In this document: positions 1 through 64,000 of the stretch, piece after piece
Position numbering within the stretch: the stretch's first letter is position 1
Layout of the letters: each line of letters starts with the position of its first letter
Assembly: GCA_016931255.1 (NCBI GenBank)
Contig: JAFGFG010000009.1
Span: 259,076-323,075 of the forward strand
Length of the DNA stretch: 64,000 nucleotides
Source: Candidatus Aenigmatarchaeota archaeon
GTDB lineage: Archaea; Aenigmatarchaeota; Aenigmatarchaeia; QMZP01; JAFGSV01
Reading direction: 5' to 3'
The notes under the pieces: generated by a model
The model's input: only the letters and a program-made list of their open reading frames with translations
The model's database searches: none
Told to the model about the DNA's origin: nothing
Made by a program: the position numbers and the translations under genes

Positions 1-239
1 ATAATGGGCTTGTACATAAGGTCTATTGTGACACCCCTTTCTCTCTCCTCTTTGAGATTATCCATAACAAAAGCAAACTCGAACGTTTCCTTCTTCAGCT
101 CCTTTGCAAGTTCTTTGAGTTTCCTCATTTCCTGCTCAGGAAGTGAACCAGAATCGTATAGAAGCCTGCCTAACAATGTTGACTTACCGTGGTCTACATG
201 ACCTTCGGTTATTATGTTTATATGTGGCTTTTCTGCCAT
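1..239 (-). CDS. tuf: Elongation factor 1-alpha (aEF1A), N-terminal part, truncated by window start
   Basis: Minus-strand translation [31 protein letters not shown]...[28 protein letters not shown]-loop GHVDHGKST and ERGVTIDL. Open at the window edge, so absent from the ORF track. Confidence 0.85.
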
Positions 240-514
240 TTTATCTCCTCCTATGTAAATCCTTTGCTTGTCAGGGTACTATATACTATGCGTATATATG
301 CAGCCCTGTGGACTTTATTATAAAACATATTTATATTTATATGTTTTCTTCCATAGTCATGGAAATAAACAGACTCCGCCTGCATTTTCATCATGCATTG
401 TGCAGGGACTGAAGTGCGGTTCGAAAACAGCGGAAAACAATAAAAAGGGCGAAAGTCTTAAAAAGATATTTAATCTATAAATTCAAGACATTGGATTAAC
501 AGTTAAGTGATTAA

Positions 515-847
515 ATGAAAAAGGACATCGGTATCGGAGCAAATGCACCTGAGAAGTCATGTCAGGACTTGAACTGTCCATGGCACGGGAAGCTTTCAGT
601 CAGGGGCAGGGTGATAGAAGGAAAGGTGGTTTCTTCCAAAACCAGTACTACAGCTATCATTGAGAGAGGATATCCAAAGTTCGTTCCGAAGTATCAGGGA
701 TATGAAAGGAGAAAATCGAGGATAACAGCTCACAATCCTCCATGCATACACGCAAGGGATGGTGAGACAGTTCTTATAGCAGAGTGCCGGCCGCTTTCAA
801 AGACCAAGAGCTTCGTTGTTATCTCAAAGAATGTGGTGAAAGAATGA
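515..847 (+). CDS. rps17: 30S ribosomal protein uS17
   Basis: Family-like sequence (DLNCPWHGKLSVRGRVIEGKV...); overlaps uL14 start by ATGA. Confidence 0.93.
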   Translation: MKKDIGIGANAPEKSCQDLNCPWHGKLSVRGRVIEGKVVSSKTSTTAIIERGYPKFVPKYQGYERRKSRITAHNPPCIHARDGETVLIAECRPLSKTKSFVVISKNVVKE

Positions 848-1242
848 AAGCGGTATCATCAAGCAGGACAAAGGGAATACAGATAGGCACTGTCATGAAA
901 TGCGCTGACAACAGCGGCGCAAACCTTTTCGAGGTGATTTCTGTTCTGGGATTCAAGGGAAAGAGACGGACAAGGCCCACTGCAGGCATAGCTGATGTTG
1001 TAATGAGCAGGGTGAAGAGCGGGAACGAAAAGGTCCGTCATCAGGTATTCAGGACTGTAATCGTAAGGCAGAGAATGGAATTCAAGAGGCCAAACGGAAT
1101 GCGCGTGTCTTTCGAGGACAATGCAGGTGTTGTGATAAACGACAAGTTTGACCCCACTGCTTCACTGATAAAAGGTCCGATAGCAAAGGAAGTTGTCGAG
1201 AGATTCAAAACCGTGGGAAAGATAGCGAGCACAGTGGTTTAA
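844..1242 (+). CDS. rpl14: 50S ribosomal protein uL14
   Basis: CADNSGANLFEVISV...GIADVVMSRVKSG; start placed at the ATGA overlap (844) instead of ORF-track start 784. Confidence 0.93.
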   Translation: MKAVSSSRTKGIQIGTVMKCADNSGANLFEVISVLGFKGKRRTRPTAGIADVVMSRVKSGNEKVRHQVFRTVIVRQRMEFKRPNGMRVSFEDNAGVVINDKFDPTASLIKGPIAKEVVERFKTVGKIASTVV

Positions 1243-1251
1243 GGTATTATT

Positions 1252-1731
1252 ATGAAAAATGCATGGTCATCGAAATGGATTTCAAGCGAGCAGCCAAGGA
1301 AACAGAGAAAATACAGGAAAAATGCTCCGCTTCATATTAAGAAGAAGTTCCTTTCTGTCAATCTTGTGCCAGGCCTGAGGGAAAGATACGGAAAAAGGTC
1401 AATGGTCATCAGGAAGGGCGACAGGGTTCTCGTGGCAAGAGGCGACCTTAAGGGAAAGACTGGCGCAGTTGAAAGGGTTGACATAAGCAGGGAGAAGGTT
1501 TATATAGAAGGACTCAAAGTAAAGAAAGTTGATGGTTCAGAGGTTCAGAAGCCGTTCAGGGCATCAAACCTCCAGATAACAGACCTCAAGCTTGATGACA
1601 AGCTCAGGCAGGCTGTGATTGAAAGATCAGGAAGCGCTGTCAAAGATGAAGCAAAGAATGCTAAGAAGGCTGCAATGAAAGAAGACAAAAAGGAAGAAAA
1701 GAAAGCAAAGACAAAAAAGAAGGGTGAATAA
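1252..1731 (+). CDS. rpl24: 50S ribosomal protein uL24
   Basis: KGDRVLVARGDLKGKTGAVERVD (KOW motif), Lys-rich C-terminus, spc gene order. Confidence 0.92.
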   Translation: MKNAWSSKWISSEQPRKQRKYRKNAPLHIKKKFLSVNLVPGLRERYGKRSMVIRKGDRVLVARGDLKGKTGAVERVDISREKVYIEGLKVKKVDGSEVQKPFRASNLQITDLKLDDKLRQAVIERSGSAVKDEAKNAKKAAMKEDKKEEKKAKTKKKGE

Positions 1732-1739
1732 TTATGCAC

Positions 1740-2414
1740 ATGAAGAGATACACGATGCCGAAGTTCTGGCCGGTTGCAAGGAAGAAGGAGAAGTTCGTTG
1801 TTACGACATCTCCTGGTCCCCATCCAAAGAGCAGGAGCATTGCGCTCAGGGTAGTCATCAGGGATGTTATGGGATATGCCGAGACCGCCAAAGAAGCAGA
1901 GCAGATTGTAAAGGGCGGAAGTGTCTTCGTGGACAAGAAAAGAGTGAAGGATGACAAGAGAGCGATAGGCCTTATGGATGTTGTGAGCTTTCCTGAAATA
2001 AAGAAGCATTACAGGGCATTCCCGTCAAAGAAAGGACTGGAGCTGAAGGAAATCAAGGAAGCGGATTCATCAAAGAAACTCTGCATGATAAAGGGAAAGA
2101 ATGTCATAAACGGGGGGAAAGTTCAGATAAGCCTTCACGACGGCCGCATCATAGTTCTTGGAAAGGAGAGCAAATACAAGCCAGGGGACTCAGTTCTTAT
2201 AGAACTCCCTTCGCAGAAGATACTCCAGCACTTCGAACTCAAGGAAGGAGAGAAGGCTGTTGTGATAGCAGGAAACAACATAGGCGCTGAAGGAAAGATA
2301 AAGCTTATACATGACAGGAAAACCATGTTTGAGAAGAGCAGGGTCGTAGTCACTACAAAGGACTGTGAAATAGAGACCCTGAAGGAATACGTGCTCGTAG
2401 GTGATATGAAATGA
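1740..2414 (+). CDS. rps4e: 30S ribosomal protein eS4
   Basis: HMKRYTMPKFWPVARKKEKFVVTTSPGPHPKSRSIAL; position between uL24 and uL5. Confidence 0.93.
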   Translation: MKRYTMPKFWPVARKKEKFVVTTSPGPHPKSRSIALRVVIRDVMGYAETAKEAEQIVKGGSVFVDKKRVKDDKRAIGLMDVVSFPEIKKHYRAFPSKKGLELKEIKEADSSKKLCMIKGKNVINGGKVQISLHDGRIIVLGKESKYKPGDSVLIELPSQKILQHFELKEGEKAVVIAGNNIGAEGKIKLIHDRKTMFEKSRVVVTTKDCEIETLKEYVLVGDMK

Positions 2415-2419
2415 ATTCC

Positions 2420-2914
2420 ATGAAAGAGATAAGGATAGAAAAAATCACAATCAACATGTCAACAGGTGTTCCAGGACCTGAGCTTGAGAAGGCAAAGAAC
2501 CTTCTCGGGATAATAACAGGCAAGCATATCGTCAAGACATCATCGCACAAGAGGAATACATTCGGCGTTGCAAAGGGCAGGGAGATGGGAGTCATGACAA
2601 CACTGAGGGGAAATGATGCACGGGAGCTTCTCGTAAGACTTTTCAAGTCACTTGAGAACAGGATAAAGGCATCGAGCTTTGACGAGAACGGAAACTTCTC
2701 TTTCGGAATCGAGGAATACATAAACATACCCGGTGTCCAGTACGAGCCTGACATAGGCATTATGGGTTTTGATGTTGCTGTGACTCTTGAGAGGCCCGGA
2801 TACAGGGTCAGGAAGAGGAAGTACTCAAGGTCTAAATTGGGCAAGGAGCACATCATAAAAGCCGAGGAAGCAATCAAGTGGGTAAAGAAGGAATTCGGCG
2901 TCGATGTCGTATAA
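2420..2914 (+). CDS. rpl5: 50S ribosomal protein uL5
   Basis: KITINMSTG...GIEEYINIPGVQYEPDIGIMGFDVAVTLERPGYR. Confidence 0.93.
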   Translation: MKEIRIEKITINMSTGVPGPELEKAKNLLGIITGKHIVKTSSHKRNTFGVAKGREMGVMTTLRGNDARELLVRLFKSLENRIKASSFDENGNFSFGIEEYINIPGVQYEPDIGIMGFDVAVTLERPGYRVRKRKYSRSKLGKEHIIKAEEAIKWVKKEFGVDVV

Positions 2915-2943
2915 TATTTAAATAGGATGCAACAGTGATTACT

Positions 2944-3165
2944 ATGAGTTTCAAAAACGCTATGAAGCAGATTGCGAGCAAGAAAGTGAAACTTGCAAAG
3001 TTCATGAAACACAACAAGCCTAGGGACAGGAAAACCGGCAGGAATGCGACCCAGTGCAGGGTATGCGGGAAGACCGAAGGCATTATAAACAAGTATGGTC
3101 TCCAGTACTGCAGGCAGTGTTTCAGGGAAGAGGCAAAGAAGCTCGGTTTCAGGAAGTATGATTGA
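2944..3165 (+). CDS. rps14: 30S ribosomal protein uS14 (zinc type)
   Basis: [32 protein letters not shown]. Confidence 0.92.
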
Positions 3166-3170
3166 TTATT

Positions 3171-3557
3171 ATGAGACATGACATAATTGCGGATACGTTC
3201 TCGATACTGAAGAACGCGGAGTCCATAGGCAAGACGGAATGCACTACGCCAGCGTCGAACCTTGTCAAGAACATACTCCTGATAATGCAGAAGGAGAAGT
3301 ATATAGGCGAGTTCGAGGCTGTTGAAGACGGACGCGGCGGAAAGTTCAAGATAAAGCTCATCGGAAAGATAAACAGCTGCGGCGCCATCAAGCCAAGGTT
3401 CTCAGTAAGCAAGGCGGATTTCATATCCTGGGAGAAGAGATTCCTTCCGGCAGCTGCGCTTGGACTGCTTCTGGTAAGTACATCCAGCGGTGTCATATCG
3501 CACAAGGAAGCAAAGGAGAAAGGCGTAGGCGGGAAGCTTCTCGGTTATGTCTATTAG
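3171..3557 (+). CDS. rps8: 30S ribosomal protein uS8
   Basis: MRHDIIADTFSILKNAE...LLLVSTSSGVISHKEAKEKGVGGKLLGYVY. Confidence 0.92.
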   Translation: MRHDIIADTFSILKNAESIGKTECTTPASNLVKNILLIMQKEKYIGEFEAVEDGRGGKFKIKLIGKINSCGAIKPRFSVSKADFISWEKRFLPAAALGLLLVSTSSGVISHKEAKEKGVGGKLLGYVY

Positions 3558-3566
3558 GTGATTTTT

Positions 3567-3830
3567 ATGAGTTCAGAACAGACTGTGAAGGACGCTTTGA
3601 AGGCAGGAAAGACTGTGATAGGAAAGGAAAGCGTCATAAAGGCTGTCAAAAACGGCAGGCTGTCGGGTATTGTGTGCCCATCGAACTGCCCGGCTGTGCT
3701 CATGAAGGAACTGGAATATTACAGCAGGATTTCCAAAGTGCATGTCAGCAGATTCAAGGGGAATTCCGCAGACCTGGGGCAGCTTTGCGGCAAGCCTTTT
3801 AAAATCATGATATTAGGAATAGAGAAGTAG
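3567..3830 (+). CDS. rpl30e: 50S ribosomal protein eL30
   Basis: VKDALKAGKTVIGKESVIKAVKNGR...; upstream of NusA/uS12 as in archaeal str-type operons. Confidence 0.88.
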   Translation: MSSEQTVKDALKAGKTVIGKESVIKAVKNGRLSGIVCPSNCPAVLMKELEYYSRISKVHVSRFKGNSADLGQLCGKPFKIMILGIEK

Positions 3831-3839
3831 ATGTTGACT

Positions 3840-4244
3840 ATGGCGATAAAACTCGAGACGCAGAACATAAGGGACATTGCGGTTTTCGAGCGGGTGACAA
3901 AAGTCCATGTAAAGGACTGCATCCGTGACGAGAGCGGCGTGTACTTCATGGTTGAAAAGGGGAAATCCGGACTCGCGATAGGAAGGAACGGAGCTGTAAT
4001 AAAATCAGTGAGCAAGATGCTCGGGAAGACCGTGAAGGTATTCGAGTTTTCCCAGAACATTGAAGAGATGGTGAAAAGCATGATACCGGCCGCAAAAAAC
4101 GTGGATGTAGCGAATGACGCTGTGACAGTGACACTGCCGAGCAGCGAAAGGTCAGTTGTTATAGGAAGGAGCGGAAGGAACATCAAGATTATGAAGGAAT
4201 TTTTAAACAGGCACTTCAAAATAAATTACCTGAGGCTGAGATAA
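3840..4244 (+). CDS. nusA: Archaeal NusA-like KH-domain protein
   Basis: KH-type GxxG motifs ([36 protein letters not shown]), directly before uS12. Confidence 0.87.
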
Positions 4245-4666
4245 TGGGAGAATTTGCAGCAAGAAACCTGGTCAAGAAGAGGAAGAAGCTTAGGTGGGCC
4301 TCCAAGGCAGGAAAGAAAAAGCTTCTGAAGATATGGAAGAAGGACCCGCTTGAGGGAGCACCAATAGGCCGTGGCATCGTCCTCAAGAAGAAGGGTGTCG
4401 AACAGAAGCAGCCGCACTCCGGAATAATCAAATGCGTAAGGGTGCAGCTCATAAAGAACAGCATCCAGGTGACAGCATTCGTGCCTGGAACCAATGCTAT
4501 CAGGTTCATAGACGAGCACGACGAGGTGACGCTTGCCGGCATAGGAGGCTCGCAGAAATCTGCAGTCGGTTCCATGCACGGCATAAAATACAAGGTGATA
4601 GAAGTCAACGGAGCCTCGCTCAATGAACTGCTTAAAGGAAAGAAGGACAAGCCAAAGACAGCTTAA
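4244..4666 (+). CDS. rps12: 30S ribosomal protein uS12
   Basis: [32 protein letters not shown]. Confidence 0.93.
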
Positions 4667-4675
4667 GGTGATGAT

Positions 4676-5263
4676 ATGCTATTATTCGATAAGTGGGACA
4701 TAAGTGAAGCAAAGGTTGAAGACCCCGGTCTTGTGAAGTATATAAACCTCAGGCCGATTATTGTTCCCAGGACATTCGGAAGGAAGAGCGGAGATTTCCG
4801 CAAGAATGAAATGAACATAATAGAGAGGTTCATGAACAAGCTTCAGGTTACAGGACATTCCAACAAGAGGCACAAGGTAAGCTCCGGAAAGTTCCCTGGC
4901 AACTACCAGACAATAATGAAGGAGACAATGAAGGCTTTCGATCTAATAGAGAAAAAGACAAACACCAATCCCATCCATGTCTTTGTAAAAGCTCTTGAGA
5001 ATGCAGCCCTTTTCGAGGAGATAACTGCTTACCAGCTTGGGGGAATAATAGCAAGGAAGGCTGTGATAACATCCCCGCAGAGAAGGGTGGACCTTGCGCT
5101 CAGGCTCATAACCCAGGGCATATACAGGTCAACTTTCAAGTCCAAGAAGACACTCGGCCAGACAATCGCCAGCGAGATAATGGCCATTGCGGACAATGAT
5201 CCGAAGACGCTTCCGATAAGGGAGAGGAACAGGATAGAGAAGGAAGCGGAGGGAGCAAGGTAG
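4676..5263 (+). CDS. rps7: 30S ribosomal protein uS7
   Basis: YQLGGIIARKAVITSPQRRVDLALRLITQG; between uS12 and EF-2. Confidence 0.92.
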   Translation: MLLFDKWDISEAKVEDPGLVKYINLRPIIVPRTFGRKSGDFRKNEMNIIERFMNKLQVTGHSNKRHKVSSGKFPGNYQTIMKETMKAFDLIEKKTNTNPIHVFVKALENAALFEEITAYQLGGIIARKAVITSPQRRVDLALRLITQGIYRSTFKSKKTLGQTIASEIMAIADNDPKTLPIRERNRIEKEAEGAR

Positions 5264-5307
5264 ATTTGAATACCAGCTTTTTTTAACTATATGATTAAGT
5301 GATTCCC

Positions 5308-7512
5308 ATGGCAAAAAGCGATTTGACTTCAACTGTAAAAGAACTTCAGAGCAAACCGGAGCAGATAAGAAACATCGGAATAATCGCGCACATAGACCAT
5401 GGAAAGACAACGCTTTCCGACAACCTTCTTGCAGGCGCGGGTATGATATCAGAGGATCTTGCGGGAAAGCAGCTCTTCATGGACACCGTGGACCAGGAGC
5501 AGGAAAGGGGAATAACAATCTTCGCAGCTAATGTAAGCATGGTTCACACCGTAAAGGGCACTGATTATCTCATCAATCTCATAGACACCCCGGGTCACGT
5601 GGACTTCGGCGGTGATGTCACCCGTGCCATGCGTGCAGTTGACGGCGCTGTTGTTGTCGCTGACGCTGTAGAGGGTTGCATGCCCCAGACCGAGACAGTC
5701 CTCAGGCAGGCTCTTAAGGAAAGGGTCAGGCCCGTCCTTTTCATCAACAAGGTAGACAGGATGATCAAGGAGCTCAAGCTCACCCCACAGCAGATGGAAG
5801 AGAGATTCAAGAAAATAATCACTGAGGTGAACATGCTTATCCAGAAATACGCGGAGAAGGAATACGCCGACAAGTACACTGTCAATGTGCTGGACGGCAG
5901 CGTCGCTTTCGGCTCTGCTCTCAGGAACTGGGCGATTTCAGTGCCGAAGATGAAGGAGACGAATATGTCGTTCAAGGACATAATAGACATGACAAACGCT
6001 GGAGAGGAAAAGGAGCTCGCAAAGAAGGCTCCTCTTCATGCAGTTGTACTGGAGATGGCAATCAAGCATCTTCCCAATCCGCTTCAGGCCCAGAAATACA
6101 GGATAGAGAAAATATGGCCCAATGACGATAATAAAAGCCCTGTGGGCGAGTCAATGAAGAACTGCGACCCGAACGGGCATCTTGCGGCTGTTGTCACAAA
6201 GGTCTACCCGGACCCGCACGCAGGTTATGTTGCCACAGTCAGGATTTTCTCTGGAAAAATAAGGGGCGGCCAGGAGCTGCAGCTTGTCGGTTCGCAGAAG
6301 AAGGAAAAGGTCCAGCAGGTTTCTGTTTACAAGGGCGCGCAGAGGGTTACCATGGATGAAGTTGTTGCAGGCAACATCGTAGGCATTGTAGGTCTCAAGA
6401 GCGCATACTCCGGAGAGACCCTTGCGGAAAGCGGATACTCAATCAACGCTTTCGAGGGGATAAAGCATATATTCGAACCGGTTGTAACCAAGGCTATCGA
6501 GCCGAAGCAGCCCAAGCAGCTCGCAAAGCTTATAGAATTCCTCAGAAGGACAAGCAGGGAGGACCCGACACTCGTAGTCCACATAAACGAGGAAACCGGC
6601 GAGTATCTTGTTTCCGGACTCGGAGAGCTTCACATAGACGCCAAGATAGAGAGGCCTCTTCATGATGCAGAAATAGAAGTCAATGTCTCACCGCCTATAG
6701 TCATCTACAAGGAATCAGTCAAGCAGGCATGCGGCGAGGCTTTCGAGGGCAAGTCGCCGAACAGGCACAACCGATTCTACATGACAGCAGAACCAGTACC
6801 TGATGCAGTCATGAAGGCGATGGCTGCAGGAGACATCTCTTCAGATTACGAAGTAAAGAAAAAGGACCTGGACCTTGTCGAGAAGCTTGTAGGACTGGGA
6901 ATGGAAAGGGACGAGGTCAAGAAAATCAAGCTCATACACAACAGGAACATATTCCTTGACGCCACACGGGGTGTCAATTCCATACTTGAGGTAATGGAGA
7001 TGCTCAAGCAGTCATTCGTTGATTCCATGGATCAGGGACCGCTTGCAAGGGAGCCTGTCAGTGGTGTTATGATAAAGATTGTCGATGCAAAGCTTCATGA
7101 GGATGCAATCCACAGAGGGCCTGCACAGGTCATACCGGCTGTCAGGTCTGCTGTCAGGCAGGCTATGGTAGCGGGAAAGGCATTCATACTGGAGCCGAAG
7201 CAGATCATCAGGATAGACGTTCCGAGCGAGCAGCTCAGCGGTGCAATGAAAGAAATCCAGAACAGAAGGGGCCAGATAGTCGAGATGAACGAGGAGAGGG
7301 GAGCCACTGTCATAAAGGCAAAGCTTCCTGTCGCTGATATGTTCGGCTTCAATTCATCGCTGAAATCAGGTACAGGCGGCCAGGGATTCTTCTGGCTCAT
7401 AGACGTTACGTACGAACCTCTTCCAAAGGAGCTTGAGAATGAAGTGATAGGGAAAATCAAGCAGAGGAAGGGACTGGCGGACGAGCCTGAGGAAACAGAA
7501 GAAGACGCCTGA
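5308..7512 (+). CDS. fusA: Elongation factor 2 (aEF-2)
   Basis: IAHIDHGKTTLSDNLL, DTPGHVDFGGDVTRAMRAVDG, NKVDR; full length. Confidence 0.97.
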   Translation: MAKSDLTSTVKELQSKPEQIRNIGIIAHIDHGKTTLSDNLLAGAGMISEDLAGKQLFMDTVDQEQERGITIFAANVSMVHTVKGTDYLINLIDTPGHVDFGGDVTRAMRAVDGAVVVADAVEGCMPQTETVLRQALKERVRPVLFINKVDRMIKELKLTPQQMEERFKKIITEVNMLIQKYAEKEYADKYTVNVLDGSVAFGSALRNWAISVPKMKETNMSFKDIIDMTNAGEEKELAKKAPLHAVVLEMAIKHLPNPLQAQKYRIEKIWPNDDNKSPVGESMKNCDPNGHLAAVVTKVYPDPHAGYVATVRIFSGKIRGGQELQLVGSQKKEKVQQVSVYKGAQRVTMDEVVAGNIVGIVGLKSAYSGETLAESGYSINAFEGIKHIFEPVVTKAIEPKQPKQLAKLIEFLRRTSREDPTLVVHINEETGEYLVSGLGELHIDAKIERPLHDAEIEVNVSPPIVIYKESVKQACGEAFEGKSPNRHNRFYMTAEPVPDAVMKAMAAGDISSDYEVKKKDLDLVEKLVGLGMERDEVKKIKLIHNRNIFLDATRGVNSILEVMEMLKQSFVDSMDQGPLAREPVSGVMIKIVDAKLHEDAIHRGPAQVIPAVRSAVRQAMVAGKAFILEPKQIIRIDVPSEQLSGAMKEIQNRRGQIVEMNEERGATVIKAKLPVADMFGFNSSLKSGTGGQGFFWLIDVTYEPLPKELENEVIGKIKQRKGLADEPEETEEDA

Positions 7513-7582
7513 CAACTTCTGGGACAGAGTTTTTAATCTCTCAGTCTCAAAATTAATTACTTTTACAGTTACGTGAGTTTCC

Positions 7583-8800
7583 ATGAACAAAGAAACAATA
7601 GCCCAGAAGAAGCTTAGGGTGCTTCTGAAAAAGCTGGGCGCCATACGGGGAAGGCATACAGAGCTTGTCACCATCTACGTACCCGCGGGACTGAATCTCT
7701 ACATTATATCAAATCAGGTAAGCCAGGAGCAGGGAACCGCGGTGAATATCAAATCAAAGGCTGTGAGAAAGAATGTCCTTACAGCACTTGAGAAAATAAA
7801 TCAGCACCTTAAACTATACAAGAGAGCCCCTGAGAACGGGCTTGCAATTTTCTCCGGCAACATTTCAGAAAAGGAAGGGGAGAGCGACGTGGAGCTCTGG
7901 GCAATAGAGCCTCCTGAAAAGCTCAACCAGAGGCTTTACAGGTGCGACCAGACATTCATACTCGACCCCCTGACATACATGCTCCGCGAGAGGGAGGTAT
8001 ACGGTCTCATTGTGCTGGACAAGTCTGATGCGAATATAGGAACACTTGTTGGAAAAAGGATTGAGCCGCTCAAGAATATAGAGTCGCTTGTTCCCGGCAA
8101 GACCAAGAAGGGAGGATGGTCTCAGGCACGTTATGCCCGTGTAAGGGAAGGGCTTCTGAATGACCACCTCAAAAAAGCCGGCGAGATAGCGACATCATAC
8201 TTCAGGGAAATGGAAGACCTGAGAGGGATAATAATAGGAGGACCCGGGCCGATAAAGGAAATGTTCTTCAACGGTGACTTCCTTCCGACAGACATAAAGG
8301 CGAAGGTTCTCGGTGTTGTTGACACCTCATACACAGGGATGCCGGGACTTGAGGAAATGATTGTCAGGGGGGAGGACATACTCGCGGAGGCCTCCATCAC
8401 CCATGAAAGGAAGATTATGGACAAATTCTTAACGGAATTGTCAAAGGACTCGGGGCTCGCGGTTTACGGCATAAAAGAGACACTTCACGCCTTAGAGGCA
8501 GGTGCTGTCGGCATTCTTCTGGTTTCCGACAGGTTTGAATGGGTTGACGCCGAATTCGAATGCCCTTCATGCGGGAAAAAGACTGGAAAAATTGTAAAAC
8601 CGGACAAGAAGGATGCTGTCATGTGCCCGGGATGCGGTTCTTCAATGGAACTGACCAAAGAAAACGATGTACTGGAGAAGCTGGACTCCCTTGCAGAGAA
8701 CGTCGGCTCGAAGATGGAGATAATATCCGCTGACAGCCGTGAGGGAGAGCAGCTTTTTGAAATGGGCGGGCTTGCAGGAATACTCAGGTACAATATATGA
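7583..8800 (+). CDS. prf1: Peptide chain release factor aRF1 with GGQ replaced by GGW
   Basis: NIKS (GTAVNIKSKAVRKNVL), YxCxxxF (YRCDQTF), Zn-ribbon-like CPSCG...CPGCG; catalytic loop reads KTKKGGWSQARYARVREG. Confidence 0.93.
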   Translation: MNKETIAQKKLRVLLKKLGAIRGRHTELVTIYVPAGLNLYIISNQVSQEQGTAVNIKSKAVRKNVLTALEKINQHLKLYKRAPENGLAIFSGNISEKEGESDVELWAIEPPEKLNQRLYRCDQTFILDPLTYMLREREVYGLIVLDKSDANIGTLVGKRIEPLKNIESLVPGKTKKGGWSQARYARVREGLLNDHLKKAGEIATSYFREMEDLRGIIIGGPGPIKEMFFNGDFLPTDIKAKVLGVVDTSYTGMPGLEEMIVRGEDILAEASITHERKIMDKFLTELSKDSGLAVYGIKETLHALEAGAVGILLVSDRFEWVDAEFECPSCGKKTGKIVKPDKKDAVMCPGCGSSMELTKENDVLEKLDSLAENVGSKMEIISADSREGEQLFEMGGLAGILRYNI

Positions 8801-8809
8801 CCGCAGGAA

Positions 8810-9343
8810 TCATATTACCTCGTCTTCCCACCTGTATATGCTGTCCCTGTTTTTCCAGACAATGAATGTCACTGCCAGGCCGACAGCAAATCCTCCAATA
8901 ACATCCACTATTGTATGGACACCGAGCGCTACTCTGGAAATGCCTACGAGAGCCGGGAATATGTAAATCGGAAGATATCTCTTTCTGCTTCTCATTAAAA
9001 GAAATATTGATGTTGCCACGCCTGTCATTGTTGACATGTGACCCGAAGGGAAAGAGAAACTTTCCAGGCAGAAGGGATTGCAGTCAGGAGCCGGGCACGG
9101 CAGGCACGGCCTCGGAACCTGGAATATGAGCTTTAGCGCCTCTGCCCCGAACAATGAAATAAAAAGTGTCGGTATTATCAGGAGCAGGAAATTCTTGAGC
9201 ATCTTCCTGTGCTTTTCCGATCTGCTGAACTTTATGTATTTCCTGTCAAGGAGGTAATGCACCGCTACCAGAATTATCACAATGGATGACCAGAGTACAG
9301 GGTCGCCGGTGTATGTCACTGCTCCCCAGAACAAATCATTCAT
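8810..9343 (-). CDS. PAP2-superfamily membrane phosphatase
   Basis: KLIFQVPRP...FSFPSGHMSTMTG...SRVALGVHTIVDVIGG motifs. Confidence 0.9.
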   Translation of the reverse strand: MNDLFWGAVTYTGDPVLWSSIVIILVAVHYLLDRKYIKFSRSEKHRKMLKNFLLLIIPTLFISLFGAEALKLIFQVPRPCLPCPAPDCNPFCLESFSFPSGHMSTMTGVATSIFLLMRSRKRYLPIYIFPALVGISRVALGVHTIVDVIGGFAVGLAVTFIVWKNRDSIYRWEDEVI

Positions 9344-9367
9344 TATTCTATTTGTTTCCCTTGGCTT

Positions 9368-9958
9368 TTATTTCTTAGAATCAGGTTCCGGCTTGACTTT
9401 CACGCCTATCTCGCCAAGGTTTTTCTGCAGCTTCTTCAGCGCCTTGTGTATGTCTTCTTCTTTCTGGGCGCCTGCGCATATGACACGTCCGGATGTGAAC
9501 AGCAGGAATGCCACGCGCGGCTCGTTTATCCTGTAGACAAGCCCCGGGAACTGTTCAGGCTCGTATTCGCTGTTTTCAAGCGTCAGTGCTATCTCGTCAA
9601 GGCTGAGTTCGGTGTCAAGCTTTGTGGAAGCCACTATGTTCTCCACCTTTGTTGTGTATTTCGTGGATATTTTTATTCCCGCTTTCCTCATGTTGGCAAC
9701 TATCTTTTTCATGGCCTTATCAAGGTCTTCCAGCGACTTTGTTCCTGTGCATACGACCTTCCCCTGCGAGAATATGAGCGCAGAAGCCCTTGGGTCTGTT
9801 ATCTTGTAAACAAGTCCGGGGAACTGCTCAGGCTGCCATTCAGTATTGTCAACCTTCTGGAGCATCTCGTCAAGGGATATCGTTCCTTCGAGGACAGTGT
9901 AAGCTACGATATTCTGCACCTTTATCTTAAAACCGGAAGAAGTCATTTCCGCACTCAT
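9368..9958 (-). CDS. tbp: TATA-box binding protein
   Basis: Two imperfect repeats (VQNIVAYTVLEG.../VENIVASTKLD..., EQFPGLVYKITDPRASALIFSQGKVVCTG / EQFPGLVYRINEPRVAFLLFTSGRVICAG). Confidence 0.97.
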   Translation of the reverse strand: MSAEMTSSGFKIKVQNIVAYTVLEGTISLDEMLQKVDNTEWQPEQFPGLVYKITDPRASALIFSQGKVVCTGTKSLEDLDKAMKKIVANMRKAGIKISTKYTTKVENIVASTKLDTELSLDEIALTLENSEYEPEQFPGLVYRINEPRVAFLLFTSGRVICAGAQKEEDIHKALKKLQKNLGEIGVKVKPEPDSKK

Positions 9959-9995
9959 GCATATACATATCCCAAAACAAACTTAAATGTATCGT

Positions 9996-11714
9996 TTATT
10001 CCTCAAGTTCTTTAAGCAGCTCAAGCTCGTCTCCCCTCAGCCTGTGCCTGAGCTTCCTGAGAATATCCAGTTCATGATTCATCAGCTTGATGTCGATCTC
10101 ATCGCCTTCATCTATGTTTTTGCCGACAATACCACCGTCTATTGAGACAGCCAGCCTGTCGCCTGCTTTTCCTTCGCTGACGTTTTCCCCTTCAGCCTGG
10201 AGTTCCTTCACATCTCCTATGTCCTTTCCGTCCTTCACGAGCCTGCTGTTGGACCTTATTATACCCTTGATGACCTCAACCCCGACTATCGCAGGCTTGC
10301 ACTGCCGGAACACGTATCCGGGCATTATCCTTATCCTTCCGGGCCTGCTTATTCCGGAAAGGAGGCTGTCTTCCTTTCTTTTTGTTGTGTCCTTCATCCA
10401 TTTCTCATAGTCCTCAAGAAGCCTGTAGATGATATCTGAAGAGAATATTTTGACGTTGTTGTCGCCTGCTATTGTGTCTATCTCCTGGCTGACCTTGACG
10501 TTGAAAGCGAATATTATGGGATTCGGAAGGCTTTTAATCTCCATGACATCCTGCTTGCTGACATCGCCGATATCCGCCTTCCTTATGGGAACGTCAATCT
10601 CTTTCAGCGTCTTGATAAGTGCCTCAAGCGAGCCGAGCGTGTCAGCCCTAAGCAGCACGCCCGCGTTGTCGGTGTCTATCTCGACTTCGGAAACCTCTTC
10701 CTCTATATCCTTCTTGACAGCTTCAATTCTTGATTCATCGCTTACTGCCCTCAGCGGTGAGCCTGCGGTAACCTTCTCAAGTTCCGGTGCAGCTATCTTT
10801 ATTCCTGATGCAGCTGTCACTGTCTTCACAGGCCTGAATGCCTTCTCGACCCTTATCTCTTTCATTGGGTTGGGCTTCAGGAGTGCCCTGACCTTGGTAA
10901 CAAGCATGTCCCTGACACCTATCACAAGCCAGTCGCCTGTGTTTATCTCCCCGTCATAAAGTATGACATCTATTGTTGTGCCCAGTCCCTTGTAGTCCTT
11001 GACCTCGAGAACAGTGCCCTTTCCCTCTCCTGGTGTCACATGAAGCCTCTTCTCAAGGAATCTCTGCGAAAGTCCTGTGAGCATCATGAGCAGGTCCGGT
11101 ATCCCTTCCCCTGTTATCCCGCTTACGGGAATTATGGATATTTTCTTCCTGAAGTCAGTGACCCTGTCATATCTGTCGACCTCAAAGCCATGCCCGGAGA
11201 GCTGGCCCACTATCGCATAGAACTTCTTCTCGAATTCGTCTTTTACCCTTTTTGACTGCTTGTTCCATGTTGAGAGAAAACTGTCACCTTCGTTTGGAAA
11301 CCATCCCGTGAGCCTGTCGATCTTCGTGAGCGCTATCACGAATGGCGTCTTGAATTCCTTAAGGAAACGTATGGATTCATCAGTCTGAGGCTGCAGCCCC
11401 TCGTTTATGTCGACGATAAGGACGCCTATGTCAGCCACAGCGCCGCCTCTTTTCCGCAGGGTTGTAAATGCAGCGTGTCCCGGTGTGTCTATGAACAGCA
11501 GTCCGGGTATCTTTACATCGACATTCATCTTTTTCAGAAGCGGACCTGACATCTTCTTGATGTAATCTATTGGCACCTCGCTTGCGCCTATGTGCTGCGT
11601 AATGCGGCCTGCCTCGCCTTTTGCCACTATGCTTCCCCGAATGTAATCAAGAAGAGTTGTCTTTCCGTGATCCACATGACCCAGTATCGATACTATAGGC
11701 TGCCTCAGCGCCAT
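9996..11714 (-). CDS. infB: Translation initiation factor aIF5B
   Basis: MALRQPIVSILGHVDHGKTTLLDYIRGS...GRITQHIGAS...FIDTPGHAAFTTLRKRGG. Confidence 0.96.
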   Translation of the reverse strand: MALRQPIVSILGHVDHGKTTLLDYIRGSIVAKGEAGRITQHIGASEVPIDYIKKMSGPLLKKMNVDVKIPGLLFIDTPGHAAFTTLRKRGGAVADIGVLIVDINEGLQPQTDESIRFLKEFKTPFVIALTKIDRLTGWFPNEGDSFLSTWNKQSKRVKDEFEKKFYAIVGQLSGHGFEVDRYDRVTDFRKKISIIPVSGITGEGIPDLLMMLTGLSQRFLEKRLHVTPGEGKGTVLEVKDYKGLGTTIDVILYDGEINTGDWLVIGVRDMLVTKVRALLKPNPMKEIRVEKAFRPVKTVTAASGIKIAAPELEKVTAGSPLRAVSDESRIEAVKKDIEEEVSEVEIDTDNAGVLLRADTLGSLEALIKTLKEIDVPIRKADIGDVSKQDVMEIKSLPNPIIFAFNVKVSQEIDTIAGDNNVKIFSSDIIYRLLEDYEKWMKDTTKRKEDSLLSGISRPGRIRIMPGYVFRQCKPAIVGVEVIKGIIRSNSRLVKDGKDIGDVKELQAEGENVSEGKAGDRLAVSIDGGIVGKNIDEGDEIDIKLMNHELDILRKLRHRLRGDELELLKELEE

Positions 11715-11773
11715 TTTCAACACATCCCTATCCTAATACAATAGAAAAAGCACTAATAAAATAAAAATAAAAC

Positions 11774-11788
11774 GGGCTTGTTAAGCCC
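11774..11788 (-). terminator. Stem-loop plus T-rich tract, terminator-like
   Basis: GGGCTT-gtt-AAGCCC followed on the minus strand by a T-rich tract (cgttttatttttattttatt), downstream of the 46-aa zinc-ribbon gene. Confidence 0.5.
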
Positions 11789-11797
11789 ATTGAGTAT

Positions 11798-11938
11798 TTA
11801 ACCACCAATTCTGAAGACTTTGGTTCCGCACTTTGGGCATGTGCCCTTGGTTGCAGGTTTTCCGTTCTTCAGGGTGACTTTCTGTGCATCCTTGACTTCT
11901 ACTTTTGCTTTACACTTAACACAATAAGCCTGTACCAT
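11798..11938 (-). CDS. Small zinc-ribbon protein (DUF5679-like), 46 aa; below ORF-track length cutoff
   Basis: MVQAYCVKCKAKVEVKDAQKVTLKNGKPATKGTCPKCGTKVFRIGG*, two CxxC pairs. Confidence 0.8.
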   Translation of the reverse strand: MVQAYCVKCKAKVEVKDAQKVTLKNGKPATKGTCPKCGTKVFRIGG

Positions 11939-12028
11939 TTTAAAACCTCCGAGTTTGTATTTACTTAAGTATTCGTTTTATGGTATATAAAGGAAAACCG
12001 GAGAGGGTCACATCCTTTATAAAGGATG

Positions 12029-12232
12029 TCACCACATGCCCTCTCTCGACTCGGGCCTTATCCTGTATATAGTGGCCCCGCATTCTGAGCAAACGCCCTT
12101 GTAAGCCTTCTTTTTGTTGCTCATTACAACTTCCTCGATTTTCTTCATCTTTACCCGGCTTCTGCACCTTACGCAGTATCCGGAGACATCCAGGTTGCCG
12201 AAGCCCAGAGACTTGAGAATTCCGCTGCTCAT
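12029..12232 (-). CDS. Small zinc-ribbon protein (DUF5679-like)
   Basis: SGYCVRCRSRVKMKKIEEVVMSNKKKAYKGVCSECGATIYRI; overlaps the KaiC-like gene by 4 nt. Confidence 0.7.
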   Translation of the reverse strand: MSSGILKSLGFGNLDVSGYCVRCRSRVKMKKIEEVVMSNKKKAYKGVCSECGATIYRIRPESREGMW

Positions 12233-12951
12233 TTGATTTCTATCACTTTGAGCCCGTCTTTCGTTATGTCTATAGGGTGTATAAGAGTGGAGTGATTGGT
12301 CCTCCTCATCTTTCGTATGGTGAGTGTCCTCTTGAATTCCTCTGCTACGGGAACGAACTCCATCTTTATGACTGTGTCGACTATGTATTCGATTATGCCC
12401 CCGCCTGAAAGCCCGCTGCTCTCCTCAGGCACCATTCCTGTGAAAACTGTTGTGATATTGGCTTCCTTGAGTGTCTCAACGAGCTGCATGAGGGCCGCCC
12501 TTGCCATGTATTCGTCTTTTATGAACATCTCTATGAAGGAAATGGAGTCTATGACAATCCTTTTTGCGTTTATCTCATTCACAGCTGATGAAATGGTGTC
12601 CGTTATGTTGTATATGTAGGATTTGACAAGCCTTGCCATGTCTTCCGCTGCTATTCCCTTTGTGGGGAGTTCCGGTTTTATGGAGACGAACTTCAGCAGC
12701 TTCTTGGCTTCAATGGCCTCGAGATTCCAGCCGAACATGGCCTCTATGTCGTTCTTTACATCGACTTCCCTCTGCTCTGTTGTCACGTAAACGCCAGGCT
12801 CCCCGCTGAGCGCACCCTTGTATATGAACGATGAAGCAAATATGGTCTTTCCTGTTCCCGTCTTTCCGACCAGAAGATTGCTGCTTCCGGGAAAGAAACC
12901 TCCTTCCATCTTGTCATCAAGCCCGTCGACGCCTGTCAGAATCCTGTCCAT
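12229..12951 (-). CDS. KaiC/RecA-superfamily ATPase
   Basis: Walker A VGKTGTGKTIFASSF, Walker B-like RIVIDSISF, KaiC-like N-terminus ILTGVDGLDDKMEGGF. Confidence 0.85.
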   Translation of the reverse strand: MDRILTGVDGLDDKMEGGFFPGSSNLLVGKTGTGKTIFASSFIYKGALSGEPGVYVTTEQREVDVKNDIEAMFGWNLEAIEAKKLLKFVSIKPELPTKGIAAEDMARLVKSYIYNITDTISSAVNEINAKRIVIDSISFIEMFIKDEYMARAALMQLVETLKEANITTVFTGMVPEESSGLSGGGIIEYIVDTVIKMEFVPVAEEFKRTLTIRKMRRTNHSTLIHPIDITKDGLKVIEIK

Positions 12952-12981
12952 GATAATTCTTTAATACAATCGCTTAAATTA

Positions 12982-13581
12982 TTGTTTATGGGCAGAAAAC
13001 TGGTTGAGACCAAGAGAAGAATATTCCACCTGATTCTCGGACTTTTCATGGTCTTTCTCCTTGACCAGCACATTATAGGGGTTTATCATCTCGTGGCTGT
13101 CACTCTCATTGGTTTTGCGCTGAGCTTTCTTCACAGGAAAAGGAAGATAGGCATAATCGAATGGATTCTCAGGCACTTCGGCAGGAAGACAGAGGAAGAT
13201 TTTCCCGGAAAGGGAGCTTTCTTCCTTCTTGTCGGCATAATACTTGCTGTCTCGCTTTTTCCTGAGGACATAGCGCTGGCCTCCATAGTCATACTTTCCA
13301 TAGGAGATTCCATATCACCGCTTATAGGCACAAGATTCGGTAAAATAAAGCATCCTCTCAGCAGGGACAAGGTTCTTGATGCAAGCGCTGCGGGATTCTT
13401 TCTGGCTTTCATGGTGGCCACACTATTTGTTTCGCCTCTTGAGGCTTTCATAGCATCCTTCCTTTCGATGATGATAGAGTCAGTTGATTACGTGAAGGGC
13501 AGAAGGATTGAGGATAATGTGACCATACCTTTCATTGCAGGGCTTTCAATACTCGTTCTCAGGATATTCATCCTCACATGA
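12982..13581 (+). CDS. Dolichol kinase / SEC59-like polyprenol kinase family membrane protein
   Basis: RRIFHLILGL, SIGDSISPLIGTRFGKIKHPLSRDKVLDASAAGF; multi-TM. Confidence 0.7.
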   Translation: MFMGRKLVETKRRIFHLILGLFMVFLLDQHIIGVYHLVAVTLIGFALSFLHRKRKIGIIEWILRHFGRKTEEDFPGKGAFFLLVGIILAVSLFPEDIALASIVILSIGDSISPLIGTRFGKIKHPLSRDKVLDASAAGFFLAFMVATLFVSPLEAFIASFLSMMIESVDYVKGRRIEDNVTIPFIAGLSILVLRIFILT

Positions 13582-14374
13582 ATACAGCAAGAAGGCTGAG
13601 TACACCAAGGAAGATGCAGAAGTATCCGAAATTGACTTTCTGGGCAATCTTGAGCAGCGAGCCCAGTGTCAGGAGTCCCAGCAGGAACGATACGGAAACT
13701 GCTACAATCGAGAAGAAGTCAAACATGAATATGTTGTTCCCTGTGGCAATGAGCGCTATTTCAGCCATGAACACGGCTGGTATGCTCATAAGGAAGCTGA
13801 GCTTGAGCGCATATTCCGGGTCATGCTTCCTCAGCAGGAGGACCGATGTCGTGAGCCCTGACCTGCTGAGCCCGGGAAAGACAGAGAACGCCTGTGCAAT
13901 CCCCGCTATGACAGCGTCAGAGAATCCGGGCCTTTCCGATATTATCTGGGAGTGCTTTATGGATTTCTGCATCACACCTGTCGCTATGAGCAGGATGCCT
14001 ATCAGTCCCATTGCTGCGCCGCCTGAGAATTCAAAGCTCTCAAGCATGAATAACACGAGAGGGACCGCCACTATTGCTGTTGTGAGCGTGGATATGACAA
14101 GGAATCTCGTCAGTCCGGGATAACCTTCTTTCTGGTTGGGATTCCTTATGTATGACGGAAGACCCCTCAGGATGTTCTTGATGTCACTCCAGAAGTACAG
14201 CGTTGCTGCAAGAAGCGTTCCCGCATGAAGCCAGACTGAAACGAATATGGCTTCTGCAAGGCTTTTACCGAAGAAGTTTATCATTACAAGTGACGATATG
14301 CCTTCACTGCTTACAGGAAGCCACTCAGTAAGCCCCTGTATAATCGCCAGAATTACAGCCTCGAGAAAATCCAT
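13574..14374 (-). CDS. uppP: Undecaprenyl-diphosphatase-like (UppP/BacA)
   Basis: AIIQGLTEWLPVSSEG...FPGLSRSGLTTSVLLLRK. Confidence 0.92.
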   Translation of the reverse strand: MDFLEAVILAIIQGLTEWLPVSSEGISSLVMINFFGKSLAEAIFVSVWLHAGTLLAATLYFWSDIKNILRGLPSYIRNPNQKEGYPGLTRFLVISTLTTAIVAVPLVLFMLESFEFSGGAAMGLIGILLIATGVMQKSIKHSQIISERPGFSDAVIAGIAQAFSVFPGLSRSGLTTSVLLLRKHDPEYALKLSFLMSIPAVFMAEIALIATGNNIFMFDFFSIVAVSVSFLLGLLTLGSLLKIAQKVNFGYFCIFLGVLSLLAVFM

Positions 14375-14406
14375 AGGAGTTATATCGCATTTCTGCGCTT
14401 AAATGT

Positions 14407-15948
14407 CTACCTGAATATCTCGCCTTCTTCGCTTTGATGGCCATCGCTTATGGTGATTTCTAGTGTGCCGCTCTTCACAGCCAGAAGCACCCCTTCGGGT
14501 GTCACATAGTTGTTGTTTCCGAACTGGTCGCTGAAAACATAAACATCATAATCATTTCCGTTGATTGTTATGTTCTCCACGGATGAGACTTCCAGAGTCC
14601 TTACGATATCCATTCCAACATTCGGGCTGTACATCCTTGTTATGTAAGTGTTCTGTGAATCAAGGTCTGCTGCCCTGAAGAGCAGTGCCCAGTGGGATAT
14701 CATGTTGTTGGCTATTATGAATGAATCATTGCTCACCGCAATTTTCCGCCTTTCGGTGCTGTTTCCATCCCTTTCTGTCTGCTCCACGTAACTGTCAAAG
14801 AATTCGCAGGTTATCTGCTTCTTCCTCCCGTCCAGTGTTATAGTGCTGTTGTAGAATAATGGCCTTGCGTCAACAGTTGTGTAAAGCGTTCCCTCTATGA
14901 CCATCTCGAAATCATCAGTTGAGAGATTCGTGAGCTCTTCTATGGCAAATGCATTCATTCCATTGTAAACAAGCCCGTTGGTGAATTCGAATTCACTGGT
15001 TCCTATTACGCTGTCATTCATTATGAAGTCGTATTTCCCGGAGAAGCCGTCAAATGTCACAGGTCGTCTTTCCAGCTGGGATGCAGTCGCAGGCTGCGCG
15101 AGGTAGAATGCAGCTGACACAGAGAGAAGGACAACGATTACTACGAACATGGCGGCCCTGAAGTCAGACGCTTTCTTTCTGGGATTCTTCCCGAATGAAT
15201 TCCTGATGAGATAAAGCCCTGCAAGTGCCATGAGTCCCATAGCCATTACGAAGGACTCTATTGCAAAGATGCCTTCAACTGTTGATGTCCCGTAGGTCAT
15301 CGTCAGGAAAGGAAGCATGCCGTCGAGAACTGTCTTGAAAAGGAAAGATACTATGAAGTATCTCACCTTCCCGGTTTTCAGCGACTGTACGACCAGCACC
15401 GAGCAGAATACATGCACAGCCATTGTGAATATCCTTTCTATGACAGGCGATGCCGCAACTATGACCGGAAGGGAAAGCTGCTGAAGCAAAGCGGCCTTCT
15501 GCGCTGCTGTCAACAGTTCCAGAATCTGCGGGAACGCGATAATGACGGAAACGTTCATGAATGACGACATGCCTATAAGGAATGCCTCAACTGCCCCGAA
15601 TCCTATTCCGAATGCAATTGCCTGGTTAAAAGTCATGGACCTGAGCTTTGCCCTGATAACTATGAAATAGCTGAATCCGGATTCAAAGATGCCTGTCCTC
15701 AGGCCGACATACGCGCCTGTTATTATGGCCATTCCCAGAGCGGTGTAGATTCCGGAGAGCCAGCTGACAAGGAGCGGTGTAACTGTGAGGTCCATTGCAA
15801 TTTTCAGTGCAATCGCGATGAACCATGAACCAGCGCCAAGAGCAAATAATCTCCATGACGTAAGCGTCCTGTATCGCCACCAGAACACAGGAACCGCTGC
15901 TGCAATCATCATTCCGATACCACTGAGAAGGAAAACGGGGTTTATCAT
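14407..15948 (-). CDS. YhfC-like intramembrane protease N-terminal domain plus extracytoplasmic C-terminal domain
   Basis: Multi-TM N-terminus with FGIGFGAVEAFLIG; about 220-aa C-terminal non-TM region. Confidence 0.55.
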   Translation of the reverse strand: MINPVFLLSGIGMMIAAAVPVFWWRYRTLTSWRLFALGAGSWFIAIALKIAMDLTVTPLLVSWLSGIYTALGMAIITGAYVGLRTGIFESGFSYFIVIRAKLRSMTFNQAIAFGIGFGAVEAFLIGMSSFMNVSVIIAFPQILELLTAAQKAALLQQLSLPVIVAASPVIERIFTMAVHVFCSVLVVQSLKTGKVRYFIVSFLFKTVLDGMLPFLTMTYGTSTVEGIFAIESFVMAMGLMALAGLYLIRNSFGKNPRKKASDFRAAMFVVIVVLLSVSAAFYLAQPATASQLERRPVTFDGFSGKYDFIMNDSVIGTSEFEFTNGLVYNGMNAFAIEELTNLSTDDFEMVIEGTLYTTVDARPLFYNSTITLDGRKKQITCEFFDSYVEQTERDGNSTERRKIAVSNDSFIIANNMISHWALLFRAADLDSQNTYITRMYSPNVGMDIVRTLEVSSVENITINGNDYDVYVFSDQFGNNNYVTPEGVLLAVKSGTLEITISDGHQSEEGEIFR

Positions 15949-15971
15949 AAATTTCTATATGCTTCAAAGAA

Positions 15972-17159
15972 TTAAATAAGGTGCCTTGCGAGCTTGGCAA
16001 GCGCAGGCTTCTTCATGAGAATCTTCGCCATTGAGAGCATCTTACTACCACGTGTAAGGCCTATTGCCATGTCGCTTGTGAGTGATTCTGAAACCATGTT
16101 CAGGTCATTGTCCGACAGCTTCTCGAAAACATGCCTGAGTTTCTCGACCTTCTTGAGCTTGTCACCTCTTTCGTTCCACCATATTCTGTTGTATTCGGAC
16201 AGCTTCTTCGCTGAAAGGTCGTTCTCCTTTATGGCCTTGTCCATCACCCTTGCAGCCATTTCACCGGCCATCGTGGCCTCCTTCATTCCCCCGCCGTGTA
16301 TCGGATTGACCTGATGCGCTGCGTCGCCGACTACCATGAAACCATCCAGGACCATGTTCTCAAGGAATCCGCCGACAGGTATTCCCCCGCTGTTGGCCTC
16401 GATTATGCTTGACTGGCCGAATATCTCCGGATGGGAAGCTATGAACTTGTCGAGATAGTACTTGGCTGACTTATCGGCCATTGCTGTTCCTATACCCACA
16501 TTGCCGACATCCTTCCCTTTCGGGAAAATCCAGAGGTATCCCCTCGGGGCTATGTCATTCCCGAAGTAGAGGATAATTCTCCTGTCCGTCTCCAGTTTCA
16601 GGTTCGACATCTCGTACTGATATCCTGAGTCAACATTAACGAGCTTGTTCGTGGTATTGAGGCCGGCCTTCCTTGATATGGTTGATTCAACGCCGTCTGC
16701 TGCCACGACAATCTTTGCCCTTATCTCACGTTCTTCCTCGCCGCCTATGGTCGCTTTTACACCGACAATCTGATTACCCTCTTTAAGCACTTCCGTGACT
16801 TCGGAATGGGCAACGACAGTCGCACCGGCTCTTGAGGCCCTCACAGCGAGCCATTTGTCAAACATCTTTCTTTCAATAACGTATCCTCCGTCAGCACCAA
16901 GGTCAACGAGGACGCGGTTTCCGTTGGGCGCATAAAGTGTGGCTCCCTCTATTTCCTGAGCTATGCAGTTCTTTGGAAGCTCGCCGAGAATCCTTATTGT
17001 GTTCATCGTAAGACCCTCTCCGCATCTCTTAGGTGAACCAATCTCCTGCCTTTTCTCAAGAAGAAGAGCTGAGTATCCCATCTCAGCCATGGTCTTGGCA
17101 ACGCTCGAGCCCCCCGGCCCGGCGCCTACTATGACAACATCGTATTTGTCCTTAATCAT
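15972..17159 (-). CDS. Geranylgeranyl reductase-family FAD protein
   Basis: DVVIVGAGPGGSSVAKTMAEMG; GDAAHQVNPIHGGGMKEATMAG. Confidence 0.92.
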   Translation of the reverse strand: MIKDKYDVVIVGAGPGGSSVAKTMAEMGYSALLLEKRQEIGSPKRCGEGLTMNTIRILGELPKNCIAQEIEGATLYAPNGNRVLVDLGADGGYVIERKMFDKWLAVRASRAGATVVAHSEVTEVLKEGNQIVGVKATIGGEEEREIRAKIVVAADGVESTISRKAGLNTTNKLVNVDSGYQYEMSNLKLETDRRIILYFGNDIAPRGYLWIFPKGKDVGNVGIGTAMADKSAKYYLDKFIASHPEIFGQSSIIEANSGGIPVGGFLENMVLDGFMVVGDAAHQVNPIHGGGMKEATMAGEMAARVMDKAIKENDLSAKKLSEYNRIWWNERGDKLKKVEKLRHVFEKLSDNDLNMVSESLTSDMAIGLTRGSKMLSMAKILMKKPALAKLARHLI

Positions 17160-17344
17160 TTCTTCACCTCAATTGCCCTTGAGGGACATACCCTTTCGCA
17201 TATTCCGCAAAGGGTGCACTTCTTCATGTCGTTTTTGAGTCCGTCTTCCCTGAGGTCGAGAGCCAGCTCAGGACATACTGAGACGCATGCTCCGCACCTG
17301 AGACATTTCTGTTTGTCAATTTTCCAAGCCATTGTATCACACAT
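17156..17344 (-). CDS. 2[4Fe-4S] ferredoxin
   Basis: CLRCGACVSVCPELA...CTLCGICERVCPSRAIEV; overlaps the reductase by 4 nt. Confidence 0.92.
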   Translation of the reverse strand: MCDTMAWKIDKQKCLRCGACVSVCPELALDLREDGLKNDMKKCTLCGICERVCPSRAIEVKK

Positions 17345-17388
17345 TAACTGAAATAATAGATAGATATGTGTCCGTGACTTTTATATTT

Positions 17389-17493
17389 TTATGAATTTAG
17401 AGGCGTCCTTAAAAAATCATGTGAAGCGCATTCCCCGGATTCCCGGTATACTGAATCGTCAGAACATGCGCCGCAGCCGCTGCATGTATTCAT
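17389..17493 (-). CDS. Possible Cys-rich microprotein, 34 aa; below ORF-track cutoff
   Basis: MNTCSGCGACSDDSVYRESGECASHDFLRTPLNS*; CxxCxxC near N-terminus. Confidence 0.3.
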   Translation of the reverse strand: MNTCSGCGACSDDSVYRESGECASHDFLRTPLNS

Positions 17494-17522
17494 GATTTAA
17501 AACTTTCCATCTGAATATCATT

Positions 17523-18164
17523 ATGTTCAGCATAGCCGACAGGCAGAAGATAACATCTCAGCTTTCCGTTACGTCGAATGCCAACCTGATTTATGTTTCT
17601 GAGACTTTCAAGGACTATGTTAATTCCAGTTTCCGCGGGGAGGACTTGGCTAATCCAGACTATGCTATGTTCTCAAGGGATGGCGAGCCGATGAGCTTCG
17701 TGGTCAGTGACGCATGCGTTTACGGCGTTAGTGGCAGGCTCTTCAAAACATCTCCAGACAGATACCATGTAAGATGGGTGCAGAATCCTGACGGGTTCAG
17801 GCGTGGTGAAAATGGCTGGGAAGCGCTTATCGGAGAAGAAAGTCTTGTCATTGACGCATACATTCCAAAAGCGGGCTATGTTGAATTTACGAATGACGGC
17901 CTTTATAGAGAGCTTACAGGCATCCCGTTCTCCACAGTCCAGGACAGGCTGAAAGCACTCGAATCATGGACAACACGGGGCTTCGACAGGGAAATAGTAG
18001 ATAAGATGGTTTCATACTTCATGGCAGGCGACAACTATCCTGAGGCCATGTGCGTGGGAAAATGGTCAGGCGCGAGGAAAGACAGCGGCCCCTATGAAAT
18101 AGACGTCAATCTGAATCCTGGGTTCGCAGGCCAGCATATGGGCGCCCTCATTCAGAAACTGTGA
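17523..18164 (+). CDS. Hypothetical protein
   Basis: 213-aa ORF with coding-like composition; no family recognised. Confidence 0.65.
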   Translation: MFSIADRQKITSQLSVTSNANLIYVSETFKDYVNSSFRGEDLANPDYAMFSRDGEPMSFVVSDACVYGVSGRLFKTSPDRYHVRWVQNPDGFRRGENGWEALIGEESLVIDAYIPKAGYVEFTNDGLYRELTGIPFSTVQDRLKALESWTTRGFDREIVDKMVSYFMAGDNYPEAMCVGKWSGARKDSGPYEIDVNLNPGFAGQHMGALIQKL

Positions 18165-18167
18165 TTT

Positions 18168-18500
18168 TTACAGTCTTGCGGCTCTCTTCTCAGCTGTCTT
18201 CTTTTTCGACTTCCTGACTTCTGATTTCTTGGGCTTCTTAGTTACGAGCGGATTCTTTGAAGTCCTCTTCATTTTTGTTGCTTTTTTTGCAAGTGTTCTT
18301 TGCTTCAGCCTTGGCATGCTTTTTACATGAGCTTTTATTTTCACTTTTTTGCCGCCGACAGTTTTCATGTACTCATTCACCTTGTGGAATTTCCTCTTGG
18401 GCTTCTTGGCAGAAGACTTCCGTATCTTTCTCACAACCGACCTTTTCAGGTTCCTTCTTCCGGATTTTTTTGCAGCTTTCGTGCTTTTCCTTCCAAGCAT
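18168..18500 (-). CDS. Lys/Arg-rich basic protein (histone H1-tail-like)
   Basis: MLGRKSTKAAKKSGRRNLKRSVVRKIRKSSAKKPKRKF...; start trimmed to 18500 to avoid tRNA-Leu. Confidence 0.6.
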   Translation of the reverse strand: MLGRKSTKAAKKSGRRNLKRSVVRKIRKSSAKKPKRKFHKVNEYMKTVGGKKVKIKAHVKSMPRLKQRTLAKKATKMKRTSKNPLVTKKPKKSEVRKSKKKTAEKRAARL

Positions 18501-18555
18501 TAACAGCTTTTGGTTTTGTTTTTTAAAAATGCGGTGTAAAATAATTAGATACCAG

Positions 18556-18703
18556 GCGGGGGTACCCGAGCGGTCTAAGGGGCTAGGTTCAGGGCCTAGT
18601 GGCTTAGTGCCTTCGCAGGTTCGAATGCACCTTTTGCACATGTAAACGTGCAAAACGCGCCCGAAAATAAGCTGGCGCAGTGCCGAATATCCTGCCCTCC
18701 GCA
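18556..18703 (+). tRNA. tRNA-Leu(CAG) with 64-nt T-loop intron (18626..18689)
   Basis: Acceptor GCGGGGG/CCTCCGC with discriminator A; anticodon arm CTAGG-TTCAGGG-CCTAG; long variable arm; T-arm GCAGG-TTCGAA|T-CCTGC; BHB GCAGG-TTCG-AAT-GCAC / GTGC-CGAA-TAT-CCTGC. Confidence 0.93.
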
Positions 18704-18793
18704 TTGAACCTTTTTAGAAAAAATGTTCACGAAAAAACGAACGATTTCATCGTTTTCCGGGAGCGCTTTTCCCTGTCTCGGACAGAAAGGGGT

Positions 18794-19894
18794 TCACTCG
18801 TAGCGTATGGCTTCTATTGGATGGAGCTTTGCCGCCTGCCTTGCGGGTACATATCCTGACACAGCGCCTATGAAAACTGCAAATAATATTCCCTGCGCTA
18901 TCAGCCTTGGTGTTATCAGCGCCATCGGCTGTAAGAGTATGGAATTGATGAACTCTACAGCGCAATAGCTTATCAGTATTCCTGCTATGGCACCGGATAC
19001 GCTTATGGTTATCGACTCAAAGAGCACGGACATCAGTATATACCTGCTGGTGGCCCCGAGCGCTTTCATTGTACCTATCTGGCGTTTTCTCTCCCTCACG
19101 GAGATTATCATTACGTTCATTATCACAATACCGGACACGAGGGCTGCTATGCTTCCGAGGGCGAATGTCATCATGTTGAGCTGGTCGAGCGTTTCATTCG
19201 CAGTGTTCGCAAGGCTTTTGTCTGTCGCTGCTGAAAGTTCATCGAACTCGTCGTTTATGGCCTGCTCGATTATATCCGCGTCCGCAGCTGATGACGGCTT
19301 TATCATCATTATCGAGATTATGTCTTCTTTGCCTTCCAGTTCCTGAAGGACTTCGATGTCCATGTGTATGCCGTTGTCTATATCGCTGTCCCCGGACTCC
19401 TCAAGTATGCCGACAATCTCGAATTCCCTTTTATTGAATTCTATGGTGTCTCCCGGTGTATAGTCGTTGTTTTCAGCATAGTCGTGGCCTATCACTATCT
19501 CATCCGCACCTGGATTCAGTTCCCTTCCCTGGTCAATATCTATGTTCACTGCAAAGATTTCTTCCCCGTTTGGATTGATGCCTGTTATGCTTTCACCGCT
19601 TATGGTCGCGAAAAGCAGAGGACTGACTAATTCAACTCCTGCCAGGCCTTCGATGTCATCCACGAGCGCATAGTCTATCTCGCTTCTCATGAAAGCGTAC
19701 TGGGCTATGTCGGCTTCTCTTACTGTTACAAGCCCTGAGGTTATCGACAGCTGGTCGTTGACGTAATATGTTATGCCCTCGGAGAAGGATGAAATGCTTG
19801 TCACCAGCATAATTCCTATCATGACACCGAGTGCAGTAAGGAGTGTCCTGACCTTGTGCCTTTCCAATTCCCTGAAAATCATCTCCCACATCAT
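18794..19894 (-). CDS. MacB/FtsX-like ABC transporter permease
   Basis: N-terminal RELERHKVRTLLTALGVMIGIMLV, FtsX-like C-terminus GYVPARQAAKLHPIEAIRYE. Confidence 0.9.
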   Translation of the reverse strand: MMWEMIFRELERHKVRTLLTALGVMIGIMLVTSISSFSEGITYYVNDQLSITSGLVTVREADIAQYAFMRSEIDYALVDDIEGLAGVELVSPLLFATISGESITGINPNGEEIFAVNIDIDQGRELNPGADEIVIGHDYAENNDYTPGDTIEFNKREFEIVGILEESGDSDIDNGIHMDIEVLQELEGKEDIISIMMIKPSSAADADIIEQAINDEFDELSAATDKSLANTANETLDQLNMMTFALGSIAALVSGIVIMNVMIISVRERKRQIGTMKALGATSRYILMSVLFESITISVSGAIAGILISYCAVEFINSILLQPMALITPRLIAQGILFAVFIGAVSGYVPARQAAKLHPIEAIRYE

Positions 19895-19895
19895 G

Positions 19896-21023
19896 TCAAT
19901 TGCCTCTTATTGCCTTTATCGGGTCTGTCCTGACGGCTATGCGTGCGGGGTAAAGGCTTGCGAGCATTGTAAGTATGACACCGTACATCACAGCGCCTAT
20001 TGCCAGTTCCGGTGTTATGAGAGCGAGGCTGGCTCCTCCCAGCAGGACGTTGTTTATCATGTCAACAAAGAAGAATGATACCACCAGTGCCAACAGGCTG
20101 CTGGCAAGAGAAATGACCAAACCCTCTTCAAGAATCTGTATGAGTATTGTTCTCCCGTAAGCTCCTGTGGCCTTCATTATGCCTATCTGCTGCCTTCTTT
20201 CCACTACAGATGTGTACATGGTTATTATTATCCCTATTGCAGCTACCAGCGATGTGATGAAGCCGATGCCGAATGTCATGATGTTCAGCGTTCCTGTCAT
20301 CTCTTCCATCATCGAGAGCGCATCCTCCATCGTCATGGCGTCCAGGTCTTCATGCTCGTCCTCTATCATACTCTTTATGCTGTCGACCATCGATATGTCA
20401 ACCGGCTCCAGCATTATCTGTGTTGCACCCCTGTCTGCTTCGTATATCTCGTTGGCATATTCATAAGGCACCAGTACCACGAGATCATAGCTTCCCGACT
20501 CCCCTTCGAAAATGCCGACTACTTCCACTTCCTTCTTGTTAAGCAGTATGGTATCACCGACTGTTACGTCAAATGAGTTCGCGACGATTTTCCCGAGTAC
20601 AGCTCCTTTCTCGTCGTTGTCAGGCCACATGCCTTCTTCGAATTCCAGACCTTCTACGCCGAACATGTCCATATCGTCAATGTCAATACCATCAACCTCG
20701 AACATTCCTCCGATTTGCCTTGATATGACAGGGACAGCCCTTTTGATTCCGGGTATCTTACTTATCTCGGCTACCTCCTCTGCTGATATATCCTCGATTG
20801 ACTGACTGCCCGGAGGACCTGACATATCGCTCATGTCAAAATGCTTCATGACGAATATGGTGTCAGCTCCTATGGAACCAGTCGTAGAAGTGACGAGTTC
20901 GTTCAGTCCTGTGGATATCGAACCCAGCGATACTATCGCGGTTATGGCTATGAATATACCCATGGCTGTAAGGATAGTTCTGGTCCTGTGGCTTGCAAGT
21001 TCCCTAACGGCTATGTCAAACAT
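19896..21023 (-). CDS. MacB/FtsX-like ABC transporter permease
   Basis: VRELASHRTRTILTAMGIFIAITAIVSLGSIS...LYPARIAVRTDPIKAIRGN. Confidence 0.9.
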   Translation of the reverse strand: MFDIAVRELASHRTRTILTAMGIFIAITAIVSLGSISTGLNELVTSTTGSIGADTIFVMKHFDMSDMSGPPGSQSIEDISAEEVAEISKIPGIKRAVPVISRQIGGMFEVDGIDIDDMDMFGVEGLEFEEGMWPDNDEKGAVLGKIVANSFDVTVGDTILLNKKEVEVVGIFEGESGSYDLVVLVPYEYANEIYEADRGATQIMLEPVDISMVDSIKSMIEDEHEDLDAMTMEDALSMMEEMTGTLNIMTFGIGFITSLVAAIGIIITMYTSVVERRQQIGIMKATGAYGRTILIQILEEGLVISLASSLLALVVSFFFVDMINNVLLGGASLALITPELAIGAVMYGVILTMLASLYPARIAVRTDPIKAIRGN

Positions 21024-21028
21024 AAATA

Positions 21029-21709
21029 TTATCTGACGGGCTTCCCATCGAGCATTTCAATCTGTCTCGGCGCCCTTTTGGACAGCTTCTTGTCGTGCGT
21101 AACTATTATGACAGTCTTTCCTGTGTTCTTGTGAAGTTCCTCTATAAGGTCCATTATCTCTATTCCTGTTTTCGAATCCAGGTTTCCCGTGGGCTCGTCC
21201 GCCATTATTATGTCAGGGTCGTTGACAAGAGACCTCGCGATTGCCACCCGCTGCTGTTCGCCTCCGGACATCTCGCTGGGCTTATGGTGCATTCTTTCGC
21301 TGAGACCCACCTTGTTAAGAAGTTCGATAGCTCTTTTCTGGGCTTCCCCTTTTCCTATGCCGTTGAATCGCATGGGCAGGGAGACATTTTCTATGGCAGT
21401 CAGTCCGGGGATAAGATTATATGTCTGGAACACGAAGCCTATTCGTTCCCTTCTCACATGCGCAAGTTCATCGTCCTCCATTTCCGAGACGTCTTCACCC
21501 TCGAGTATGAGCTTTCCGCTTGTCGGCGTGTCAAGGCATCCCATTATGTGCATCAGTGTTGATTTGCCGGAGCCTGACGGGCCTATAATGGCCGCATATT
21601 CACCTTTCGCTATAGTCAGGTTGACATTTCTGAGAGCGTGTGTCTCGACACCCTTCATGCAGTACACCTTGGAGACATCCCTGAGATCGAATATGTTCTC
21701 TTTTTTCAT
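21029..21709 (-). CDS. ABC transporter ATP-binding protein (LolD/MacB type)
   Basis: GPSGSGKST, MSGGEQQRVAIARSL, IIMADEPTGNLDSKTG. Confidence 0.95.
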   Translation of the reverse strand: MKKENIFDLRDVSKVYCMKGVETHALRNVNLTIAKGEYAAIIGPSGSGKSTLMHIMGCLDTPTSGKLILEGEDVSEMEDDELAHVRRERIGFVFQTYNLIPGLTAIENVSLPMRFNGIGKGEAQKRAIELLNKVGLSERMHHKPSEMSGGEQQRVAIARSLVNDPDIIMADEPTGNLDSKTGIEIMDLIEELHKNTGKTVIIVTHDKKLSKRAPRQIEMLDGKPVR

Positions 21710-21738
21710 AATATACCTTCCCTGAGGAGAGAAGCTGA

Positions 21739-22905
21739 TTACTTCTTTCTCTTCAGCTTCTTCCTCAGTCTCCAGATGTAGAATCCTTCTACTACAACCA
21801 GTAGCAGGAGTACCCCTACATAACCGGAGTAGTCGGTACCGCTTCCATCGCTGGATGTTGCTGATTCCTTCACGGTGACAGTTGTCTCTTTCTCAAAAAC
21901 CTCGTTGCTTTCATCAAGATATGAGATTTTTACTGTGGCTTCGCCGTATCTGAATCCTGCGAATCTGAGGGTTTTTTGCCTGGTTGGTTTCAGTTCGCTT
22001 GCAACTGAGGAATCCTTGACTTCACCGTCCTGTATGAATTCTATCTTCAGTGCCTTCGCGCTTCCGGTTCCTATGTTTTCTATGTCAACTTTGAAGTCCC
22101 CGTTCTCGACCTTGGCACTCAGTATCTCTAACACGGGTATTCCCTTTACAGGTATTCCTATGTCTCTGGTTACCGTGCTCTCAGTGCCGCTCTCGTCGTT
22201 GTATACAATTGTAAGAGTTGATGTGTAACTCTTGTATTCAGCACTGTTGTCGATGTCGAGTCTGAACGTCGCGACGCCCTCTTCCCCTGATTTCAGTGTC
22301 TCCATGTAGAAGCTTCCGCCTGAAAGTATGGGGACGATAAGGTTCTCATCAGTTTCCGGATCTGCGTCTGCCTCAAGATTAAACTCAAGCTGTGATGCAT
22401 CACCGGAACCTACGTTCTTCAGAGTAATCTCCACTTCAACTTCATGACCGGGTTCTATTATAGCAGGGGCTGTCTTTATTTCCTCTATCACGATTTTCGG
22501 GGTTCCCTGAACTGTAACTGATACGCTTTTTGTGGTTGATCCTGTGCTTCCAGGACGTGTTATCCTGAAGTCCAGGTCATAATCCGCTGACACAGCCGTG
22601 TCAGAAACCCTGAGCCTGTATGACTGCGTCCTTGTGCTTAACGGGCCGAGGTTCGTGAATGTTGTTGCAACCTTTTCACCGGAAAGCAGTGTGAAAGGAC
22701 TGTCAGGCAGTATCTCAAGTGTAAAAGTATCTGATGTTGTCCCGCTGTTGTATACAGACACCTCAATATCCACTATTTTACCGGGTTCTACAGGATAAGG
22801 CGTCTGGGTGCTCAGGGAAAGTGTTATACCCAATGCTGACGCATAAGACATCTGCAGGGCTGAGAATACGACAATTGCCGCTATGATTGCCATTAATTTG
22901 TTCAT
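21739..22905 (-). CDS. COG1361/CARDB-like secreted membrane-anchored protein
   Basis: Signal peptide; Ig-like repeats with EPGxxVxVxVxVxNxG; C-terminal TM plus RRLRKKLKRKK. Confidence 0.8.
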   Translation of the reverse strand: MNKLMAIIAAIVVFSALQMSYASALGITLSLSTQTPYPVEPGKIVDIEVSVYNSGTTSDTFTLEILPDSPFTLLSGEKVATTFTNLGPLSTRTQSYRLRVSDTAVSADYDLDFRITRPGSTGSTTKSVSVTVQGTPKIVIEEIKTAPAIIEPGHEVEVEITLKNVGSGDASQLEFNLEADADPETDENLIVPILSGGSFYMETLKSGEEGVATFRLDIDNSAEYKSYTSTLTIVYNDESGTESTVTRDIGIPVKGIPVLEILSAKVENGDFKVDIENIGTGSAKALKIEFIQDGEVKDSSVASELKPTRQKTLRFAGFRYGEATVKISYLDESNEVFEKETTVTVKESATSSDGSGTDYSGYVGVLLLLVVVEGFYIWRLRKKLKRKK

Positions 22906-22932
22906 TTTACTACCTCCATATTCAAAATATCA

Positions 22933-23421
22933 TTACTTCTTTTTATTGTTCACTGAATGTATCTCCTTCATCATCTCTGCGAACTTGCCCATCATGGCTT
23001 CCATCTTTTTAACCATAATATAATGGTTCTCCAGTATCCTGCGTTCATCAGCAGGTCCGTTCTCCTTTTTGTACCTTTCAATCAGGAGGGGAAGCTTGTC
23101 CTTCATTACGAGCACGTTTCCCATCACAGACTTCATGCTCTGGTGTATTATCTGCGTCATGTCCTTCTCCATAAAGAAGTAGACTTTCCTTGACCCGGGC
23201 TTCTTTATTCTCTTTATCATAGGAGAGCCTGACATTATCTTCATGGATGTGCTCACCGCGGACAGGCTGTATCCTGTCCTTTCCGAAAGCTCCTCCAGTG
23301 AAATCTCCACAGGTTCTATAAAGAGTATCCCGATGATATGTGAAGTCAGGTCGTCCAGACCCTTGGACTTGTTTAGCTTCTTTACAAGCTCTATGAATTC
23401 TTTTTTCGCGTTTTCGGGCAT
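22933..23421 (-). CDS. GbsR/MarR-like winged-helix regulator
   Basis: ISLEELSERTGYSLSAVSTSMKIMSGSPMIKRIKKPGSRKVYF. Confidence 0.75.
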   Translation of the reverse strand: MPENAKKEFIELVKKLNKSKGLDDLTSHIIGILFIEPVEISLEELSERTGYSLSAVSTSMKIMSGSPMIKRIKKPGSRKVYFFMEKDMTQIIHQSMKSVMGNVLVMKDKLPLLIERYKKENGPADERRILENHYIMVKKMEAMMGKFAEMMKEIHSVNNKKK

Positions 23422-23586
23422 CTAATCACCAACTTTCATTAATTTCAGAAAATTTATTATAATGTGAATTTTATGAAAGCTAATATATAAACGTTGCTGC
23501 TGACGAAGGCGAAAAGCGTTTAAAAGTATCCCGCTATATTTATAAGTCATAATGGTTATTAACAGTAGAATTGGTAAAGTGATACA

Positions 23587-24153
23587 ATGTCAAAAGACAA
23601 ATCCAAAGACGGGGAATCAGGGGAAAAGATTAGCCAGTCCAATGAGCAGCCCAAAGGCCATCCCAAGGAATCCCCTGTCAAGAGGACAAGGATAGTTCGT
23701 CTCGGCGGAAAGGATCTTGACGGAGACATGAAGGTCAGCAGGGCCATGTCAGAAGTCCGCGGGGTCAGTTACACCCTTGCTAATGCTGTTTCAAAGGTCT
23801 CCGGTCTCGGCGACAAGAATGTCATAGACCTCACAGAGGCTGAGATAAAGAAGATAGAGGACATAATGTCAAACCCCGGAAACTACGGCATACCGGAATG
23901 GATATTCAACAGAAGGTCAGACCCTGAGACAGGCGAGAGCAGGCACAACATCTCAGCGCAGCTTGAGCTCAGGCACAAGATGGACATAAACGAGCTCAAG
24001 AAGAGGAAGAACTACAAAGGTGTCAGGCACATACAGAAACTTCCCGTGAGGGGACAAAGGACAAGGAGCTCGTTCAGGAAGTCCGGCAAGGCAGTTGGTG
24101 TCAGCAGGACCAAAAACAAGGCTCCGGCAGGAAAGTCCTCGGGTAAGAAGTGA
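23587..24153 (+). CDS. rps13: 30S ribosomal protein uS13 (with N-terminal extension)
   Basis: GVSYTLANAVSKVSGL...HIQKLPVRGQRTRSSFRKSG. Confidence 0.93.
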   Translation: MSKDKSKDGESGEKISQSNEQPKGHPKESPVKRTRIVRLGGKDLDGDMKVSRAMSEVRGVSYTLANAVSKVSGLGDKNVIDLTEAEIKKIEDIMSNPGNYGIPEWIFNRRSDPETGESRHNISAQLELRHKMDINELKKRKNYKGVRHIQKLPVRGQRTRSSFRKSGKAVGVSRTKNKAPAGKSSGKK

Positions 24154-24158
24154 TTATT

Positions 24159-24641
24159 ATGAGAAGATTAAGCAAGAGATTCAAAAAGCCAAGGATGTCA
24201 TGGAACTCTGATGAGATAAAGGAACGAAGGAATACCATGAACAGCTATGGTCTGAGGAGAAGGAAGGAACTGCTCATAGCACAGGAGATTCTGAGGAACT
24301 ACAGGAGAAGGGCAAGGAATCTCATAGCTGAAAAGGATGAAAGCAAGGTCAGGGCTCTTATTGACAAGCTCGTCAAGCTAGGCCTTCTGAAAGAGGGAAG
24401 CGGACTTGATGATGTTCTTGCACTTTCAATAGAGAATGTTCTTGACAGGAGGCTTCAGACAGTCGTCTGGAAGAAGGGTTACACAAAGACAGCTCTCCAC
24501 TCAAGGCAGTTCATAACCCACGGTCATGTTTCAATTGACGGGAAGAGGGCTAAATCCCCTGCTTACATAGTTCCTGTTGATGAAGAGAACAAGATTTCAG
24601 TCAACGAGATAATTCTGAAGAAGGGTGAGATGAATGGCTAA
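24159..24641 (+). CDS. rps4: 30S ribosomal protein uS4
   Basis: [26 protein letters not shown]...[17 protein letters not shown]. Confidence 0.93.
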
Positions 24642-25026
24642 GGAAGACAGGTGGGGCATTGCCCACATATACTCCAGCGAGAACAACACCATAATTCATA
24701 TTACTGACATGAGCGGCTCAGAGACCATTTCAAGGGTTTCAGGCGGCATGGCAACAGACAGGGACAAGGACAAGGGAAAGGCTTTCCCCGCCATGATAGC
24801 TGCAAGAAGAGCTGCTGATGAGGCCCGTGAAAAGGGCATAACAGGAATACACCTGAGGATAAGGGCACCAGGCGGCCACAAGAAGAAGATACCGGGCGAG
24901 GGTGCCCAGCCGGCAATAAGAGGACTTGTCAGGGCAGGACTCAGGATAGGTAAGATACAGGACGCGACCCCGATACCGCACGATACAACAAGAAAGGCCG
25001 GCGGCAGGCGCGGACGCAGGATGTGA
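24634..25026 (+). CDS. rps11: 30S ribosomal protein uS11
   Basis: [32 protein letters not shown]...[16 protein letters not shown]-like end. Confidence 0.94.
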
Positions 25027-25094
25027 GGAACCCTTTTGAAAAAAGCGTTCACGGAAAACTCACGGAAAACTCATGAAATTGATGGTGATATAAT

Positions 25095-26075
25095 ATGGCA
25101 AAGGGACACAAACCGGTTGCAGGAAGCAGGGCATTCTGGCCTCGTAAGAGAGCCAAGAAGATATATCCGGTCATCGGCGCAGTGGCTGAGGTCAAGGACA
25201 AGGTCATACCTCTCGCATTCGCAGGCTACAAGGCAGGCATGACGCAGGTCAGCTTCACTGACAACAGGAAGGGATCCGTAACCAATGGCCAGGAGATAGT
25301 CGAGGCTGCAACAATCATAGAATGTCCTCCTCTGGTTGTCGTCGGAATCAAGATGTACATGGAAGACAACAGGAAGCTCGTCAGCGAAGGAACCGTATGG
25401 TCAGAGAACCTTGCCAAGGACCTTGAAAGGAAGCTTGATGTTCCAAAGAAGCCTCACATGAAGAAGGAAATGGTCGGAAAGAAGCTTGACCAGCTCAAGG
25501 AAGTGAGGATTATTGTTAGCACAAAGCCAAGGGAGACAGGCTTTGTCAAGAAGAAGCCTGAGGTATTCGAGATACCGGTATCAGGCGATGTCGAGAAGCA
25601 GTGGGCCTATGCGCTCGAGAAGCTCGGCAAGGAAATACGATTCTCAGATGTTTTCTCAGCAGGAGAGCTTGTTGACACGAAATCCGTTACAAAAGGCAGG
25701 GGATTCTCAGGCGTTGTCAAGAGGTTCGGCGTCAAGATACGAGGAAGGAAGTCGGGCGGAAAGAGAAGGCACATAGGTAACATAGGCTCTGTCGGCCACG
25801 GAAGGGTCCTTCCGGGTGCTGTCGCAATGGCAGGCCAGCTTGGATACCAGACAAGGACCGAGTACAACAAGAAAGTTCTGAAGATAGCTGAGGACGGCTT
25901 CAGGCCGAAGGGTGGTCTGCTCAATTACGGAAACGTGAAGAAGGACTATGCCATCATAGAAGGCTCAGTCCCCGGTCCAAAGAAAAGGCTCATAATGATG
26001 AGGCGCGGAGTCAGGTGGGACGGAACCATACATCCTGTTGAGCTGAGCCACGTTTCTCTAGAAAGCCAGCAGTGA
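25095..26075 (+). CDS. rpl3: 50S ribosomal protein uL3
   Basis: FAGYKAGMTQV...GRGFSGVVKRFGVKIRGRKSGGKRRHIGNIG. Confidence 0.95.
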   Translation: MAKGHKPVAGSRAFWPRKRAKKIYPVIGAVAEVKDKVIPLAFAGYKAGMTQVSFTDNRKGSVTNGQEIVEAATIIECPPLVVVGIKMYMEDNRKLVSEGTVWSENLAKDLERKLDVPKKPHMKKEMVGKKLDQLKEVRIIVSTKPRETGFVKKKPEVFEIPVSGDVEKQWAYALEKLGKEIRFSDVFSAGELVDTKSVTKGRGFSGVVKRFGVKIRGRKSGGKRRHIGNIGSVGHGRVLPGAVAMAGQLGYQTRTEYNKKVLKIAEDGFRPKGGLLNYGNVKKDYAIIEGSVPGPKKRLIMMRRGVRWDGTIHPVELSHVSLESQQ

Positions 26076-26129
26076 ATCATTCTGCTGTATAGAAAACAAT
26101 TTATTTCATGATGTCTTTCTTATAGACTA

Positions 26130-27062
26130 ATGAGACATTTACTGAAGGATTCTGACCTGACTGCGGCTGAGACAAGAGAAATACTCAGTCTCGCGCTGGA
26201 CATAAAGAAGAGCCCTGAGAAATACAGGGAAGCGCTCAAGGACAAAACGCTCATCATGTACTTCGAGAAGAGTTCCACCAGGACAAGGCTGAGCTTTGAG
26301 GCAGGCATGACGCAGCTTGGCGGCCATGCAATTTTTCTTGACAAGAAGACCACGCAGGTCTCCATTTCAGAGCTCCGGGACGAGATACGAGCCATAGAGA
26401 GGTTCGCAGACATCATAATGGCACGGCTGATGAAGCACGATACCCTCAAAGAGATGGCCGAGATGATAAATACTCCACTGATAAACGGATGCTGCGAGCG
26501 CTACCATCCGTGCCAGGCAATAGGCGATGTTCTTACGATGATTGAACACGGCGGCGACCTGAAGGGAAAGAAAATCGTGTGGCTGGGAATAGCGAACAAC
26601 GTCAGCAACAGCCTCGTTCAGGTATGCACAAAGCTTGGCGCGAAGGTCACTCTCTGCATACCGGAAAAAGACCCTGACGCAGTTGACAGCGCAATGGAGG
26701 AAGAGGCAAAGAAGACAGGGCTCTACGAGGAGACTACTGACTTGGGCTGTCTTAAGGACGCAGACTTCGTGCATACGGACACGTGGATAAACATGGAATT
26801 CATAAACGACCCCAGGTTCGCCGGCGAGAAGGAGAGGCGCATAAAGGCGTTCATGCCGTACCAGCTTAACAAGGCGCTCCTCGACAGGTACGGAAGCAAA
26901 GCGAAGATAATGCACTGCATGCCATGCCATGTGGGCTACGAGATAAACCGTGATGCCATAGACCACAGGGATTCGCTCATCTTCGGACAGGCAGAGAACA
27001 GGATGCATGCACAGAAGGCTATCATGGTTTGGCTGCTAAGAAACAAGAACCAGGAACAATAG
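26130..27062 (+). CDS. argF: Ornithine carbamoyltransferase family protein
   Basis: STRTR carbamoyl-phosphate site, HPCQA, HCMPCHVGYEI; family clear, substrate not proven. Confidence 0.85.
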   Translation: MRHLLKDSDLTAAETREILSLALDIKKSPEKYREALKDKTLIMYFEKSSTRTRLSFEAGMTQLGGHAIFLDKKTTQVSISELRDEIRAIERFADIIMARLMKHDTLKEMAEMINTPLINGCCERYHPCQAIGDVLTMIEHGGDLKGKKIVWLGIANNVSNSLVQVCTKLGAKVTLCIPEKDPDAVDSAMEEEAKKTGLYEETTDLGCLKDADFVHTDTWINMEFINDPRFAGEKERRIKAFMPYQLNKALLDRYGSKAKIMHCMPCHVGYEINRDAIDHRDSLIFGQAENRMHAQKAIMVWLLRNKNQEQ

Positions 27063-27068
27063 CTGATT

Positions 27069-27578
27069 CTACTCGTGCTCATATGAGAACAGGTCTACGA
27101 TGAATATCGCTAACGGGAAGAACAATATCAAAAGGAATATCAAAAGCCCTATCACGAGCGGGTTCGTAAGGCTTATCTCTATGTTAGTATATGCACTTAT
27201 TCCCAATCCAATGACGAGCGCTATTATCATGATAAGTGTGAAGACCAGTATGTATATATTCTTGAATAGTACCCAGAAGATTGAGAGGAAAACATGTATT
27301 TTTGTAAAGAACACGATGAATGTCGCCATTGCCAGCCAGCCGACCTTTATGGCGATGAGTGCTATTACGAGCAGTATGATTATCACTCCGGTTGTTGCAG
27401 CTGATACTGTGAATACGGATTCGCTTGTTACACCAGCGTTTTTTGCGCCTTCACCAATCAGATAGAATATCGAGCCGAGAAGCGAGAGCAAAATCATTAT
27501 CACAAGCGCCACGACGACATAACCCCACTTGCTTCCGTGGAATGTCTCGTCTCTTGTCTTCCAGGTTGCGCCCGTCAT
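27069..27578 (-). CDS. Hypothetical multi-TM protein
   Basis: Hydrophobic segments; no family recognised. Confidence 0.55.
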   Translation of the reverse strand: MTGATWKTRDETFHGSKWGYVVVALVIMILLSLLGSIFYLIGEGAKNAGVTSESVFTVSAATTGVIIILLVIALIAIKVGWLAMATFIVFFTKIHVFLSIFWVLFKNIYILVFTLIMIIALVIGLGISAYTNIEISLTNPLVIGLLIFLLILFFPLAIFIVDLFSYEHE

Positions 27579-27668
27579 AGTAGATAATTTGTTGGTTAAG
27601 AATAAAAAGCTCCGGAAAGCAGGAAAACGAAAAAGCTTTTAAATATTCAAGCCAGCATATAATTTCAA

Positions 27669-28475
27669 GTGATTGGGATGAAGGCACCATTATACGACAT
27701 CAAAGGACTTTCAAAGGGTGACACCACTCTAGGCAAAGCTTTCTCCAAAGCTGTGAGAAAAGACCTCATAAAGAGGGCAGTTCTTGCCGAGCAGTCAAGG
27801 GAGAGGCAGCCATACGGTTCTGACCCGCTTGCAGGCCAGAGGACATCAGCTAAGTATATCGGAAGGCGAGGCATCAGGGGCAGCATGATGAACAAGGAGA
27901 TGTCAAGGATGAAGAGGATAACAGGCAGCGGATATCTCCGATGGAAGGCAAGGGCGATACCCGGTGTCGTCAAGGGAAGGAAAGCACATCCCCCGAAGGC
28001 TGAGAAGAACTGGGTGATGAAGATAAACAAGAAGGAAAGGATTCTTGCGCTGCTTTCAGCTGTTTCTTCGACAGCCGACAGGAAGCTCGTGGAAGGAAGG
28101 GGCCATAAGATTGAGGGCGTGAAGCACATACCTCTTGTGGTTGAGGACAAGCTTCAGGAAGTCAAAAAGAACAAGGATGTTTACGAACTGCTTAAGGCAC
28201 TTGGACTTGAGGATGAGCTTAACAGGTGCTCTGTCAGCAAAATCAGGGCGGGAATAGGAAAGCTCAGGGGAAGAAGGAAGATAATGAGGAAGGGTCCGTT
28301 AATAGTTGTTTCTGAAGACAAGGGCATTTCGAAAGCCGCAGGCAACATACCGGGAGTCGATGTGGCAATCACATCCGCGCTCACTGTCAGCATGCTCGCA
28401 CCCGGAACTGACCCCGGAAGGCTCACAATCTGGACGAAATCAGCTGCAGAGGCAGTTGACAAGCTCGCCGCTTAA
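27669..28475 (+). CDS. rpl4: 50S ribosomal protein uL4
   Basis: RQPYGSDPLAGQRTSAKYIGRRG...PLIVVSEDKGISKAAGNIPGVDV. Confidence 0.94.
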   Translation: MIGMKAPLYDIKGLSKGDTTLGKAFSKAVRKDLIKRAVLAEQSRERQPYGSDPLAGQRTSAKYIGRRGIRGSMMNKEMSRMKRITGSGYLRWKARAIPGVVKGRKAHPPKAEKNWVMKINKKERILALLSAVSSTADRKLVEGRGHKIEGVKHIPLVVEDKLQEVKKNKDVYELLKALGLEDELNRCSVSKIRAGIGKLRGRRKIMRKGPLIVVSEDKGISKAAGNIPGVDVAITSALTVSMLAPGTDPGRLTIWTKSAAEAVDKLAA

Positions 28476-28499
28476 ATTTCTTTCTGATAAAATCATCTT

Positions 28500-29531
28500 A
28501 TGCTCGTAAAGTCTGATTTGTACTTCAGGACCGAATGCTATGGCGTATCCGACATAAGGTCCCGCTACAGCGGTTCCATAGACCTTTACGACAAGAAAGG
28601 AATCATCAATGATGATGTGTGCGATGCCATTCTGGAAGCATCTCACAAAGATGCCAGTGTGATTATACCGGAGCATGTCGAGAGCAGGTACAGCGGTGCG
28701 CCATCCAGGCCGTATTTCTGGAACAGGAGCGAAATCCGCAAGATAGATGGCCAGAAGGTCCCGATGGACACCGCGCTGAGGTTCATGAAGTTCGGACCCC
28801 AGATAGACCTCACCCTCAAGTCGACCACGCTCAGGGACATAAAGGACTACAACCTGACCCCGAGGAACGCTTTCAGGGAGCTTGACGTTGAAAAGAAACG
28901 CGAGGCACTGAAAAAGGGCTCCTATAGGGGAATAGGATGGTGGGACCCGAAGAGGAAGAAGCACAAGCTCCTGCCTTTCGAGGTTCCTGTTGAAGGGGAA
29001 GCCTTCAATGAGCGCTTCTCTGATGAGATGATATTCGAGAAGCTGAGGTCGGACGCGATGGTCAAGGTCCCCTCGATAAGCCGCTACATGAAGAAGGACT
29101 ACGTCGTGATAATGAGAGTCCTTCCTGTAACAGACGGCAAGTACATTCACGAATGGCTCATGACCGATGTCTTCGACGGCTGCGAGGGACGCTTCTACAA
29201 CGAGAGCGGCGGCAAGAAGTTCGATGGCGCGGGATTCGTGGACTTGTACAAGTATGCAAGTCCGGAGGATGTCTATTGCAGGCACTGCTGGGGAGCGCTT
29301 CTCGCTGCTGAGGAGAAGAGCCACAGAGATGCGGATGTCCCGCCTTTCAGGCTAAGCTATCCCAGAGTCACGGAAGACCTAAGGGATGCCTGGAAGACGC
29401 TGAACATGAAGACAATCGTGAAAAGCCCGGGCGGCCGCGAGAGAAGGCCCCAGAAAACGGAAGCAAGGATACAGCTGGGCCGTATCATAGGATTTCTCGG
29501 CGCAAACGGCTCATTCGACCTCACCGAATGA
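28500..29531 (+). CDS. Hypothetical protein inserted between uL4 and uL23
   Basis: 343-aa ORF collinear with operon; no family recognised. Confidence 0.75.
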   Translation: MLVKSDLYFRTECYGVSDIRSRYSGSIDLYDKKGIINDDVCDAILEASHKDASVIIPEHVESRYSGAPSRPYFWNRSEIRKIDGQKVPMDTALRFMKFGPQIDLTLKSTTLRDIKDYNLTPRNAFRELDVEKKREALKKGSYRGIGWWDPKRKKHKLLPFEVPVEGEAFNERFSDEMIFEKLRSDAMVKVPSISRYMKKDYVVIMRVLPVTDGKYIHEWLMTDVFDGCEGRFYNESGGKKFDGAGFVDLYKYASPEDVYCRHCWGALLAAEEKSHRDADVPPFRLSYPRVTEDLRDAWKTLNMKTIVKSPGGRERRPQKTEARIQLGRIIGFLGANGSFDLTE

Positions 29532-29603
29532 CCGAAACATATAAATACCTACTCTTATAATCATTAGGAATAACACGTCATATAACCAATTAACAGGTAT
29601 AAC

Positions 29604-29984
29604 ATGGCACAAAAGGTACCCGCTGAAGAGAAGAAGGGTGCCGTCAAAGCCGCTAAGAAAGAGACAAAGGAACATAAGGCGACTTCTACGGCAAAGACTG
29701 CTACTGTCAGGACTACAAAAGTCAAAGACCCATGGAATGTTCTCGTTTATCCGCATCTTGCAGAGAAGAGCATGAACATGGTGGAATTCGATAACAAGCT
29801 TACGTTTATTGTCAGAAGGACTGCCACGAAGAAGGACATCAAGGAAGCCATAGAGACACTATTCGATGTGAAAGTCGTAAAGGTCCAGACCGAGACAATG
29901 ACTTCGGGAAAGAAGAAGGCTTACGCCAAGCTCAGCGAGGACGCATCCGCAAGCGAGATTGCATCAAGGCTTGGAATGGTTTAG
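29604..29984 (+). CDS. rpl23: 50S ribosomal protein uL23 (Ala/Lys-rich N-terminal extension)
   Basis: PWNVLVYPHLAEKSMNMVEFDNKLTFIVRRTATKKDIKEAIE. Confidence 0.93.
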   Translation: MAQKVPAEEKKGAVKAAKKETKEHKATSTAKTATVRTTKVKDPWNVLVYPHLAEKSMNMVEFDNKLTFIVRRTATKKDIKEAIETLFDVKVVKVQTETMTSGKKKAYAKLSEDASASEIASRLGMV

Positions 29985-29993
29985 GTGAACTGA

Positions 29994-30665
29994 ATGGGAA
30001 AAAGGATTATCCAGCAGCGAAGAGGAAAGGGCTCATCCACTTACAGGGTGAGGAAGGCAAACTTCAGGTGCAAGCTGGAATTCAAGGACGCAAACGGCAT
30101 TGTCAAGGACATAATCCACGACCCGGGCAGGACAGTTCCCGTTGCTGTTGTTGAATACGAGGACGGCACAAAGGGGCACATACCAGCAAGGGAGGGCATG
30201 TCAGTCAACGACACGCTCGACGGCATGGTGCTTCCGCTTTCCCTAATACCCGAGACAAAGCCCATATTCGCAATAGAGAGCGTTCCGAATTCAGGGCCTG
30301 TATTCTGCAGGTCAGGCGGCTCAACCGCATTCATAGTTTCAAAGGATGACAAGAACTGCGTTATCCAGTTCCCAAGCAAGAAGACCAAGACATTCAATCT
30401 CAAGTGCAGGGCCATAGTCGGCACTCCTGCAGGCGCAGGAAGAGGAGACAAGCCCTGGATGAAGGCAGGGCCGAAGTGGATAGCGATGCACAGGAGAGGA
30501 AAGCTTTATCCGCTGACATCCGCTAATGCTATGAACGCTGTGGACCATCCGTTTGGCGGCGCATACAGCGGCGTCAACAAGTCAAAGACTGTTTCCAGGG
30601 ATGCATCTCCGGGAAGGAAGGTCGGCTCGGTAGCTGCAAGGAGAACAGGAAGGAAGAAGAGGTAA
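29994..30665 (+). CDS. rpl2: 50S ribosomal protein uL2
   Basis: MGKRIIQQRRGKGSSTYRV...AMNAVDHPFGG. Confidence 0.95.
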   Translation: MGKRIIQQRRGKGSSTYRVRKANFRCKLEFKDANGIVKDIIHDPGRTVPVAVVEYEDGTKGHIPAREGMSVNDTLDGMVLPLSLIPETKPIFAIESVPNSGPVFCRSGGSTAFIVSKDDKNCVIQFPSKKTKTFNLKCRAIVGTPAGAGRGDKPWMKAGPKWIAMHRRGKLYPLTSANAMNAVDHPFGGAYSGVNKSKTVSRDASPGRKVGSVAARRTGRKKR

Positions 30666-30695
30666 ATGTTTTATATTAACTGAGGATTGATTATT

Positions 30696-31076
30696 ATGGC
30701 AAAATTCACATACAAGGGAAAAGATGACGAGGCAGTTGACAAGCTCAGCCTTGAGGAATTCAGCAGGCTCATAAAGAGCAGGGCAAGAAGGTCCCTGAAG
30801 AGGGGATTCACATCAACACAGAAGAAGCTGCTTGAGGACATACGAAAGAGCCCGAACAAGTTCCACAAGACGCACTGCAGGGAGATGGTCATAATACCGG
30901 AGCTCGTCGGCAAGAAGCTCGGTGTTTACAGCGGAAAGGAATTCGTCACTGTTGAGATAAAGGACTACATGCTTGGAAGCAGGCTCGGTGAGTTTGCGAT
31001 GTCAAGGAAGCAGATAAAGCACTCTGCACCCGGTTTCGGAGCCACGAAGTCATCGAAGTTCGTTCCGCTTAAGTGA
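30696..31076 (+). CDS. rps19: 30S ribosomal protein uS19
   Basis: THCREMVIIPELVGKKLGVYSGKEF...GEFAMSRKQIKHSAPGFGATKSS. Confidence 0.93.
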   Translation: MAKFTYKGKDDEAVDKLSLEEFSRLIKSRARRSLKRGFTSTQKKLLEDIRKSPNKFHKTHCREMVIIPELVGKKLGVYSGKEFVTVEIKDYMLGSRLGEFAMSRKQIKHSAPGFGATKSSKFVPLK

Positions 31077-31085
31077 GTGATATAT

Positions 31086-31469
31086 ATGTTAAGGTATGCA
31101 TTCAAACCTGCAAGCAAGAAGTCAGTGAAAGTCTATGGCAGGGGAATCAATGTTTCAGAGAAGAGCGGGAAGATACTCTGCAAGGAGATGAACGGAAAGA
31201 ATGTCGTAAAAGCCAAGGCGTTCCTTCAGAGGCTTCTGGACCGGACGCAGGACCTTGACGGAAAGTATTACACGAAGACAGCCGGACACCTGCTTGACCT
31301 TATCAAGTCAGCTGAGAGCAACGCTGAATTCAAGGGGCTTGATGTCGAGAAGATGGTTGTAAATGCATCCGTTCATAACGGATTCAAGTTCATGAGGCCA
31401 AGGAGATTCAAAATGAGGAGACAGCAGAAGAAGATAGCCAACGTACAGGTTATACTTCAGCAGAAATGA
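31086..31469 (+). CDS. rpl22: 50S ribosomal protein uL22
   Basis: Operon position; ...RPRRFKMRRQQKKIANVQVIL. Confidence 0.88.
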   Translation: MLRYAFKPASKKSVKVYGRGINVSEKSGKILCKEMNGKNVVKAKAFLQRLLDRTQDLDGKYYTKTAGHLLDLIKSAESNAEFKGLDVEKMVVNASVHNGFKFMRPRRFKMRRQQKKIANVQVILQQK

Positions 31470-31474
31470 TGATT

Positions 31475-32251
31475 ATGGGAGTAAACAAATATTTCGTGAA
31501 TCAGAGCATAAGGGAAGTGTCCATAGACGCGTTCATAAGGGAGAACTTCCCCACAACCGACTATTCGGACATAGAGCTCCAGAGGACACCTCTGGGCATA
31601 AAGGTCATAATATACACGCACAAGCCGGGCAGGGTCATAGGCAGGGGCGGAAGCAAGATAAACCAGATGAGCGAGATGCTGAAGCAGAAGTTCGACCTTG
31701 ACAATCCCCAGCTTGACGTCAAGTCAATACCGAATCCGAACCTTGATGCGAAGATTGTCGCAAAGCAGATAAAGTCTTCCCTTGAGAGGGGATACAACTT
31801 CAAGAAGATAGGAAATCTCTCAATGAAAAAAGTCATGGAAGCGGGAGCTGTCGGTGTCGAGATTGTCATAAGCGGAAAGCTTGGCGGAAGCAAGGGAAGG
31901 GTAGGAAAGTTCCTTGCAGGCTACATAAAGCACTGCGGATTCCCTGCTGAAGAGCTTGTTGATTTCGGTTTCGAGGAAGCAATCACAAGGCCTGGAAAAA
32001 TCGGCATAAAGGTCAAGATAATGAAGGAGATAAGGGACATCGCAGGCCAGATTGTCAGGACCAGTGAAAAGAAGAGGGCCGTGGAAAAGAAGGAAGAGAT
32101 AAAACATGAAGTAACCCAGGACGACCTTGTTGTCAAGGATGACGGTCTTGATTTCGATTATTCTGTTGATTACGAAGAGGCTGAGCTGGACGAAGAATTA
32201 GCAGAAGAAAAGAAGAAGAAAACCAATAAAAGAAAGGAAACCAAGAAATAA
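31475..32251 (+). CDS. rps3: 30S ribosomal protein uS3 (acidic/Lys-rich C-terminal tail)
   Basis: KH domain VIIYTHKPGRVIGRGGSKINQMSEML. Confidence 0.94.
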   Translation: MGVNKYFVNQSIREVSIDAFIRENFPTTDYSDIELQRTPLGIKVIIYTHKPGRVIGRGGSKINQMSEMLKQKFDLDNPQLDVKSIPNPNLDAKIVAKQIKSSLERGYNFKKIGNLSMKKVMEAGAVGVEIVISGKLGGSKGRVGKFLAGYIKHCGFPAEELVDFGFEEAITRPGKIGIKVKIMKEIRDIAGQIVRTSEKKRAVEKKEEIKHEVTQDDLVVKDDGLDFDYSVDYEEAELDEELAEEKKKKTNKRKETKK

Positions 32252-32265
32252 GCAGGTTGAATTCA

Positions 32266-32466
32266 ATGGCAGTTCTCAAGTCAAAGGATGCAAGGAAGCT
32301 GGGCAGTGAAGAGCTCGGAAAGAGGGTCGGCGAACTCAGGCTTGAGATTGCAAAGGAAAAGGCCAACATAGCTATTGGCGCTCCTGTTTCTTCGCCTGGC
32401 AAGATGAGGGATATGAAAAGGACTATTGCCAGGATTCTAACAATAAAAAGGGAAAAGGGTAAATGA
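32266..32466 (+). CDS. rpl29: 50S ribosomal protein uL29
   Basis: SKDARKLGSEELGKRVGELRLEIAKEKANIAIG. Confidence 0.9.
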   Translation: MAVLKSKDARKLGSEELGKRVGELRLEIAKEKANIAIGAPVSSPGKMRDMKRTIARILTIKREKGK

Positions 32467-32774
32467 GCGAAAGCGGTATTTGTCAGAAATGCGGTCTGCC
32501 TCAGGACCTCTGTATCTGCGAGACAATGGCTCGTGAAGACGAGAAGATAAGGGTCTCGCTCGTTGTAAAGCGCTTTGGTAAGAAAGCCACAGTCATTGAA
32601 GGAATAAGCAGTGACGTGGACGTAAGGAATGTTCTGAAAGAGCTGAAGACAAAGCTTGCATGCGGCGGCACCTTCAAGAACAAGACCATAGAGCTTCAGG
32701 GAAATCACATGACAAGGGTCAGGGCGATTCTGGTCAAGCTGGGTTTCCAGACGGAAAAGATAGAGGTATCCTGA
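32463..32774 (+). CDS. Translation initiation factor aIF1 (SUI1)
   Basis: ICQKCGLPQDLCICE...IRVSLVVKRFGKKATVIEGI...LKTKLACGGTFKNKTIELQGNH. Confidence 0.94.
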   Translation: MSESGICQKCGLPQDLCICETMAREDEKIRVSLVVKRFGKKATVIEGISSDVDVRNVLKELKTKLACGGTFKNKTIELQGNHMTRVRAILVKLGFQTEKIEVS

Positions 32775-32802
32775 TTTAAGCCAGCGTTTCGAAAAATAGC
32801 AT

Positions 32803-33060
32803 ATGAGAACAGCCTCAAACATAGTCAGACACGAGCTTATCGGACTTCGTGTAAGGACAGGTTCTTTTGACGGAAAGGTCATTGACGAGAGCAGGAATGT
32901 CATCGTCATAGAGGCAGGCGGCTCAGAGAAGAAAATACCCAAGGAAAACAACATTTTTACTTTCCATATACCCGAGACAGGCGAATGGGTCAAAGTGGAC
33001 GGAAACGTGCTTGTGGCGCGTCCTGAGGACCGCATAAAGAAGAAAATGGAAAAGTGGTAG
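32803..33060 (+). CDS. rnp1: RNase P protein subunit Rpp29
   Basis: RHELIGLRVRTGSFDGKVIDESRNVIVIEAGG...; typical position after aIF1. Confidence 0.88.
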   Translation: MRTASNIVRHELIGLRVRTGSFDGKVIDESRNVIVIEAGGSEKKIPKENNIFTFHIPETGEWVKVDGNVLVARPEDRIKKKMEKW

Positions 33061-33061
33061 G

Positions 33062-33487
33062 ATGGATGTCCATCAGACAGTCGGCATACTCGTCAGGAAA
33101 GGTGGGAAATTTCTTTTCATAGAGCGTCTCAATGCGCCAAGAAAAGGTTGGTGGTCAATACCCGCAGGCCATGTCGAGGAAGGCGAAACACCGGAGCAGG
33201 CTGTCCAGAGAGAGGCTGACGAAGAGGTTCCGGGCGTTTCAGTTGAAGAATATTCCGGATTCACACTAAGTTTTGAGACAGAGGCAGGCGAACGCCGCCA
33301 TTCTGAAAATCACATTCACGAGACCCATATATTCTTCGGAAAGCCGCCAAAGGTCGTCAGGACAGGCTCCGATGCCGGTGATTTCAGGTGGATGACCCCC
33401 GAGGAATCGCTGAAGGAGAGGATAACCCCTCCTGTGAAAAGCATCATGGAGTGGTACATTGGAAGCAAGCGTACCGGAAATCAATAA
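33062..33487 (+). CDS. NUDIX hydrolase
   Basis: Nudix box GHVEEGETPEQAVQREADEEVPGV. Confidence 0.9.
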   Translation: MDVHQTVGILVRKGGKFLFIERLNAPRKGWWSIPAGHVEEGETPEQAVQREADEEVPGVSVEEYSGFTLSFETEAGERRHSENHIHETHIFFGKPPKVVRTGSDAGDFRWMTPEESLKERITPPVKSIMEWYIGSKRTGNQ

Positions 33488-33825
33488 TTCTTCCGGGCGA
33501 TTCCCGGAATAATGCCTGTAAGGTTTGTCTTCCTTGTGGCAATCTCGTTCACAGCGACCATGGATGCCCAGAACGCAGCCGAAAACATAGCCATAGGCCC
33601 GCCGACGCTCAGCATTTCAGGAAGGATCTCCATGATGCCTGCCGTCAGGAACGGCGGATACGGTATTATCTCCCCGTGCGCGACATGTTCCACCATCAGC
33701 ATCGCAACAGCTCCCCACAGGATAGCGTTAAGCCAGCCTATGTTCAGCCTCTTCGGGAAGAACCTCGCAAGCAGCGTCGTTATTATCCCAAGCCCCATGG
33801 GAACAAGAAAACACGCCATGTTCAT
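33481..33825 (-). CDS. Small multi-TM protein, NikR-adjacent
   Basis: Hydrophobic ORF, 4-nt overlap with the next small membrane ORF, minus-strand operon. Confidence 0.65.
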   Translation of the reverse strand: MNMACFLVPMGLGIITTLLARFFPKRLNIGWLNAILWGAVAMLMVEHVAHGEIIPYPPFLTAGIMEILPEMLSVGGPMAMFSAAFWASMVAVNEIATRKTNLTGIIPGIARKNY

Positions 33826-34112
33826 TTACCCCCTCTTTTCATCGAGATTATGATGTACAATTCCCATATCAGGAAAATAGGTATGAGCATGGCAATTCCA
33901 AGCACCGTCCCATCGGTAATCATTCCCTCGGTTGTCATGTGTATGAACTCGCTGCCGTCGAAACCGAGTACATGGTCCACGAAAATCATGAGGGAGGCGC
34001 CCCAAAGCATCAGTGACAGGAACCGCGTCTTGTACTTATCCCCGACGACGAATCCGGCAGCTGTCACAACCAGTGCCGCTATCAAAGTAGTTATCAGCCA
34101 CATCATTTCCAC
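33822..34112 (-). CDS. Small multi-TM protein, NikR-adjacent
   Basis: Hydrophobic ORF with membrane-proximal His; GTG at 34112 or internal ATGs at 34106/34103. Confidence 0.65.
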   Translation of the reverse strand: MEMMWLITTLIAALVVTAAGFVVGDKYKTRFLSLMLWGASLMIFVDHVLGFDGSEFIHMTTEGMITDGTVLGIAMLIPIFLIWELYIIISMKRGGK

Positions 34113-34113
34113 C

Positions 34114-34143
34114 GTAGCAACTTTGCTATTTTCGTGTTACTAT
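34114..34143. promoter_or_regulatory. Candidate NikR operator (imperfect inverted repeat)
   Basis: GTAGCAAC-N14-GTTACTAT between divergent nikR and small membrane operon; nested TAGCAA-CT-TTGCTA. Confidence 0.4.
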
Positions 34144-34210
34144 ATTGCATCCAATGGTATATAAAGTTTTTCAAATTTATAGCAGCAGTCCATGTATTAA
34201 TTGTGGGTGC

Positions 34211-34618
34211 ATGACAGTTGATAGAGTGGGTGTTTCGTTTGAACCTGAACTTCTGGAAAAATTCGACAGGCTCATAAAGGGCAAAGGTTATGGGAGCAGG
34301 TCGGAGGCGATACGCGACCTCGTGAGGAAGTCTGTCATAGAATCAGAGATAAGCCTCGGGACCGGGGATATCATAGGCACCGTGACCATGATGTACGACC
34401 ATCACGCAGGCGGTGTCACGGACAGGCTCCTCGACATACAGCACCACAGCCATGCGAACATAGTCTCGACGACTCATATGCATGCGAGCGAGCACATCTG
34501 CCTGGAAGTGATAGTCGTCAAGGGCAGGGCAAACGCTGTCAAGGAACTCTCAGATTCCCTGAAAGCAGTGAAAGGCGTCAAGCATGCAGAGCTGGTCATG
34601 ACAAAAAAAGACGTGTGA
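34211..34618 (+). CDS. nikR: NikR-family nickel-responsive regulator
   Basis: RHH N-terminus RVGVSFEPELLEKFDRLIKGKGYGSRSEAIRDLVR; metal-site-like HH...HHSH...HMHASEHICLE. Confidence 0.92.
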   Translation: MTVDRVGVSFEPELLEKFDRLIKGKGYGSRSEAIRDLVRKSVIESEISLGTGDIIGTVTMMYDHHAGGVTDRLLDIQHHSHANIVSTTHMHASEHICLEVIVVKGRANAVKELSDSLKAVKGVKHAELVMTKKDV

Positions 34619-34702
34619 GTCATAGTACCGGATCAGGCATCCGGACATTCATACTCGCTTCCAGTCGCAGGGAAATTTAAAAAATTTCTTCCAACTATCT
34701 TC

Positions 34703-35150
34703 ATGGCAGGAGACCAGTATGCCAAGGGTGTTGATTTCAGGAAAGGCGGCTTCGGAAAGATAATGGCAGCTGTCGAGCCCGAAGCGTTTCCGCATGCTTT
34801 CTGCAATATGTACATGGACCTGCCTACGGCTTTGTCTTCTCAAAGCACAGTGACGGCGTAGGGAGCAAGAGCGTTCAGCGCCATGTTCATGCGAGAGAGA
34901 CCGGCGATTACTCGGTCTTTGACGGCGATGCGCATGACGGATTCGTAATGAACGCAGGCGATATCGAATGTGCCGGCCTTTTCGACGGCTGGTCATTCAC
35001 TGACACTGTTGACATAAACCAGCTTCATGTCGACAAGAATGGCTATCTTCCCGACCAGGTAAGGACAGAATCATCTTCACATCAGTTCAGAGTTCGGCAT
35101 GTTCGACTGCGATGCGGAATAAAAGCAATAAGTATCTGTCTGGCGTGCTG
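34703..35150 (+). pseudogene. purM-like (AIR synthase-related) gene, frameshifted and truncated
   Basis: Frame 1 MAGDQYAKGVDFRKGGFGKIMAAVEPEAFPHAFCN ends at TAG 34858..34860; another frame continues GFVFSKHSDGVGSKSV...ETGDYSVFDGDAHDGFVMNAGDIECAG... Confidence 0.7.
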
Positions 35151-35188
35151 AAAAACTATTAAAGAAGTTTGAAATGTAAAATAATATT

Positions 35189-36730
35189 ATGAAAATGATT
35201 ATCGGCATGATATTATTTTTAAGTCTTCTACTTACATCACATTTGGTTGAATCTCAGGCGCAGCAGGATTTGCCTCAGATATATTCCGTATTTGATAGGA
35301 TTATAGATGAGATTAGGATGATCTTTACTTACGGTGACGACAGGGTAAACATGAACCTGGAGATCAGGGAAAAGGAAATAAATTCGGCAATTGCAAATGC
35401 AAAAAACGAAAACATGGATGAAGCTATCCAGAATCTCAATAACGCGGAAAAAAGACTCCAGACAATTCAGGAAACGGTCTCTTTGAATAGGGTTGATGAA
35501 ATCAAGGAAAATGTTGAAAAGACCATTAACCGGATTAATAATGAAACTGATCTTCCGGATGAATTTGAAGAATATATTTTGGAAGAAGAAAAAACAATGC
35601 TGATTGCAACCCTTACCGAAAAGACTTTTGAATATTGTAAAGAACTTGCAAAAGAAGATTTTGCTTTAATGCTGAATGAAGAAGAATGTAATCCAGATAC
35701 CGCTATCCCCGGGCTTGAAGAAGAATTAAAAAAATTAAAAGGTATTCAAATGAAGTTATTTGTTGAATTGATGTTAGAGATTAGAAGTTGTATAGATGAT
35801 CCTGGAACCTGTAATTGCGAAGCTAATGTCAATGTTGAACAAAAAGCAAAATGTGAAAAAATGGTTGCTCTTGCTATTAGCTGTAAATATAAAGATGATG
35901 AGGTCTCTTGCAATGAATTAGAATCTATGAAGCCTAAAGAAGGAGACAGCTTTGCAGAAAGTTTTGTTCCTGATTTCTTAATGAACTTGTTTAGAGAGAA
36001 GTCTTACATGATAGAATACAATATAGAGCCTTCAGATGGAGTTCCTGAGGAATGCTGGGATGAGAATGATAAACCAGAATGCAGACAATATGACCATTTA
36101 AAAGAGACAAACGATGATTGGGATGATTATGGCAATTTTATAGGAAAAAGACCTGAAAACAAAGAACCAACAATGAAAGAATCAATTCCTCAGTGTTTTG
36201 ATGAAAATAATAATTTCTTGGAAGAAAAATGCGGTAAAATTACCATTGTCAGAACTGAAGGAGGTTTAGTGAATTACCTCATTGAAAATGAAATTAATGG
36301 TATTTTAGGAAGATTTGAAAACAAATCAGAACAAAATACAATTGATGTTAATGGAACTGCAGGACGAACAAGATATGATGAAATAAAAGAAGAGATTGAT
36401 GGAATAAAAGGACAGATTGCTGAAAGAACTTTTGCACCCGGAACAAGTGGGGTTGGAGAGCCGGGGGAGAAAAACGAAACTGTGGTTGTTAATGAGATAT
36501 CAGAAGGCACAGGAGACGGCGGCCTTGAACCCGTGATAGTGACTGGGGAAGGCCACGGTGACGACGGCCTGACCACTGAAGTTAAAACAGATGTAGTTAT
36601 TGATGGCGGAAATCAGGTTGATGCCGCACCGATAGTTAAAGAAAATGAGGATGTGTCTCCATCCCCTGATAACTTTGTCAATGTGGTTGATGATGGACCA
36701 GGTGAACCGGGATTAGTTGATGACGATTAA
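35189..36730 (+). CDS. Secreted acidic coiled-coil-rich hypothetical protein
   Basis: Signal-peptide-like N-terminus MKMIIGMILFLSLLLTSHLVESQA; clustered Cys; more AT-rich than neighbours. Confidence 0.7.
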   Translation: MKMIIGMILFLSLLLTSHLVESQAQQDLPQIYSVFDRIIDEIRMIFTYGDDRVNMNLEIREKEINSAIANAKNENMDEAIQNLNNAEKRLQTIQETVSLNRVDEIKENVEKTINRINNETDLPDEFEEYILEEEKTMLIATLTEKTFEYCKELAKEDFALMLNEEECNPDTAIPGLEEELKKLKGIQMKLFVELMLEIRSCIDDPGTCNCEANVNVEQKAKCEKMVALAISCKYKDDEVSCNELESMKPKEGDSFAESFVPDFLMNLFREKSYMIEYNIEPSDGVPEECWDENDKPECRQYDHLKETNDDWDDYGNFIGKRPENKEPTMKESIPQCFDENNNFLEEKCGKITIVRTEGGLVNYLIENEINGILGRFENKSEQNTIDVNGTAGRTRYDEIKEEIDGIKGQIAERTFAPGTSGVGEPGEKNETVVVNEISEGTGDGGLEPVIVTGEGHGDDGLTTEVKTDVVIDGGNQVDAAPIVKENEDVSPSPDNFVNVVDDGPGEPGLVDDD

Positions 36731-36761
36731 GATGAAAAATCTTAATATCTATGAGCTTTAA

Positions 36762-36792
36762 AGTGCCCCCACCGGGAAGAATTAGAATCTGT
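36762..36792. repeat. Degenerate copy of tRNA-Glu 3' end (att-like)
   Basis: agtgcccccaccgggaagaattagaatctg, compared with tRNA-Glu gtgcccccgccgggattcgaac. Confidence 0.45.
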
Positions 36793-36799
36793 CGTGGAT

Positions 36800-38035
36800 T
36801 TATATTTTTCCAAGAGAGGAAAATTTCACAAACGGAAGAAATATTACGTCGCAACCGCCGACTTTCTTTCTACCATCCAAATCCAGTGAAACAAGATAGC
36901 CTTTCAATGGCGAGTACTTCTTTATGAACGAATCATACGATTTGGTTACCTTTTCTTCTTTTAATTTACTCTTCACTTCTATCGGAATCATTTTCCCTTC
37001 TTTCTCGATTACGAAATCCATCTCCGCGCTTGATTTTGTGTTCCAGAACTTCGCCTTTTCACCTCTTTTTACTAGTTCCACGAAGACAAAATTTTCGTAA
37101 ATACTTCCCTTATCGACTCTTTCCTTGGTGAAATTGTCGATGCAGACATTCCTAAATCCGGTGTCGAAAAAATAGACTTTCGGGTTCTTGACAAGTTCCG
37201 TTCTCTTGTTCGTGAAAAACGGTCTTACAAAACTACATATGAATGTCTTTTCAAGGACGTTTAAGTATTTTTTCAGATCCAAATACGAATAACCAGTCAG
37301 CGTCGAAAGTTCATTGTAATTAATTATGTTTCCAATCTGGAGTGAGAGCGACTTGAGAAGGTCCATGATTTTATAATCCTCACTTATGTCAAGTATTTCT
37401 TTTATTTCTCTCAGAATGTACGTATTCAGAATGCCCTCCAGAAGTTTCTTTTTTTCGTCCGTACTCTTTGCCAGCACGACTCTCGGAAAGCCTCCGAAGA
37501 GAATGTATTCTTCCAGAAACTTGTTGAGAATGTTTGTTACGTCCTTTTTGTATTTTCCTTTTTCGAATACCGCCATAAGTTCATGCTCTTTATAACTCAA
37601 AAATTCCCCGAATGAGAATGGCTGCAGCGTGAAAAGGAGTATTCTTCCGACGAGGTATTTCAGGCTGTATATAGACATTTCTGGTGAGGAAGATCCGGAG
37701 ATTAGCATCTTAATTTCGAACTTGTCGTAGATATATTTCAATTTCTTTCCACTCTGTTTTGAGTAGTGAACCTCGTCGATGAAGAGAATATCTTTTCCTT
37801 TAACGTGAATTTCTACAAAAGAATCGATATCCCTTTCAAAGACACTAAGGACCTTTTGATCATCGAAACTTACTCGGTCGACCTTCTTTCCAGACTCTTC
37901 CTCCTTATCGAGTATTCTGTTTATCATGGTGGTCTTCCCGCACTGCCTCGGTCCTACGACCGCAAGTATTTCCTTCCCTTCCATGTATTTTTCTATTTCA
38001 GCTTCCATGTCACGCTCTACATAAACCATAATCAT
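36800..38035 (-). CDS. AAA ATPase, DUF4143-type
   Basis: Walker A VGPRQCGKTTMINRIL, Walker B DILFIDEVHYS, C-terminal EMDFVIEKEGKMIPIEVKSKLK nuclease-like motif. Confidence 0.88.
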   Translation of the reverse strand: MIMVYVERDMEAEIEKYMEGKEILAVVGPRQCGKTTMINRILDKEEESGKKVDRVSFDDQKVLSVFERDIDSFVEIHVKGKDILFIDEVHYSKQSGKKLKYIYDKFEIKMLISGSSSPEMSIYSLKYLVGRILLFTLQPFSFGEFLSYKEHELMAVFEKGKYKKDVTNILNKFLEEYILFGGFPRVVLAKSTDEKKKLLEGILNTYILREIKEILDISEDYKIMDLLKSLSLQIGNIINYNELSTLTGYSYLDLKKYLNVLEKTFICSFVRPFFTNKRTELVKNPKVYFFDTGFRNVCIDNFTKERVDKGSIYENFVFVELVKRGEKAKFWNTKSSAEMDFVIEKEGKMIPIEVKSKLKEEKVTKSYDSFIKKYSPLKGYLVSLDLDGRKKVGGCDVIFLPFVKFSSLGKI

Positions 38036-38160
38036 AATTTTATCCCTGCTATTATTTAAAGTTTTATAATTTTAGCAGGGATATTAATACGGGCAAAATT
38101 CTTGGATAACACCATTTTTGACAAAAATAGACAGTTTTTAAACAAAATAAATGACAAAAT

Positions 38161-38206
38161 GTGCCCCTTTCGGGATTTGAACAAAGTCTGCAATGCCCTT
38201 TCACAG
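38161..38206. repeat. Degenerate tRNA 3'-end-like repeat, partner of 39582..39627
   Basis: gtgcccctttcgggatttgaacaaagtctgcaatgccctttcacag. Confidence 0.5.
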
Positions 38207-38250
38207 CAAATATCATAACCGATAACAATAGTGCAAAAAATTAATAATGA

Positions 38251-38275
38251 ATGCCCCCGCCGAGGACAGAACAGT
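38251..38275. repeat. Degenerate copy of tRNA-Glu 3' end
   Basis: atgcccccgccgaggacagaacag; shares tgcccccgccg with tRNA-Glu. Confidence 0.45.
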
Positions 38276-38393
38276 TTGTTCACGTTAGGCGTAGCCTGTT
38301 AGTTCAGATATAGAATAACAATTTAAATGTGTTCCTATTAAATGAGCTGTTAAGTTTATAAACGCTGGTGTTCTGGTATAAAGTAATATGCTC

Positions 38394-38433
38394 CCCAGTC
38401 TTGCTCCAGGGCTCGTCCCTGGGCGACACTGGG
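38394..38433. ncRNA. Strong nested stem-loop; candidate small RNA or terminator
   Basis: CCCAGT...CCAGGG-ctcgt-CCCTGG...ACTGGG; TATA-like tttataaac upstream and T-run downstream on the + strand. Confidence 0.35.
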
Positions 38434-38442
38434 TCAATTTTT

Positions 38443-38922
38443 CTACATAAAGTCTCTGATCTTTCTTCTTATGACTTCTATTCTTTCCTCGTCGAAGCTT
38501 TCTATTATGCCTTTGAGTTCCATCACAAAATCACCCGCGGTTTCCATATTCTGGTCAAGTTCATTCTTTTCTACCAGTCTGTCGGTGTAATACTGTAGGT
38601 TTATTCTTTGGATTTTTGCCTTCTCAAGTTGTTTTATCCTGCTGGCTTGGATAAACTCAGAGAAGACCACCTTTGCGATCTCTAATGTGCACTCATGTAT
38701 TTCTGACTTTATTCCACATTTCATAAACAGTGCATAAAGTATGTGATAGCGTGCGTAGTAAGCCGCGGATGACGCCCAGTCAGTTATACCTTCTCTTAGA
38801 TTAGCCCTCATCGAAATCAGCGAATCTTCAGCCTTCTTTATGTAAGACTTAGAGAGATTTTCATTTGGCTTTATCAGCTTGACTCCTCTTTTTACATTCA
38901 GGCACCACTTGACCTTATTCAC
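38443..38922 (-). CDS. HEPN-domain protein (toxin candidate)
   Basis: Helical ORF with SLISMRANLREGITDWASSAAYYARYHILYALFMKCG; overlaps the MNT gene. Confidence 0.72.
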   Translation of the reverse strand: MNKVKWCLNVKRGVKLIKPNENLSKSYIKKAEDSLISMRANLREGITDWASSAAYYARYHILYALFMKCGIKSEIHECTLEIAKVVFSEFIQASRIKQLEKAKIQRINLQYYTDRLVEKNELDQNMETAGDFVMELKGIIESFDEERIEVIRRKIRDFM

Positions 38923-39577
38923 TGTAGTACCTCCAGAGTATGTTGACGAAAGCGTCCTGATTGTTCAGTATCAGATGATTTTCAGAAATTTCAAGTATCA
39001 ACGGTTCCTTTTCCCTGAGGGTCATTTCGATTTTTTTCTTACTTATTACCTGTATATGAACGGCAATATCGTACTTCAGTTCGAATTTCTTTGCAGCTTT
39101 GATGACATTTTCATCCTTTTCGAATATGAGCAAGTCTATGTCACTTTTCTTATCATTGTCACCTTTTGCATAGCTTCCAAACAGGACTATCGGGGTTTTT
39201 GGAATTTTTGGAGATAATATTGAAGAGTATAGCTCTTTGATTACGGTGTTTACGTTAAGCTTATTCCCGAGCCTGTATGACTCGGTATCCCTTATATGAT
39301 CCTTTGTCCGCGGATTATCCAGATTAAGAAAGAAGACTTTGTTTCTTCCAGACGTTTTATGTTTCACTATTCCCTGCCTTTGCAGCGAGTTGAGTGCCAG
39401 CGTTACTGTCCTGTGGTTCATCTCCATTTTCCTTGCTATTTCCCTTATATGGAATCCTTTACTATAATCACCGAGGTAAGGGATGGTTACGTCATATTCC
39501 CGTATATTTGATATTTTTTTATCCATATGGATAATAAAGTATCCATACTTAAATAAGTTGCATAGTGTATTCTTCAA
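38915..39577 (-). CDS. HTH-MNT nucleotidyltransferase (antitoxin candidate)
   Basis: N-terminal HTH (HIREIARKMEMNHRTVTLALNSLQRQGIV); NTase motif VLFGSYAKGDNDKKSDIDLLIF. Confidence 0.85.
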   Translation of the reverse strand: MKNTLCNLFKYGYFIIHMDKKISNIREYDVTIPYLGDYSKGFHIREIARKMEMNHRTVTLALNSLQRQGIVKHKTSGRNKVFFLNLDNPRTKDHIRDTESYRLGNKLNVNTVIKELYSSILSPKIPKTPIVLFGSYAKGDNDKKSDIDLLIFEKDENVIKAAKKFELKYDIAVHIQVISKKKIEMTLREKEPLILEISENHLILNNQDAFVNILWRYYSE

Positions 39578-39581
39578 AGTG

Positions 39582-39627
39582 ATGCCCTCTTCGGGACTGG
39601 AACAAATCTGTTCAGTGCCCTTTCACA
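39582..39627. repeat. Degenerate tRNA 3'-end-like repeat, partner of 38161..38206
   Basis: atgccctcttcgggactggaacaaatctgttcagtgccctttcaca. Confidence 0.5.
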
Positions 39628-39669
39628 TATACTAAAAATCGATATCAATCAACGCTGTTAAAATCTGAG

Positions 39670-39823
39670 TGCCCCCGCCGGGATTCGAACCCGAGTCATC
39701 GGCTGTCTTCTTCGGACATCCAGTTCATTTCCTATTTCATTGCCGGGAAAAGCCTTTCCCGACTCAAACCTTCCGAACCGAATCGAAAGGCCGGTATCCT
39801 TGGCCGGACTAGACGACAGGGGC
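39670..39823 (-). tRNA. tRNA-Glu(UUC) with 79-nt intron (39705..39783) at canonical 37/38 position
   Basis: Acceptor GCCCCTG/CGGGGGC + A; T-arm TCGGG-TTCGAAT-CCCGG; BHB CCGGC-CTTT-CGA-TTCGG / CCGAA-GAAG-ACA-GCCGA; spliced loop CTTTCGA. Confidence 0.93.
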
Positions 39824-39867
39824 CTAGTAACTATAATCTATGTAGACATTATATTTAAAAATAGCAT

Positions 39868-41073
39868 TCAGGATACGACGCACGGGGTCGCTGTAAGCAG
39901 TTCCGTTAGATTGAGAGCGTCGCTGTCTGCTGAGTCTATTCCAAACCACTCAGGCATGTTATTGACCTGGTAGCAGTCTCCCTCGCCTGCGAAATACCTG
40001 TATGCGACCCTTGAATAATCAAAGACAGGGAATGCCTGCTCCTCAAGTTCTGGCGTGTATATGAATGTAAACATCCCGTCAGGCGATGTGTCATTGCCTC
40101 CCTCCAGCCTCTGGAGGAAATTCGGACCCGCGCCACGGTAATAATAGCGCTCGGCTATGTTGGTCTCTAATGGAATCGACCATGCTGTCTGCGTGGAATC
40201 ATCTATGTAAATCTCAGTGGCGCCTGATGCTATTGCTGCCTGCACAAGCGCAACTGCGCTGCTGTTGCCTGTCACTGAGCACGCCACCTGCGATGTGAGG
40301 TTGTCATTATCAGCAAGTATTATGCCCAGATGCCGTGCGTAGACAACTCCGGTTATGTTCTCAGCCACCAGTATCTTCGTGTTGTCTACCTCTGACTTGT
40401 TGAATGTGACTTCTCCTGCGCACGAGCCGCCTGAGTAAGAGCCGCCTGTGACGACGTTCATGGCCACGTGGGACGGTTCAGGTGTTCTTATTATCCTTCT
40501 TATGAAACCCTGTGTGTTGAGAAGGAACATAGGGTCTTCAAGCCCGTTCACTGTTATGTCCACATACTTCCTTTCATTGAATTTCTCTATCTTTACCCTC
40601 TCGAGCTTGTCTGTCACGGATATGTTTATGTCCACACCAACCCTTATCGAGAACCCGTCGTTATTTTCCACGGATATGTTTCCGTATTGGAGCTCCAGAT
40701 CGAAGCTCGTGGACTTTGATGAAATCCTCTCGCTCCAGTCGGGTATGGTGTTGTCTATCATGAGGAAGGCCTCTGTGTTGTTTATGGTACCTGTCAGCAT
40801 GAGCGTCGTTAAGTTCGCGACTGCGTTCTTCAGGGGTTTGCCAGAATTCAGGACTTCATTTGTGGCTGCAAGCAGGGCCCTTCTTCCGGCTATCTGAATG
40901 GCCTTTTCCGTGTCCAGCTCTATTGAACTCACGAGCTGACTTATCTGGTCTGATATCACCCTGTCCGAAACCATGTCCCCCAGGCTGTCGGTGTATGAAA
41001 GGTAGTTGATGGTGAACATGAATATGGGAACTGCAACCAGTATTGCTATAAGCGAGTAGAACTGGCCTTTCAT
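39868..41073 (-). CDS. Membrane-anchored extracellular protein (pilin-like N-terminus)
   Basis: Single N-terminal TM (MKGQFYSLIAILVAVPIFMFTINYL); extracellular-type composition with NxS/T. Confidence 0.65.
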   Translation of the reverse strand: MKGQFYSLIAILVAVPIFMFTINYLSYTDSLGDMVSDRVISDQISQLVSSIELDTEKAIQIAGRRALLAATNEVLNSGKPLKNAVANLTTLMLTGTINNTEAFLMIDNTIPDWSERISSKSTSFDLELQYGNISVENNDGFSIRVGVDINISVTDKLERVKIEKFNERKYVDITVNGLEDPMFLLNTQGFIRRIIRTPEPSHVAMNVVTGGSYSGGSCAGEVTFNKSEVDNTKILVAENITGVVYARHLGIILADNDNLTSQVACSVTGNSSAVALVQAAIASGATEIYIDDSTQTAWSIPLETNIAERYYYRGAGPNFLQRLEGGNDTSPDGMFTFIYTPELEEQAFPVFDYSRVAYRYFAGEGDCYQVNNMPEWFGIDSADSDALNLTELLTATPCVVS

Positions 41074-41915
41074 GGATATATCACCTGTATGTACTCCACA
41101 AGCTCGCCTTCACACCATCTGACGGAAATACCGTTTATGGGGAACATGTCGAGGTCTATTGTGCATGTCATGTTCATGCCTATGACCTGCTCGGGTATCT
41201 CCGGAGGCAGGTTCACTGCATTCAGGAGCTTATGGAAAATGACGCACCGCGGCTGCAGCTTCTGTGTGGCTGTGTATTCAACCGGCCTCTCCTCGACATC
41301 TATGTAAAGCGTCCAGTATGTCAGTCCCCCTGTTGTATGGTCAAGCTCCTGATCCAGCGTTATCTCCGCGTTCATGCAGTTCTTTATGTATGTGGACGCT
41401 TCTTCCTTGCAGTCGTCCGCATCCAGAGAGCAGTATGCCTGGAAGACTGTCTCGCCGTCTGAAACTGTTGTCGATGTATCGCTCGAACCAGATGCGAGGA
41501 ATCCGGCAAGCGAGTTGTCGCATACAATCTGGCCTGTTTCCTCAAGCACTTCCTCATCGATTTCGCATTCTATCTCACGGCCTGTGAGGTTGTACGGCGC
41601 GAGCCCTGAGGAGTCGTCTATGATTTCCTCCTTTGTGATGCACTTGCCGTTCTCCATGTATGTCGTGACCTTTATGATTATGCGGCTCGTCTCATTGCCT
41701 ATGACAAGTATGGATTCAGTAGGGGGGTCGCAGTTCATTCTCATTTTACGCACCTCTTCCAGGCAGTCAGCATCACCTGGCAGGCATTCGGTCTTCACTG
41801 ACATCACTGATATGTATGCCTCATTGAGCGGCATCACGAATATATGGAATGCGATAGCAGCAGCTGCAATCGCCACCAGTACGGCCAATGCCTCCAACTT
41901 GTCCATCTTTACCAT
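41070..41915 (-). CDS. Membrane-anchored Cys-rich extracellular protein
   Basis: N-terminal TM (LEALAVLVAIAAAAIAFHIF), many Cys; 4-nt overlap with downstream gene. Confidence 0.65.
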   Translation of the reverse strand: MVKMDKLEALAVLVAIAAAAIAFHIFVMPLNEAYISVMSVKTECLPGDADCLEEVRKMRMNCDPPTESILVIGNETSRIIIKVTTYMENGKCITKEEIIDDSSGLAPYNLTGREIECEIDEEVLEETGQIVCDNSLAGFLASGSSDTSTTVSDGETVFQAYCSLDADDCKEEASTYIKNCMNAEITLDQELDHTTGGLTYWTLYIDVEERPVEYTATQKLQPRCVIFHKLLNAVNLPPEIPEQVIGMNMTCTIDLDMFPINGISVRWCEGELVEYIQVIYP

Positions 41916-41935
41916 TCACCTTATTCCATTAAAAA

Positions 41936-44900
41936 TCAGGACCATACCCTTATCTCCATGACCGATGGCCCCCACAGCGAGGGAAGCTCTGAAACATACT
42001 GGTATGGAGTCTCCACCTCAAGCGCTGTTATGTCAAAGTCCGAGAGCTTCGCCTGCAGCCTGTCCACTGCATCGTCAGTCGCGTTCTCAAGCGTTGAATA
42101 CACCTCGCCGTAACCCACAAGCCCTTCAACAGAGACGTAGTATATGACCCTGTCGTACGGCGAGCCTCCCATGGGATATTCATCCGTGAGGGCGGTGTCT
42201 ATTGATACAGTATTGTTTTCGCCCATTACAAGCAGGTTTACAGGAATGTTCACATCGAACGGGTCTCCGATGTCTGTGTATTCCGAACCGTATCCGGATA
42301 TGTTGTATACGCTGACTTTCTGACCTCCGGTCGCGCTGGAGTTGACCGCCACGAAGCTCGTCCAGTATTCGGATGAATAGGATGTCGCATGAGCTCCGAG
42401 TATTCTTGAGCCTGAAGGTATGTAGAATGTCCCCTCTTTAGGCGACTCGACGCTTCCGCCGAACCGGCCGGAGTCCAGTGCAATTGACACCTCGCCGTAT
42501 CCGATGACATTGAACGGCGTGTAATTGAAGAGTATGTACGAATCAGGATAGATTATGTTCATGAGGGAGACATCCCCGGATATGTTCACTGTCTGCGCCT
42601 CGAAGCTGGCCTCTCCCATGTTCTGTGCTATGTTCTTGTATAACTCCATCAGGTCTTCCGCGTTGTTGCTCTTGAAAGACCTTGTGCAGTTGTCTTCCTC
42701 TTCACCTGGTATCCAGTCATCTGCGGAGCAGTTCCAGCAGGCTATCTTTTGCATGACTATCTCGTCAGCCCCTGTTCCGAATGCGACTGAATATACCTCT
42801 ATGCCGTTGTCGCGCGCATTGCAGGAGGCGTTTATGGCCCATTCCTCGTCTATCAGGTCGGCTGTTGTCGCTCCCTGCCCCGTGTAGTCGTGGAAGCTCT
42901 CACAGTACATTGTAGCCTCGCCGTCGCTCATCACGAGCATTGCGCTGTACCTCTCCATGGTGAAGTTGAGCATGACATTGTCGAATGCCACTAATGTTGT
43001 TCCCCCGCCGTCAGTAACCGAAGCGCCGCATCGGAGCGTGTACGTGAATGACGGGCTGTTTATGTAATCCGTTATGTTTATCTCGACCTTCTCGGGGCCG
43101 ACGGGATTGTCCGCGGATGACCATGAGTCAGACCATATCACGGCTTCGGTTGCGTTGCTGTCAGCCGGCTCCGGGTAGGTGAGATTGCAGAAGACGTTCG
43201 CTGTCCCGTCGAACGCTGAATCGGATGTGCTGTGGTAAAGCGTCACGAACCCGTCCAGAAGCGTGCCCGTTGGAATGGTGAAGTTCTGGTATATGCTTCC
43301 CGAGGCGCCATAGTCGCTGCTGACATACCAGTAGTCATAGAATCCGATGTCAATGTCGCCCATGGTCACTGTTGTCACGTATCCGTCATCACTGGAGTCA
43401 TCGACATACGCGACTGCATAGACATCACCGCTCACATTCGTTATCACAGGCGCGATGACAGACGATGCCCTGAACTCAAGCGTATCCACGGCTTCTGTTG
43501 TTATGTCACCGGATTGGTCTATCTCCACAACAGTAATGAACCCATTGTTTCCGTTTCCCCTGTAAGCGATTGCGTAATAGTCGCCGTACATCCACAGTAT
43601 CCTTGGTGTCTGGCAGTTGCTGCTGTCGAACTCGTAGCTGTCTATGTATGTCGATGCTATGTCACCGTTGCTCTCTATCTCGAATGTTTTCAGCCACCCG
43701 TCGTCATCGCTGTCCCTCCTGTAGGCCACAGCATAGACATTGCCTGATATGTGAGCTATCGAAGGCTCGGCTGCATCAGTTGTCTCGAATTCGAATGTGT
43801 CCTGCGTCGAGCCTATGTTGCCTGACGAGCCTATGTTGACTGTGGCTACAAAACCGTCGCTTGACGGCCCCCTGTACGCTATGGCGTATATGTCGCCTGA
43901 CACATGCATCATGTCAGGCATGTAGCAGTTGGAGTTGTCGAATTCAAGCGTGTCTATGTTTGCTCCTATTGTACCTGCGGAATTTATTGTGAAAGTGTAC
44001 ATATGACCGTCGTCATCGCTGTCCCTTCTGTAAGCGACTGCGTAAACATCCCCTGAAACATGGACTATGCTGGGGTTGTATATATCACCGTTGTAGAATT
44101 CATGGTCATCCTGCTCTGAACCTATGTTTCCTGAGGAGTCTATATCCACAGTCATTACATATCCATCGTTTCCAGGACCTCTATAAGCTATGGCGTATAT
44201 GTCACCTGAAATGTGTATGAAGTCGGCATTCTCACCACGGCTGTTGTCGTATTGATAAGTATCTATGACAGGACCTATGGTTCCGTCGCTTGCTATTGCC
44301 ACTGTTGATATCCATCCGGTGCTGTCTGATGTTGTCTCATACGCTACTGCGTACACGTCTCCTGATATGTGAATCATGTCCGGGTCAGCTATGTTAGCGG
44401 GACTTTCGAACGCATATGTGTCCTCTGTTGCTGAATCACCTGAAAGTGTCACTGTCCCGGTTTCGTTCCAGCTGTCAAGAGTCGGTCCTGTGAATTCGCT
44501 GTTGTCAAGCATGTTGAATGACCTTCCGTCGCTGAGAAGGTCAACGGCCTTGTTTATGCCGCAGCATATGCATGTTCCTCCACAGTCATCGCTGTATCCG
44601 CTTATCTGGCTGTTAAGATAGCCTGAGTCATATGTTATGTCGTCATAGCTGCACAGGTCGGAGCCGTATGCGCTCAGGCCGACGCGGCTTCCCTGATAGC
44701 TTATCACGGTGTCTACGAACTCGGAGTCAGCTTCCTTTGCGACGTTTATTCTCTCACGCTTTCCGTATGTTCCGCCGCACTGGGTGCATGTGGTTTCGTC
44801 ATCGCAGCAGTTCGAAGTCTCGCTGCTGCACACATAAACAGATGGTGTCGTCTCTGTCCAGATTCCATTGCATATGCTCTCGCATGTGCTCTGGCTGTCA

Positions 44901-46222
44901 TCGCATGTCGCGCTGCATCTGTCGTAACAGTCAAATGGGACACAGTCGTAGCTTTCGTTGGACCAGACGTCGCATGTTCCCATGCTTCCGGATCTGTCTG
45001 TTATGAGAACGACATCGCTTGACCCGACACCTGTGAGTATGTTGAATGTCTCCATCCCAAGCCTAAGGGGAAGCGTGGAATTGCTTATCTCTGTGTAATT
45101 CAGGTATGTCTGCATGACTGCGTTGCTCATGTTCACTTCAACTTCCCCGCTGTCGTTGAGCCTGAAGAGTTCCGTGTTCCCTAATATAAGGTACACAGGG
45201 AGACCGGTTTCGTTAACAGTTATGTTGTTCCTGTATCTCAGGTGAAGCTCCATCGCATTGAGATTTCCCGGAATGGGGAAGCCTGAGAATACATTCACAA
45301 TACCTGTGACACCCGGGAATCTGTACCTGTCCTCGTATGTGTTGTTGGTTATGCTGTATACACCCAGGGTGTCAGGCTTGCTCGTGTTGTATGTGACCTT
45401 GAGATAACCGCCGCCGATGAAGTTGTTGTAGAAATTGGAGAAATTTATGGTTATTGCATTCGGCCCTTTGCTGAATATCGCGCTGCATCCGGCGAAGCTG
45501 CTGCAGATGGTCCAGTTGTTGGCAGTGAAATTCACATTATATGAATCGAAAGAGCCAACGTTGTTTCCGTTGACGAAGATGGTGAAATTGTTGCCTATGT
45601 TCGCCTCAAGGTAGGCATTGGTGACATTTGCATCTGTTGGGATTGTAAACAACTTAGTTATGTTTCCGTCTCCCTCGTATCCGCCGAAATACACATAGGT
45701 CGATGTGGATTTGCTCATTCTCGAAATGAATGCGCTGGCGAAGTACCCGGACACGGGCTTGCCAAGCTCATAACCGGACACTATTGTGTTAAGGCGTGAC
45801 ACAAAGCTTCCAGGCGAACCGTATGTGTAGAGGCTCTCATCGTCTATCAGGACTTCATACCCGAAGCTTCTTGGCAGCGTGCGGTTCACTATTTCCCTGG
45901 TCAGGTTTTCCGCGCATTCCGAAAGCTTTGTTGAGTTCTGTGCCCACAAATACCCGAGGACATCAAGGATTGTATTGTTCATGTCGTCGCTGGTTATGTT
46001 GCAGTCCGCTATGTAGGTTGGGGGGAGCATATCAGCCACAGCTGAGAATCTGGCTGTCTCGAAGACGTTCATCAAATCCTTCCCGCTGTAGTACAGCCTC
46101 TGATACTCGAGTTCCGGGGAATAGTATGTGAGCGACATCGTTGTGATAAAGGAGGCTATTATGAACAGCAGCCCTACGGCAACTATGGCGTCCATGGAAA
46201 GAAGGAATGCCTTTTTCATCAA
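41936..46222 (-). CDS. Giant surface protein: split vWA domain with Cys-rich and seven-repeat putative beta-propeller inserts
   Basis: TM (AFLLSMDAIVAVGLLFIIASF), MIDAS DRSGSMG, about seven repeats H(I/V)SGD(V/I)YA(V/I)AY...DGxxxTxxI, then vWA-like continuation YSAMLVMSDGEATMYCES. Confidence 0.85.
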   Translation of the reverse strand: MMKKAFLLSMDAIVAVGLLFIIASFITTMSLTYYSPELEYQRLYYSGKDLMNVFETARFSAVADMLPPTYIADCNITSDDMNNTILDVLGYLWAQNSTKLSECAENLTREIVNRTLPRSFGYEVLIDDESLYTYGSPGSFVSRLNTIVSGYELGKPVSGYFASAFISRMSKSTSTYVYFGGYEGDGNITKLFTIPTDANVTNAYLEANIGNNFTIFVNGNNVGSFDSYNVNFTANNWTICSSFAGCSAIFSKGPNAITINFSNFYNNFIGGGYLKVTYNTSKPDTLGVYSITNNTYEDRYRFPGVTGIVNVFSGFPIPGNLNAMELHLRYRNNITVNETGLPVYLILGNTELFRLNDSGEVEVNMSNAVMQTYLNYTEISNSTLPLRLGMETFNILTGVGSSDVVLITDRSGSMGTCDVWSNESYDCVPFDCYDRCSATCDDSQSTCESICNGIWTETTPSVYVCSSETSNCCDDETTCTQCGGTYGKRERINVAKEADSEFVDTVISYQGSRVGLSAYGSDLCSYDDITYDSGYLNSQISGYSDDCGGTCICCGINKAVDLLSDGRSFNMLDNSEFTGPTLDSWNETGTVTLSGDSATEDTYAFESPANIADPDMIHISGDVYAVAYETTSDSTGWISTVAIASDGTIGPVIDTYQYDNSRGENADFIHISGDIYAIAYRGPGNDGYVMTVDIDSSGNIGSEQDDHEFYNGDIYNPSIVHVSGDVYAVAYRRDSDDDGHMYTFTINSAGTIGANIDTLEFDNSNCYMPDMMHVSGDIYAIAYRGPSSDGFVATVNIGSSGNIGSTQDTFEFETTDAAEPSIAHISGNVYAVAYRRDSDDDGWLKTFEIESNGDIASTYIDSYEFDSSNCQTPRILWMYGDYYAIAYRGNGNNGFITVVEIDQSGDITTEAVDTLEFRASSVIAPVITNVSGDVYAVAYVDDSSDDGYVTTVTMGDIDIGFYDYWYVSSDYGASGSIYQNFTIPTGTLLDGFVTLYHSTSDSAFDGTANVFCNLTYPEPADSNATEAVIWSDSWSSADNPVGPEKVEINITDYINSPSFTYTLRCGASVTDGGGTTLVAFDNVMLNFTMERYSAMLVMSDGEATMYCESFHDYTGQGATTADLIDEEWAINASCNARDNGIEVYSVAFGTGADEIVMQKIACWNCSADDWIPGEEEDNCTRSFKSNNAEDLMELYKNIAQNMGEASFEAQTVNISGDVSLMNIIYPDSYILFNYTPFNVIGYGEVSIALDSGRFGGSVESPKEGTFYIPSGSRILGAHATSYSSEYWTSFVAVNSSATGGQKVSVYNISGYGSEYTDIGDPFDVNIPVNLLVMGENNTVSIDTALTDEYPMGGSPYDRVIYYVSVEGLVGYGEVYSTLENATDDAVDRLQAKLSDFDITALEVETPYQYVSELPSLWGPSVMEIRVWS
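43330..44440 (-). repeat. Seven intragenic repeats of about 51 aa (putative propeller blades)
   Basis: Blades alternate AVAYRRDSDDDG-type and AIAYRGPxxDG-type, suggesting dimer duplication. Confidence 0.8.
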
Positions 46223-46322
46223 TTAATTAATTGATTTTCTCGGTTATATTGGTTCTCCGGTAACTGTTACTGATTGCATGCGTCTCCAAACATATAAAAA
46301 GCAGAGACACGAAAATGATAAC

Positions 46323-46949
46323 ATGGACATAAAGGCTTTCCTTAAGAAAAGATTCGGAAAGAATGTATTCTCGCTCAGCCAGGAAGACCTTCTCAAGGAG
46401 AGGGTGAAGAACGAGAAGAACATCGAGAGGCTCTCGGCTGACATAAAAAACATACAGGACGGCATACAGAAGTTCATGATAGAGTCCAAGGGCCAGCCGA
46501 GGACGCTGAAGATGCTTAACATCCAGAAGATAAAATCACTGAGGCTTGAGGCCAACACCAAGCAGCAGCAGGCTAACCATTACCTGAGGGAGCTGCAGGT
46601 CATACTTCTTATTGAGGCAATGCACGAGCAGGAGAAGCTCGACGGGGAATCAGACCTTGTCGAGAGGATAATGAACACGGACATGGACCAGCTTTCAGAG
46701 GCCATGGTCGGCATAGATGTCAAGAAAGCCATAGAGGAAGGGCGTCTTGATCTTGTCAAAGGCAAGCTTTCCAACATATTCGGAAAGGAAGAGCTTCCTG
46801 TTGACGAGGAATCGCAGGACATAATGAGCGCAATAGACGACCTCGAAGAGGTTGACGAAGAGACTGCCATGAAAATGGCAGGCGAAAAGGCAAAGTCACT
46901 TGCTGACGAGACCGTGAAAAAGAAGAAGACAGTTGAAGAAAAGCAGTAA
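46323..46949 (+). CDS. Coiled-coil hypothetical protein
   Basis: Charged helical ORF; start MDIKAF preferred over ORF-track start. Confidence 0.6.
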   Translation: MDIKAFLKKRFGKNVFSLSQEDLLKERVKNEKNIERLSADIKNIQDGIQKFMIESKGQPRTLKMLNIQKIKSLRLEANTKQQQANHYLRELQVILLIEAMHEQEKLDGESDLVERIMNTDMDQLSEAMVGIDVKKAIEEGRLDLVKGKLSNIFGKEELPVDEESQDIMSAIDDLEEVDEETAMKMAGEKAKSLADETVKKKKTVEEKQ

Positions 46950-46952
46950 TTT

Positions 46953-47252
46953 CTACATGAAGTACTCGCTCAGGGTCATGTATACGATAATCATGTCAAA
47001 CAGGAATATGACGCCTGATATCATCACACCGAGTATGAAGTCGCCTGTTATGGTAAGCGTGCTGCATCCTGTTGTGAAAAGAGAACCGGTTCCGTCAGTG
47101 CATGCAAGCGACGGTTCCACCATTGTGAAGAGCACATAGACAAGAAAGAATGTTGCGCTGAATATTATCACGACATTTCTCGTGGGAAGCTTTTCAAGAC
47201 CTTCTGTTAATGTTTCTCCCCCTTCCTCGCCCATATTTAGAATTGGTTGCAT
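46953..47252 (-). CDS. Small membrane protein
   Basis: Two hydrophobic segments. Confidence 0.5.
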   Translation of the reverse strand: MQPILNMGEEGGETLTEGLEKLPTRNVVIIFSATFFLVYVLFTMVEPSLACTDGTGSLFTTGCSTLTITGDFILGVMISGVIFLFDMIIVYMTLSEYFM

Positions 47253-47263
47253 TGACTTAAAAT

Positions 47264-49690
47264 TCAGATGCTTACGACCAGCTTCTTTCCGTACCTGATA
47301 TTCTTTATGCCATGGGTTGGAACAATGTCTTTTTCAATCGGCTTGAGCTTATCGGGAACAGTCGCTGATGACACAGGCTCCTTAAGGGACAGTTCCTTAT
47401 CTTTCTTGACCTTCCATACAGCTGAGTTGAATGATATTATGTCCTCTGTTGTGAATCCTCTGTCCGCTTTGATGAGTTTTTCGTCAGCTTCCGGGAACTT
47501 CTCCGAGTGTATGTCCTTTCCGCGGAGGTCCGTGTAGACTGAATGCGTCAGGAACGGGAGCACAGGAGCGAGCACGAGCATTATCCTGTCGAGCACATGG
47601 TTGAGGGTGTAGAGAGCAGAGTTCTGCTCGTCCTTCGTGTATTTGCTGTTCTCATTGTACGCCCGCTGCTTCACCAGTTCAAGGTAATGGGATGCGAATG
47701 TCTCCCATATGAAGTTCTTCATCCTTGCAGCAGGATTGTGGAAATCATACTTTTCGTACCGCTCACGGGAGTATCTGACTATGTTCTCTGTTTCGGACAG
47801 TATCCACTCGTCGAGTGCGCACAGCTTCTTTGGCTTTGATTTCGGCTCAGGGAACATGGATATGAAGCGCGAGACGTTCCACAGCTTCGTGAGTGTCTTG
47901 CCTGTTCCCTGTATCCTCTCGAATGAGCAGCGGAAGTCGGTTTTGTCCAGGTTGCCTTCTATTGCCGCCCACAGCCTGAAAGGCTCGGCGCCGAACATGT
48001 CCAGTACATTTTTCGGGTCTATGACATTGCCCTTGGACTTGGACATCTTCTTTCCCTTTTCATCGAGTATGTGATAATTTATCCAGACATCGCTGAATAT
48101 CAGTTTGCCTGTGAGAAGCCAGTCCTTGAGGACAGTATAGTATAGCCATGTCCTTATTATCTCCTTTCCCTGCGGCCTGAGGCTGCACGGATGACTCTTC
48201 TCGAAGAAACCCTTCGGATCCTTGTGGTATTTCAGTATGTAAAGCGGAGATATGCTGGAGTCGAACCACGTGTCGAAAACCCTTTCCTCGCCGCGGAAGC
48301 TGTCAGACCCGCATTTCGCGCATTTTCCCTTCTTCAGTCCGTCACTCTCCTTCGGAGGCTCCTCTTTCCATGGCTGGTGGTATCTGCCTTTCGGTGGTAT
48401 TATCTTCTCGCCACACTTTGAACAGTACCACAAAGGCACCTCAGTTGCATAGAACCTCCTCCTGCTTATGGGCCAGTCTATCGAGACAGACTCTATCCAG
48501 TCCAGCATTATTTGGCGTGATTTCGGTGCGAAGAAATTCAGCTTCTTTGCAAGCTTCTTCATGTCGTTCCTGAATTCCACCTGCTTCACGTAGAATTCAG
48601 GCATCGCTATGAATTCAATTGCATCCTTGGATCTTTCGCATATGGGAGTCCTGTGCTCGCTGGTCGGTATCTTTTCTATTATGAGGTCGGTCTTCTCAAG
48701 CTCTTCGACTATCATCTTCCGCGCTTCCTTCACTGAAAGCCCTTCAAGGATGCCTGCATTGCTGTTCATCCTCCCGTTCTTGTCTATGGCTATCACCGGG
48801 TCTATGTTCTGCTCACGGAAGAACCTTATGTCCGCAAGGTCTCCGAAAGAGCATACCATCATTATGCCTGTTCCCTTCTCAATCTCTGCTGACGGATGTG
48901 ACTTTATGGGAATCTCCTTTTCGAATACAGGCGCTATCGCGGTCTTGCCTTCAAGGTGGCTGTAGCGCTTGTCAGCGGGATTGAAAATGACCATGCCTAT
49001 CGTGCATAGCAGCTCCGGCCGTGTTGTCGCTATTATCAGGTCTTCGCCTGTCTCCTTGACACGGAACCTGACATTGTAAAAGAATCCGGAGCGGTTCTCA
49101 TATTCAACCTCCGCATCAGCCAGCGTTGTCTGGCAGCCGGGACAGAAGTTGTTGACGCGGTTATCCTCGTATATGAGCCCCTTGCTGAGCATGTCTATGA
49201 AGGTTTCCTGAGTGAGCGCCCTGTAATCAGGGCTGTCCGTTTCATATAGTTCACCTATTCCCGGACCTTTCTTCCACGAGTTGAAGCTTATGCCGAGCCT
49301 GATGAAGGACTCGACGCTCGCAAGGCTCGCCTCCTCAAGTATTTTCTGGCATAGCTCTATTGCCTCTTTCCTTGGCATGTCTGTGAGTTTTTTGCCGGAC
49401 TTCTTCTCAGCTGCCATCTCTATTGGAAGGCCGTTCCTGTCCAGACCGAGGGGAAACAGCACGTTATGGCCTGTCATGCGCCTGAAGCGTGCGAACATGT
49501 CCATGAGGACGTATGTTGTGGCTTGGCCTATGTGGACAGGTGTGTTGACATAAGGCGGAGGGGTGTCTATCGAGTACACCGGCCTTCTGGACTTCTCGTC
49601 AAAGCCGTAGGGCCATGAATTCTTCCATTCCCTGCTTATGGCATCCTCAATCTGGCTGCTCCAGCGCTTGCTTTTAATCATGGGTTCCAT
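47264..49690 (-). CDS. valS: Valyl-tRNA synthetase
   Basis: PPPYVNTPVHIGQA, KMSKSKGN, editing-domain-like ATTRPELLCTIG. Confidence 0.92.
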   Translation of the reverse strand: MEPMIKSKRWSSQIEDAISREWKNSWPYGFDEKSRRPVYSIDTPPPYVNTPVHIGQATTYVLMDMFARFRRMTGHNVLFPLGLDRNGLPIEMAAEKKSGKKLTDMPRKEAIELCQKILEEASLASVESFIRLGISFNSWKKGPGIGELYETDSPDYRALTQETFIDMLSKGLIYEDNRVNNFCPGCQTTLADAEVEYENRSGFFYNVRFRVKETGEDLIIATTRPELLCTIGMVIFNPADKRYSHLEGKTAIAPVFEKEIPIKSHPSAEIEKGTGIMMVCSFGDLADIRFFREQNIDPVIAIDKNGRMNSNAGILEGLSVKEARKMIVEELEKTDLIIEKIPTSEHRTPICERSKDAIEFIAMPEFYVKQVEFRNDMKKLAKKLNFFAPKSRQIMLDWIESVSIDWPISRRRFYATEVPLWYCSKCGEKIIPPKGRYHQPWKEEPPKESDGLKKGKCAKCGSDSFRGEERVFDTWFDSSISPLYILKYHKDPKGFFEKSHPCSLRPQGKEIIRTWLYYTVLKDWLLTGKLIFSDVWINYHILDEKGKKMSKSKGNVIDPKNVLDMFGAEPFRLWAAIEGNLDKTDFRCSFERIQGTGKTLTKLWNVSRFISMFPEPKSKPKKLCALDEWILSETENIVRYSRERYEKYDFHNPAARMKNFIWETFASHYLELVKQRAYNENSKYTKDEQNSALYTLNHVLDRIMLVLAPVLPFLTHSVYTDLRGKDIHSEKFPEADEKLIKADRGFTTEDIISFNSAVWKVKKDKELSLKEPVSSATVPDKLKPIEKDIVPTHGIKNIRYGKKLVVSI

Positions 49691-49752
49691 TAAGACATCA
49701 TTTGATTGAATGATATAAAAATCTTAATCCTACGCTTCATTTTTATCCATGT

Positions 49753-50676
49753 ATGCCAATAATACTTATGAAGCACACGATGCACGTAACGCTGATTCTG
49801 ATAGCGGTGTTCCTCTTCATTCAGCTTTTCGGTCTCTATGCTTTCAGCGAGACCATGAATGTCGTTACTGACGCAGGAGGCAACACGCAGGTGCAGTATG
49901 ACGAGACAGTTGTCGGCGACAGGCCTGAGATAAGCGGCTTCGCCTCGCTTCTTTACATACTTTTCGGCGTGCTCGTCGGAACAGGAATAGTAATGCTATT
50001 TGTCCGCTTCGGGCAGTTCAGGCTGTGGAAAGGCATGTATTTCATGGCCATATGGCTGGCATCATCCGTCACCCTCGGGGTGTTCATGGGCTCTGCTGTT
50101 GCCATGGCGATAGCACTCATACTTGCTGTCCTTGAGCTGTTCAGGACTAATATTTACATACACAACCTCACTGAGGTCTTCATATATCCTGGAATAGCCA
50201 TACTGTTCGCGCCCCTTTTCAATTTGTTCTGGGTTTCCGTACTTCTTGTGATAATATCCGTGTACGACATGTTCGCTGTATGGAAATCCGGACACATGAT
50301 AAAGCTTGCGAAGTTTCAGACGAGCAGCAAGGCATTCGCAGGGTTCGTTATACCCTACGGGAAGGAAAAAATACACAAGGCGATACCCAAGGGCACATCC
50401 GGAAAGGGAGGCATGCGCACAGCCATACTCGGCGGCGGTGACATAGCGTTCCCGCTCCTGTTCGCAGGGGTCGTGATGGAATGGCTTGTCACAGGGGCAG
50501 GTCTCATTAAGTCAGTTGCGCTTGCACAGTCTCTCTTAGTATCGTTAATGGCGGCAGTTGCATTGTTCATACTGTTCATGAAAGCTGAAAAGGACAAGTT
50601 CTATCCCGCAATGCCCTTCATAAGCGCCGGCTGCTTTGCGGGGCTCGGCCTGATATGGCTGCTAAGCCTTCTTTAG
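49753..50676 (+). CDS. Presenilin/signal-peptide-peptidase family intramembrane aspartyl protease
   Basis: YD (ISVYDMFAVWKSGHM) and GxGD-like LGGGDIAFPLLFAG motifs, multi-TM. Confidence 0.87.
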   Translation: MPIILMKHTMHVTLILIAVFLFIQLFGLYAFSETMNVVTDAGGNTQVQYDETVVGDRPEISGFASLLYILFGVLVGTGIVMLFVRFGQFRLWKGMYFMAIWLASSVTLGVFMGSAVAMAIALILAVLELFRTNIYIHNLTEVFIYPGIAILFAPLFNLFWVSVLLVIISVYDMFAVWKSGHMIKLAKFQTSSKAFAGFVIPYGKEKIHKAIPKGTSGKGGMRTAILGGGDIAFPLLFAGVVMEWLVTGAGLIKSVALAQSLLVSLMAAVALFILFMKAEKDKFYPAMPFISAGCFAGLGLIWLLSLL

Positions 50677-51498
50677 GAGCTCGCGCTTCTTGAACTCCTT
50701 CTCGTAGTTCATTATGCGTATCTCCTGCTCATTTATGGCCTTCATGTAGCTGTGGACAATGTTCCTCTCAGCTTCCGTGACAATGCCCTCCTCAAGCCTT
50801 GCTATCTTCTCTCTGAGTTTGTCAGTCTCAATCTGTGCCATGCGCACCTCTATATCCCTTACCTGCTCCGAGAAGTCGCGGCCTTCCTTTGCATTTGACT
50901 TTGCTTCCGCGACGAGGCTGTCAACTTGGCTGTCCGAGCCGAATTTGTACCGTTTTATGGTTTCATCGTCCATAAGTTTAATGTTCTTCTTCTTTCTGAA
51001 GCTGAAGACCATGTCCCTTCCGACTTCCATTCTTCTCGCTTCCTGCCAGTCGAAGAATTTCTCTGATATCTTTGCGAAACCCATTATATACCACATGGCT
51101 CCCAGGAACATGACAAAGAAGTTGACAGTTATGACCGATGTCATAAGCGCCTCGTATTCGGTCTGGAACATGTAGTAGAGCGTTATTGCCATTGAGCCGG
51201 AAACCACCGTGAGCACTATATGCTCGAGTATGTATTTGCTCTTATGTATTATGAAAACCATCTGGAGTTTCTTGTACATGAACCAGCTCATGTACCATGA
51301 GATGCCTGAATGCACCACATAGAAAGACATGAAAAGTATCGTGAATGCATTGTAGTCAGGGAAGAGGAATGCAATGGTGAGGCTGAATATGCCCAGTGAG
51401 AAGAAATAGTAGTGGATTATCTGGAAGTATTCGGGTTTTATGAAAATAGCCATGTTTAGTAGTTTGTTTAGGACAGTAAAATATATTTTAGCTGTCAA
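50662..51498 (-). CDS. Multi-TM protein with C-terminal coiled coil
   Basis: Several TM segments, then charged helical tail. Confidence 0.6.
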   Translation of the reverse strand: MTAKIYFTVLNKLLNMAIFIKPEYFQIIHYYFFSLGIFSLTIAFLFPDYNAFTILFMSFYVVHSGISWYMSWFMYKKLQMVFIIHKSKYILEHIVLTVVSGSMAITLYYMFQTEYEALMTSVITVNFFVMFLGAMWYIMGFAKISEKFFDWQEARRMEVGRDMVFSFRKKKNIKLMDDETIKRYKFGSDSQVDSLVAEAKSNAKEGRDFSEQVRDIEVRMAQIETDKLREKIARLEEGIVTEAERNIVHSYMKAINEQEIRIMNYEKEFKKRELLKKA

Positions 51499-51512
51499 AA
51501 CAAAGATAACAC

Positions 51513-51881
51513 ATGAACCAGCAGGAAAGAGCGATACTCATATGGTCTGTATTTTTCCTAATATCAGGCATTGTCTTCATAGTGGCTTTCCTCTTCTCTC
51601 CTGTCACAGGCACGCTTGTCACAACAGCCTACATAATACTCTATGTCGGACTCAGTGCGGTTTTCATGATACTCTTCAAGGAGCTTTCCATGATTAAGAG
51701 CGACACTCTCGACACGCTGAAAGACAGGAAAGAAGAGCTGGAAGAGGTGGAGAAAGCACTGAAAGGCAAGTATTTCAGGAAGAAGATAGACGATGCATCC
51801 TACAAGAACATGGTACAGGAATACGAAAAGCTGATAACTGAGATTGAGGTCAAGATAAAGAGGCTTGACAAGAATAACTGA
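51513..51881 (+). CDS. Two-TM protein with C-terminal coiled coil
   Basis: Hydrophobic N-terminal half, charged helical C-terminus. Confidence 0.55.
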   Translation: MNQQERAILIWSVFFLISGIVFIVAFLFSPVTGTLVTTAYIILYVGLSAVFMILFKELSMIKSDTLDTLKDRKEELEEVEKALKGKYFRKKIDDASYKNMVQEYEKLITEIEVKIKRLDKNN

Positions 51882-51911
51882 TTTTAAAGACAGCGGACAA
51901 TAAGACTTATG

Positions 51912-53567
51912 ATGAATATTAGGGACACTGTTCTGGAATTTGTGCTGCAGAATGCGATATTCTACAACGGCGAGGCCAGCTCCGGGGCTGTCATCGGAAA
52001 GCTGCTCGGCGCCAATCCGGACCTGAAGAAGGATGTCCCTGCGCTGAGAAAGTTAATAGATGATGTCGTCAAGAAGGTCAATGCAATGAGCCCTGAAGAG
52101 CAGAAGAAGATGCTGAAGGGGAAGAAGCCGAACATGCTTAAAAAAGAAGTCAGGAAGCGGGAAGGTCTTCCTGAGATACAGGGCGCTGTCATGGGTAATT
52201 TTGTCACAAGGTTTGCTCCCTCGCCGACAGGACCCCTTAATCTCGGCCAGCTCCTAAGGGCAGCCATGCTGCCTTATCTCTATGCGAAGAAGTATGACGG
52301 CAAGTTCATCCTAAGGATAGAGGACACAGACCCCAAGAAGATTGAGATGAAGTTCTTCGATATGATAAAGGAAGATCTGAAGAGCACGGGCATAAAGTGG
52401 AACAAGATAGTCATGGAGTCTGACGGTCTTGATAATTATTACATCCATTCGGAAAAGCTGATCAAGGAGAAGAAGGCATACGTGTGCCAGTGCCCTGCGG
52501 AGGAATTCAGGAAAGCCAAGCTTGAGAAGAGGGAATGCGAATGCAGGAATACGGAATCAATGTCTGCATGGAGGGCAATGCTCAAGGGAAAATACAGCGA
52601 GGGCGAAGTCATTGTGAGGTTCAAGACTTCAATGAGCCACAGGAACCCGGCAATGAGGGACCCTCCGATGCTAAGGGTTTCACGTGGAAGACACCCGCTG
52701 AAAGGCACCAAGTACAAGGTGTGGCCGCTTTACAACTTCGCCTGTGCAATCGAGGACCATTATCTCGGCATGACCCATGTGTTCCGCGGAAAAGAGCACG
52801 AGCATAACACGACAATCCAGAAGCTGTTCTACGATGCTTTTGGCTGGGAAGCACCGGTAACAATTAACTTCGGCATGGTGTACCTTCCCGGAACAAAGAT
52901 ACATACCCGCGACATGAAAGAGTGGATAGCTGAAGGCAAGGTTTCAGACTGGGACGACCCGAAGCTGCCGACAGTGAGGGCACTGATAAAGAGGGGGTTC
53001 CATCCAAATGCTTTCGTCAAGTTCGCCGAGGATATCGGGATAACAAAGAACGACATCCGCGTCGGCTGGGAGAACTTCGAAGGCATAAACAGGAAGATAG
53101 TGGACCCTGAAGCGAACAGGTACATGGTTGTCATGGATCCGCAGTGCATATCGATAAGCAGCGCACCGAAGATGAGTGAAGTTGTCGAAGACATGCATCC
53201 GGACTTCCCGGAAAGGGGCAGCCGTGAGATGCCTGTGGACCTTCAGGAGATATGGGTGTCAGCAGAGGACTTCCGCCACCTCAAGGGCAAAACTGTCCGG
53301 CTGAAGGGGCTCGGCAACATCATAATGAACAAAAAAGCCAAGTACGATGGAAATAAGCTCATCCAGAAGATGCCCAAGATACAGTGGGTGTCAAAGCCGA
53401 ATGTGCAAGTCATCCTGAAAACACCTGACGGTGACAGGAAAGGGCTCGGTGAGATATCACTTAGGAAGATACGAACCGGTAGCATCATACAGATGGAGCG
53501 CATAGGATTCGGGCGCGTGGACTCGATCAGGGGAAACGACGTCACGGTCTATTTCGCCCACAAGTGA
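51912..53567 (+). CDS. gltX: Glutamyl-tRNA synthetase (archaeal type)
   Basis: TRFAPSPTGPLNLGQLLRAAMLPYLYAKKYDGKFILRIEDTDPKK. Confidence 0.95.
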   Translation: MNIRDTVLEFVLQNAIFYNGEASSGAVIGKLLGANPDLKKDVPALRKLIDDVVKKVNAMSPEEQKKMLKGKKPNMLKKEVRKREGLPEIQGAVMGNFVTRFAPSPTGPLNLGQLLRAAMLPYLYAKKYDGKFILRIEDTDPKKIEMKFFDMIKEDLKSTGIKWNKIVMESDGLDNYYIHSEKLIKEKKAYVCQCPAEEFRKAKLEKRECECRNTESMSAWRAMLKGKYSEGEVIVRFKTSMSHRNPAMRDPPMLRVSRGRHPLKGTKYKVWPLYNFACAIEDHYLGMTHVFRGKEHEHNTTIQKLFYDAFGWEAPVTINFGMVYLPGTKIHTRDMKEWIAEGKVSDWDDPKLPTVRALIKRGFHPNAFVKFAEDIGITKNDIRVGWENFEGINRKIVDPEANRYMVVMDPQCISISSAPKMSEVVEDMHPDFPERGSREMPVDLQEIWVSAEDFRHLKGKTVRLKGLGNIIMNKKAKYDGNKLIQKMPKIQWVSKPNVQVILKTPDGDRKGLGEISLRKIRTGSIIQMERIGFGRVDSIRGNDVTVYFAHK

Positions 53568-53606
53568 CCGAAAGCTTTATTAGTACTAAAATAGAACAAT
53601 TGTATT

Positions 53607-54194
53607 ATGAAAAGAACAAAAGGTACAAAAAAAGAACATTTGTTCGATAAATCGATAAGTATGCAAAAGGTAACTGAAATACTTTTTCTTTATCCGGACA
53701 AGGATTTTACACTTTCCGCCCTTGCTGAAGAAGCAAATATATCAAAGAGTACTATGAGTGATATTGTGAATGAGCTTGTTGATGTAGAATTTATCAGGGT
53801 TGACAGAATCGGGAAGAAAACGTTTCTGATAAGAGCGAACAGGGAAAATCCAACATTCATAAAATGGAAAATAGTCAATAACATGAAAGTTATATACGAA
53901 AGCGGTATTGTTGAGTACCTTTATGATAAATATGACAACCCGAAAGCCATAATACTATTCGGTAGCTTCAGGTGGGGCCAAGACGGAAAAGATTCTGACG
54001 TGGATATAGCAATAGAGGTAGCCGATGATATAGGGTACGATAAGCATAAAATTCCTGCACTTCAAGAATTCGAGCATGGATTGAGTCGTAACATCCAGAT
54101 ACATATATTCAACAGGAAGAATGTTGATATCAATGTTTTCAATAACATAGCAAACGGCATAGTACTTTATGGTTTCCTCGAGGTGAATAAATAA
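53607..54194 (+). CDS. HTH-MNT nucleotidyltransferase (antitoxin candidate), second pair
   Basis: HTH (FTLSALAEEANISKSTMSDIVNELVDVEFI); AIILFGSFRWGQDGKDSDVDIAIEV. Confidence 0.85.
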   Translation: MKRTKGTKKEHLFDKSISMQKVTEILFLYPDKDFTLSALAEEANISKSTMSDIVNELVDVEFIRVDRIGKKTFLIRANRENPTFIKWKIVNNMKVIYESGIVEYLYDKYDNPKAIILFGSFRWGQDGKDSDVDIAIEVADDIGYDKHKIPALQEFEHGLSRNIQIHIFNRKNVDINVFNNIANGIVLYGFLEVNK

Positions 54195-54625
54195 TGGACG
54201 ACTTGAGGGTAAATTATCTTGTAAAGGAAGGAAAATTAAGAAGGCGGGATGTTGATAAAAAAAGGATAGCGTCTCTGATACAATCTTCAATTGAAACCGC
54301 AAATTATGTTGAAGAGATGGCACTTAAAAATGAGAGCGCTACTGTGATTTTCAGAGAACTCTATGAGTGTTTAAGACAGATAGGGGATGCACTCTGGTGG
54401 AAAAACGGTTACGAAGTTATGGGAAGTCATGAAATCAGCCTGGAAATCCTTCAGAATGTGGATGTTAAAGATAAAGTCAATCTTCATAAGCTGGACTGGT
54501 TCAGAAGGACGAGAAATAACATAAATTACAGGGGATACAAAACCAGTATTGAGGAAGCTAAAGAGATAGTTAATTTCTGGAAACTCATCGGCAAGGACCT
54601 TATAAACACCGTAAAGATTTCATAG
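54194..54625 (+). CDS. HEPN-domain protein (toxin candidate), second pair
   Basis: Helical ORF, 1-nt overlap with MNT; RTRNNINYRGYK resembles the HEPN Rx4-6H active site region (RxxxxxxY variant). Confidence 0.68.
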   Translation: MDDLRVNYLVKEGKLRRRDVDKKRIASLIQSSIETANYVEEMALKNESATVIFRELYECLRQIGDALWWKNGYEVMGSHEISLEILQNVDVKDKVNLHKLDWFRRTRNNINYRGYKTSIEEAKEIVNFWKLIGKDLINTVKIS

Positions 54626-54628
54626 TAG

Positions 54629-55117
54629 TCAGAACTCTTCCTCATCGCTGTCTATCTGATACTTTCCCTTCTCGCGGTAGGCAGTGCCCATATGGTACGT
54701 GATTTCGGACTTGTATGTGCTTGTGTTGAGTTCATCCTCGCGCTCGAAATTCATGTCATATACCTTATTTGGTCCATCTTTCATTTCACCTTTCGGTATA
54801 TTCACAGACAGTTCGAATGACTCGTGGGGTGGCGAGACGTATGATGGGCTTCCCTCTGCCCGAAACTTCCAAATAAGCTTATGTGTGTCAACGTCCACTG
54901 CGTAGAGATTGCAGTCTCAGCTTGCAAAATAGACCAATCCGTCAACTATCAGCGGTATCTGTGCTATGCTCCCTCCCGGACCGATGCTCCACATTCTGTC
55001 GAACTTCGTGACCTGCCTGACTTCAAAATCAGCCATTTCGATTGATAGATCGTCATACGCACCCGAATGTTCCATAAGACCAGTTTCCTTGGAAATTTTA
55101 TAAACATTTAAAAGCAT
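54629..55117 (-). pseudogene. PQQ-like repeat protein with in-frame TGA
   Basis: MLLNVYK...SIGPGGSIAQIPLIVDGLVYFAS*DCNLYAVDVDTHKLIWKFRAEGSP...; TGA at 54917..54919 in one continuous frame. Confidence 0.7.
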
Positions 55118-55209
55118 GCAGTATAGTTAAATAATACCTGAAAGATGAGCTGAGGGATGAGTCCTCGATCTGGAAGGACAGACCTTAAGGATTAATGGAG
55201 GTAAGAAAT

Positions 55210-55575
55210 ATGCCAGCATTCGTGAAATTTGAGGTTCCAAAGGAACTAGCAGAGAAGACATACGATGCAGTTGAAAAAGCAAGGGACACAGGCAAGCTCA
55301 AGAAGGGAGTAAACGAGGCAACCAAGGCCATTGAGAGGGGCGTAGCAAAGCTCGTCGTGATGGCGCAGGATGTCGAGCCAGAGGAAGTAATGATGCATCT
55401 TCCGGTAATCTGTGAGGAGAAGAAGATTCCTTACTCGTACGTTCCTTCGAAATCAGAGCTTGGAAAGGCAGCAGGCCTTGATGTTCCGACAACATCTATA
55501 GCGATAGTGCAGGAAGGAGATTCAAAGAAGCTCATAGATGACGTTGCCAAGCAGATTGCAGCGCTTAAGAAGTAG
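55210..55575 (+). CDS. rpl7ae: 50S ribosomal protein L7Ae
   Basis: [46 protein letters not shown]. Confidence 0.96.
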
Positions 55576-55583
55576 GTGTTCTA

Positions 55584-55784
55584 ATGGCTGTACCAGCTGA
55601 AGTATTGAAGGTTTTGGGAAGAATGGGTATAAAGGGAGTCAGCAGAGTCCGGTGCAGGGTCAACGATGGCCCTGAGAAGGGAAAAGTTCTCACCAGGAAT
55701 GTCGTGGGCCCGATAAGGGAAGGCGACATAATAATGGTGAAGGAAACCGAGATGGAATCTGTCGGCGCTCTGAAGGGAAGGTGA
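55584..55784 (+). CDS. rps28e: 30S ribosomal protein eS28
   Basis: GVSRVRCRVNDGPEKGKVLTRNVVGPIREGDI. Confidence 0.92.
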   Translation: MAVPAEVLKVLGRMGIKGVSRVRCRVNDGPEKGKVLTRNVVGPIREGDIIMVKETEMESVGALKGR

Positions 55785-55966
55785 GATGGATGAACTGCAC
55801 TTTCTGCGGAGCGGCTCTCGTCAAGGGACGTGGCAAGATGTACGTCAAGGTTTCAGGCCAGGTATTTTACTACTGCGGATCAAAATGTGAGAAGAACCAT
55901 GCTCTCAAGAGAGACGGCAAGAAGGTCGCCTGGACTGATAAATACGCTGAACTCAAAAAGAAGTGA
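55781..55966 (+). CDS. rpl24e: 50S ribosomal protein eL24
   Basis: CTFCGAALVKGRGKMYVKVSGQVFYYCGSKCEKN. Confidence 0.92.
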   Translation: MRWMNCTFCGAALVKGRGKMYVKVSGQVFYYCGSKCEKNHALKRDGKKVAWTDKYAELKKK

Positions 55967-55998
55967 TTCCTTTATCTGGCTTCTGGAATTTTATTCTT

Positions 55999-56955
55999 AT
56001 GGAAGAACTTATAGCGTCGGTATTGTCGGTTCTGACAGGACTTGACGCATCATCTAGAGCATCCGAGGTCATCAGCTTTTTCATAGCGGACAGCATTAAG
56101 ATACTGGCGCTATTGTTTGCGATGATATTCGTGATGGGAGTTGTGCGGACTTACATACCTCCAGAGCGGGTGCGGAAGTCCCTTGAGAACAGGGGAGCCG
56201 GCGGCTACCTGATAGCGTCGTCATTCGGCGCTCTGACACCTTTCTGCTCATGCTCCTCGATACCTTTATTCCTCACGCTTGCAAGGTCTGGCGCTCCCAT
56301 AGGAATGTCATTCGCATTCCTTGTCACATCACCGATTGTCAATGAGTATCTCGTCGTCCTGATGCTCGCGTTCTTCGGGCCCGTGATAACCGTGCTCTAC
56401 GTGCTGAGCGGAATAGCCATAGGTATAATCTCAGGCTTTGCCATAGAGAAGCTGGGACTTGAGAAGCATATGCTGAAGGACGTCCGGTCATGCTCCTGCT
56501 CGTGCAGGAAGAAGCCTGCGAAAAATGATATGGAGTACCGCCTCAGGTTCGGTCTCTCCGAGGCCACCGGCATAATAAGGAAGCTATGGCTATGGGTACT
56601 GCTTGGCGTGGGCATAGGCGCAATCATACACAACTACATACCTCAGGAAGCCTTCGAGGCCGCCATAGGTTTCTTCGGCCCGCTCGACGTCCCGGTCGCT
56701 GTCCTCCTGGGTGTTCCGATGTACGGCAACTGCGCAGCCATAGTTCCCATAGCTGTCGCCCTTTTCAACAAGGGCATACCTCTGGGGACGACTCTTGCTT
56801 TCATGATGTCAACATCAGCTCTGAGCCTTCCTGAAGCAATCATACTCAAGAAAGCAATGAAGACAAAATTGATAGTGCTATTCTTCACGATTGTAGCAAT
56901 GACAATAATCTTCACAGGATTTGCATTCAATGTTCTGGAAGCTTTCATTCTCTAA
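55999..56955 (+). CDS. UPF0718/DUF318-type permease
   Basis: FGALTPFCSCSSIPLFLTLARSG...TSPIVNEY...GVPMYGNCAAIVPIA. Confidence 0.87.
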   Translation: MEELIASVLSVLTGLDASSRASEVISFFIADSIKILALLFAMIFVMGVVRTYIPPERVRKSLENRGAGGYLIASSFGALTPFCSCSSIPLFLTLARSGAPIGMSFAFLVTSPIVNEYLVVLMLAFFGPVITVLYVLSGIAIGIISGFAIEKLGLEKHMLKDVRSCSCSCRKKPAKNDMEYRLRFGLSEATGIIRKLWLWVLLGVGIGAIIHNYIPQEAFEAAIGFFGPLDVPVAVLLGVPMYGNCAAIVPIAVALFNKGIPLGTTLAFMMSTSALSLPEAIILKKAMKTKLIVLFFTIVAMTIIFTGFAFNVLEAFIL

Positions 56956-57034
56956 GGCTTTTTGATAAATGCAATTCATGCAGCATGAGCGATAATATAG
57001 AAAAGTATATTATTACGGAAAAGAGTATTACTTC

Positions 57035-57526
57035 ATGCCTGAAGAATATGAAAGTTACTACAAGACTTCATTTGAGAATCTGCCGTTTTTAGCATTTATT
57101 CTCGACAGAAAAGGCAATGTCATTAATTCAAACAAGTTTGCTCAGAAAACATTGGGCATCACCGAAAATGAGGCGAATGGAAAACATTTTTCGAAAATTG
57201 TGAAGATAACCAATAAAAAACATCTTCTCAGGGCATTTGTTGAATTCAGGAAAAATCTTAGTGGAAAGGTTACTGAGAAGAGCATTTATGATGTTATAAC
57301 CCCTGATGGAAAACAACACACAGTGGAGCTTATAGGCATACCACTCATGCGGGACGGAAAGGTTGAAATGGTTCTTGATGTCGGTGAAGAAATAACAGAA
57401 AGACTGGCGACAGAAAACAGACTTAAGAAAAAGATGGAAGAGCTGGAGGCATTCAAGCAGATGAGTATAGGCAGGGAAAACAGGATGATTGAACTAAAGA
57501 AGAAAATAGAATTACTTGAAAAGTGA
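57035..57526 (+). CDS. PAS-domain protein
   Basis: FENLPFLAFILDRKGNVINSNKFAQKTLGITENEANGKHF; C-terminal coiled coil. Confidence 0.85.
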   Translation: MPEEYESYYKTSFENLPFLAFILDRKGNVINSNKFAQKTLGITENEANGKHFSKIVKITNKKHLLRAFVEFRKNLSGKVTEKSIYDVITPDGKQHTVELIGIPLMRDGKVEMVLDVGEEITERLATENRLKKKMEELEAFKQMSIGRENRMIELKKKIELLEK

Positions 57527-57565
57527 TAAACAGAACTATTTTTAATACAGAAATAAAGAAAATGT

Positions 57566-58648
57566 ATGAAAGTTCTCACCGGCAGCAAGTTGAAGGACTT
57601 CAGGACAGTCTGGCTGGAAGGCAGCACAGTGAAGATGATAGACCAGCCTAAACTGCCGCATGCCTTCAGAATAGCTTCTTTCGCTAATCATAAGCAGACA
57701 GCAAAATCAATAAGCACGATGGTGGTCCGCGGTGCGCCTGCAATAGGAGCCGCGGGAGCTTATGGAATAGCGCAGGCGACGCTCGAATTCCGCGGCAGCG
57801 ACATGAAAAGGTTCAGGGAGCACATGAAAGCTGCGGAGAAAGTTCTTGCTTCCACAAGGCCGACCGCATACGACCTCTTCCACGGCATAGCTGCTGTGAT
57901 GAAAGGGATAAAGGGCGCGGAGACAGTCGAAGAGGCGAAGAGGCGCTCTGTTGAGGCTTCCAACTACTATGCTGAATGGTCAGCTGAGAACTGCAGGCTC
58001 ATAGGCGAGTACGGAGGGAAGCTGATAAAGAAAGGCGACAGCGTTCTGACGCACTGCAACGCAGGCGCGCTTGCATGCGTTGACCACGGGACTGCGCTCG
58101 CTCCGATAAGGAATGCTCATCACGCCGGAAAGAAGATTCATGTTTTCGTTGACGAGACAAGGCCGAGATGCCAGGGCGCAAGGCTGACTGCATGGGAGAT
58201 GGTACAGGAATGCATACCCCACAACCTGATTGCGGACAACGCTGCAGGACATTTCATGCAGCGCGGCGAAGTGGACATAGTCATAGTCGGTGCTGACAGG
58301 ATAGCCGCCAATGGAGACGTAGCGAACAAGATAGGCACGTACGAGAAAGCAGTCGTGGCAAAGGAAAATAGCATTCCATTCTACGTGGCAGCTCCTTCAA
58401 GCACTTTCGACTTCAGTTGCAAAAACGGAAAATCCATTCCAATAGAGGAGCGCTCTGAGGATGAAGTACTCTTTATGTTCGGGAAGCCTGACGGCATAAT
58501 GCTTGGCAGGCCGCGAGTCAGGATTGCGCCAAAGGAAACCCATGCAAGGAACCCCGCATTCGATGTCACTCCTGCCAGATACATAACAGGAATCATAACT
58601 GAGAAGGGCATCTTCAAGCCTTCCCAGATAAAGAAGCTGAAGAAGTAA
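57566..58648 (+). CDS. mtnA: S-methyl-5-thioribose-1-phosphate isomerase-like (aIF2B-related)
   Basis: VVRGAPAIGAAGAYG, LTHCNAGALACVDHGTALAPI, VFVDETRPRCQGARLTAWEM, VGADRIAANGDVANKIGTY. Confidence 0.92.
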   Translation: MKVLTGSKLKDFRTVWLEGSTVKMIDQPKLPHAFRIASFANHKQTAKSISTMVVRGAPAIGAAGAYGIAQATLEFRGSDMKRFREHMKAAEKVLASTRPTAYDLFHGIAAVMKGIKGAETVEEAKRRSVEASNYYAEWSAENCRLIGEYGGKLIKKGDSVLTHCNAGALACVDHGTALAPIRNAHHAGKKIHVFVDETRPRCQGARLTAWEMVQECIPHNLIADNAAGHFMQRGEVDIVIVGADRIAANGDVANKIGTYEKAVVAKENSIPFYVAAPSSTFDFSCKNGKSIPIEERSEDEVLFMFGKPDGIMLGRPRVRIAPKETHARNPAFDVTPARYITGIITEKGIFKPSQIKKLKK

Positions 58649-58680
58649 AACTTTTTATTTCCACGTTCTTTCTTATAGTT

Positions 58681-58896
58681 ATGCCAATAGATGGATATGC
58701 AGGCTATAAGCGCAGGGAATACTGCAACGATGTGAAATGTCCTGTTCAGATACTCCTGAACAAGGAGACTGAAGGCTCCCCGAAATACGAGGAGATACGC
58801 GCTGTGTGCAAGAGCAACTGCATACACACGACATATGAATTCCATCATTGGCTTATTGAAAACGGCTTTGAAGTTGCGAAGCCAAAGGATGCTTAG
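58681..58896 (+). CDS. Small Cys-containing hypothetical protein
   Basis: MPIDGYAGYKRREYCNDVKCPVQ...VCKSNCIHTTYEFHHWLIENGF. Confidence 0.6.
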   Translation: MPIDGYAGYKRREYCNDVKCPVQILLNKETEGSPKYEEIRAVCKSNCIHTTYEFHHWLIENGFEVAKPKDA

Positions 58897-58907
58897 GAGG
58901 TAAGATT

Positions 58908-59744
58908 ATGGGATGGGGACAGAAGAACAGGTTGTCAAGGATAATAAAGCCGAAGGACGGCAGGAGCTTAATGCTTGCTGTTGACCACGGATACTTCCTG
59001 GGGCCGACCACAGGACTGGAGAATTTCAAGAAGGCGGTCGACCCGCTTATACCGTATGCGGACACGTTGTTTGCCACAAGGGGCATGATACGCTCATGCG
59101 TTGATCCAAAGATAGACACGCCGATAATGCTCAGGAACTCAGGCGGCACGAGCATTCTCAACAAAGAACTTCTCCATGAAGGCATAACAGTTGACATAAA
59201 GGACGCGCTCAGAATGAACGCAGTCGGTGTCGGATATTCGATTGCCGTTGGAATGGACTGGGAAAGAGATACAATCCTTGACTTCTCAAAGGTTGTTGAC
59301 GACTGCGAGAAATACGGGCTTGTTGCAATGGCTGTCACAGCAGTCGGAAAGGACCTCACGAAGGATGCGAGATATCTAGGGCTTGCGAGCAGGATAGCTG
59401 CGGAGCACGGTGCCCACATAGTCAAGACTTATTACTGCAAGGACTTCGACAAGGTTGTCGATGCATGTCCCGTGCCTATAGTGATGGCCGGCGGGAAGAA
59501 GATACCTGAAATTGAAGCGCTCACAATGGCTTACAATGCGATACAGGCGGGTGCTGTCGGCGTTGACATGGGTAGGAACATCTTCCAGTCTGATGACCCT
59601 GTAGCGATGATGAGGGCTGTCAGGGAGCTCATACACAAGAACGCCACTCCAAAGGAGGCGCTCCAGTTCTTCAACGACAACAAGAAGTCAGGCAGCATGC
59701 CAAAAAAATCCACTATTGCAGCTGATGACACGAAGAAGGTCTAG
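58908..59744 (+). CDS. LsrF-like class I (DeoC/FbaB) aldolase
   Basis: MLAVDHGYFLGPTTGLENF...GAHIVKTYYCKDFDKVVDACPVPIVMAGGKKIPE...GAVGVDMGRNIFQSDDPVAMMRAV. Confidence 0.87.
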   Translation: MGWGQKNRLSRIIKPKDGRSLMLAVDHGYFLGPTTGLENFKKAVDPLIPYADTLFATRGMIRSCVDPKIDTPIMLRNSGGTSILNKELLHEGITVDIKDALRMNAVGVGYSIAVGMDWERDTILDFSKVVDDCEKYGLVAMAVTAVGKDLTKDARYLGLASRIAAEHGAHIVKTYYCKDFDKVVDACPVPIVMAGGKKIPEIEALTMAYNAIQAGAVGVDMGRNIFQSDDPVAMMRAVRELIHKNATPKEALQFFNDNKKSGSMPKKSTIAADDTKKV

Positions 59745-59745
59745 G

Positions 59746-60561
59746 CTAGATGAGATTTGCTAGTCTTTTGATGTCACTGTTAGCCACATGTGTGTATATC
59801 TGGGTCGTTTTGAGATCTTTGTGCCCGAGGAGCTGTTGAATATACCTTATATCGGCTCCTGACTCAAGGAGATGTGTGGCGAAGCTGTGCCTCAGCGTGT
59901 GAGGGGTGACGTTCTTCTTCACTTCCGCTTTCAGCGCATTGTTCTTGACTACCTGCTGTATTGTCCTCTTATTGTACTTTCCGCTTCTCTGTGACTTGAA
60001 AATGAAACCGTCCTTTACGCTTCCGTAAACTTCAAGCATGCCCTTGAGATTCTTATGTAAGAATACCACCCTCTCTTTACCGCCTTTTGCAGTCTTGATG
60101 TGTATCAGGTCCCTTTCTGTATCGATGTCTCTCCACATGATGTTCCTCACCTCATCGAGCCTCATGCCGGCGTAGTAAAGGAACATGAGCAGAAGCCTGT
60201 GCTTCATATTAACACAAACATCAATCATTCCTGCTATCTCATTCCTGTTAAGGACCACTGGAATCTTGACAGATCTCTTGGCAAGGGGAATCTTCTCGCT
60301 GAATCTCTCATCAAGCACGTTATCATGGAAGAACCTGAGGGCGAAATATGCATTTCTCATGCTGGAGTCGCTCTTGTCTGAATAAGAAAGAAGGAAATCC
60401 CGTGCCGTCTTTCCGGACTTCAGAAAACCGGCAATCACAGAAACATACGCTTTCCCTGTCTGGTATGAGTACTTCCTCAGTTTTATCTCTTCTATCAGCC
60501 TGCCTATGAGGCTGTATCTTTCCTGCTGAGACAAAGGCCTTCTTGCACCTGCGCTATCCAT
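59746..60561 (-). CDS. xerA: XerA/XerC-like tyrosine recombinase
   Basis: YYAGMRLDEVRNIMWRDID, TPHTLRHSFATHLLESGADIRYIQQLLGHKDLKTTQIYTHV; start at ATG 60561 favoured by upstream gagggaatc. Confidence 0.92.
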   Translation of the reverse strand: MDSAGARRPLSQQERYSLIGRLIEEIKLRKYSYQTGKAYVSVIAGFLKSGKTARDFLLSYSDKSDSSMRNAYFALRFFHDNVLDERFSEKIPLAKRSVKIPVVLNRNEIAGMIDVCVNMKHRLLLMFLYYAGMRLDEVRNIMWRDIDTERDLIHIKTAKGGKERVVFLHKNLKGMLEVYGSVKDGFIFKSQRSGKYNKRTIQQVVKNNALKAEVKKNVTPHTLRHSFATHLLESGADIRYIQQLLGHKDLKTTQIYTHVANSDIKRLANLI

Positions 60562-60601
60562 GATTCCCTCTTGGCGGTAAGAATTTAAAAGCTTCGCTTT
60601 C

Positions 60602-60639
60602 AACCGCCTGAAAGGCGGTTATGCGAACAAAATGTTCGC
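60602..60639. repeat. Two adjacent inverted repeats at the element boundary
   Basis: AACCGCC-tgaaa-GGCGGTT and GCGAAC-aaaat-GTTCGC. Confidence 0.75.
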
Positions 60640-60840
60640 TAAATAGGTGTTAGTTTCAATTTTTGAGAATGCCTACAAGTTAGAGTTAAAACAAATAAAT
60701 AGGAAATAATATTTTTTCTCCCACCCAATAGGAGAGACGCGCGCAGTTTTCTTTTCAGAAAACTAGATTGCAAAAACTTCGTTTTTGGATTTATAGGGGA
60801 TTTCCCTAGTCCTACGGACATTTAGTTTTGCTTCGCAAAA

Positions 60841-61569
60841 TTATTTTTTAGGGCTTCCTTTATTCCATAAAATTTTAAAAAATTCTTCATAAGACTTAGC
60901 CGCTTTTTCATTATGGATAATTACTCCAACAGGATTTTCAGTCCAAATGATAATTGCCACTTTATCATTTCTAATAATTGTTTCTGTCAAGGGTTCGACA
61001 TTTTCCTTGATAAATCTTACTTCTGCTAATGGATGATTATACCCTGAACACCATTCTCTTAATGATTCATTAAATAGAAGTTTGGCTTTAATTTTCTTCT
61101 CTGTTCTTCGTTTGTGGAAATTAGCCCAAAAAGTATCACCCATCATTAAAGAATTTTTAGGAGATCCAAAAGTATTATGCTCTTTGCCCCCTGCTTCTAA
61201 TAATTCATAAAATAATTCTCTTATGCCTTTTTTTCCTTTATAGGAAACTATTTCAGTTTTTTCTTTCGCAAAATCTTTTTTCTGCAAAAGTTCAGGCAAA
61301 ATTTTTTCAAATTCTCTTTTCTTGTCTTCGATATAGTCTGAAATATGCTTCGGATTTGTTGCCTGATAATAATTTCTTTGTCCTTCTTTAACAAAACTAA
61401 CAAATCCCTTATTTATCAATTTATTTAAAGTCATATGGACAACAGAACTTTGAAGTCCAGTTTTTTCTATAATTGGTCCAGCAGAAACACTTCCAATTTC
61501 CAATAAACTAATATAAATTTTAATTTCTGCATTTGTAAAACCTAAATCTTCTAATATTTGAGTATCCAT
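60841..61569 (-). CDS. TrmB-like transcriptional regulator
   Basis: LEDLGFTNAEIKIYISLLEIGSVSAGPIIEKTGLQSSVVHMTLNKLINKGFV. Confidence 0.8.
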   Translation of the reverse strand: MDTQILEDLGFTNAEIKIYISLLEIGSVSAGPIIEKTGLQSSVVHMTLNKLINKGFVSFVKEGQRNYYQATNPKHISDYIEDKKREFEKILPELLQKKDFAKEKTEIVSYKGKKGIRELFYELLEAGGKEHNTFGSPKNSLMMGDTFWANFHKRRTEKKIKAKLLFNESLREWCSGYNHPLAEVRFIKENVEPLTETIIRNDKVAIIIWTENPVGVIIHNEKAAKSYEEFFKILWNKGSPKK

Positions 61570-61659
61570 AAATAGAAAGAAATTATGAGATATATAAATC
61601 TTTCTTTTACTCCTCTAATTATGGAGAGTTAACCTTTATTTACTACTCGTTTATTCTTT

Positions 61660-61681
61660 TTACTATGTCACGGAATAGTAA
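61660..61681. promoter_or_regulatory. Candidate operator in divergent promoter region
   Basis: Perfect inverted repeat TTACTAT-gtcacgga-ATAGTAA. Confidence 0.4.
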
Positions 61682-61743
61682 TAATAATATATTAGTAAGA
61701 TTTATATATAATAATCACAATTTTAATTTATTAGAGGTGAAAG

Positions 61744-62421
61744 ATGTCAGATAAATTAGTTTCAAAAGAAGAAGAATGGGCTAAAGTAGCTGATGAATTA
61801 AAAGCTGAAAAAGTAAAGCTAGCTTTCTATGATAATACTGTTATTTCTCTTTTAGGAAATGTAAAAAATAAAAAAGTTCTAGATTATGGCGGTGGTCCTG
61901 GAGTTCTAGCCATTGCATTAAAGAAACTTGGAGCAGAGGTAAAAGAATATGATATTTCAGAAGATATGTTAAAACAGGCTTCTGAGAAAATTGGAAAAGA
62001 AAATATTTATTCCACTATTGAAGAGATTCCAAAAGAGGAGTTTGATCTTATAATATGTAATTTAGTTTTATGTATTGTTTCAGAAGACGAAGTCAAAAGA
62101 ATTGTTAAAATAATAAAACAATCTTTAAATAAAAAAGGTTTTGCGTTTATTGGATTTTGTAATCCAAAAATTTTAGATGTTCCTGAAAGTAATCTTGATT
62201 TTAGACCAAAGCCTAAACATAAATACGAAGAAAATCATAGTTATATGAAGACCAAAAAAGAAGGCGGTTATCAGATTATTGAAAATCATCGTCCAATTGA
62301 ATGGTATGAAAAAACTTACGAAGAACAGGGATTAAAGCTAGTTGATACTTTCTTTACTCCAGAATATGAACTTAAAGGGAGGAAGATTAAAGATTTCATA
62401 ATCTTTAAATTAAAAAAATGA
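61744..62421 (+). CDS. Class I SAM-dependent methyltransferase
   Basis: KVLDYGGGPGVLAIALKKLGAEVKEYDISEDML. Confidence 0.88.
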   Translation: MSDKLVSKEEEWAKVADELKAEKVKLAFYDNTVISLLGNVKNKKVLDYGGGPGVLAIALKKLGAEVKEYDISEDMLKQASEKIGKENIYSTIEEIPKEEFDLIICNLVLCIVSEDEVKRIVKIIKQSLNKKGFAFIGFCNPKILDVPESNLDFRPKPKHKYEENHSYMKTKKEGGYQIIENHRPIEWYEKTYEEQGLKLVDTFFTPEYELKGRKIKDFIIFKLKK

Positions 62422-63773
62422 AAACAAAACAAGAAGCCCCACTATCCACTCCAGGAGAAAAAAGATTTTTCCACAAAGTAGCCAATTATTTTGAATTTAA
62501 GAAACACAAAACTAATTTTCCAACAGAAATTTTAGCAGGAGTTTCAACATTTCTAGCACTTGCCTACATTTTTGTAGTTAATCCTTCAATACTTGCTCAA
62601 GGTGGATTTAATCAAAACGCAGTTTTATTCGCAACAATTGTTGTTTCATTTTTAGCAACATTTATTATGGGTGTTTGGGCAAAAAAACCATTTGCTTTAG
62701 CTCCCGGTATGGAAATGAATGCTTATGTAGCCTTTTTTGTCATAGCAGGTTTAGGATTTGCTTGGCCACAAGCATTAGGGGCTGTCTTTTGGTCTGGTGT
62801 TATTTTTATGATTCTAACCCTTACTAATGTTAGAACAAAGATTATCAAAGCAATACCTGATAAAATGAAGTCTGGTCTTGCTCTTTCTGTCGGTGTTTTC
62901 TTAATGCTTATTGCTTTAAGTCTTGCAGGTGCAATAGCTTATGAAGGAATAACTTTTAGTCATTTTGGAAGTATTTTAACTCCTCTTTTTGCAGTTTTAG
63001 CTTTTGGAGTTGTTGCAGTTTTAATTTTAAGAAAATTCAGAATTCCTGGAGCAGTATTAATTAGTATTATACTTGCCTCTGTTTTAGCACATCTTCTAGG
63101 ATTAGGAGATACAGGAACAACATTCACAATCAATAAAGAAATGTTTAGTGCAATATTCCAATGGGATTTAAGTGTAATTCTTAATCCAAAAATGTGGAGT
63201 GTAATCTTAATTTTATTCCTAGTTGATTTCTACGGATCTGTTGCTAAGTTTATTGGACTAACAAGAGGAACAACAATCGTAGATAAAAATGGAGATATGC
63301 CTCAAATGAAAGAAGCTTTATCTGTTGATGGTGGGGCTACAATTGTTGGAGCAGGACTTGGAACAACAAGCTTAACTACTTATGTAGAAAGTGGAATTGG
63401 AATTGCAGAAGGTGGAAGAACTGGATTCACAGCAGTAGTCATTTCAATATTAATGTTATTGTTCTTAGCATTAACACCATTACTAAAGTTAATTCCTTTG
63501 ATTGCAACAACGGGAGCTTTATTTTGGGTAGGATTAAGTCTTTTCCCAAGTAAAGAAGAATTCAAAACTTACAACAAGTTAGATATATTTACAGTATTGG
63601 TAATGATTGTAGTCACAGTTTTAACCTTTGCAGTTGATAAAGCTCTCCTTGCAGGATTCTTAATCTATATGGTTGGATTAATTGTTAAAGGAAAAGCAAA
63701 GGAGATAGATGTATTTATAGTAATATCTACAATACTCTTATTATTGGGATTAGTGCTTTCAATTGTTCTTTAA
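62418..63773 (+). CDS. NCS2-family (AzgA-like) purine/xanthine permease
   Basis: Multi-TM; FLALAYIFVVNPSILAQGG; ALAPGMEMNAYVAFFV; overlaps methyltransferase by 4 nt. Confidence 0.88.
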   Translation: MKTKQEAPLSTPGEKRFFHKVANYFEFKKHKTNFPTEILAGVSTFLALAYIFVVNPSILAQGGFNQNAVLFATIVVSFLATFIMGVWAKKPFALAPGMEMNAYVAFFVIAGLGFAWPQALGAVFWSGVIFMILTLTNVRTKIIKAIPDKMKSGLALSVGVFLMLIALSLAGAIAYEGITFSHFGSILTPLFAVLAFGVVAVLILRKFRIPGAVLISIILASVLAHLLGLGDTGTTFTINKEMFSAIFQWDLSVILNPKMWSVILILFLVDFYGSVAKFIGLTRGTTIVDKNGDMPQMKEALSVDGGATIVGAGLGTTSLTTYVESGIGIAEGGRTGFTAVVISILMLLFLALTPLLKLIPLIATTGALFWVGLSLFPSKEEFKTYNKLDIFTVLVMIVVTVLTFAVDKALLAGFLIYMVGLIVKGKAKEIDVFIVISTILLLLGLVLSIVL

Positions 63774-64000
63774 AACTCCCGACTTCTTTTTAGAAGAAAG
63801 AAGCAAAAAGACGGAAATCCCTATTTTCTTTTTTTAGGAAAAAAAGAAACAAAAAAAGCGCGCGTCTCTCTAATACATAGCCCACCCAAAAAATATTATT
63901 TCAAAATCATATAAAACGGCATTCTCAAAAACTTTGATTTTTTGCCTTTGGCATCGTTGCACTAAAAATCAAGTCCTCCAAGTATTCGGACGAAACTAAC

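Follow-up and report, generated by a model that had tools for sequence, protein, structure and literature searches.

The window analysed here, a stretch of 64,000 nucleotides, carries what we take, with a probability of roughly 0.86, to be the tRNA-Leu(CAG) gene of its host genome, whose transcript would be spliced at a BHB motif by an epsilon2-type endonuclease and the ligase RtcB, and whose intron holds a copy of a dispersed, probably mobile element. The features of this locus and the further copies of the element in the window are listed in Table 1.

Table 1. The tRNA-Leu(CAG) locus and copies of the element in the 64,000-nucleotide window (positions counted from its first letter).
Feature	Position	Strand	Evidence
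tRNA-Leu(CAG) gene with intron	18556-18703	+	read from sequence
tRNA-Leu(CAG) 5' exon, positions 1-59	18556..18625	+	97% identity to intronless G001 gene
BHB 5' half: GCAGG (outer), TTCG (central), AAT (bulge, cut AA|T), GCAC (inner)	18615..18630	+	MFE fold
Intron, 64 nt, position 59/60	18626..18689	+	absent in G001, present in G003
Element copy inside the intron	18627..18680	+	model R3, 53.8 bits, E 2e-13
Hairpin stems of the intron copy	18632-18639/18648-18655 and 18657-18661/18674-18678	+	
BHB 3' half: GTGC (inner), CGAA (central), TAT (bulge, cut TA|T), CCTGC (outer)	18680..18695	+	MFE fold
tRNA-Leu(CAG) 3' exon: T60, T-stem 3' strand, acceptor 3' strand, A73	18690..18703	+	
Short, degenerate copy of the element immediately downstream of the tRNA gene	18706..18735	+	R1 E 3.7e-4
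Element copy at the 3' end of a convergent ABC-transporter permease-like ORF (18794-19894)	18753..18795	-	R1 E 4.7e-10
Short element copy directly behind a ribosomal-protein-cluster ORF	25028..25058	+	R1 E 3.9e-11

A script that enumerated possible BHB motifs, spliced them and scored the products returned as its top solution the same 64-nt intron that the initial annotation had proposed, and all sequence parts named there were found in place. The intron lies at position 59/60, i.e. other than 37/38, and splicing by the script leads to an 84-nt class II tRNA-Leu(CAG) with the T-loop TTCGAAT and complete stems (acceptor 7/7, anticodon stem 5/5 and T-stem 5/5 pairs). This canonical product matches a natural empty site: the same gene of G001, a genome of the same genus, contains no intron, and its T-arm and acceptor (GCAGGTTCGAATCCTGCCCTCCGCA) are identical to those of the spliced window gene, whereas in its anticodon stem a C-G pair is replaced by A-T, a compensatory change. 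The assignment as tRNA-Leu(CAG) and the restored 84-mer are confirmed, and the intronless counterpart gives them their strongest independent support. The gene was not reported by ARAGORN, run with and without the option for anticodon-loop introns, nor by Rfam at the gathering threshold (partial match of 27.6 bits vs. a cut-off of 29), as had been anticipated for standard scans. An intact tRNA-Leu(CAG) elsewhere, which would have spoken against the gene, was absent among the BLAST matches in its own assembly, leaving some room for a second copy because this assembly is 93% complete.

Folding the whole precursor without constraints gave an MFE structure (-62.3 kcal/mol, z -2.53) that contained the BHB exactly as claimed before, together with both internal hairpins of the intron. 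The outer and central helices (GCAGG+TTCG paired with CGAA+CCTGC), the 3-nt bulges AAU and UAU and the inner helix GCAC/GUGC span the exon-intron junctions, with the 4-bp central helix and two 3-nt bulges of a strict hBHBh' motif. When the 64 intron bases were shuffled, a strict BHB with a 4-bp inner helix arose at the junction in only 140 of 400,000 trials. The further expectation that such a position requires an endonuclease of relaxed placement does not follow, since a strict BHB alone needs no relaxed enzyme; relaxed specificity has been tied to relaxed motifs, and T-loop introns with BHB motifs are established and listed as known (PMC6379350). Noncanonical BHB tRNA introns of archaea are the subject of Marck and Grosjean (2003), as cited in PMC6379350, and of the tRNAscan-SE 2.0 survey (PMC8450103). 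Because T-loop introns are already known, the single gene is a member of the class of archaeal noncanonical BHB tRNA introns, with which it shares the cis intron, the strict BHB, a normal tRNA after removal and a listed T-loop position; it differs from them in its host, which matches Aenigmatarchaeota, and in the dispersed conserved structured core of its intron.

The host genome comprises 929 kb on 9 contigs and is 93% complete. Its closest named matches for ribosomal protein S13 are from Candidatus Aenigmatarchaeota (66-73% identity), and the Thermoproteales frame of the initial annotation gives way to these DPANN relatives and an ARMAN-2-like enzyme of the epsilon2 type. We counted at least 44 tRNA genes, more than half of them interrupted, in a census that is rough because some multi-intron genes are incompletely resolved. 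T-loop introns occur in at least nine genes, including the one in the window, namely those for Leu(CAG), Leu(AAG), Leu(TAA), Leu(TAG), Gly(GCC), Ser(GCT), Tyr(GTA), Ile(TAT), where the intron was read by hand, and a Ser-like gene at locus L070; D-arm introns were found in the genes for Ala(GGC), Thr(GGT) and Gln(CTG). The tRNA-Leu(CAG) had been presented as one odd gene; the reading of the gene stands, but such introns are common here. The window also contains, on the minus strand at 39669-39823, a gene for tRNA-Glu(TTC) with a 79-nt intron at 37/38 defined by a BHB, for which ARAGORN reported a 58-nt intron that leaves the gene distorted. The tRNA-Leu with the anticodon AAG (G000:C2:163938, where G000 is the host genome; locus L031, loop CTAAGGA) recurs at loci L130, L132, L133, L135 and L137, in several genomes of the order. 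Such A34 tRNAs are considered rare in archaea.

Following the suggestion to look at the architecture of the splicing endonuclease, we found a protein of 398 amino acids that is of the epsilon2 type and a full-length ortholog of the ARMAN-2 enzyme (PDB 4FZ2 and 9W2K; E 5e-92 against 4FZ2). Residues 3-398 of 398 align with ARMAN-2 from end to end as a single three-unit chain. Checking the residues named from the RNA-bound structure (PMC12397907), we found Y236, H251, K282, R275, K228, W384 and Y160/K161 of the ARMAN-specific loop (ASL) to be kept, i.e. both the Tyr/His/Lys triad and the ASL Tyr-Lys pair are present. A gene for the ligase RtcB was also detected (E 1.5e-155). From these components, we propose that the precursor folds into the strict BHB across the T-arm, that the endonuclease would make its two cuts at AA|U, behind position 59, and at UA|U, ahead of position 60, and that RtcB would join the exons to the 84-nt tRNA and probably circularise the 64-nt intron. 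Differing from the ARMAN-2 system, the epsilon2 enzyme in this order often coexists with an alpha-type paralog in which the catalytic lysine is replaced by alanine. This paralog (G000:C1:13645-14208; L073:446-1009) has M. jannaschii 1A79 as its best PDB match and 17 homologs (L148-L164), mostly in genomes that also contain the epsilon2 enzyme; the catalytic Tyr and His are kept, and Ala replaces the catalytic Lys in the genome and in all 17 relatives examined. A role as a structural or regulatory subunit is possible.

The same gene was traced in 40 relatives by BLAST with exon 1, followed by splicing of the matched loci. Within the genus, the site that is empty in G001 is occupied in G003 by an ortholog of the window intron, 63 nt long and matching it at 59 of 64 aligned columns, in a gene that also has a second intron in the D-arm, and G002 contains a longer intron with tandem copies of its core. 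Introns of unrelated sequence were present at 59/60 of Leu(CAG) in G004 and G005 of the same family and in G021 and G028 of another family. With unrelated introns filling the site across genera and families, position 59/60 of tRNA-Leu seems to have hosted introns for a long time in this order, while their sequences have turned over.

The element was recognised from a motif noticed in several introns, AAAAGCGNNNNCGGAAA, which gave 23 matches in the genome vs. one for a reversed control pattern. Sixty copies yielded the consensus NNRC-C-CTTTT[variable stem-loop]AAAAG-C-GYNN-RCGGAAAA. Its upper stem covaries (column pair 10-28: UA 10, AU 4, GC 2; column pair 13-25: AU 8, GC 7, CG 1) more strongly than in all 500 shuffles and every slid register. 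An outer stem, whose pairing was no part of the search pattern, was found unprompted by RNAalifold, with 16 of 16 sequences paired at two column pairs and five double changes at each. It is formed by the three bases preceding the element and three variable bases, so the variable side of the hairpin nearly always matches the adjacent three bases. The outer stem is fully paired in 53 of the 60 copies, compared to a mean of 15.9 and a maximum of 28 after shuffling, a control that somewhat overstates the significance because the copies are related; the 20 different base combinations observed are independent of that control. The covarying outer stem is also present in copies outside introns. Three bases, namely the C before TTTT, the G that follows AAAA and one of the Gs in CGG, occur jointly in 52 of the 60 copies and are jointly missing in 7, with one odd copy. 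This joint pattern suggested a purine-motif triple helix, which we no longer favour as the primary interpretation, since pairing in the outer stem accounts for the C-G pair; the second G is left without explanation by this pairing. The element had no Rfam match apart from a chance hit to mir-239 (E 2.9), and no match at or above the Rfam gathering score was obtained for described RNA families, including group I and group II introns.

The window intron is a member of this dispersed structured family: a covariance model (R3) whose input excluded both this intron and its ortholog in G003 had its best match in the window at the intron copy. Model R1 gave only 6.2 bits for it because this copy belongs to a subtype with two instead of three Cs, which also lacks the matching Gs. 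Besides the intron copy, the window contains three others (Table 1).

Across the genome, copies in tRNA introns occur at 59/60, at 37/38 and in the D-arm, and others lie directly 3' of tRNA genes or behind protein genes; homologous intron sequence thus recurs in different genes and at different positions. In the close relative G002, copies are also found in introns inside the 16S gene (three) and the 23S gene. R1 detected 21 copies in the host genome, 60 in G002, 21 in G003 and none in G001, which also lacks the Leu(CAG) intron, a spread of 0 to 60 copies among members of a single genus. Matches were obtained in 29 of 41 genomes (the host and the 40 relatives) at E 0.1. Across the phylum, 74 of 156 genomes gave matches at E 0.001, the 82 genomes without a match serving as a partial control. 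Partial tRNA 5' ends of about 15 nt, each followed by an element copy, lie directly upstream of intact tRNA genes at L107 (G002:C3), where they are arranged in tandem, L110 (G003:C1) and L053 (G000:C2). Tandem element cores with a spacing of 40 nt were seen inside a tRNA gene of G002 (L098, G002:C4:10454-10590), and the 121-nt T-loop intron of tRNA-Ile(TAT) (L036, G000:C6:19369-19482) contains two copies in opposite orientation.

This distribution suggests that the 59/60 site of the genus holds a copy of a probably mobile element which also sits in other tRNA introns, in the rRNA introns of the close relative and behind genes. Essential RNA genes would tolerate this element because it is taken out by way of the BHB and the splicing enzymes. 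The element may either have made the intron or have entered an existing one. Several candidates for its spread were tried and rejected. LAGLIDADG homing endonucleases do not fit, as LAGLIDADG_3 matches are out of step with element counts (17 vs. 0 in G001, 0 vs. 21 in G003 and 0 vs. 21 in G011). An IS200/IS605-type element is not supported either, with no Y1 (HUH) transposase in G000-G003 and Y1_Tnp counts that do not follow copy number. Viral carriage found no support in IMG/VR, where a search with one strict form of the element gave no exact match. Because neither LAGLIDADG_3 nor Y1_Tnp tracks the copy number, we infer mobility from the distribution and call it probable. More tentatively, we suggest that a minimal mobile element of about 30-60 nt spreads in Aenigmatarchaeota by insertion into tRNA, 16S, 23S and intergenic sites and is spliced out by the epsilon2 enzyme and RtcB, a proposal we put at somewhat below even odds.

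The introns might instead be ordinary, vertically inherited tRNA introns that spread by tRNA gene conversion and occasional local duplication, without any mobile element. We consider this unlikely, but it has several observations on its side: 59/60 introns are old in the order, gene conversion would give the nearly identical 70-nt introns found in Leu(TAA) and Leu(TAG), a tRNA gene immediately precedes many of the intergenic copies, and the partial tRNA 5' ends stand with element copies in tandem before tRNA genes at L107. However, conversion between tRNA genes cannot place copies behind protein genes or inside the G002 16S and 23S genes, and the range from 0 to 60 copies in one genus and the covariation of the outer stem outside introns also speak against it.

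Alternatively, the hairpin could be a functional RNA signal, such as one for 3'-end formation or for termination/processing, whose presence in introns would be accidental. The conserved tail RCGGAAAA, the covarying hairpin and the several non-intron copies found in sense direction after tRNA 3' ends or stop codons would agree with such a role, which we nevertheless regard as rather improbable: a terminator within tRNA-Leu, tRNA-Ser or 16S would block essential genes, and one copy (L035/L067) is reversed inside a tRNA intron. With no more than roughly a dozen genes per genome having the element, and none found in G001 by R1, it does not behave as a general signal. That the tRNA-Leu(CAG) is a dead pseudogene, with CTG read by another tRNA such as Leu(TAG) through wobble or an unassembled intact copy, is highly improbable, for although the assembly is only about 93% complete and includes a gene for Leu(TAG), neither the stems nor the BHB show any damage, the anticodon-stem difference to G001 is compensatory, Leu(TAG) itself requires splicing of a T-loop intron, and relatives retain an intact Leu(CAG), with introns, at the same gene.

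A spliced tRNA-Leu(CAG) with a probably mobile element in its intron has partial parallels in other archaea. In Thermoproteales, similar introns in different tRNAs and positions have been read as large-scale transposition of unknown mechanism (Fujishima et al. 2010, as cited in PMC4090602 and PMC4033280); going by these citing papers, our case shares the similar intron sequences in different tRNAs and positions but differs by occurring in another archaeal group, by a shared sequence that is also found outside introns and in 16S and 23S genes, and by the covarying hairpin with its conserved tail. Atabeyarchaeia and Freyarchaeia likewise have most tRNA genes interrupted, with many noncanonical positions and multiple introns; they are Asgard archaea, and the passages of PMC11291895 considered here mention no dispersed element in common. 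One integration model comes from Caldiarchaeum (PMC3293823). Our literature search retrieved no paper on this element or on tRNA introns of Aenigmatarchaeota, which is no proof of absence.

The origin and movement of archaeal tRNA introns are an open question, and reviews call the mechanism of transposition unknown. An element for which the literature search found no described counterpart, short and structured, present inside and outside introns and with occupied and empty sites in one genus, makes intron gain directly testable. The findings also widen the known range of epsilon2 splicing enzymes and of tRNA sets rich in introns to include an order of uncultured DPANN archaea, in which simple tRNA scans will report missing tRNAs.

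Follow-up and report, generated by a model that had tools for sequence, protein, structure and literature searches.

Among published designs, the closest to the protein described here is CpaL of the Caulobacter Tad pilus, a minor pilin-like protein whose vWA domain and MIDAS are built from two chain segments around a beta-rich insert (PMC12607857). The two proteins have in common a pilin-like N-terminus (putative in ours), a single interrupted vWA domain and a beta-rich region pointing to the side opposite the MIDAS. They differ in the insert, which in CpaL lies between the MIDAS DxSxS (160–164) and T470 and consists of two small beta-barrels, whereas ours lies between the MIDAS T and D, consists of a propeller and a sandwich, and varies among relatives. 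Another point of comparison is PilB of Streptococcus sanguinis (PDB 7B7P), a modular minor pilin with pilin and vWA modules and a MIDAS, which functions in adhesion and was modelled at the pilus tip; vWA minor pilins can therefore act as tip adhesins (PMC8179133). PilB shares the MIDAS-bearing vWA module, and possibly the pilin-type module, with our protein and is among the top Foldseek matches of the scaffold, but has a canonical class III signal, a MIDAS flanked by short arms only, and no propeller. The tip adhesins RrgA, PitA and Mfa5 also have a vWA domain with inserted arms and were recovered as profile or fold matches, but belong to different kinds of bacterial pili (sortase-built or type V) and have other insert sites and folds. 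Type IV pilus tip proteins of the PilY1/PilC1 family likewise contain both a vWA domain and a propeller, arranged one after the other; our propeller, rather than following the vWA domain C-terminally, lies inside it. Integrin alpha chains with an alphaI domain (PMC12422189) are the converse, a vWA domain inserted into a propeller.

Pilin-like proteins with an interrupted vWA domain are thus already known, while a propeller within a vWA domain and a loop reused across DPANN appear to be new: a literature search, which was not exhaustive, turned up neither a vWA domain that contains a propeller, nor work on vWA proteins of Aenigmatarchaeota, nor a single loop that repeatedly receives insertions in different DPANN.

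The gene lies in a window of 64,000 nucleotides, the whole stretch of Candidatus Aenigmatarchaeota DNA that was analysed and to which all positions refer. A sequence-only reading had placed an open reading frame at 41936–46222, and the minus strand is indeed open there for 1428 codons. The first listed codon is TTG and an ATG comes immediately next at 46219; either may be the start, so that the protein has 1427–1428 amino acids (aa). This single product contains an N-terminal membrane helix, the full MIDAS set, a Cys-rich loop and seven repeats of 51–53 aa; the hydrophobic N-terminus, DRSGSMG motif, Cys-rich stretch and second vWA half named in that reading were all recovered. The parts of the protein and two neighbouring genes are as follows.

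46127..46219, minus strand: prepilin-like signal and membrane helix (residues 2–32, KKA-FLLSMDAIVAVGLLF...), from the homolog motif and from helix 10–32 in the model of an empty-site relative, L052
45038..46126, minus strand: N-terminal scaffold domains, helical then beta-rich (residues 33–395), kept in the DPANN family; pLDDT mostly 80–95 in the L052 model
44528..45025, minus strand: first part of the vWA domain (residues 400–565), with beta1 carrying the MIDAS DxSxS (409–413), alpha1, beta2, beta3, alpha2, MIDAS T550 and alpha3; from Pfam, AF2 and MIDAS conservation
44795..44974, minus strand: Cys-rich loop after the MIDAS motif (residues 417–476), which vWA topology would place on the same side as the MIDAS; from family Cys conservation
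44423..44527, minus strand: linker with which the insert opens (residues 566–600, NMLDNSEFTGP...W), kept in the three propeller-bearing homologs; low pLDDT
43355..44422, minus strand: seven-bladed beta-propeller (residues 601–956, seven repeats of 51–53 aa); from the repeats, AF2 and Foldseek
42959..43354, minus strand: beta-sandwich, probably a jelly roll (residues 957–1088); AF2 strands over q965–1089, pLDDT about 62–77
42590..42952, minus strand: second part of the vWA domain (residues 1091–1211), with beta4 carrying MIDAS D1100, alpha5, beta5, alpha6, beta6 and alpha7; from contiguity in empty-site relatives and AF2
41939..42589, minus strand: C-terminal scaffold domain (residues 1212–1428); from family conservation and the L052 model
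41070..41915, minus strand: small membrane-anchored Cys-containing protein of 281 aa in the same operon, with homologs at 4/77 loci, mainly in close relatives
39868..41073, minus strand: second pilin-like membrane protein of 401 aa (MKGQFYSL...), the conserved partner gene, at 57/77 loci

A single vWA domain interrupted by a propeller

The protein has the alternating alpha/beta fold of the vWA superfamily and a complete DxSxS...T...D MIDAS set (D409, S411 and S413 within DRSGSMG, T550 and D1100). These residues are highly conserved across homologs (D409 in 77/79, S411 in 76/79, S413 in 70/79, T550 in 75/79 and D1100 in 70/78), and cysteines 417, 440 and 472, together with 551 and 554 of a TCICCG motif, are invariant or nearly so across the family. 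Pfam recognized the query only through a partial VWA_2 match below the cut-off (residues 486–567, E 1.2e-4).

Homologs were present in 58 of the 100 related genomes searched, and relatives from the same genus and the same family are missing residues ~566–1091 while keeping the same flanks around an uninterrupted vWA domain. In genomes G002 (same genus, 872 aa) and G005 (same family, 857 aa), query residues ~1–565 nearly abut ~1093/1128–1428, and the alignment at the empty site reads TCICCGI...ML, a few residues and then RRSIIVMSDGEA in place of the 520-residue insert. The G002 protein, L052, scores 47 bits with Pfam VWA over one stretch (cut-off 23.8). Because the halves join into a single Pfam VWA domain in empty-site relatives, the vWA domain must be regarded as one domain. 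An AF2 model of residues 388–1212 (41 alignment rows; mean pLDDT 78, with domain-to-domain placement uncertain at pTM 0.51) has beta1, alpha1, beta2, beta3, alpha2 and alpha3 ahead of the insert, and beyond it beta4, beta5 and beta6, each followed by a helix; we looked in this model for two complete vWA domains and found complementary halves. Thus the empty-site relatives, a profile built without the query and the AF2 model independently support insertion of the propeller within one vWA fold, as had been proposed from the order of motifs. The model of L052 (pLDDT 82, pTM 0.57) matched inter-alpha-inhibitor heavy chain 1, PilB, PitA, Mfa5 and isolated vWA domains in Foldseek, and a sequence profile matched Mfa5 and RrgA. 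A truncated copy in genome G003, also of the same genus, reflects an assembly gap only.

The repeats start near residues 620, 672, 723, 775, 826, 879 and 931 (spacing 52, 51, 52, 51, 53 and 52) and have a mean pairwise BLOSUM62 score of 95 versus -16 (sd 10) for shuffled copies, far beyond chance. The original count of about seven 51-aa repeats therefore holds, as does their assignment to a propeller: in the AF2 model the seven repeats give four-stranded blades, with 27 strands over q611–953 plus a two-residue strand just before repeat 1 (6 x 4 + 3 + 1) and pLDDT mostly 84–95. Only two complete and one partial sequences cover the insert in the AF2 alignment, so this confidence stems largely from the query and its own repeats. 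The best full-length Foldseek matches were the seven-bladed PLL/PHL lectins of Photorhabdus, which are free-standing (PLL4, 8q82_A: target-normalised TM 0.76, rmsd 4.5, 13% identity to the query propeller), and sialidases were also among the matches; the fucose-binding PLL lectins and the sialidases are the nearest propeller folds. Closure of the propeller by the strand before repeat 1, suggested in the sequence-only reading, is consistent with a three-stranded last repeat and the short strand predicted at that point, in a stretch of low confidence (pLDDT about 32–52). By sequence, no relatives of the propeller were found in viral contigs, phages or the PDB. Weak Pfam matches of the repeats (DUF3471, DUF2141, DUF6679) were judged to be chance or repeat-driven.

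Between the propeller and the second vWA half, the section first described as a possible jelly roll (residues 957–1088) is modelled as beta-rich at moderate confidence and may adopt such a fold; Pfam gave no match to it. The linker at 566–600 may supply the opening strand of a jelly roll divided in two (566–600 plus 957–1088), within which the propeller is nested. This arrangement is attractive by eye; the spliced sequences gave zero Pfam matches, and when profiles were compared with those of the nested jelly rolls of relatives, only the C-terminal part aligned.

N-terminus, partner gene and pilus machinery

Class III signals combine a [KR][GA] cleavage site, a hydrophobic stretch and an acid at +5. 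Our family has a cleavage-type motif and a hydrophobic stretch, with the acid one place beyond that of classic pilins: G or A occurs six residues before a conserved D/E in 73/73 homologs, is preceded by K or R in 66/73, and the conserved acid is D at +6 and not the usual E at +5, making the signal non-canonical. In the L052 model, helices 10–32 and 36–56 precede the helical and beta parts, and at least part of the fold match between this model and PilB comes from the vWA domain. The 401-aa pilin-like gene lies just downstream at 57 of the 77 loci, mostly with overlapping reading frames, and many of the other loci end too early to tell. The query's own genome encodes four pilus-type PF00437 ATPases above cut-off, six PF00482 membrane platform proteins and one PF01478 prepilin peptidase, all of which are located elsewhere and not beside the vWA gene.

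We consider it probable that these proteins are modular, minor-pilin-like adhesins of DPANN, membrane-anchored and prepilin-like, in which the vWA domain is a platform for swapped recognition domains. A plain membrane-anchored surface or envelope protein outside any pilus, with a head that passes the S-layer to bind nutrients, polysaccharide or neighbour cells, is a possible but rather unlikely alternative. Such a protein would fit the membrane helix and large ectodomain, the distance of the gene from the pilus ATPase genes and the acid at +6; against it stand the strict family-wide position of [KR][GA] ahead of the hydrophobic stretch, the coupling with a pilin-like gene and the fold matches to the minor pilin PilB and to pilus tip proteins.

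A recurrent insertion site across DPANN

A scan of 85,462 species genomes yielded 77 loci, with members labelled as Aenigmatarchaeota, Nanohal(o)archaeota, Pacearchaeota, Woesearchaeota, Nanoarchaeota, Parvarchaeota, Micrarchaeota and Altiarchaeales. One record, labelled Elusimicrobia but probably mis-binned, carries a protein that is also that of a Pacearchaeota record. Using a profile made from empty-site members only, with the query left out, we identified 75 proteins that span both the MIDAS T and the MIDAS D. The distance between these residues is 27–33 in 47 proteins and 289–795 in the other 28, whose inserts are 259–765 aa long. Breakpoints fall mostly at profile positions 530–541, a ten-residue loop leading from helix 3 to strand 4, and the query-free profile still puts the query insert in one vWA loop. 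Across DPANN, insertions have recurred at this loop. The query belongs to a DPANN-wide family in which three proteins bear its propeller and others have different heads or an empty loop.

In a quick tree (insert columns omitted, SH-aLRT support only), the propeller-bearing query, L051 and L065 form one clade with full support, next to L052 and the same-family L053, in both of which the site is empty. By parsimony, site occupancy changed at least 12 times, and when counted per group the starred branches force at least seven changes for the empty state; gains are not distinguishable from losses on this tree. The L065 contig ends inside the propeller and was scored 'none' in this tree, and relabelling it adds at most one change.

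Heads are not conserved from lineage to lineage. One kind of insert is a galactose-binding-like sandwich into which, at lineage-specific points, either jelly rolls or DUF2341 and laminin-G domains are set; a second consists of laminin-G domains alone and the third is the propeller. Pfam matched Laminin_G_3 and DUF2341 in the inserts, with sugar-binding Glyco_hydro_2_N below threshold, and nesting was seen. Inserts also occur just past the MIDAS D in L111, a Micrarchaeota-labelled contig with two tandem genes, where the longer insert matches PSII_BNR (YCF48 propeller) at 53.5 bits versus a cut-off of 27 and the shorter one does so at 33 bits. In a Pacearchaeota copy, L116, repeats without a Pfam match follow the MIDAS D directly. 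More tentatively, and at somewhat less than even chances, one vWA loop may be a general socket for swapped and nested lectin-like sandwiches, laminin-G domains and propellers, such that host or partner choice evolves by head exchange and propellers entered at least twice independently.

Proposed recognition head and its alternatives

In the vWA topology, the helix-3-to-strand-4 loop faces away from the MIDAS. The protein would therefore have two faces, one formed by the MIDAS and the conserved Cys-rich cap over it, the other by an exchangeable head, and as the inserts are thus away from the MIDAS the two sites need not act together. In the mechanism that we propose, a type IV-like pilus machine would process and present the protein, possibly at a filament tip with the 401-aa partner. 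The seven-bladed propeller and beta-sandwich, borne on the helix-3-to-strand-4 loop, would be the recognition head, and the propeller may touch a glycan or protein on the surface of a partner cell. A second ligand, or a partner in the pilus, would be bound by the MIDAS and disulfide-rich cap. It is most likely that the head sets target specificity and that the MIDAS takes the second ligand or pilus partner. Since the same loop is empty or otherwise filled across DPANN, specificity could shift by domain swapping or nesting on a constant scaffold. The likeness between the propeller and lectins is, at 13% identity, one of fold only, and propellers bind many things. A lifestyle on a partner cell would be expected from the group to which this archaeon belongs, and in Saccharibacteria, with their comparable episymbiotic lifestyle, thin type IV pili help the cells to bind their hosts (PMC12206443). 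An adhesin or cell-contact role, as originally suggested, is a reasonable inference, made stronger by the lectin-type inserts of relatives and by the prepilin-like N-terminus.

Alternatively, ligands may bind chiefly at the MIDAS, and the inserts, the propeller among them, may serve mostly to space or stabilise the vWA domain by holding or lengthening it. That MIDAS residues are almost invariant and that 47/75 members manage without an insert are consistent with this explanation, which we nevertheless regard as improbable because the inserts vary among lineages and are repeatedly of binding-type folds (lectin-like, sugar-binding, propeller) rather than Ig-like spacers. Two separate vWA domains flanking the propeller, or an artefact of assembly or annotation, would fit the weak Pfam matches to the interrupted domain but can be dismissed, the former by the contiguous vWA domain of relatives and the complementary halves in AF2, and the latter by the same insert at 62% identity in an independent MAG (L051) and part of it in a third genome.

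For the recognition and holding of partner cells by DPANN, this vWA family offers a named, genome-encoded candidate. Its scaffold is kept in many DPANN lineages and varies at one insertion site, which leads to a testable prediction on lineage-specific heads. As the converse of the integrin alphaI layout, the architecture also bears on the tolerance of vWA domains to large insertions. In one further relative, L118, an H-type lectin domain (H_lectin) is found directly before the vWA domain.

Inserts at the related loci

Two loci of relatives each carry family members in tandem:

L111:1816-6918, family member with an insert directly following MIDAS D
L111:7052-10954, tandem family member with an insert directly following MIDAS D
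L079:3349-6978, family member
L079:6900-11561, tandem family member, its reading frame overlapping that of the preceding gene

The inserts of both L111 genes matched PSII_BNR, a YCF48-type propeller, and apparently represent a separate propeller insertion event, at a second vWA loop. Within the L079 pair the insert site is identical and the insert lengths are unlike (381 and 655 aa). At three further loci (L055, L039 and L070) a galactose-binding-like insert is itself split, at a varying break point, by additional domains (a jelly roll, DUF2341 plus a sandwich, and a duplicated sandwich), and the pattern is one of nested insertion.

Assembly and binning of relatives

In the same-genus genome G003 the copy of the vWA gene (L050:6201-6773) is interrupted by a string of N; as this is an assembly gap, genuine truncation was ruled out. 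An identical protein occurs in an Elusimicrobia-labelled record and a Pacearchaeota record (L122 and L123), the former of which is probably a mis-binned contig.

Genes beside and within the operons

Two neighbouring genes were noted:

window 39670-39823, minus strand, tRNA gene (Rfam match, 36.8 bits)
L051:11188-14760, minus strand, surface protein gene (1191 aa)

The tRNA gene, which adjoins the operon directly downstream, was scored by Rfam but received no call from ARAGORN. Its anticodon loop carries an insertion of approximately 80 nt, and it is thus probably an intron-bearing tRNA gene.

The L051 gene, from an independent MAG, is flanked by homologues of the two operon genes that encode the 281-aa and the 401-aa protein. 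Read by eye, its product contains PQQ-type propeller-like repeats as well as a segment bearing an HEMGH motif that resembles those of zinc proteases.
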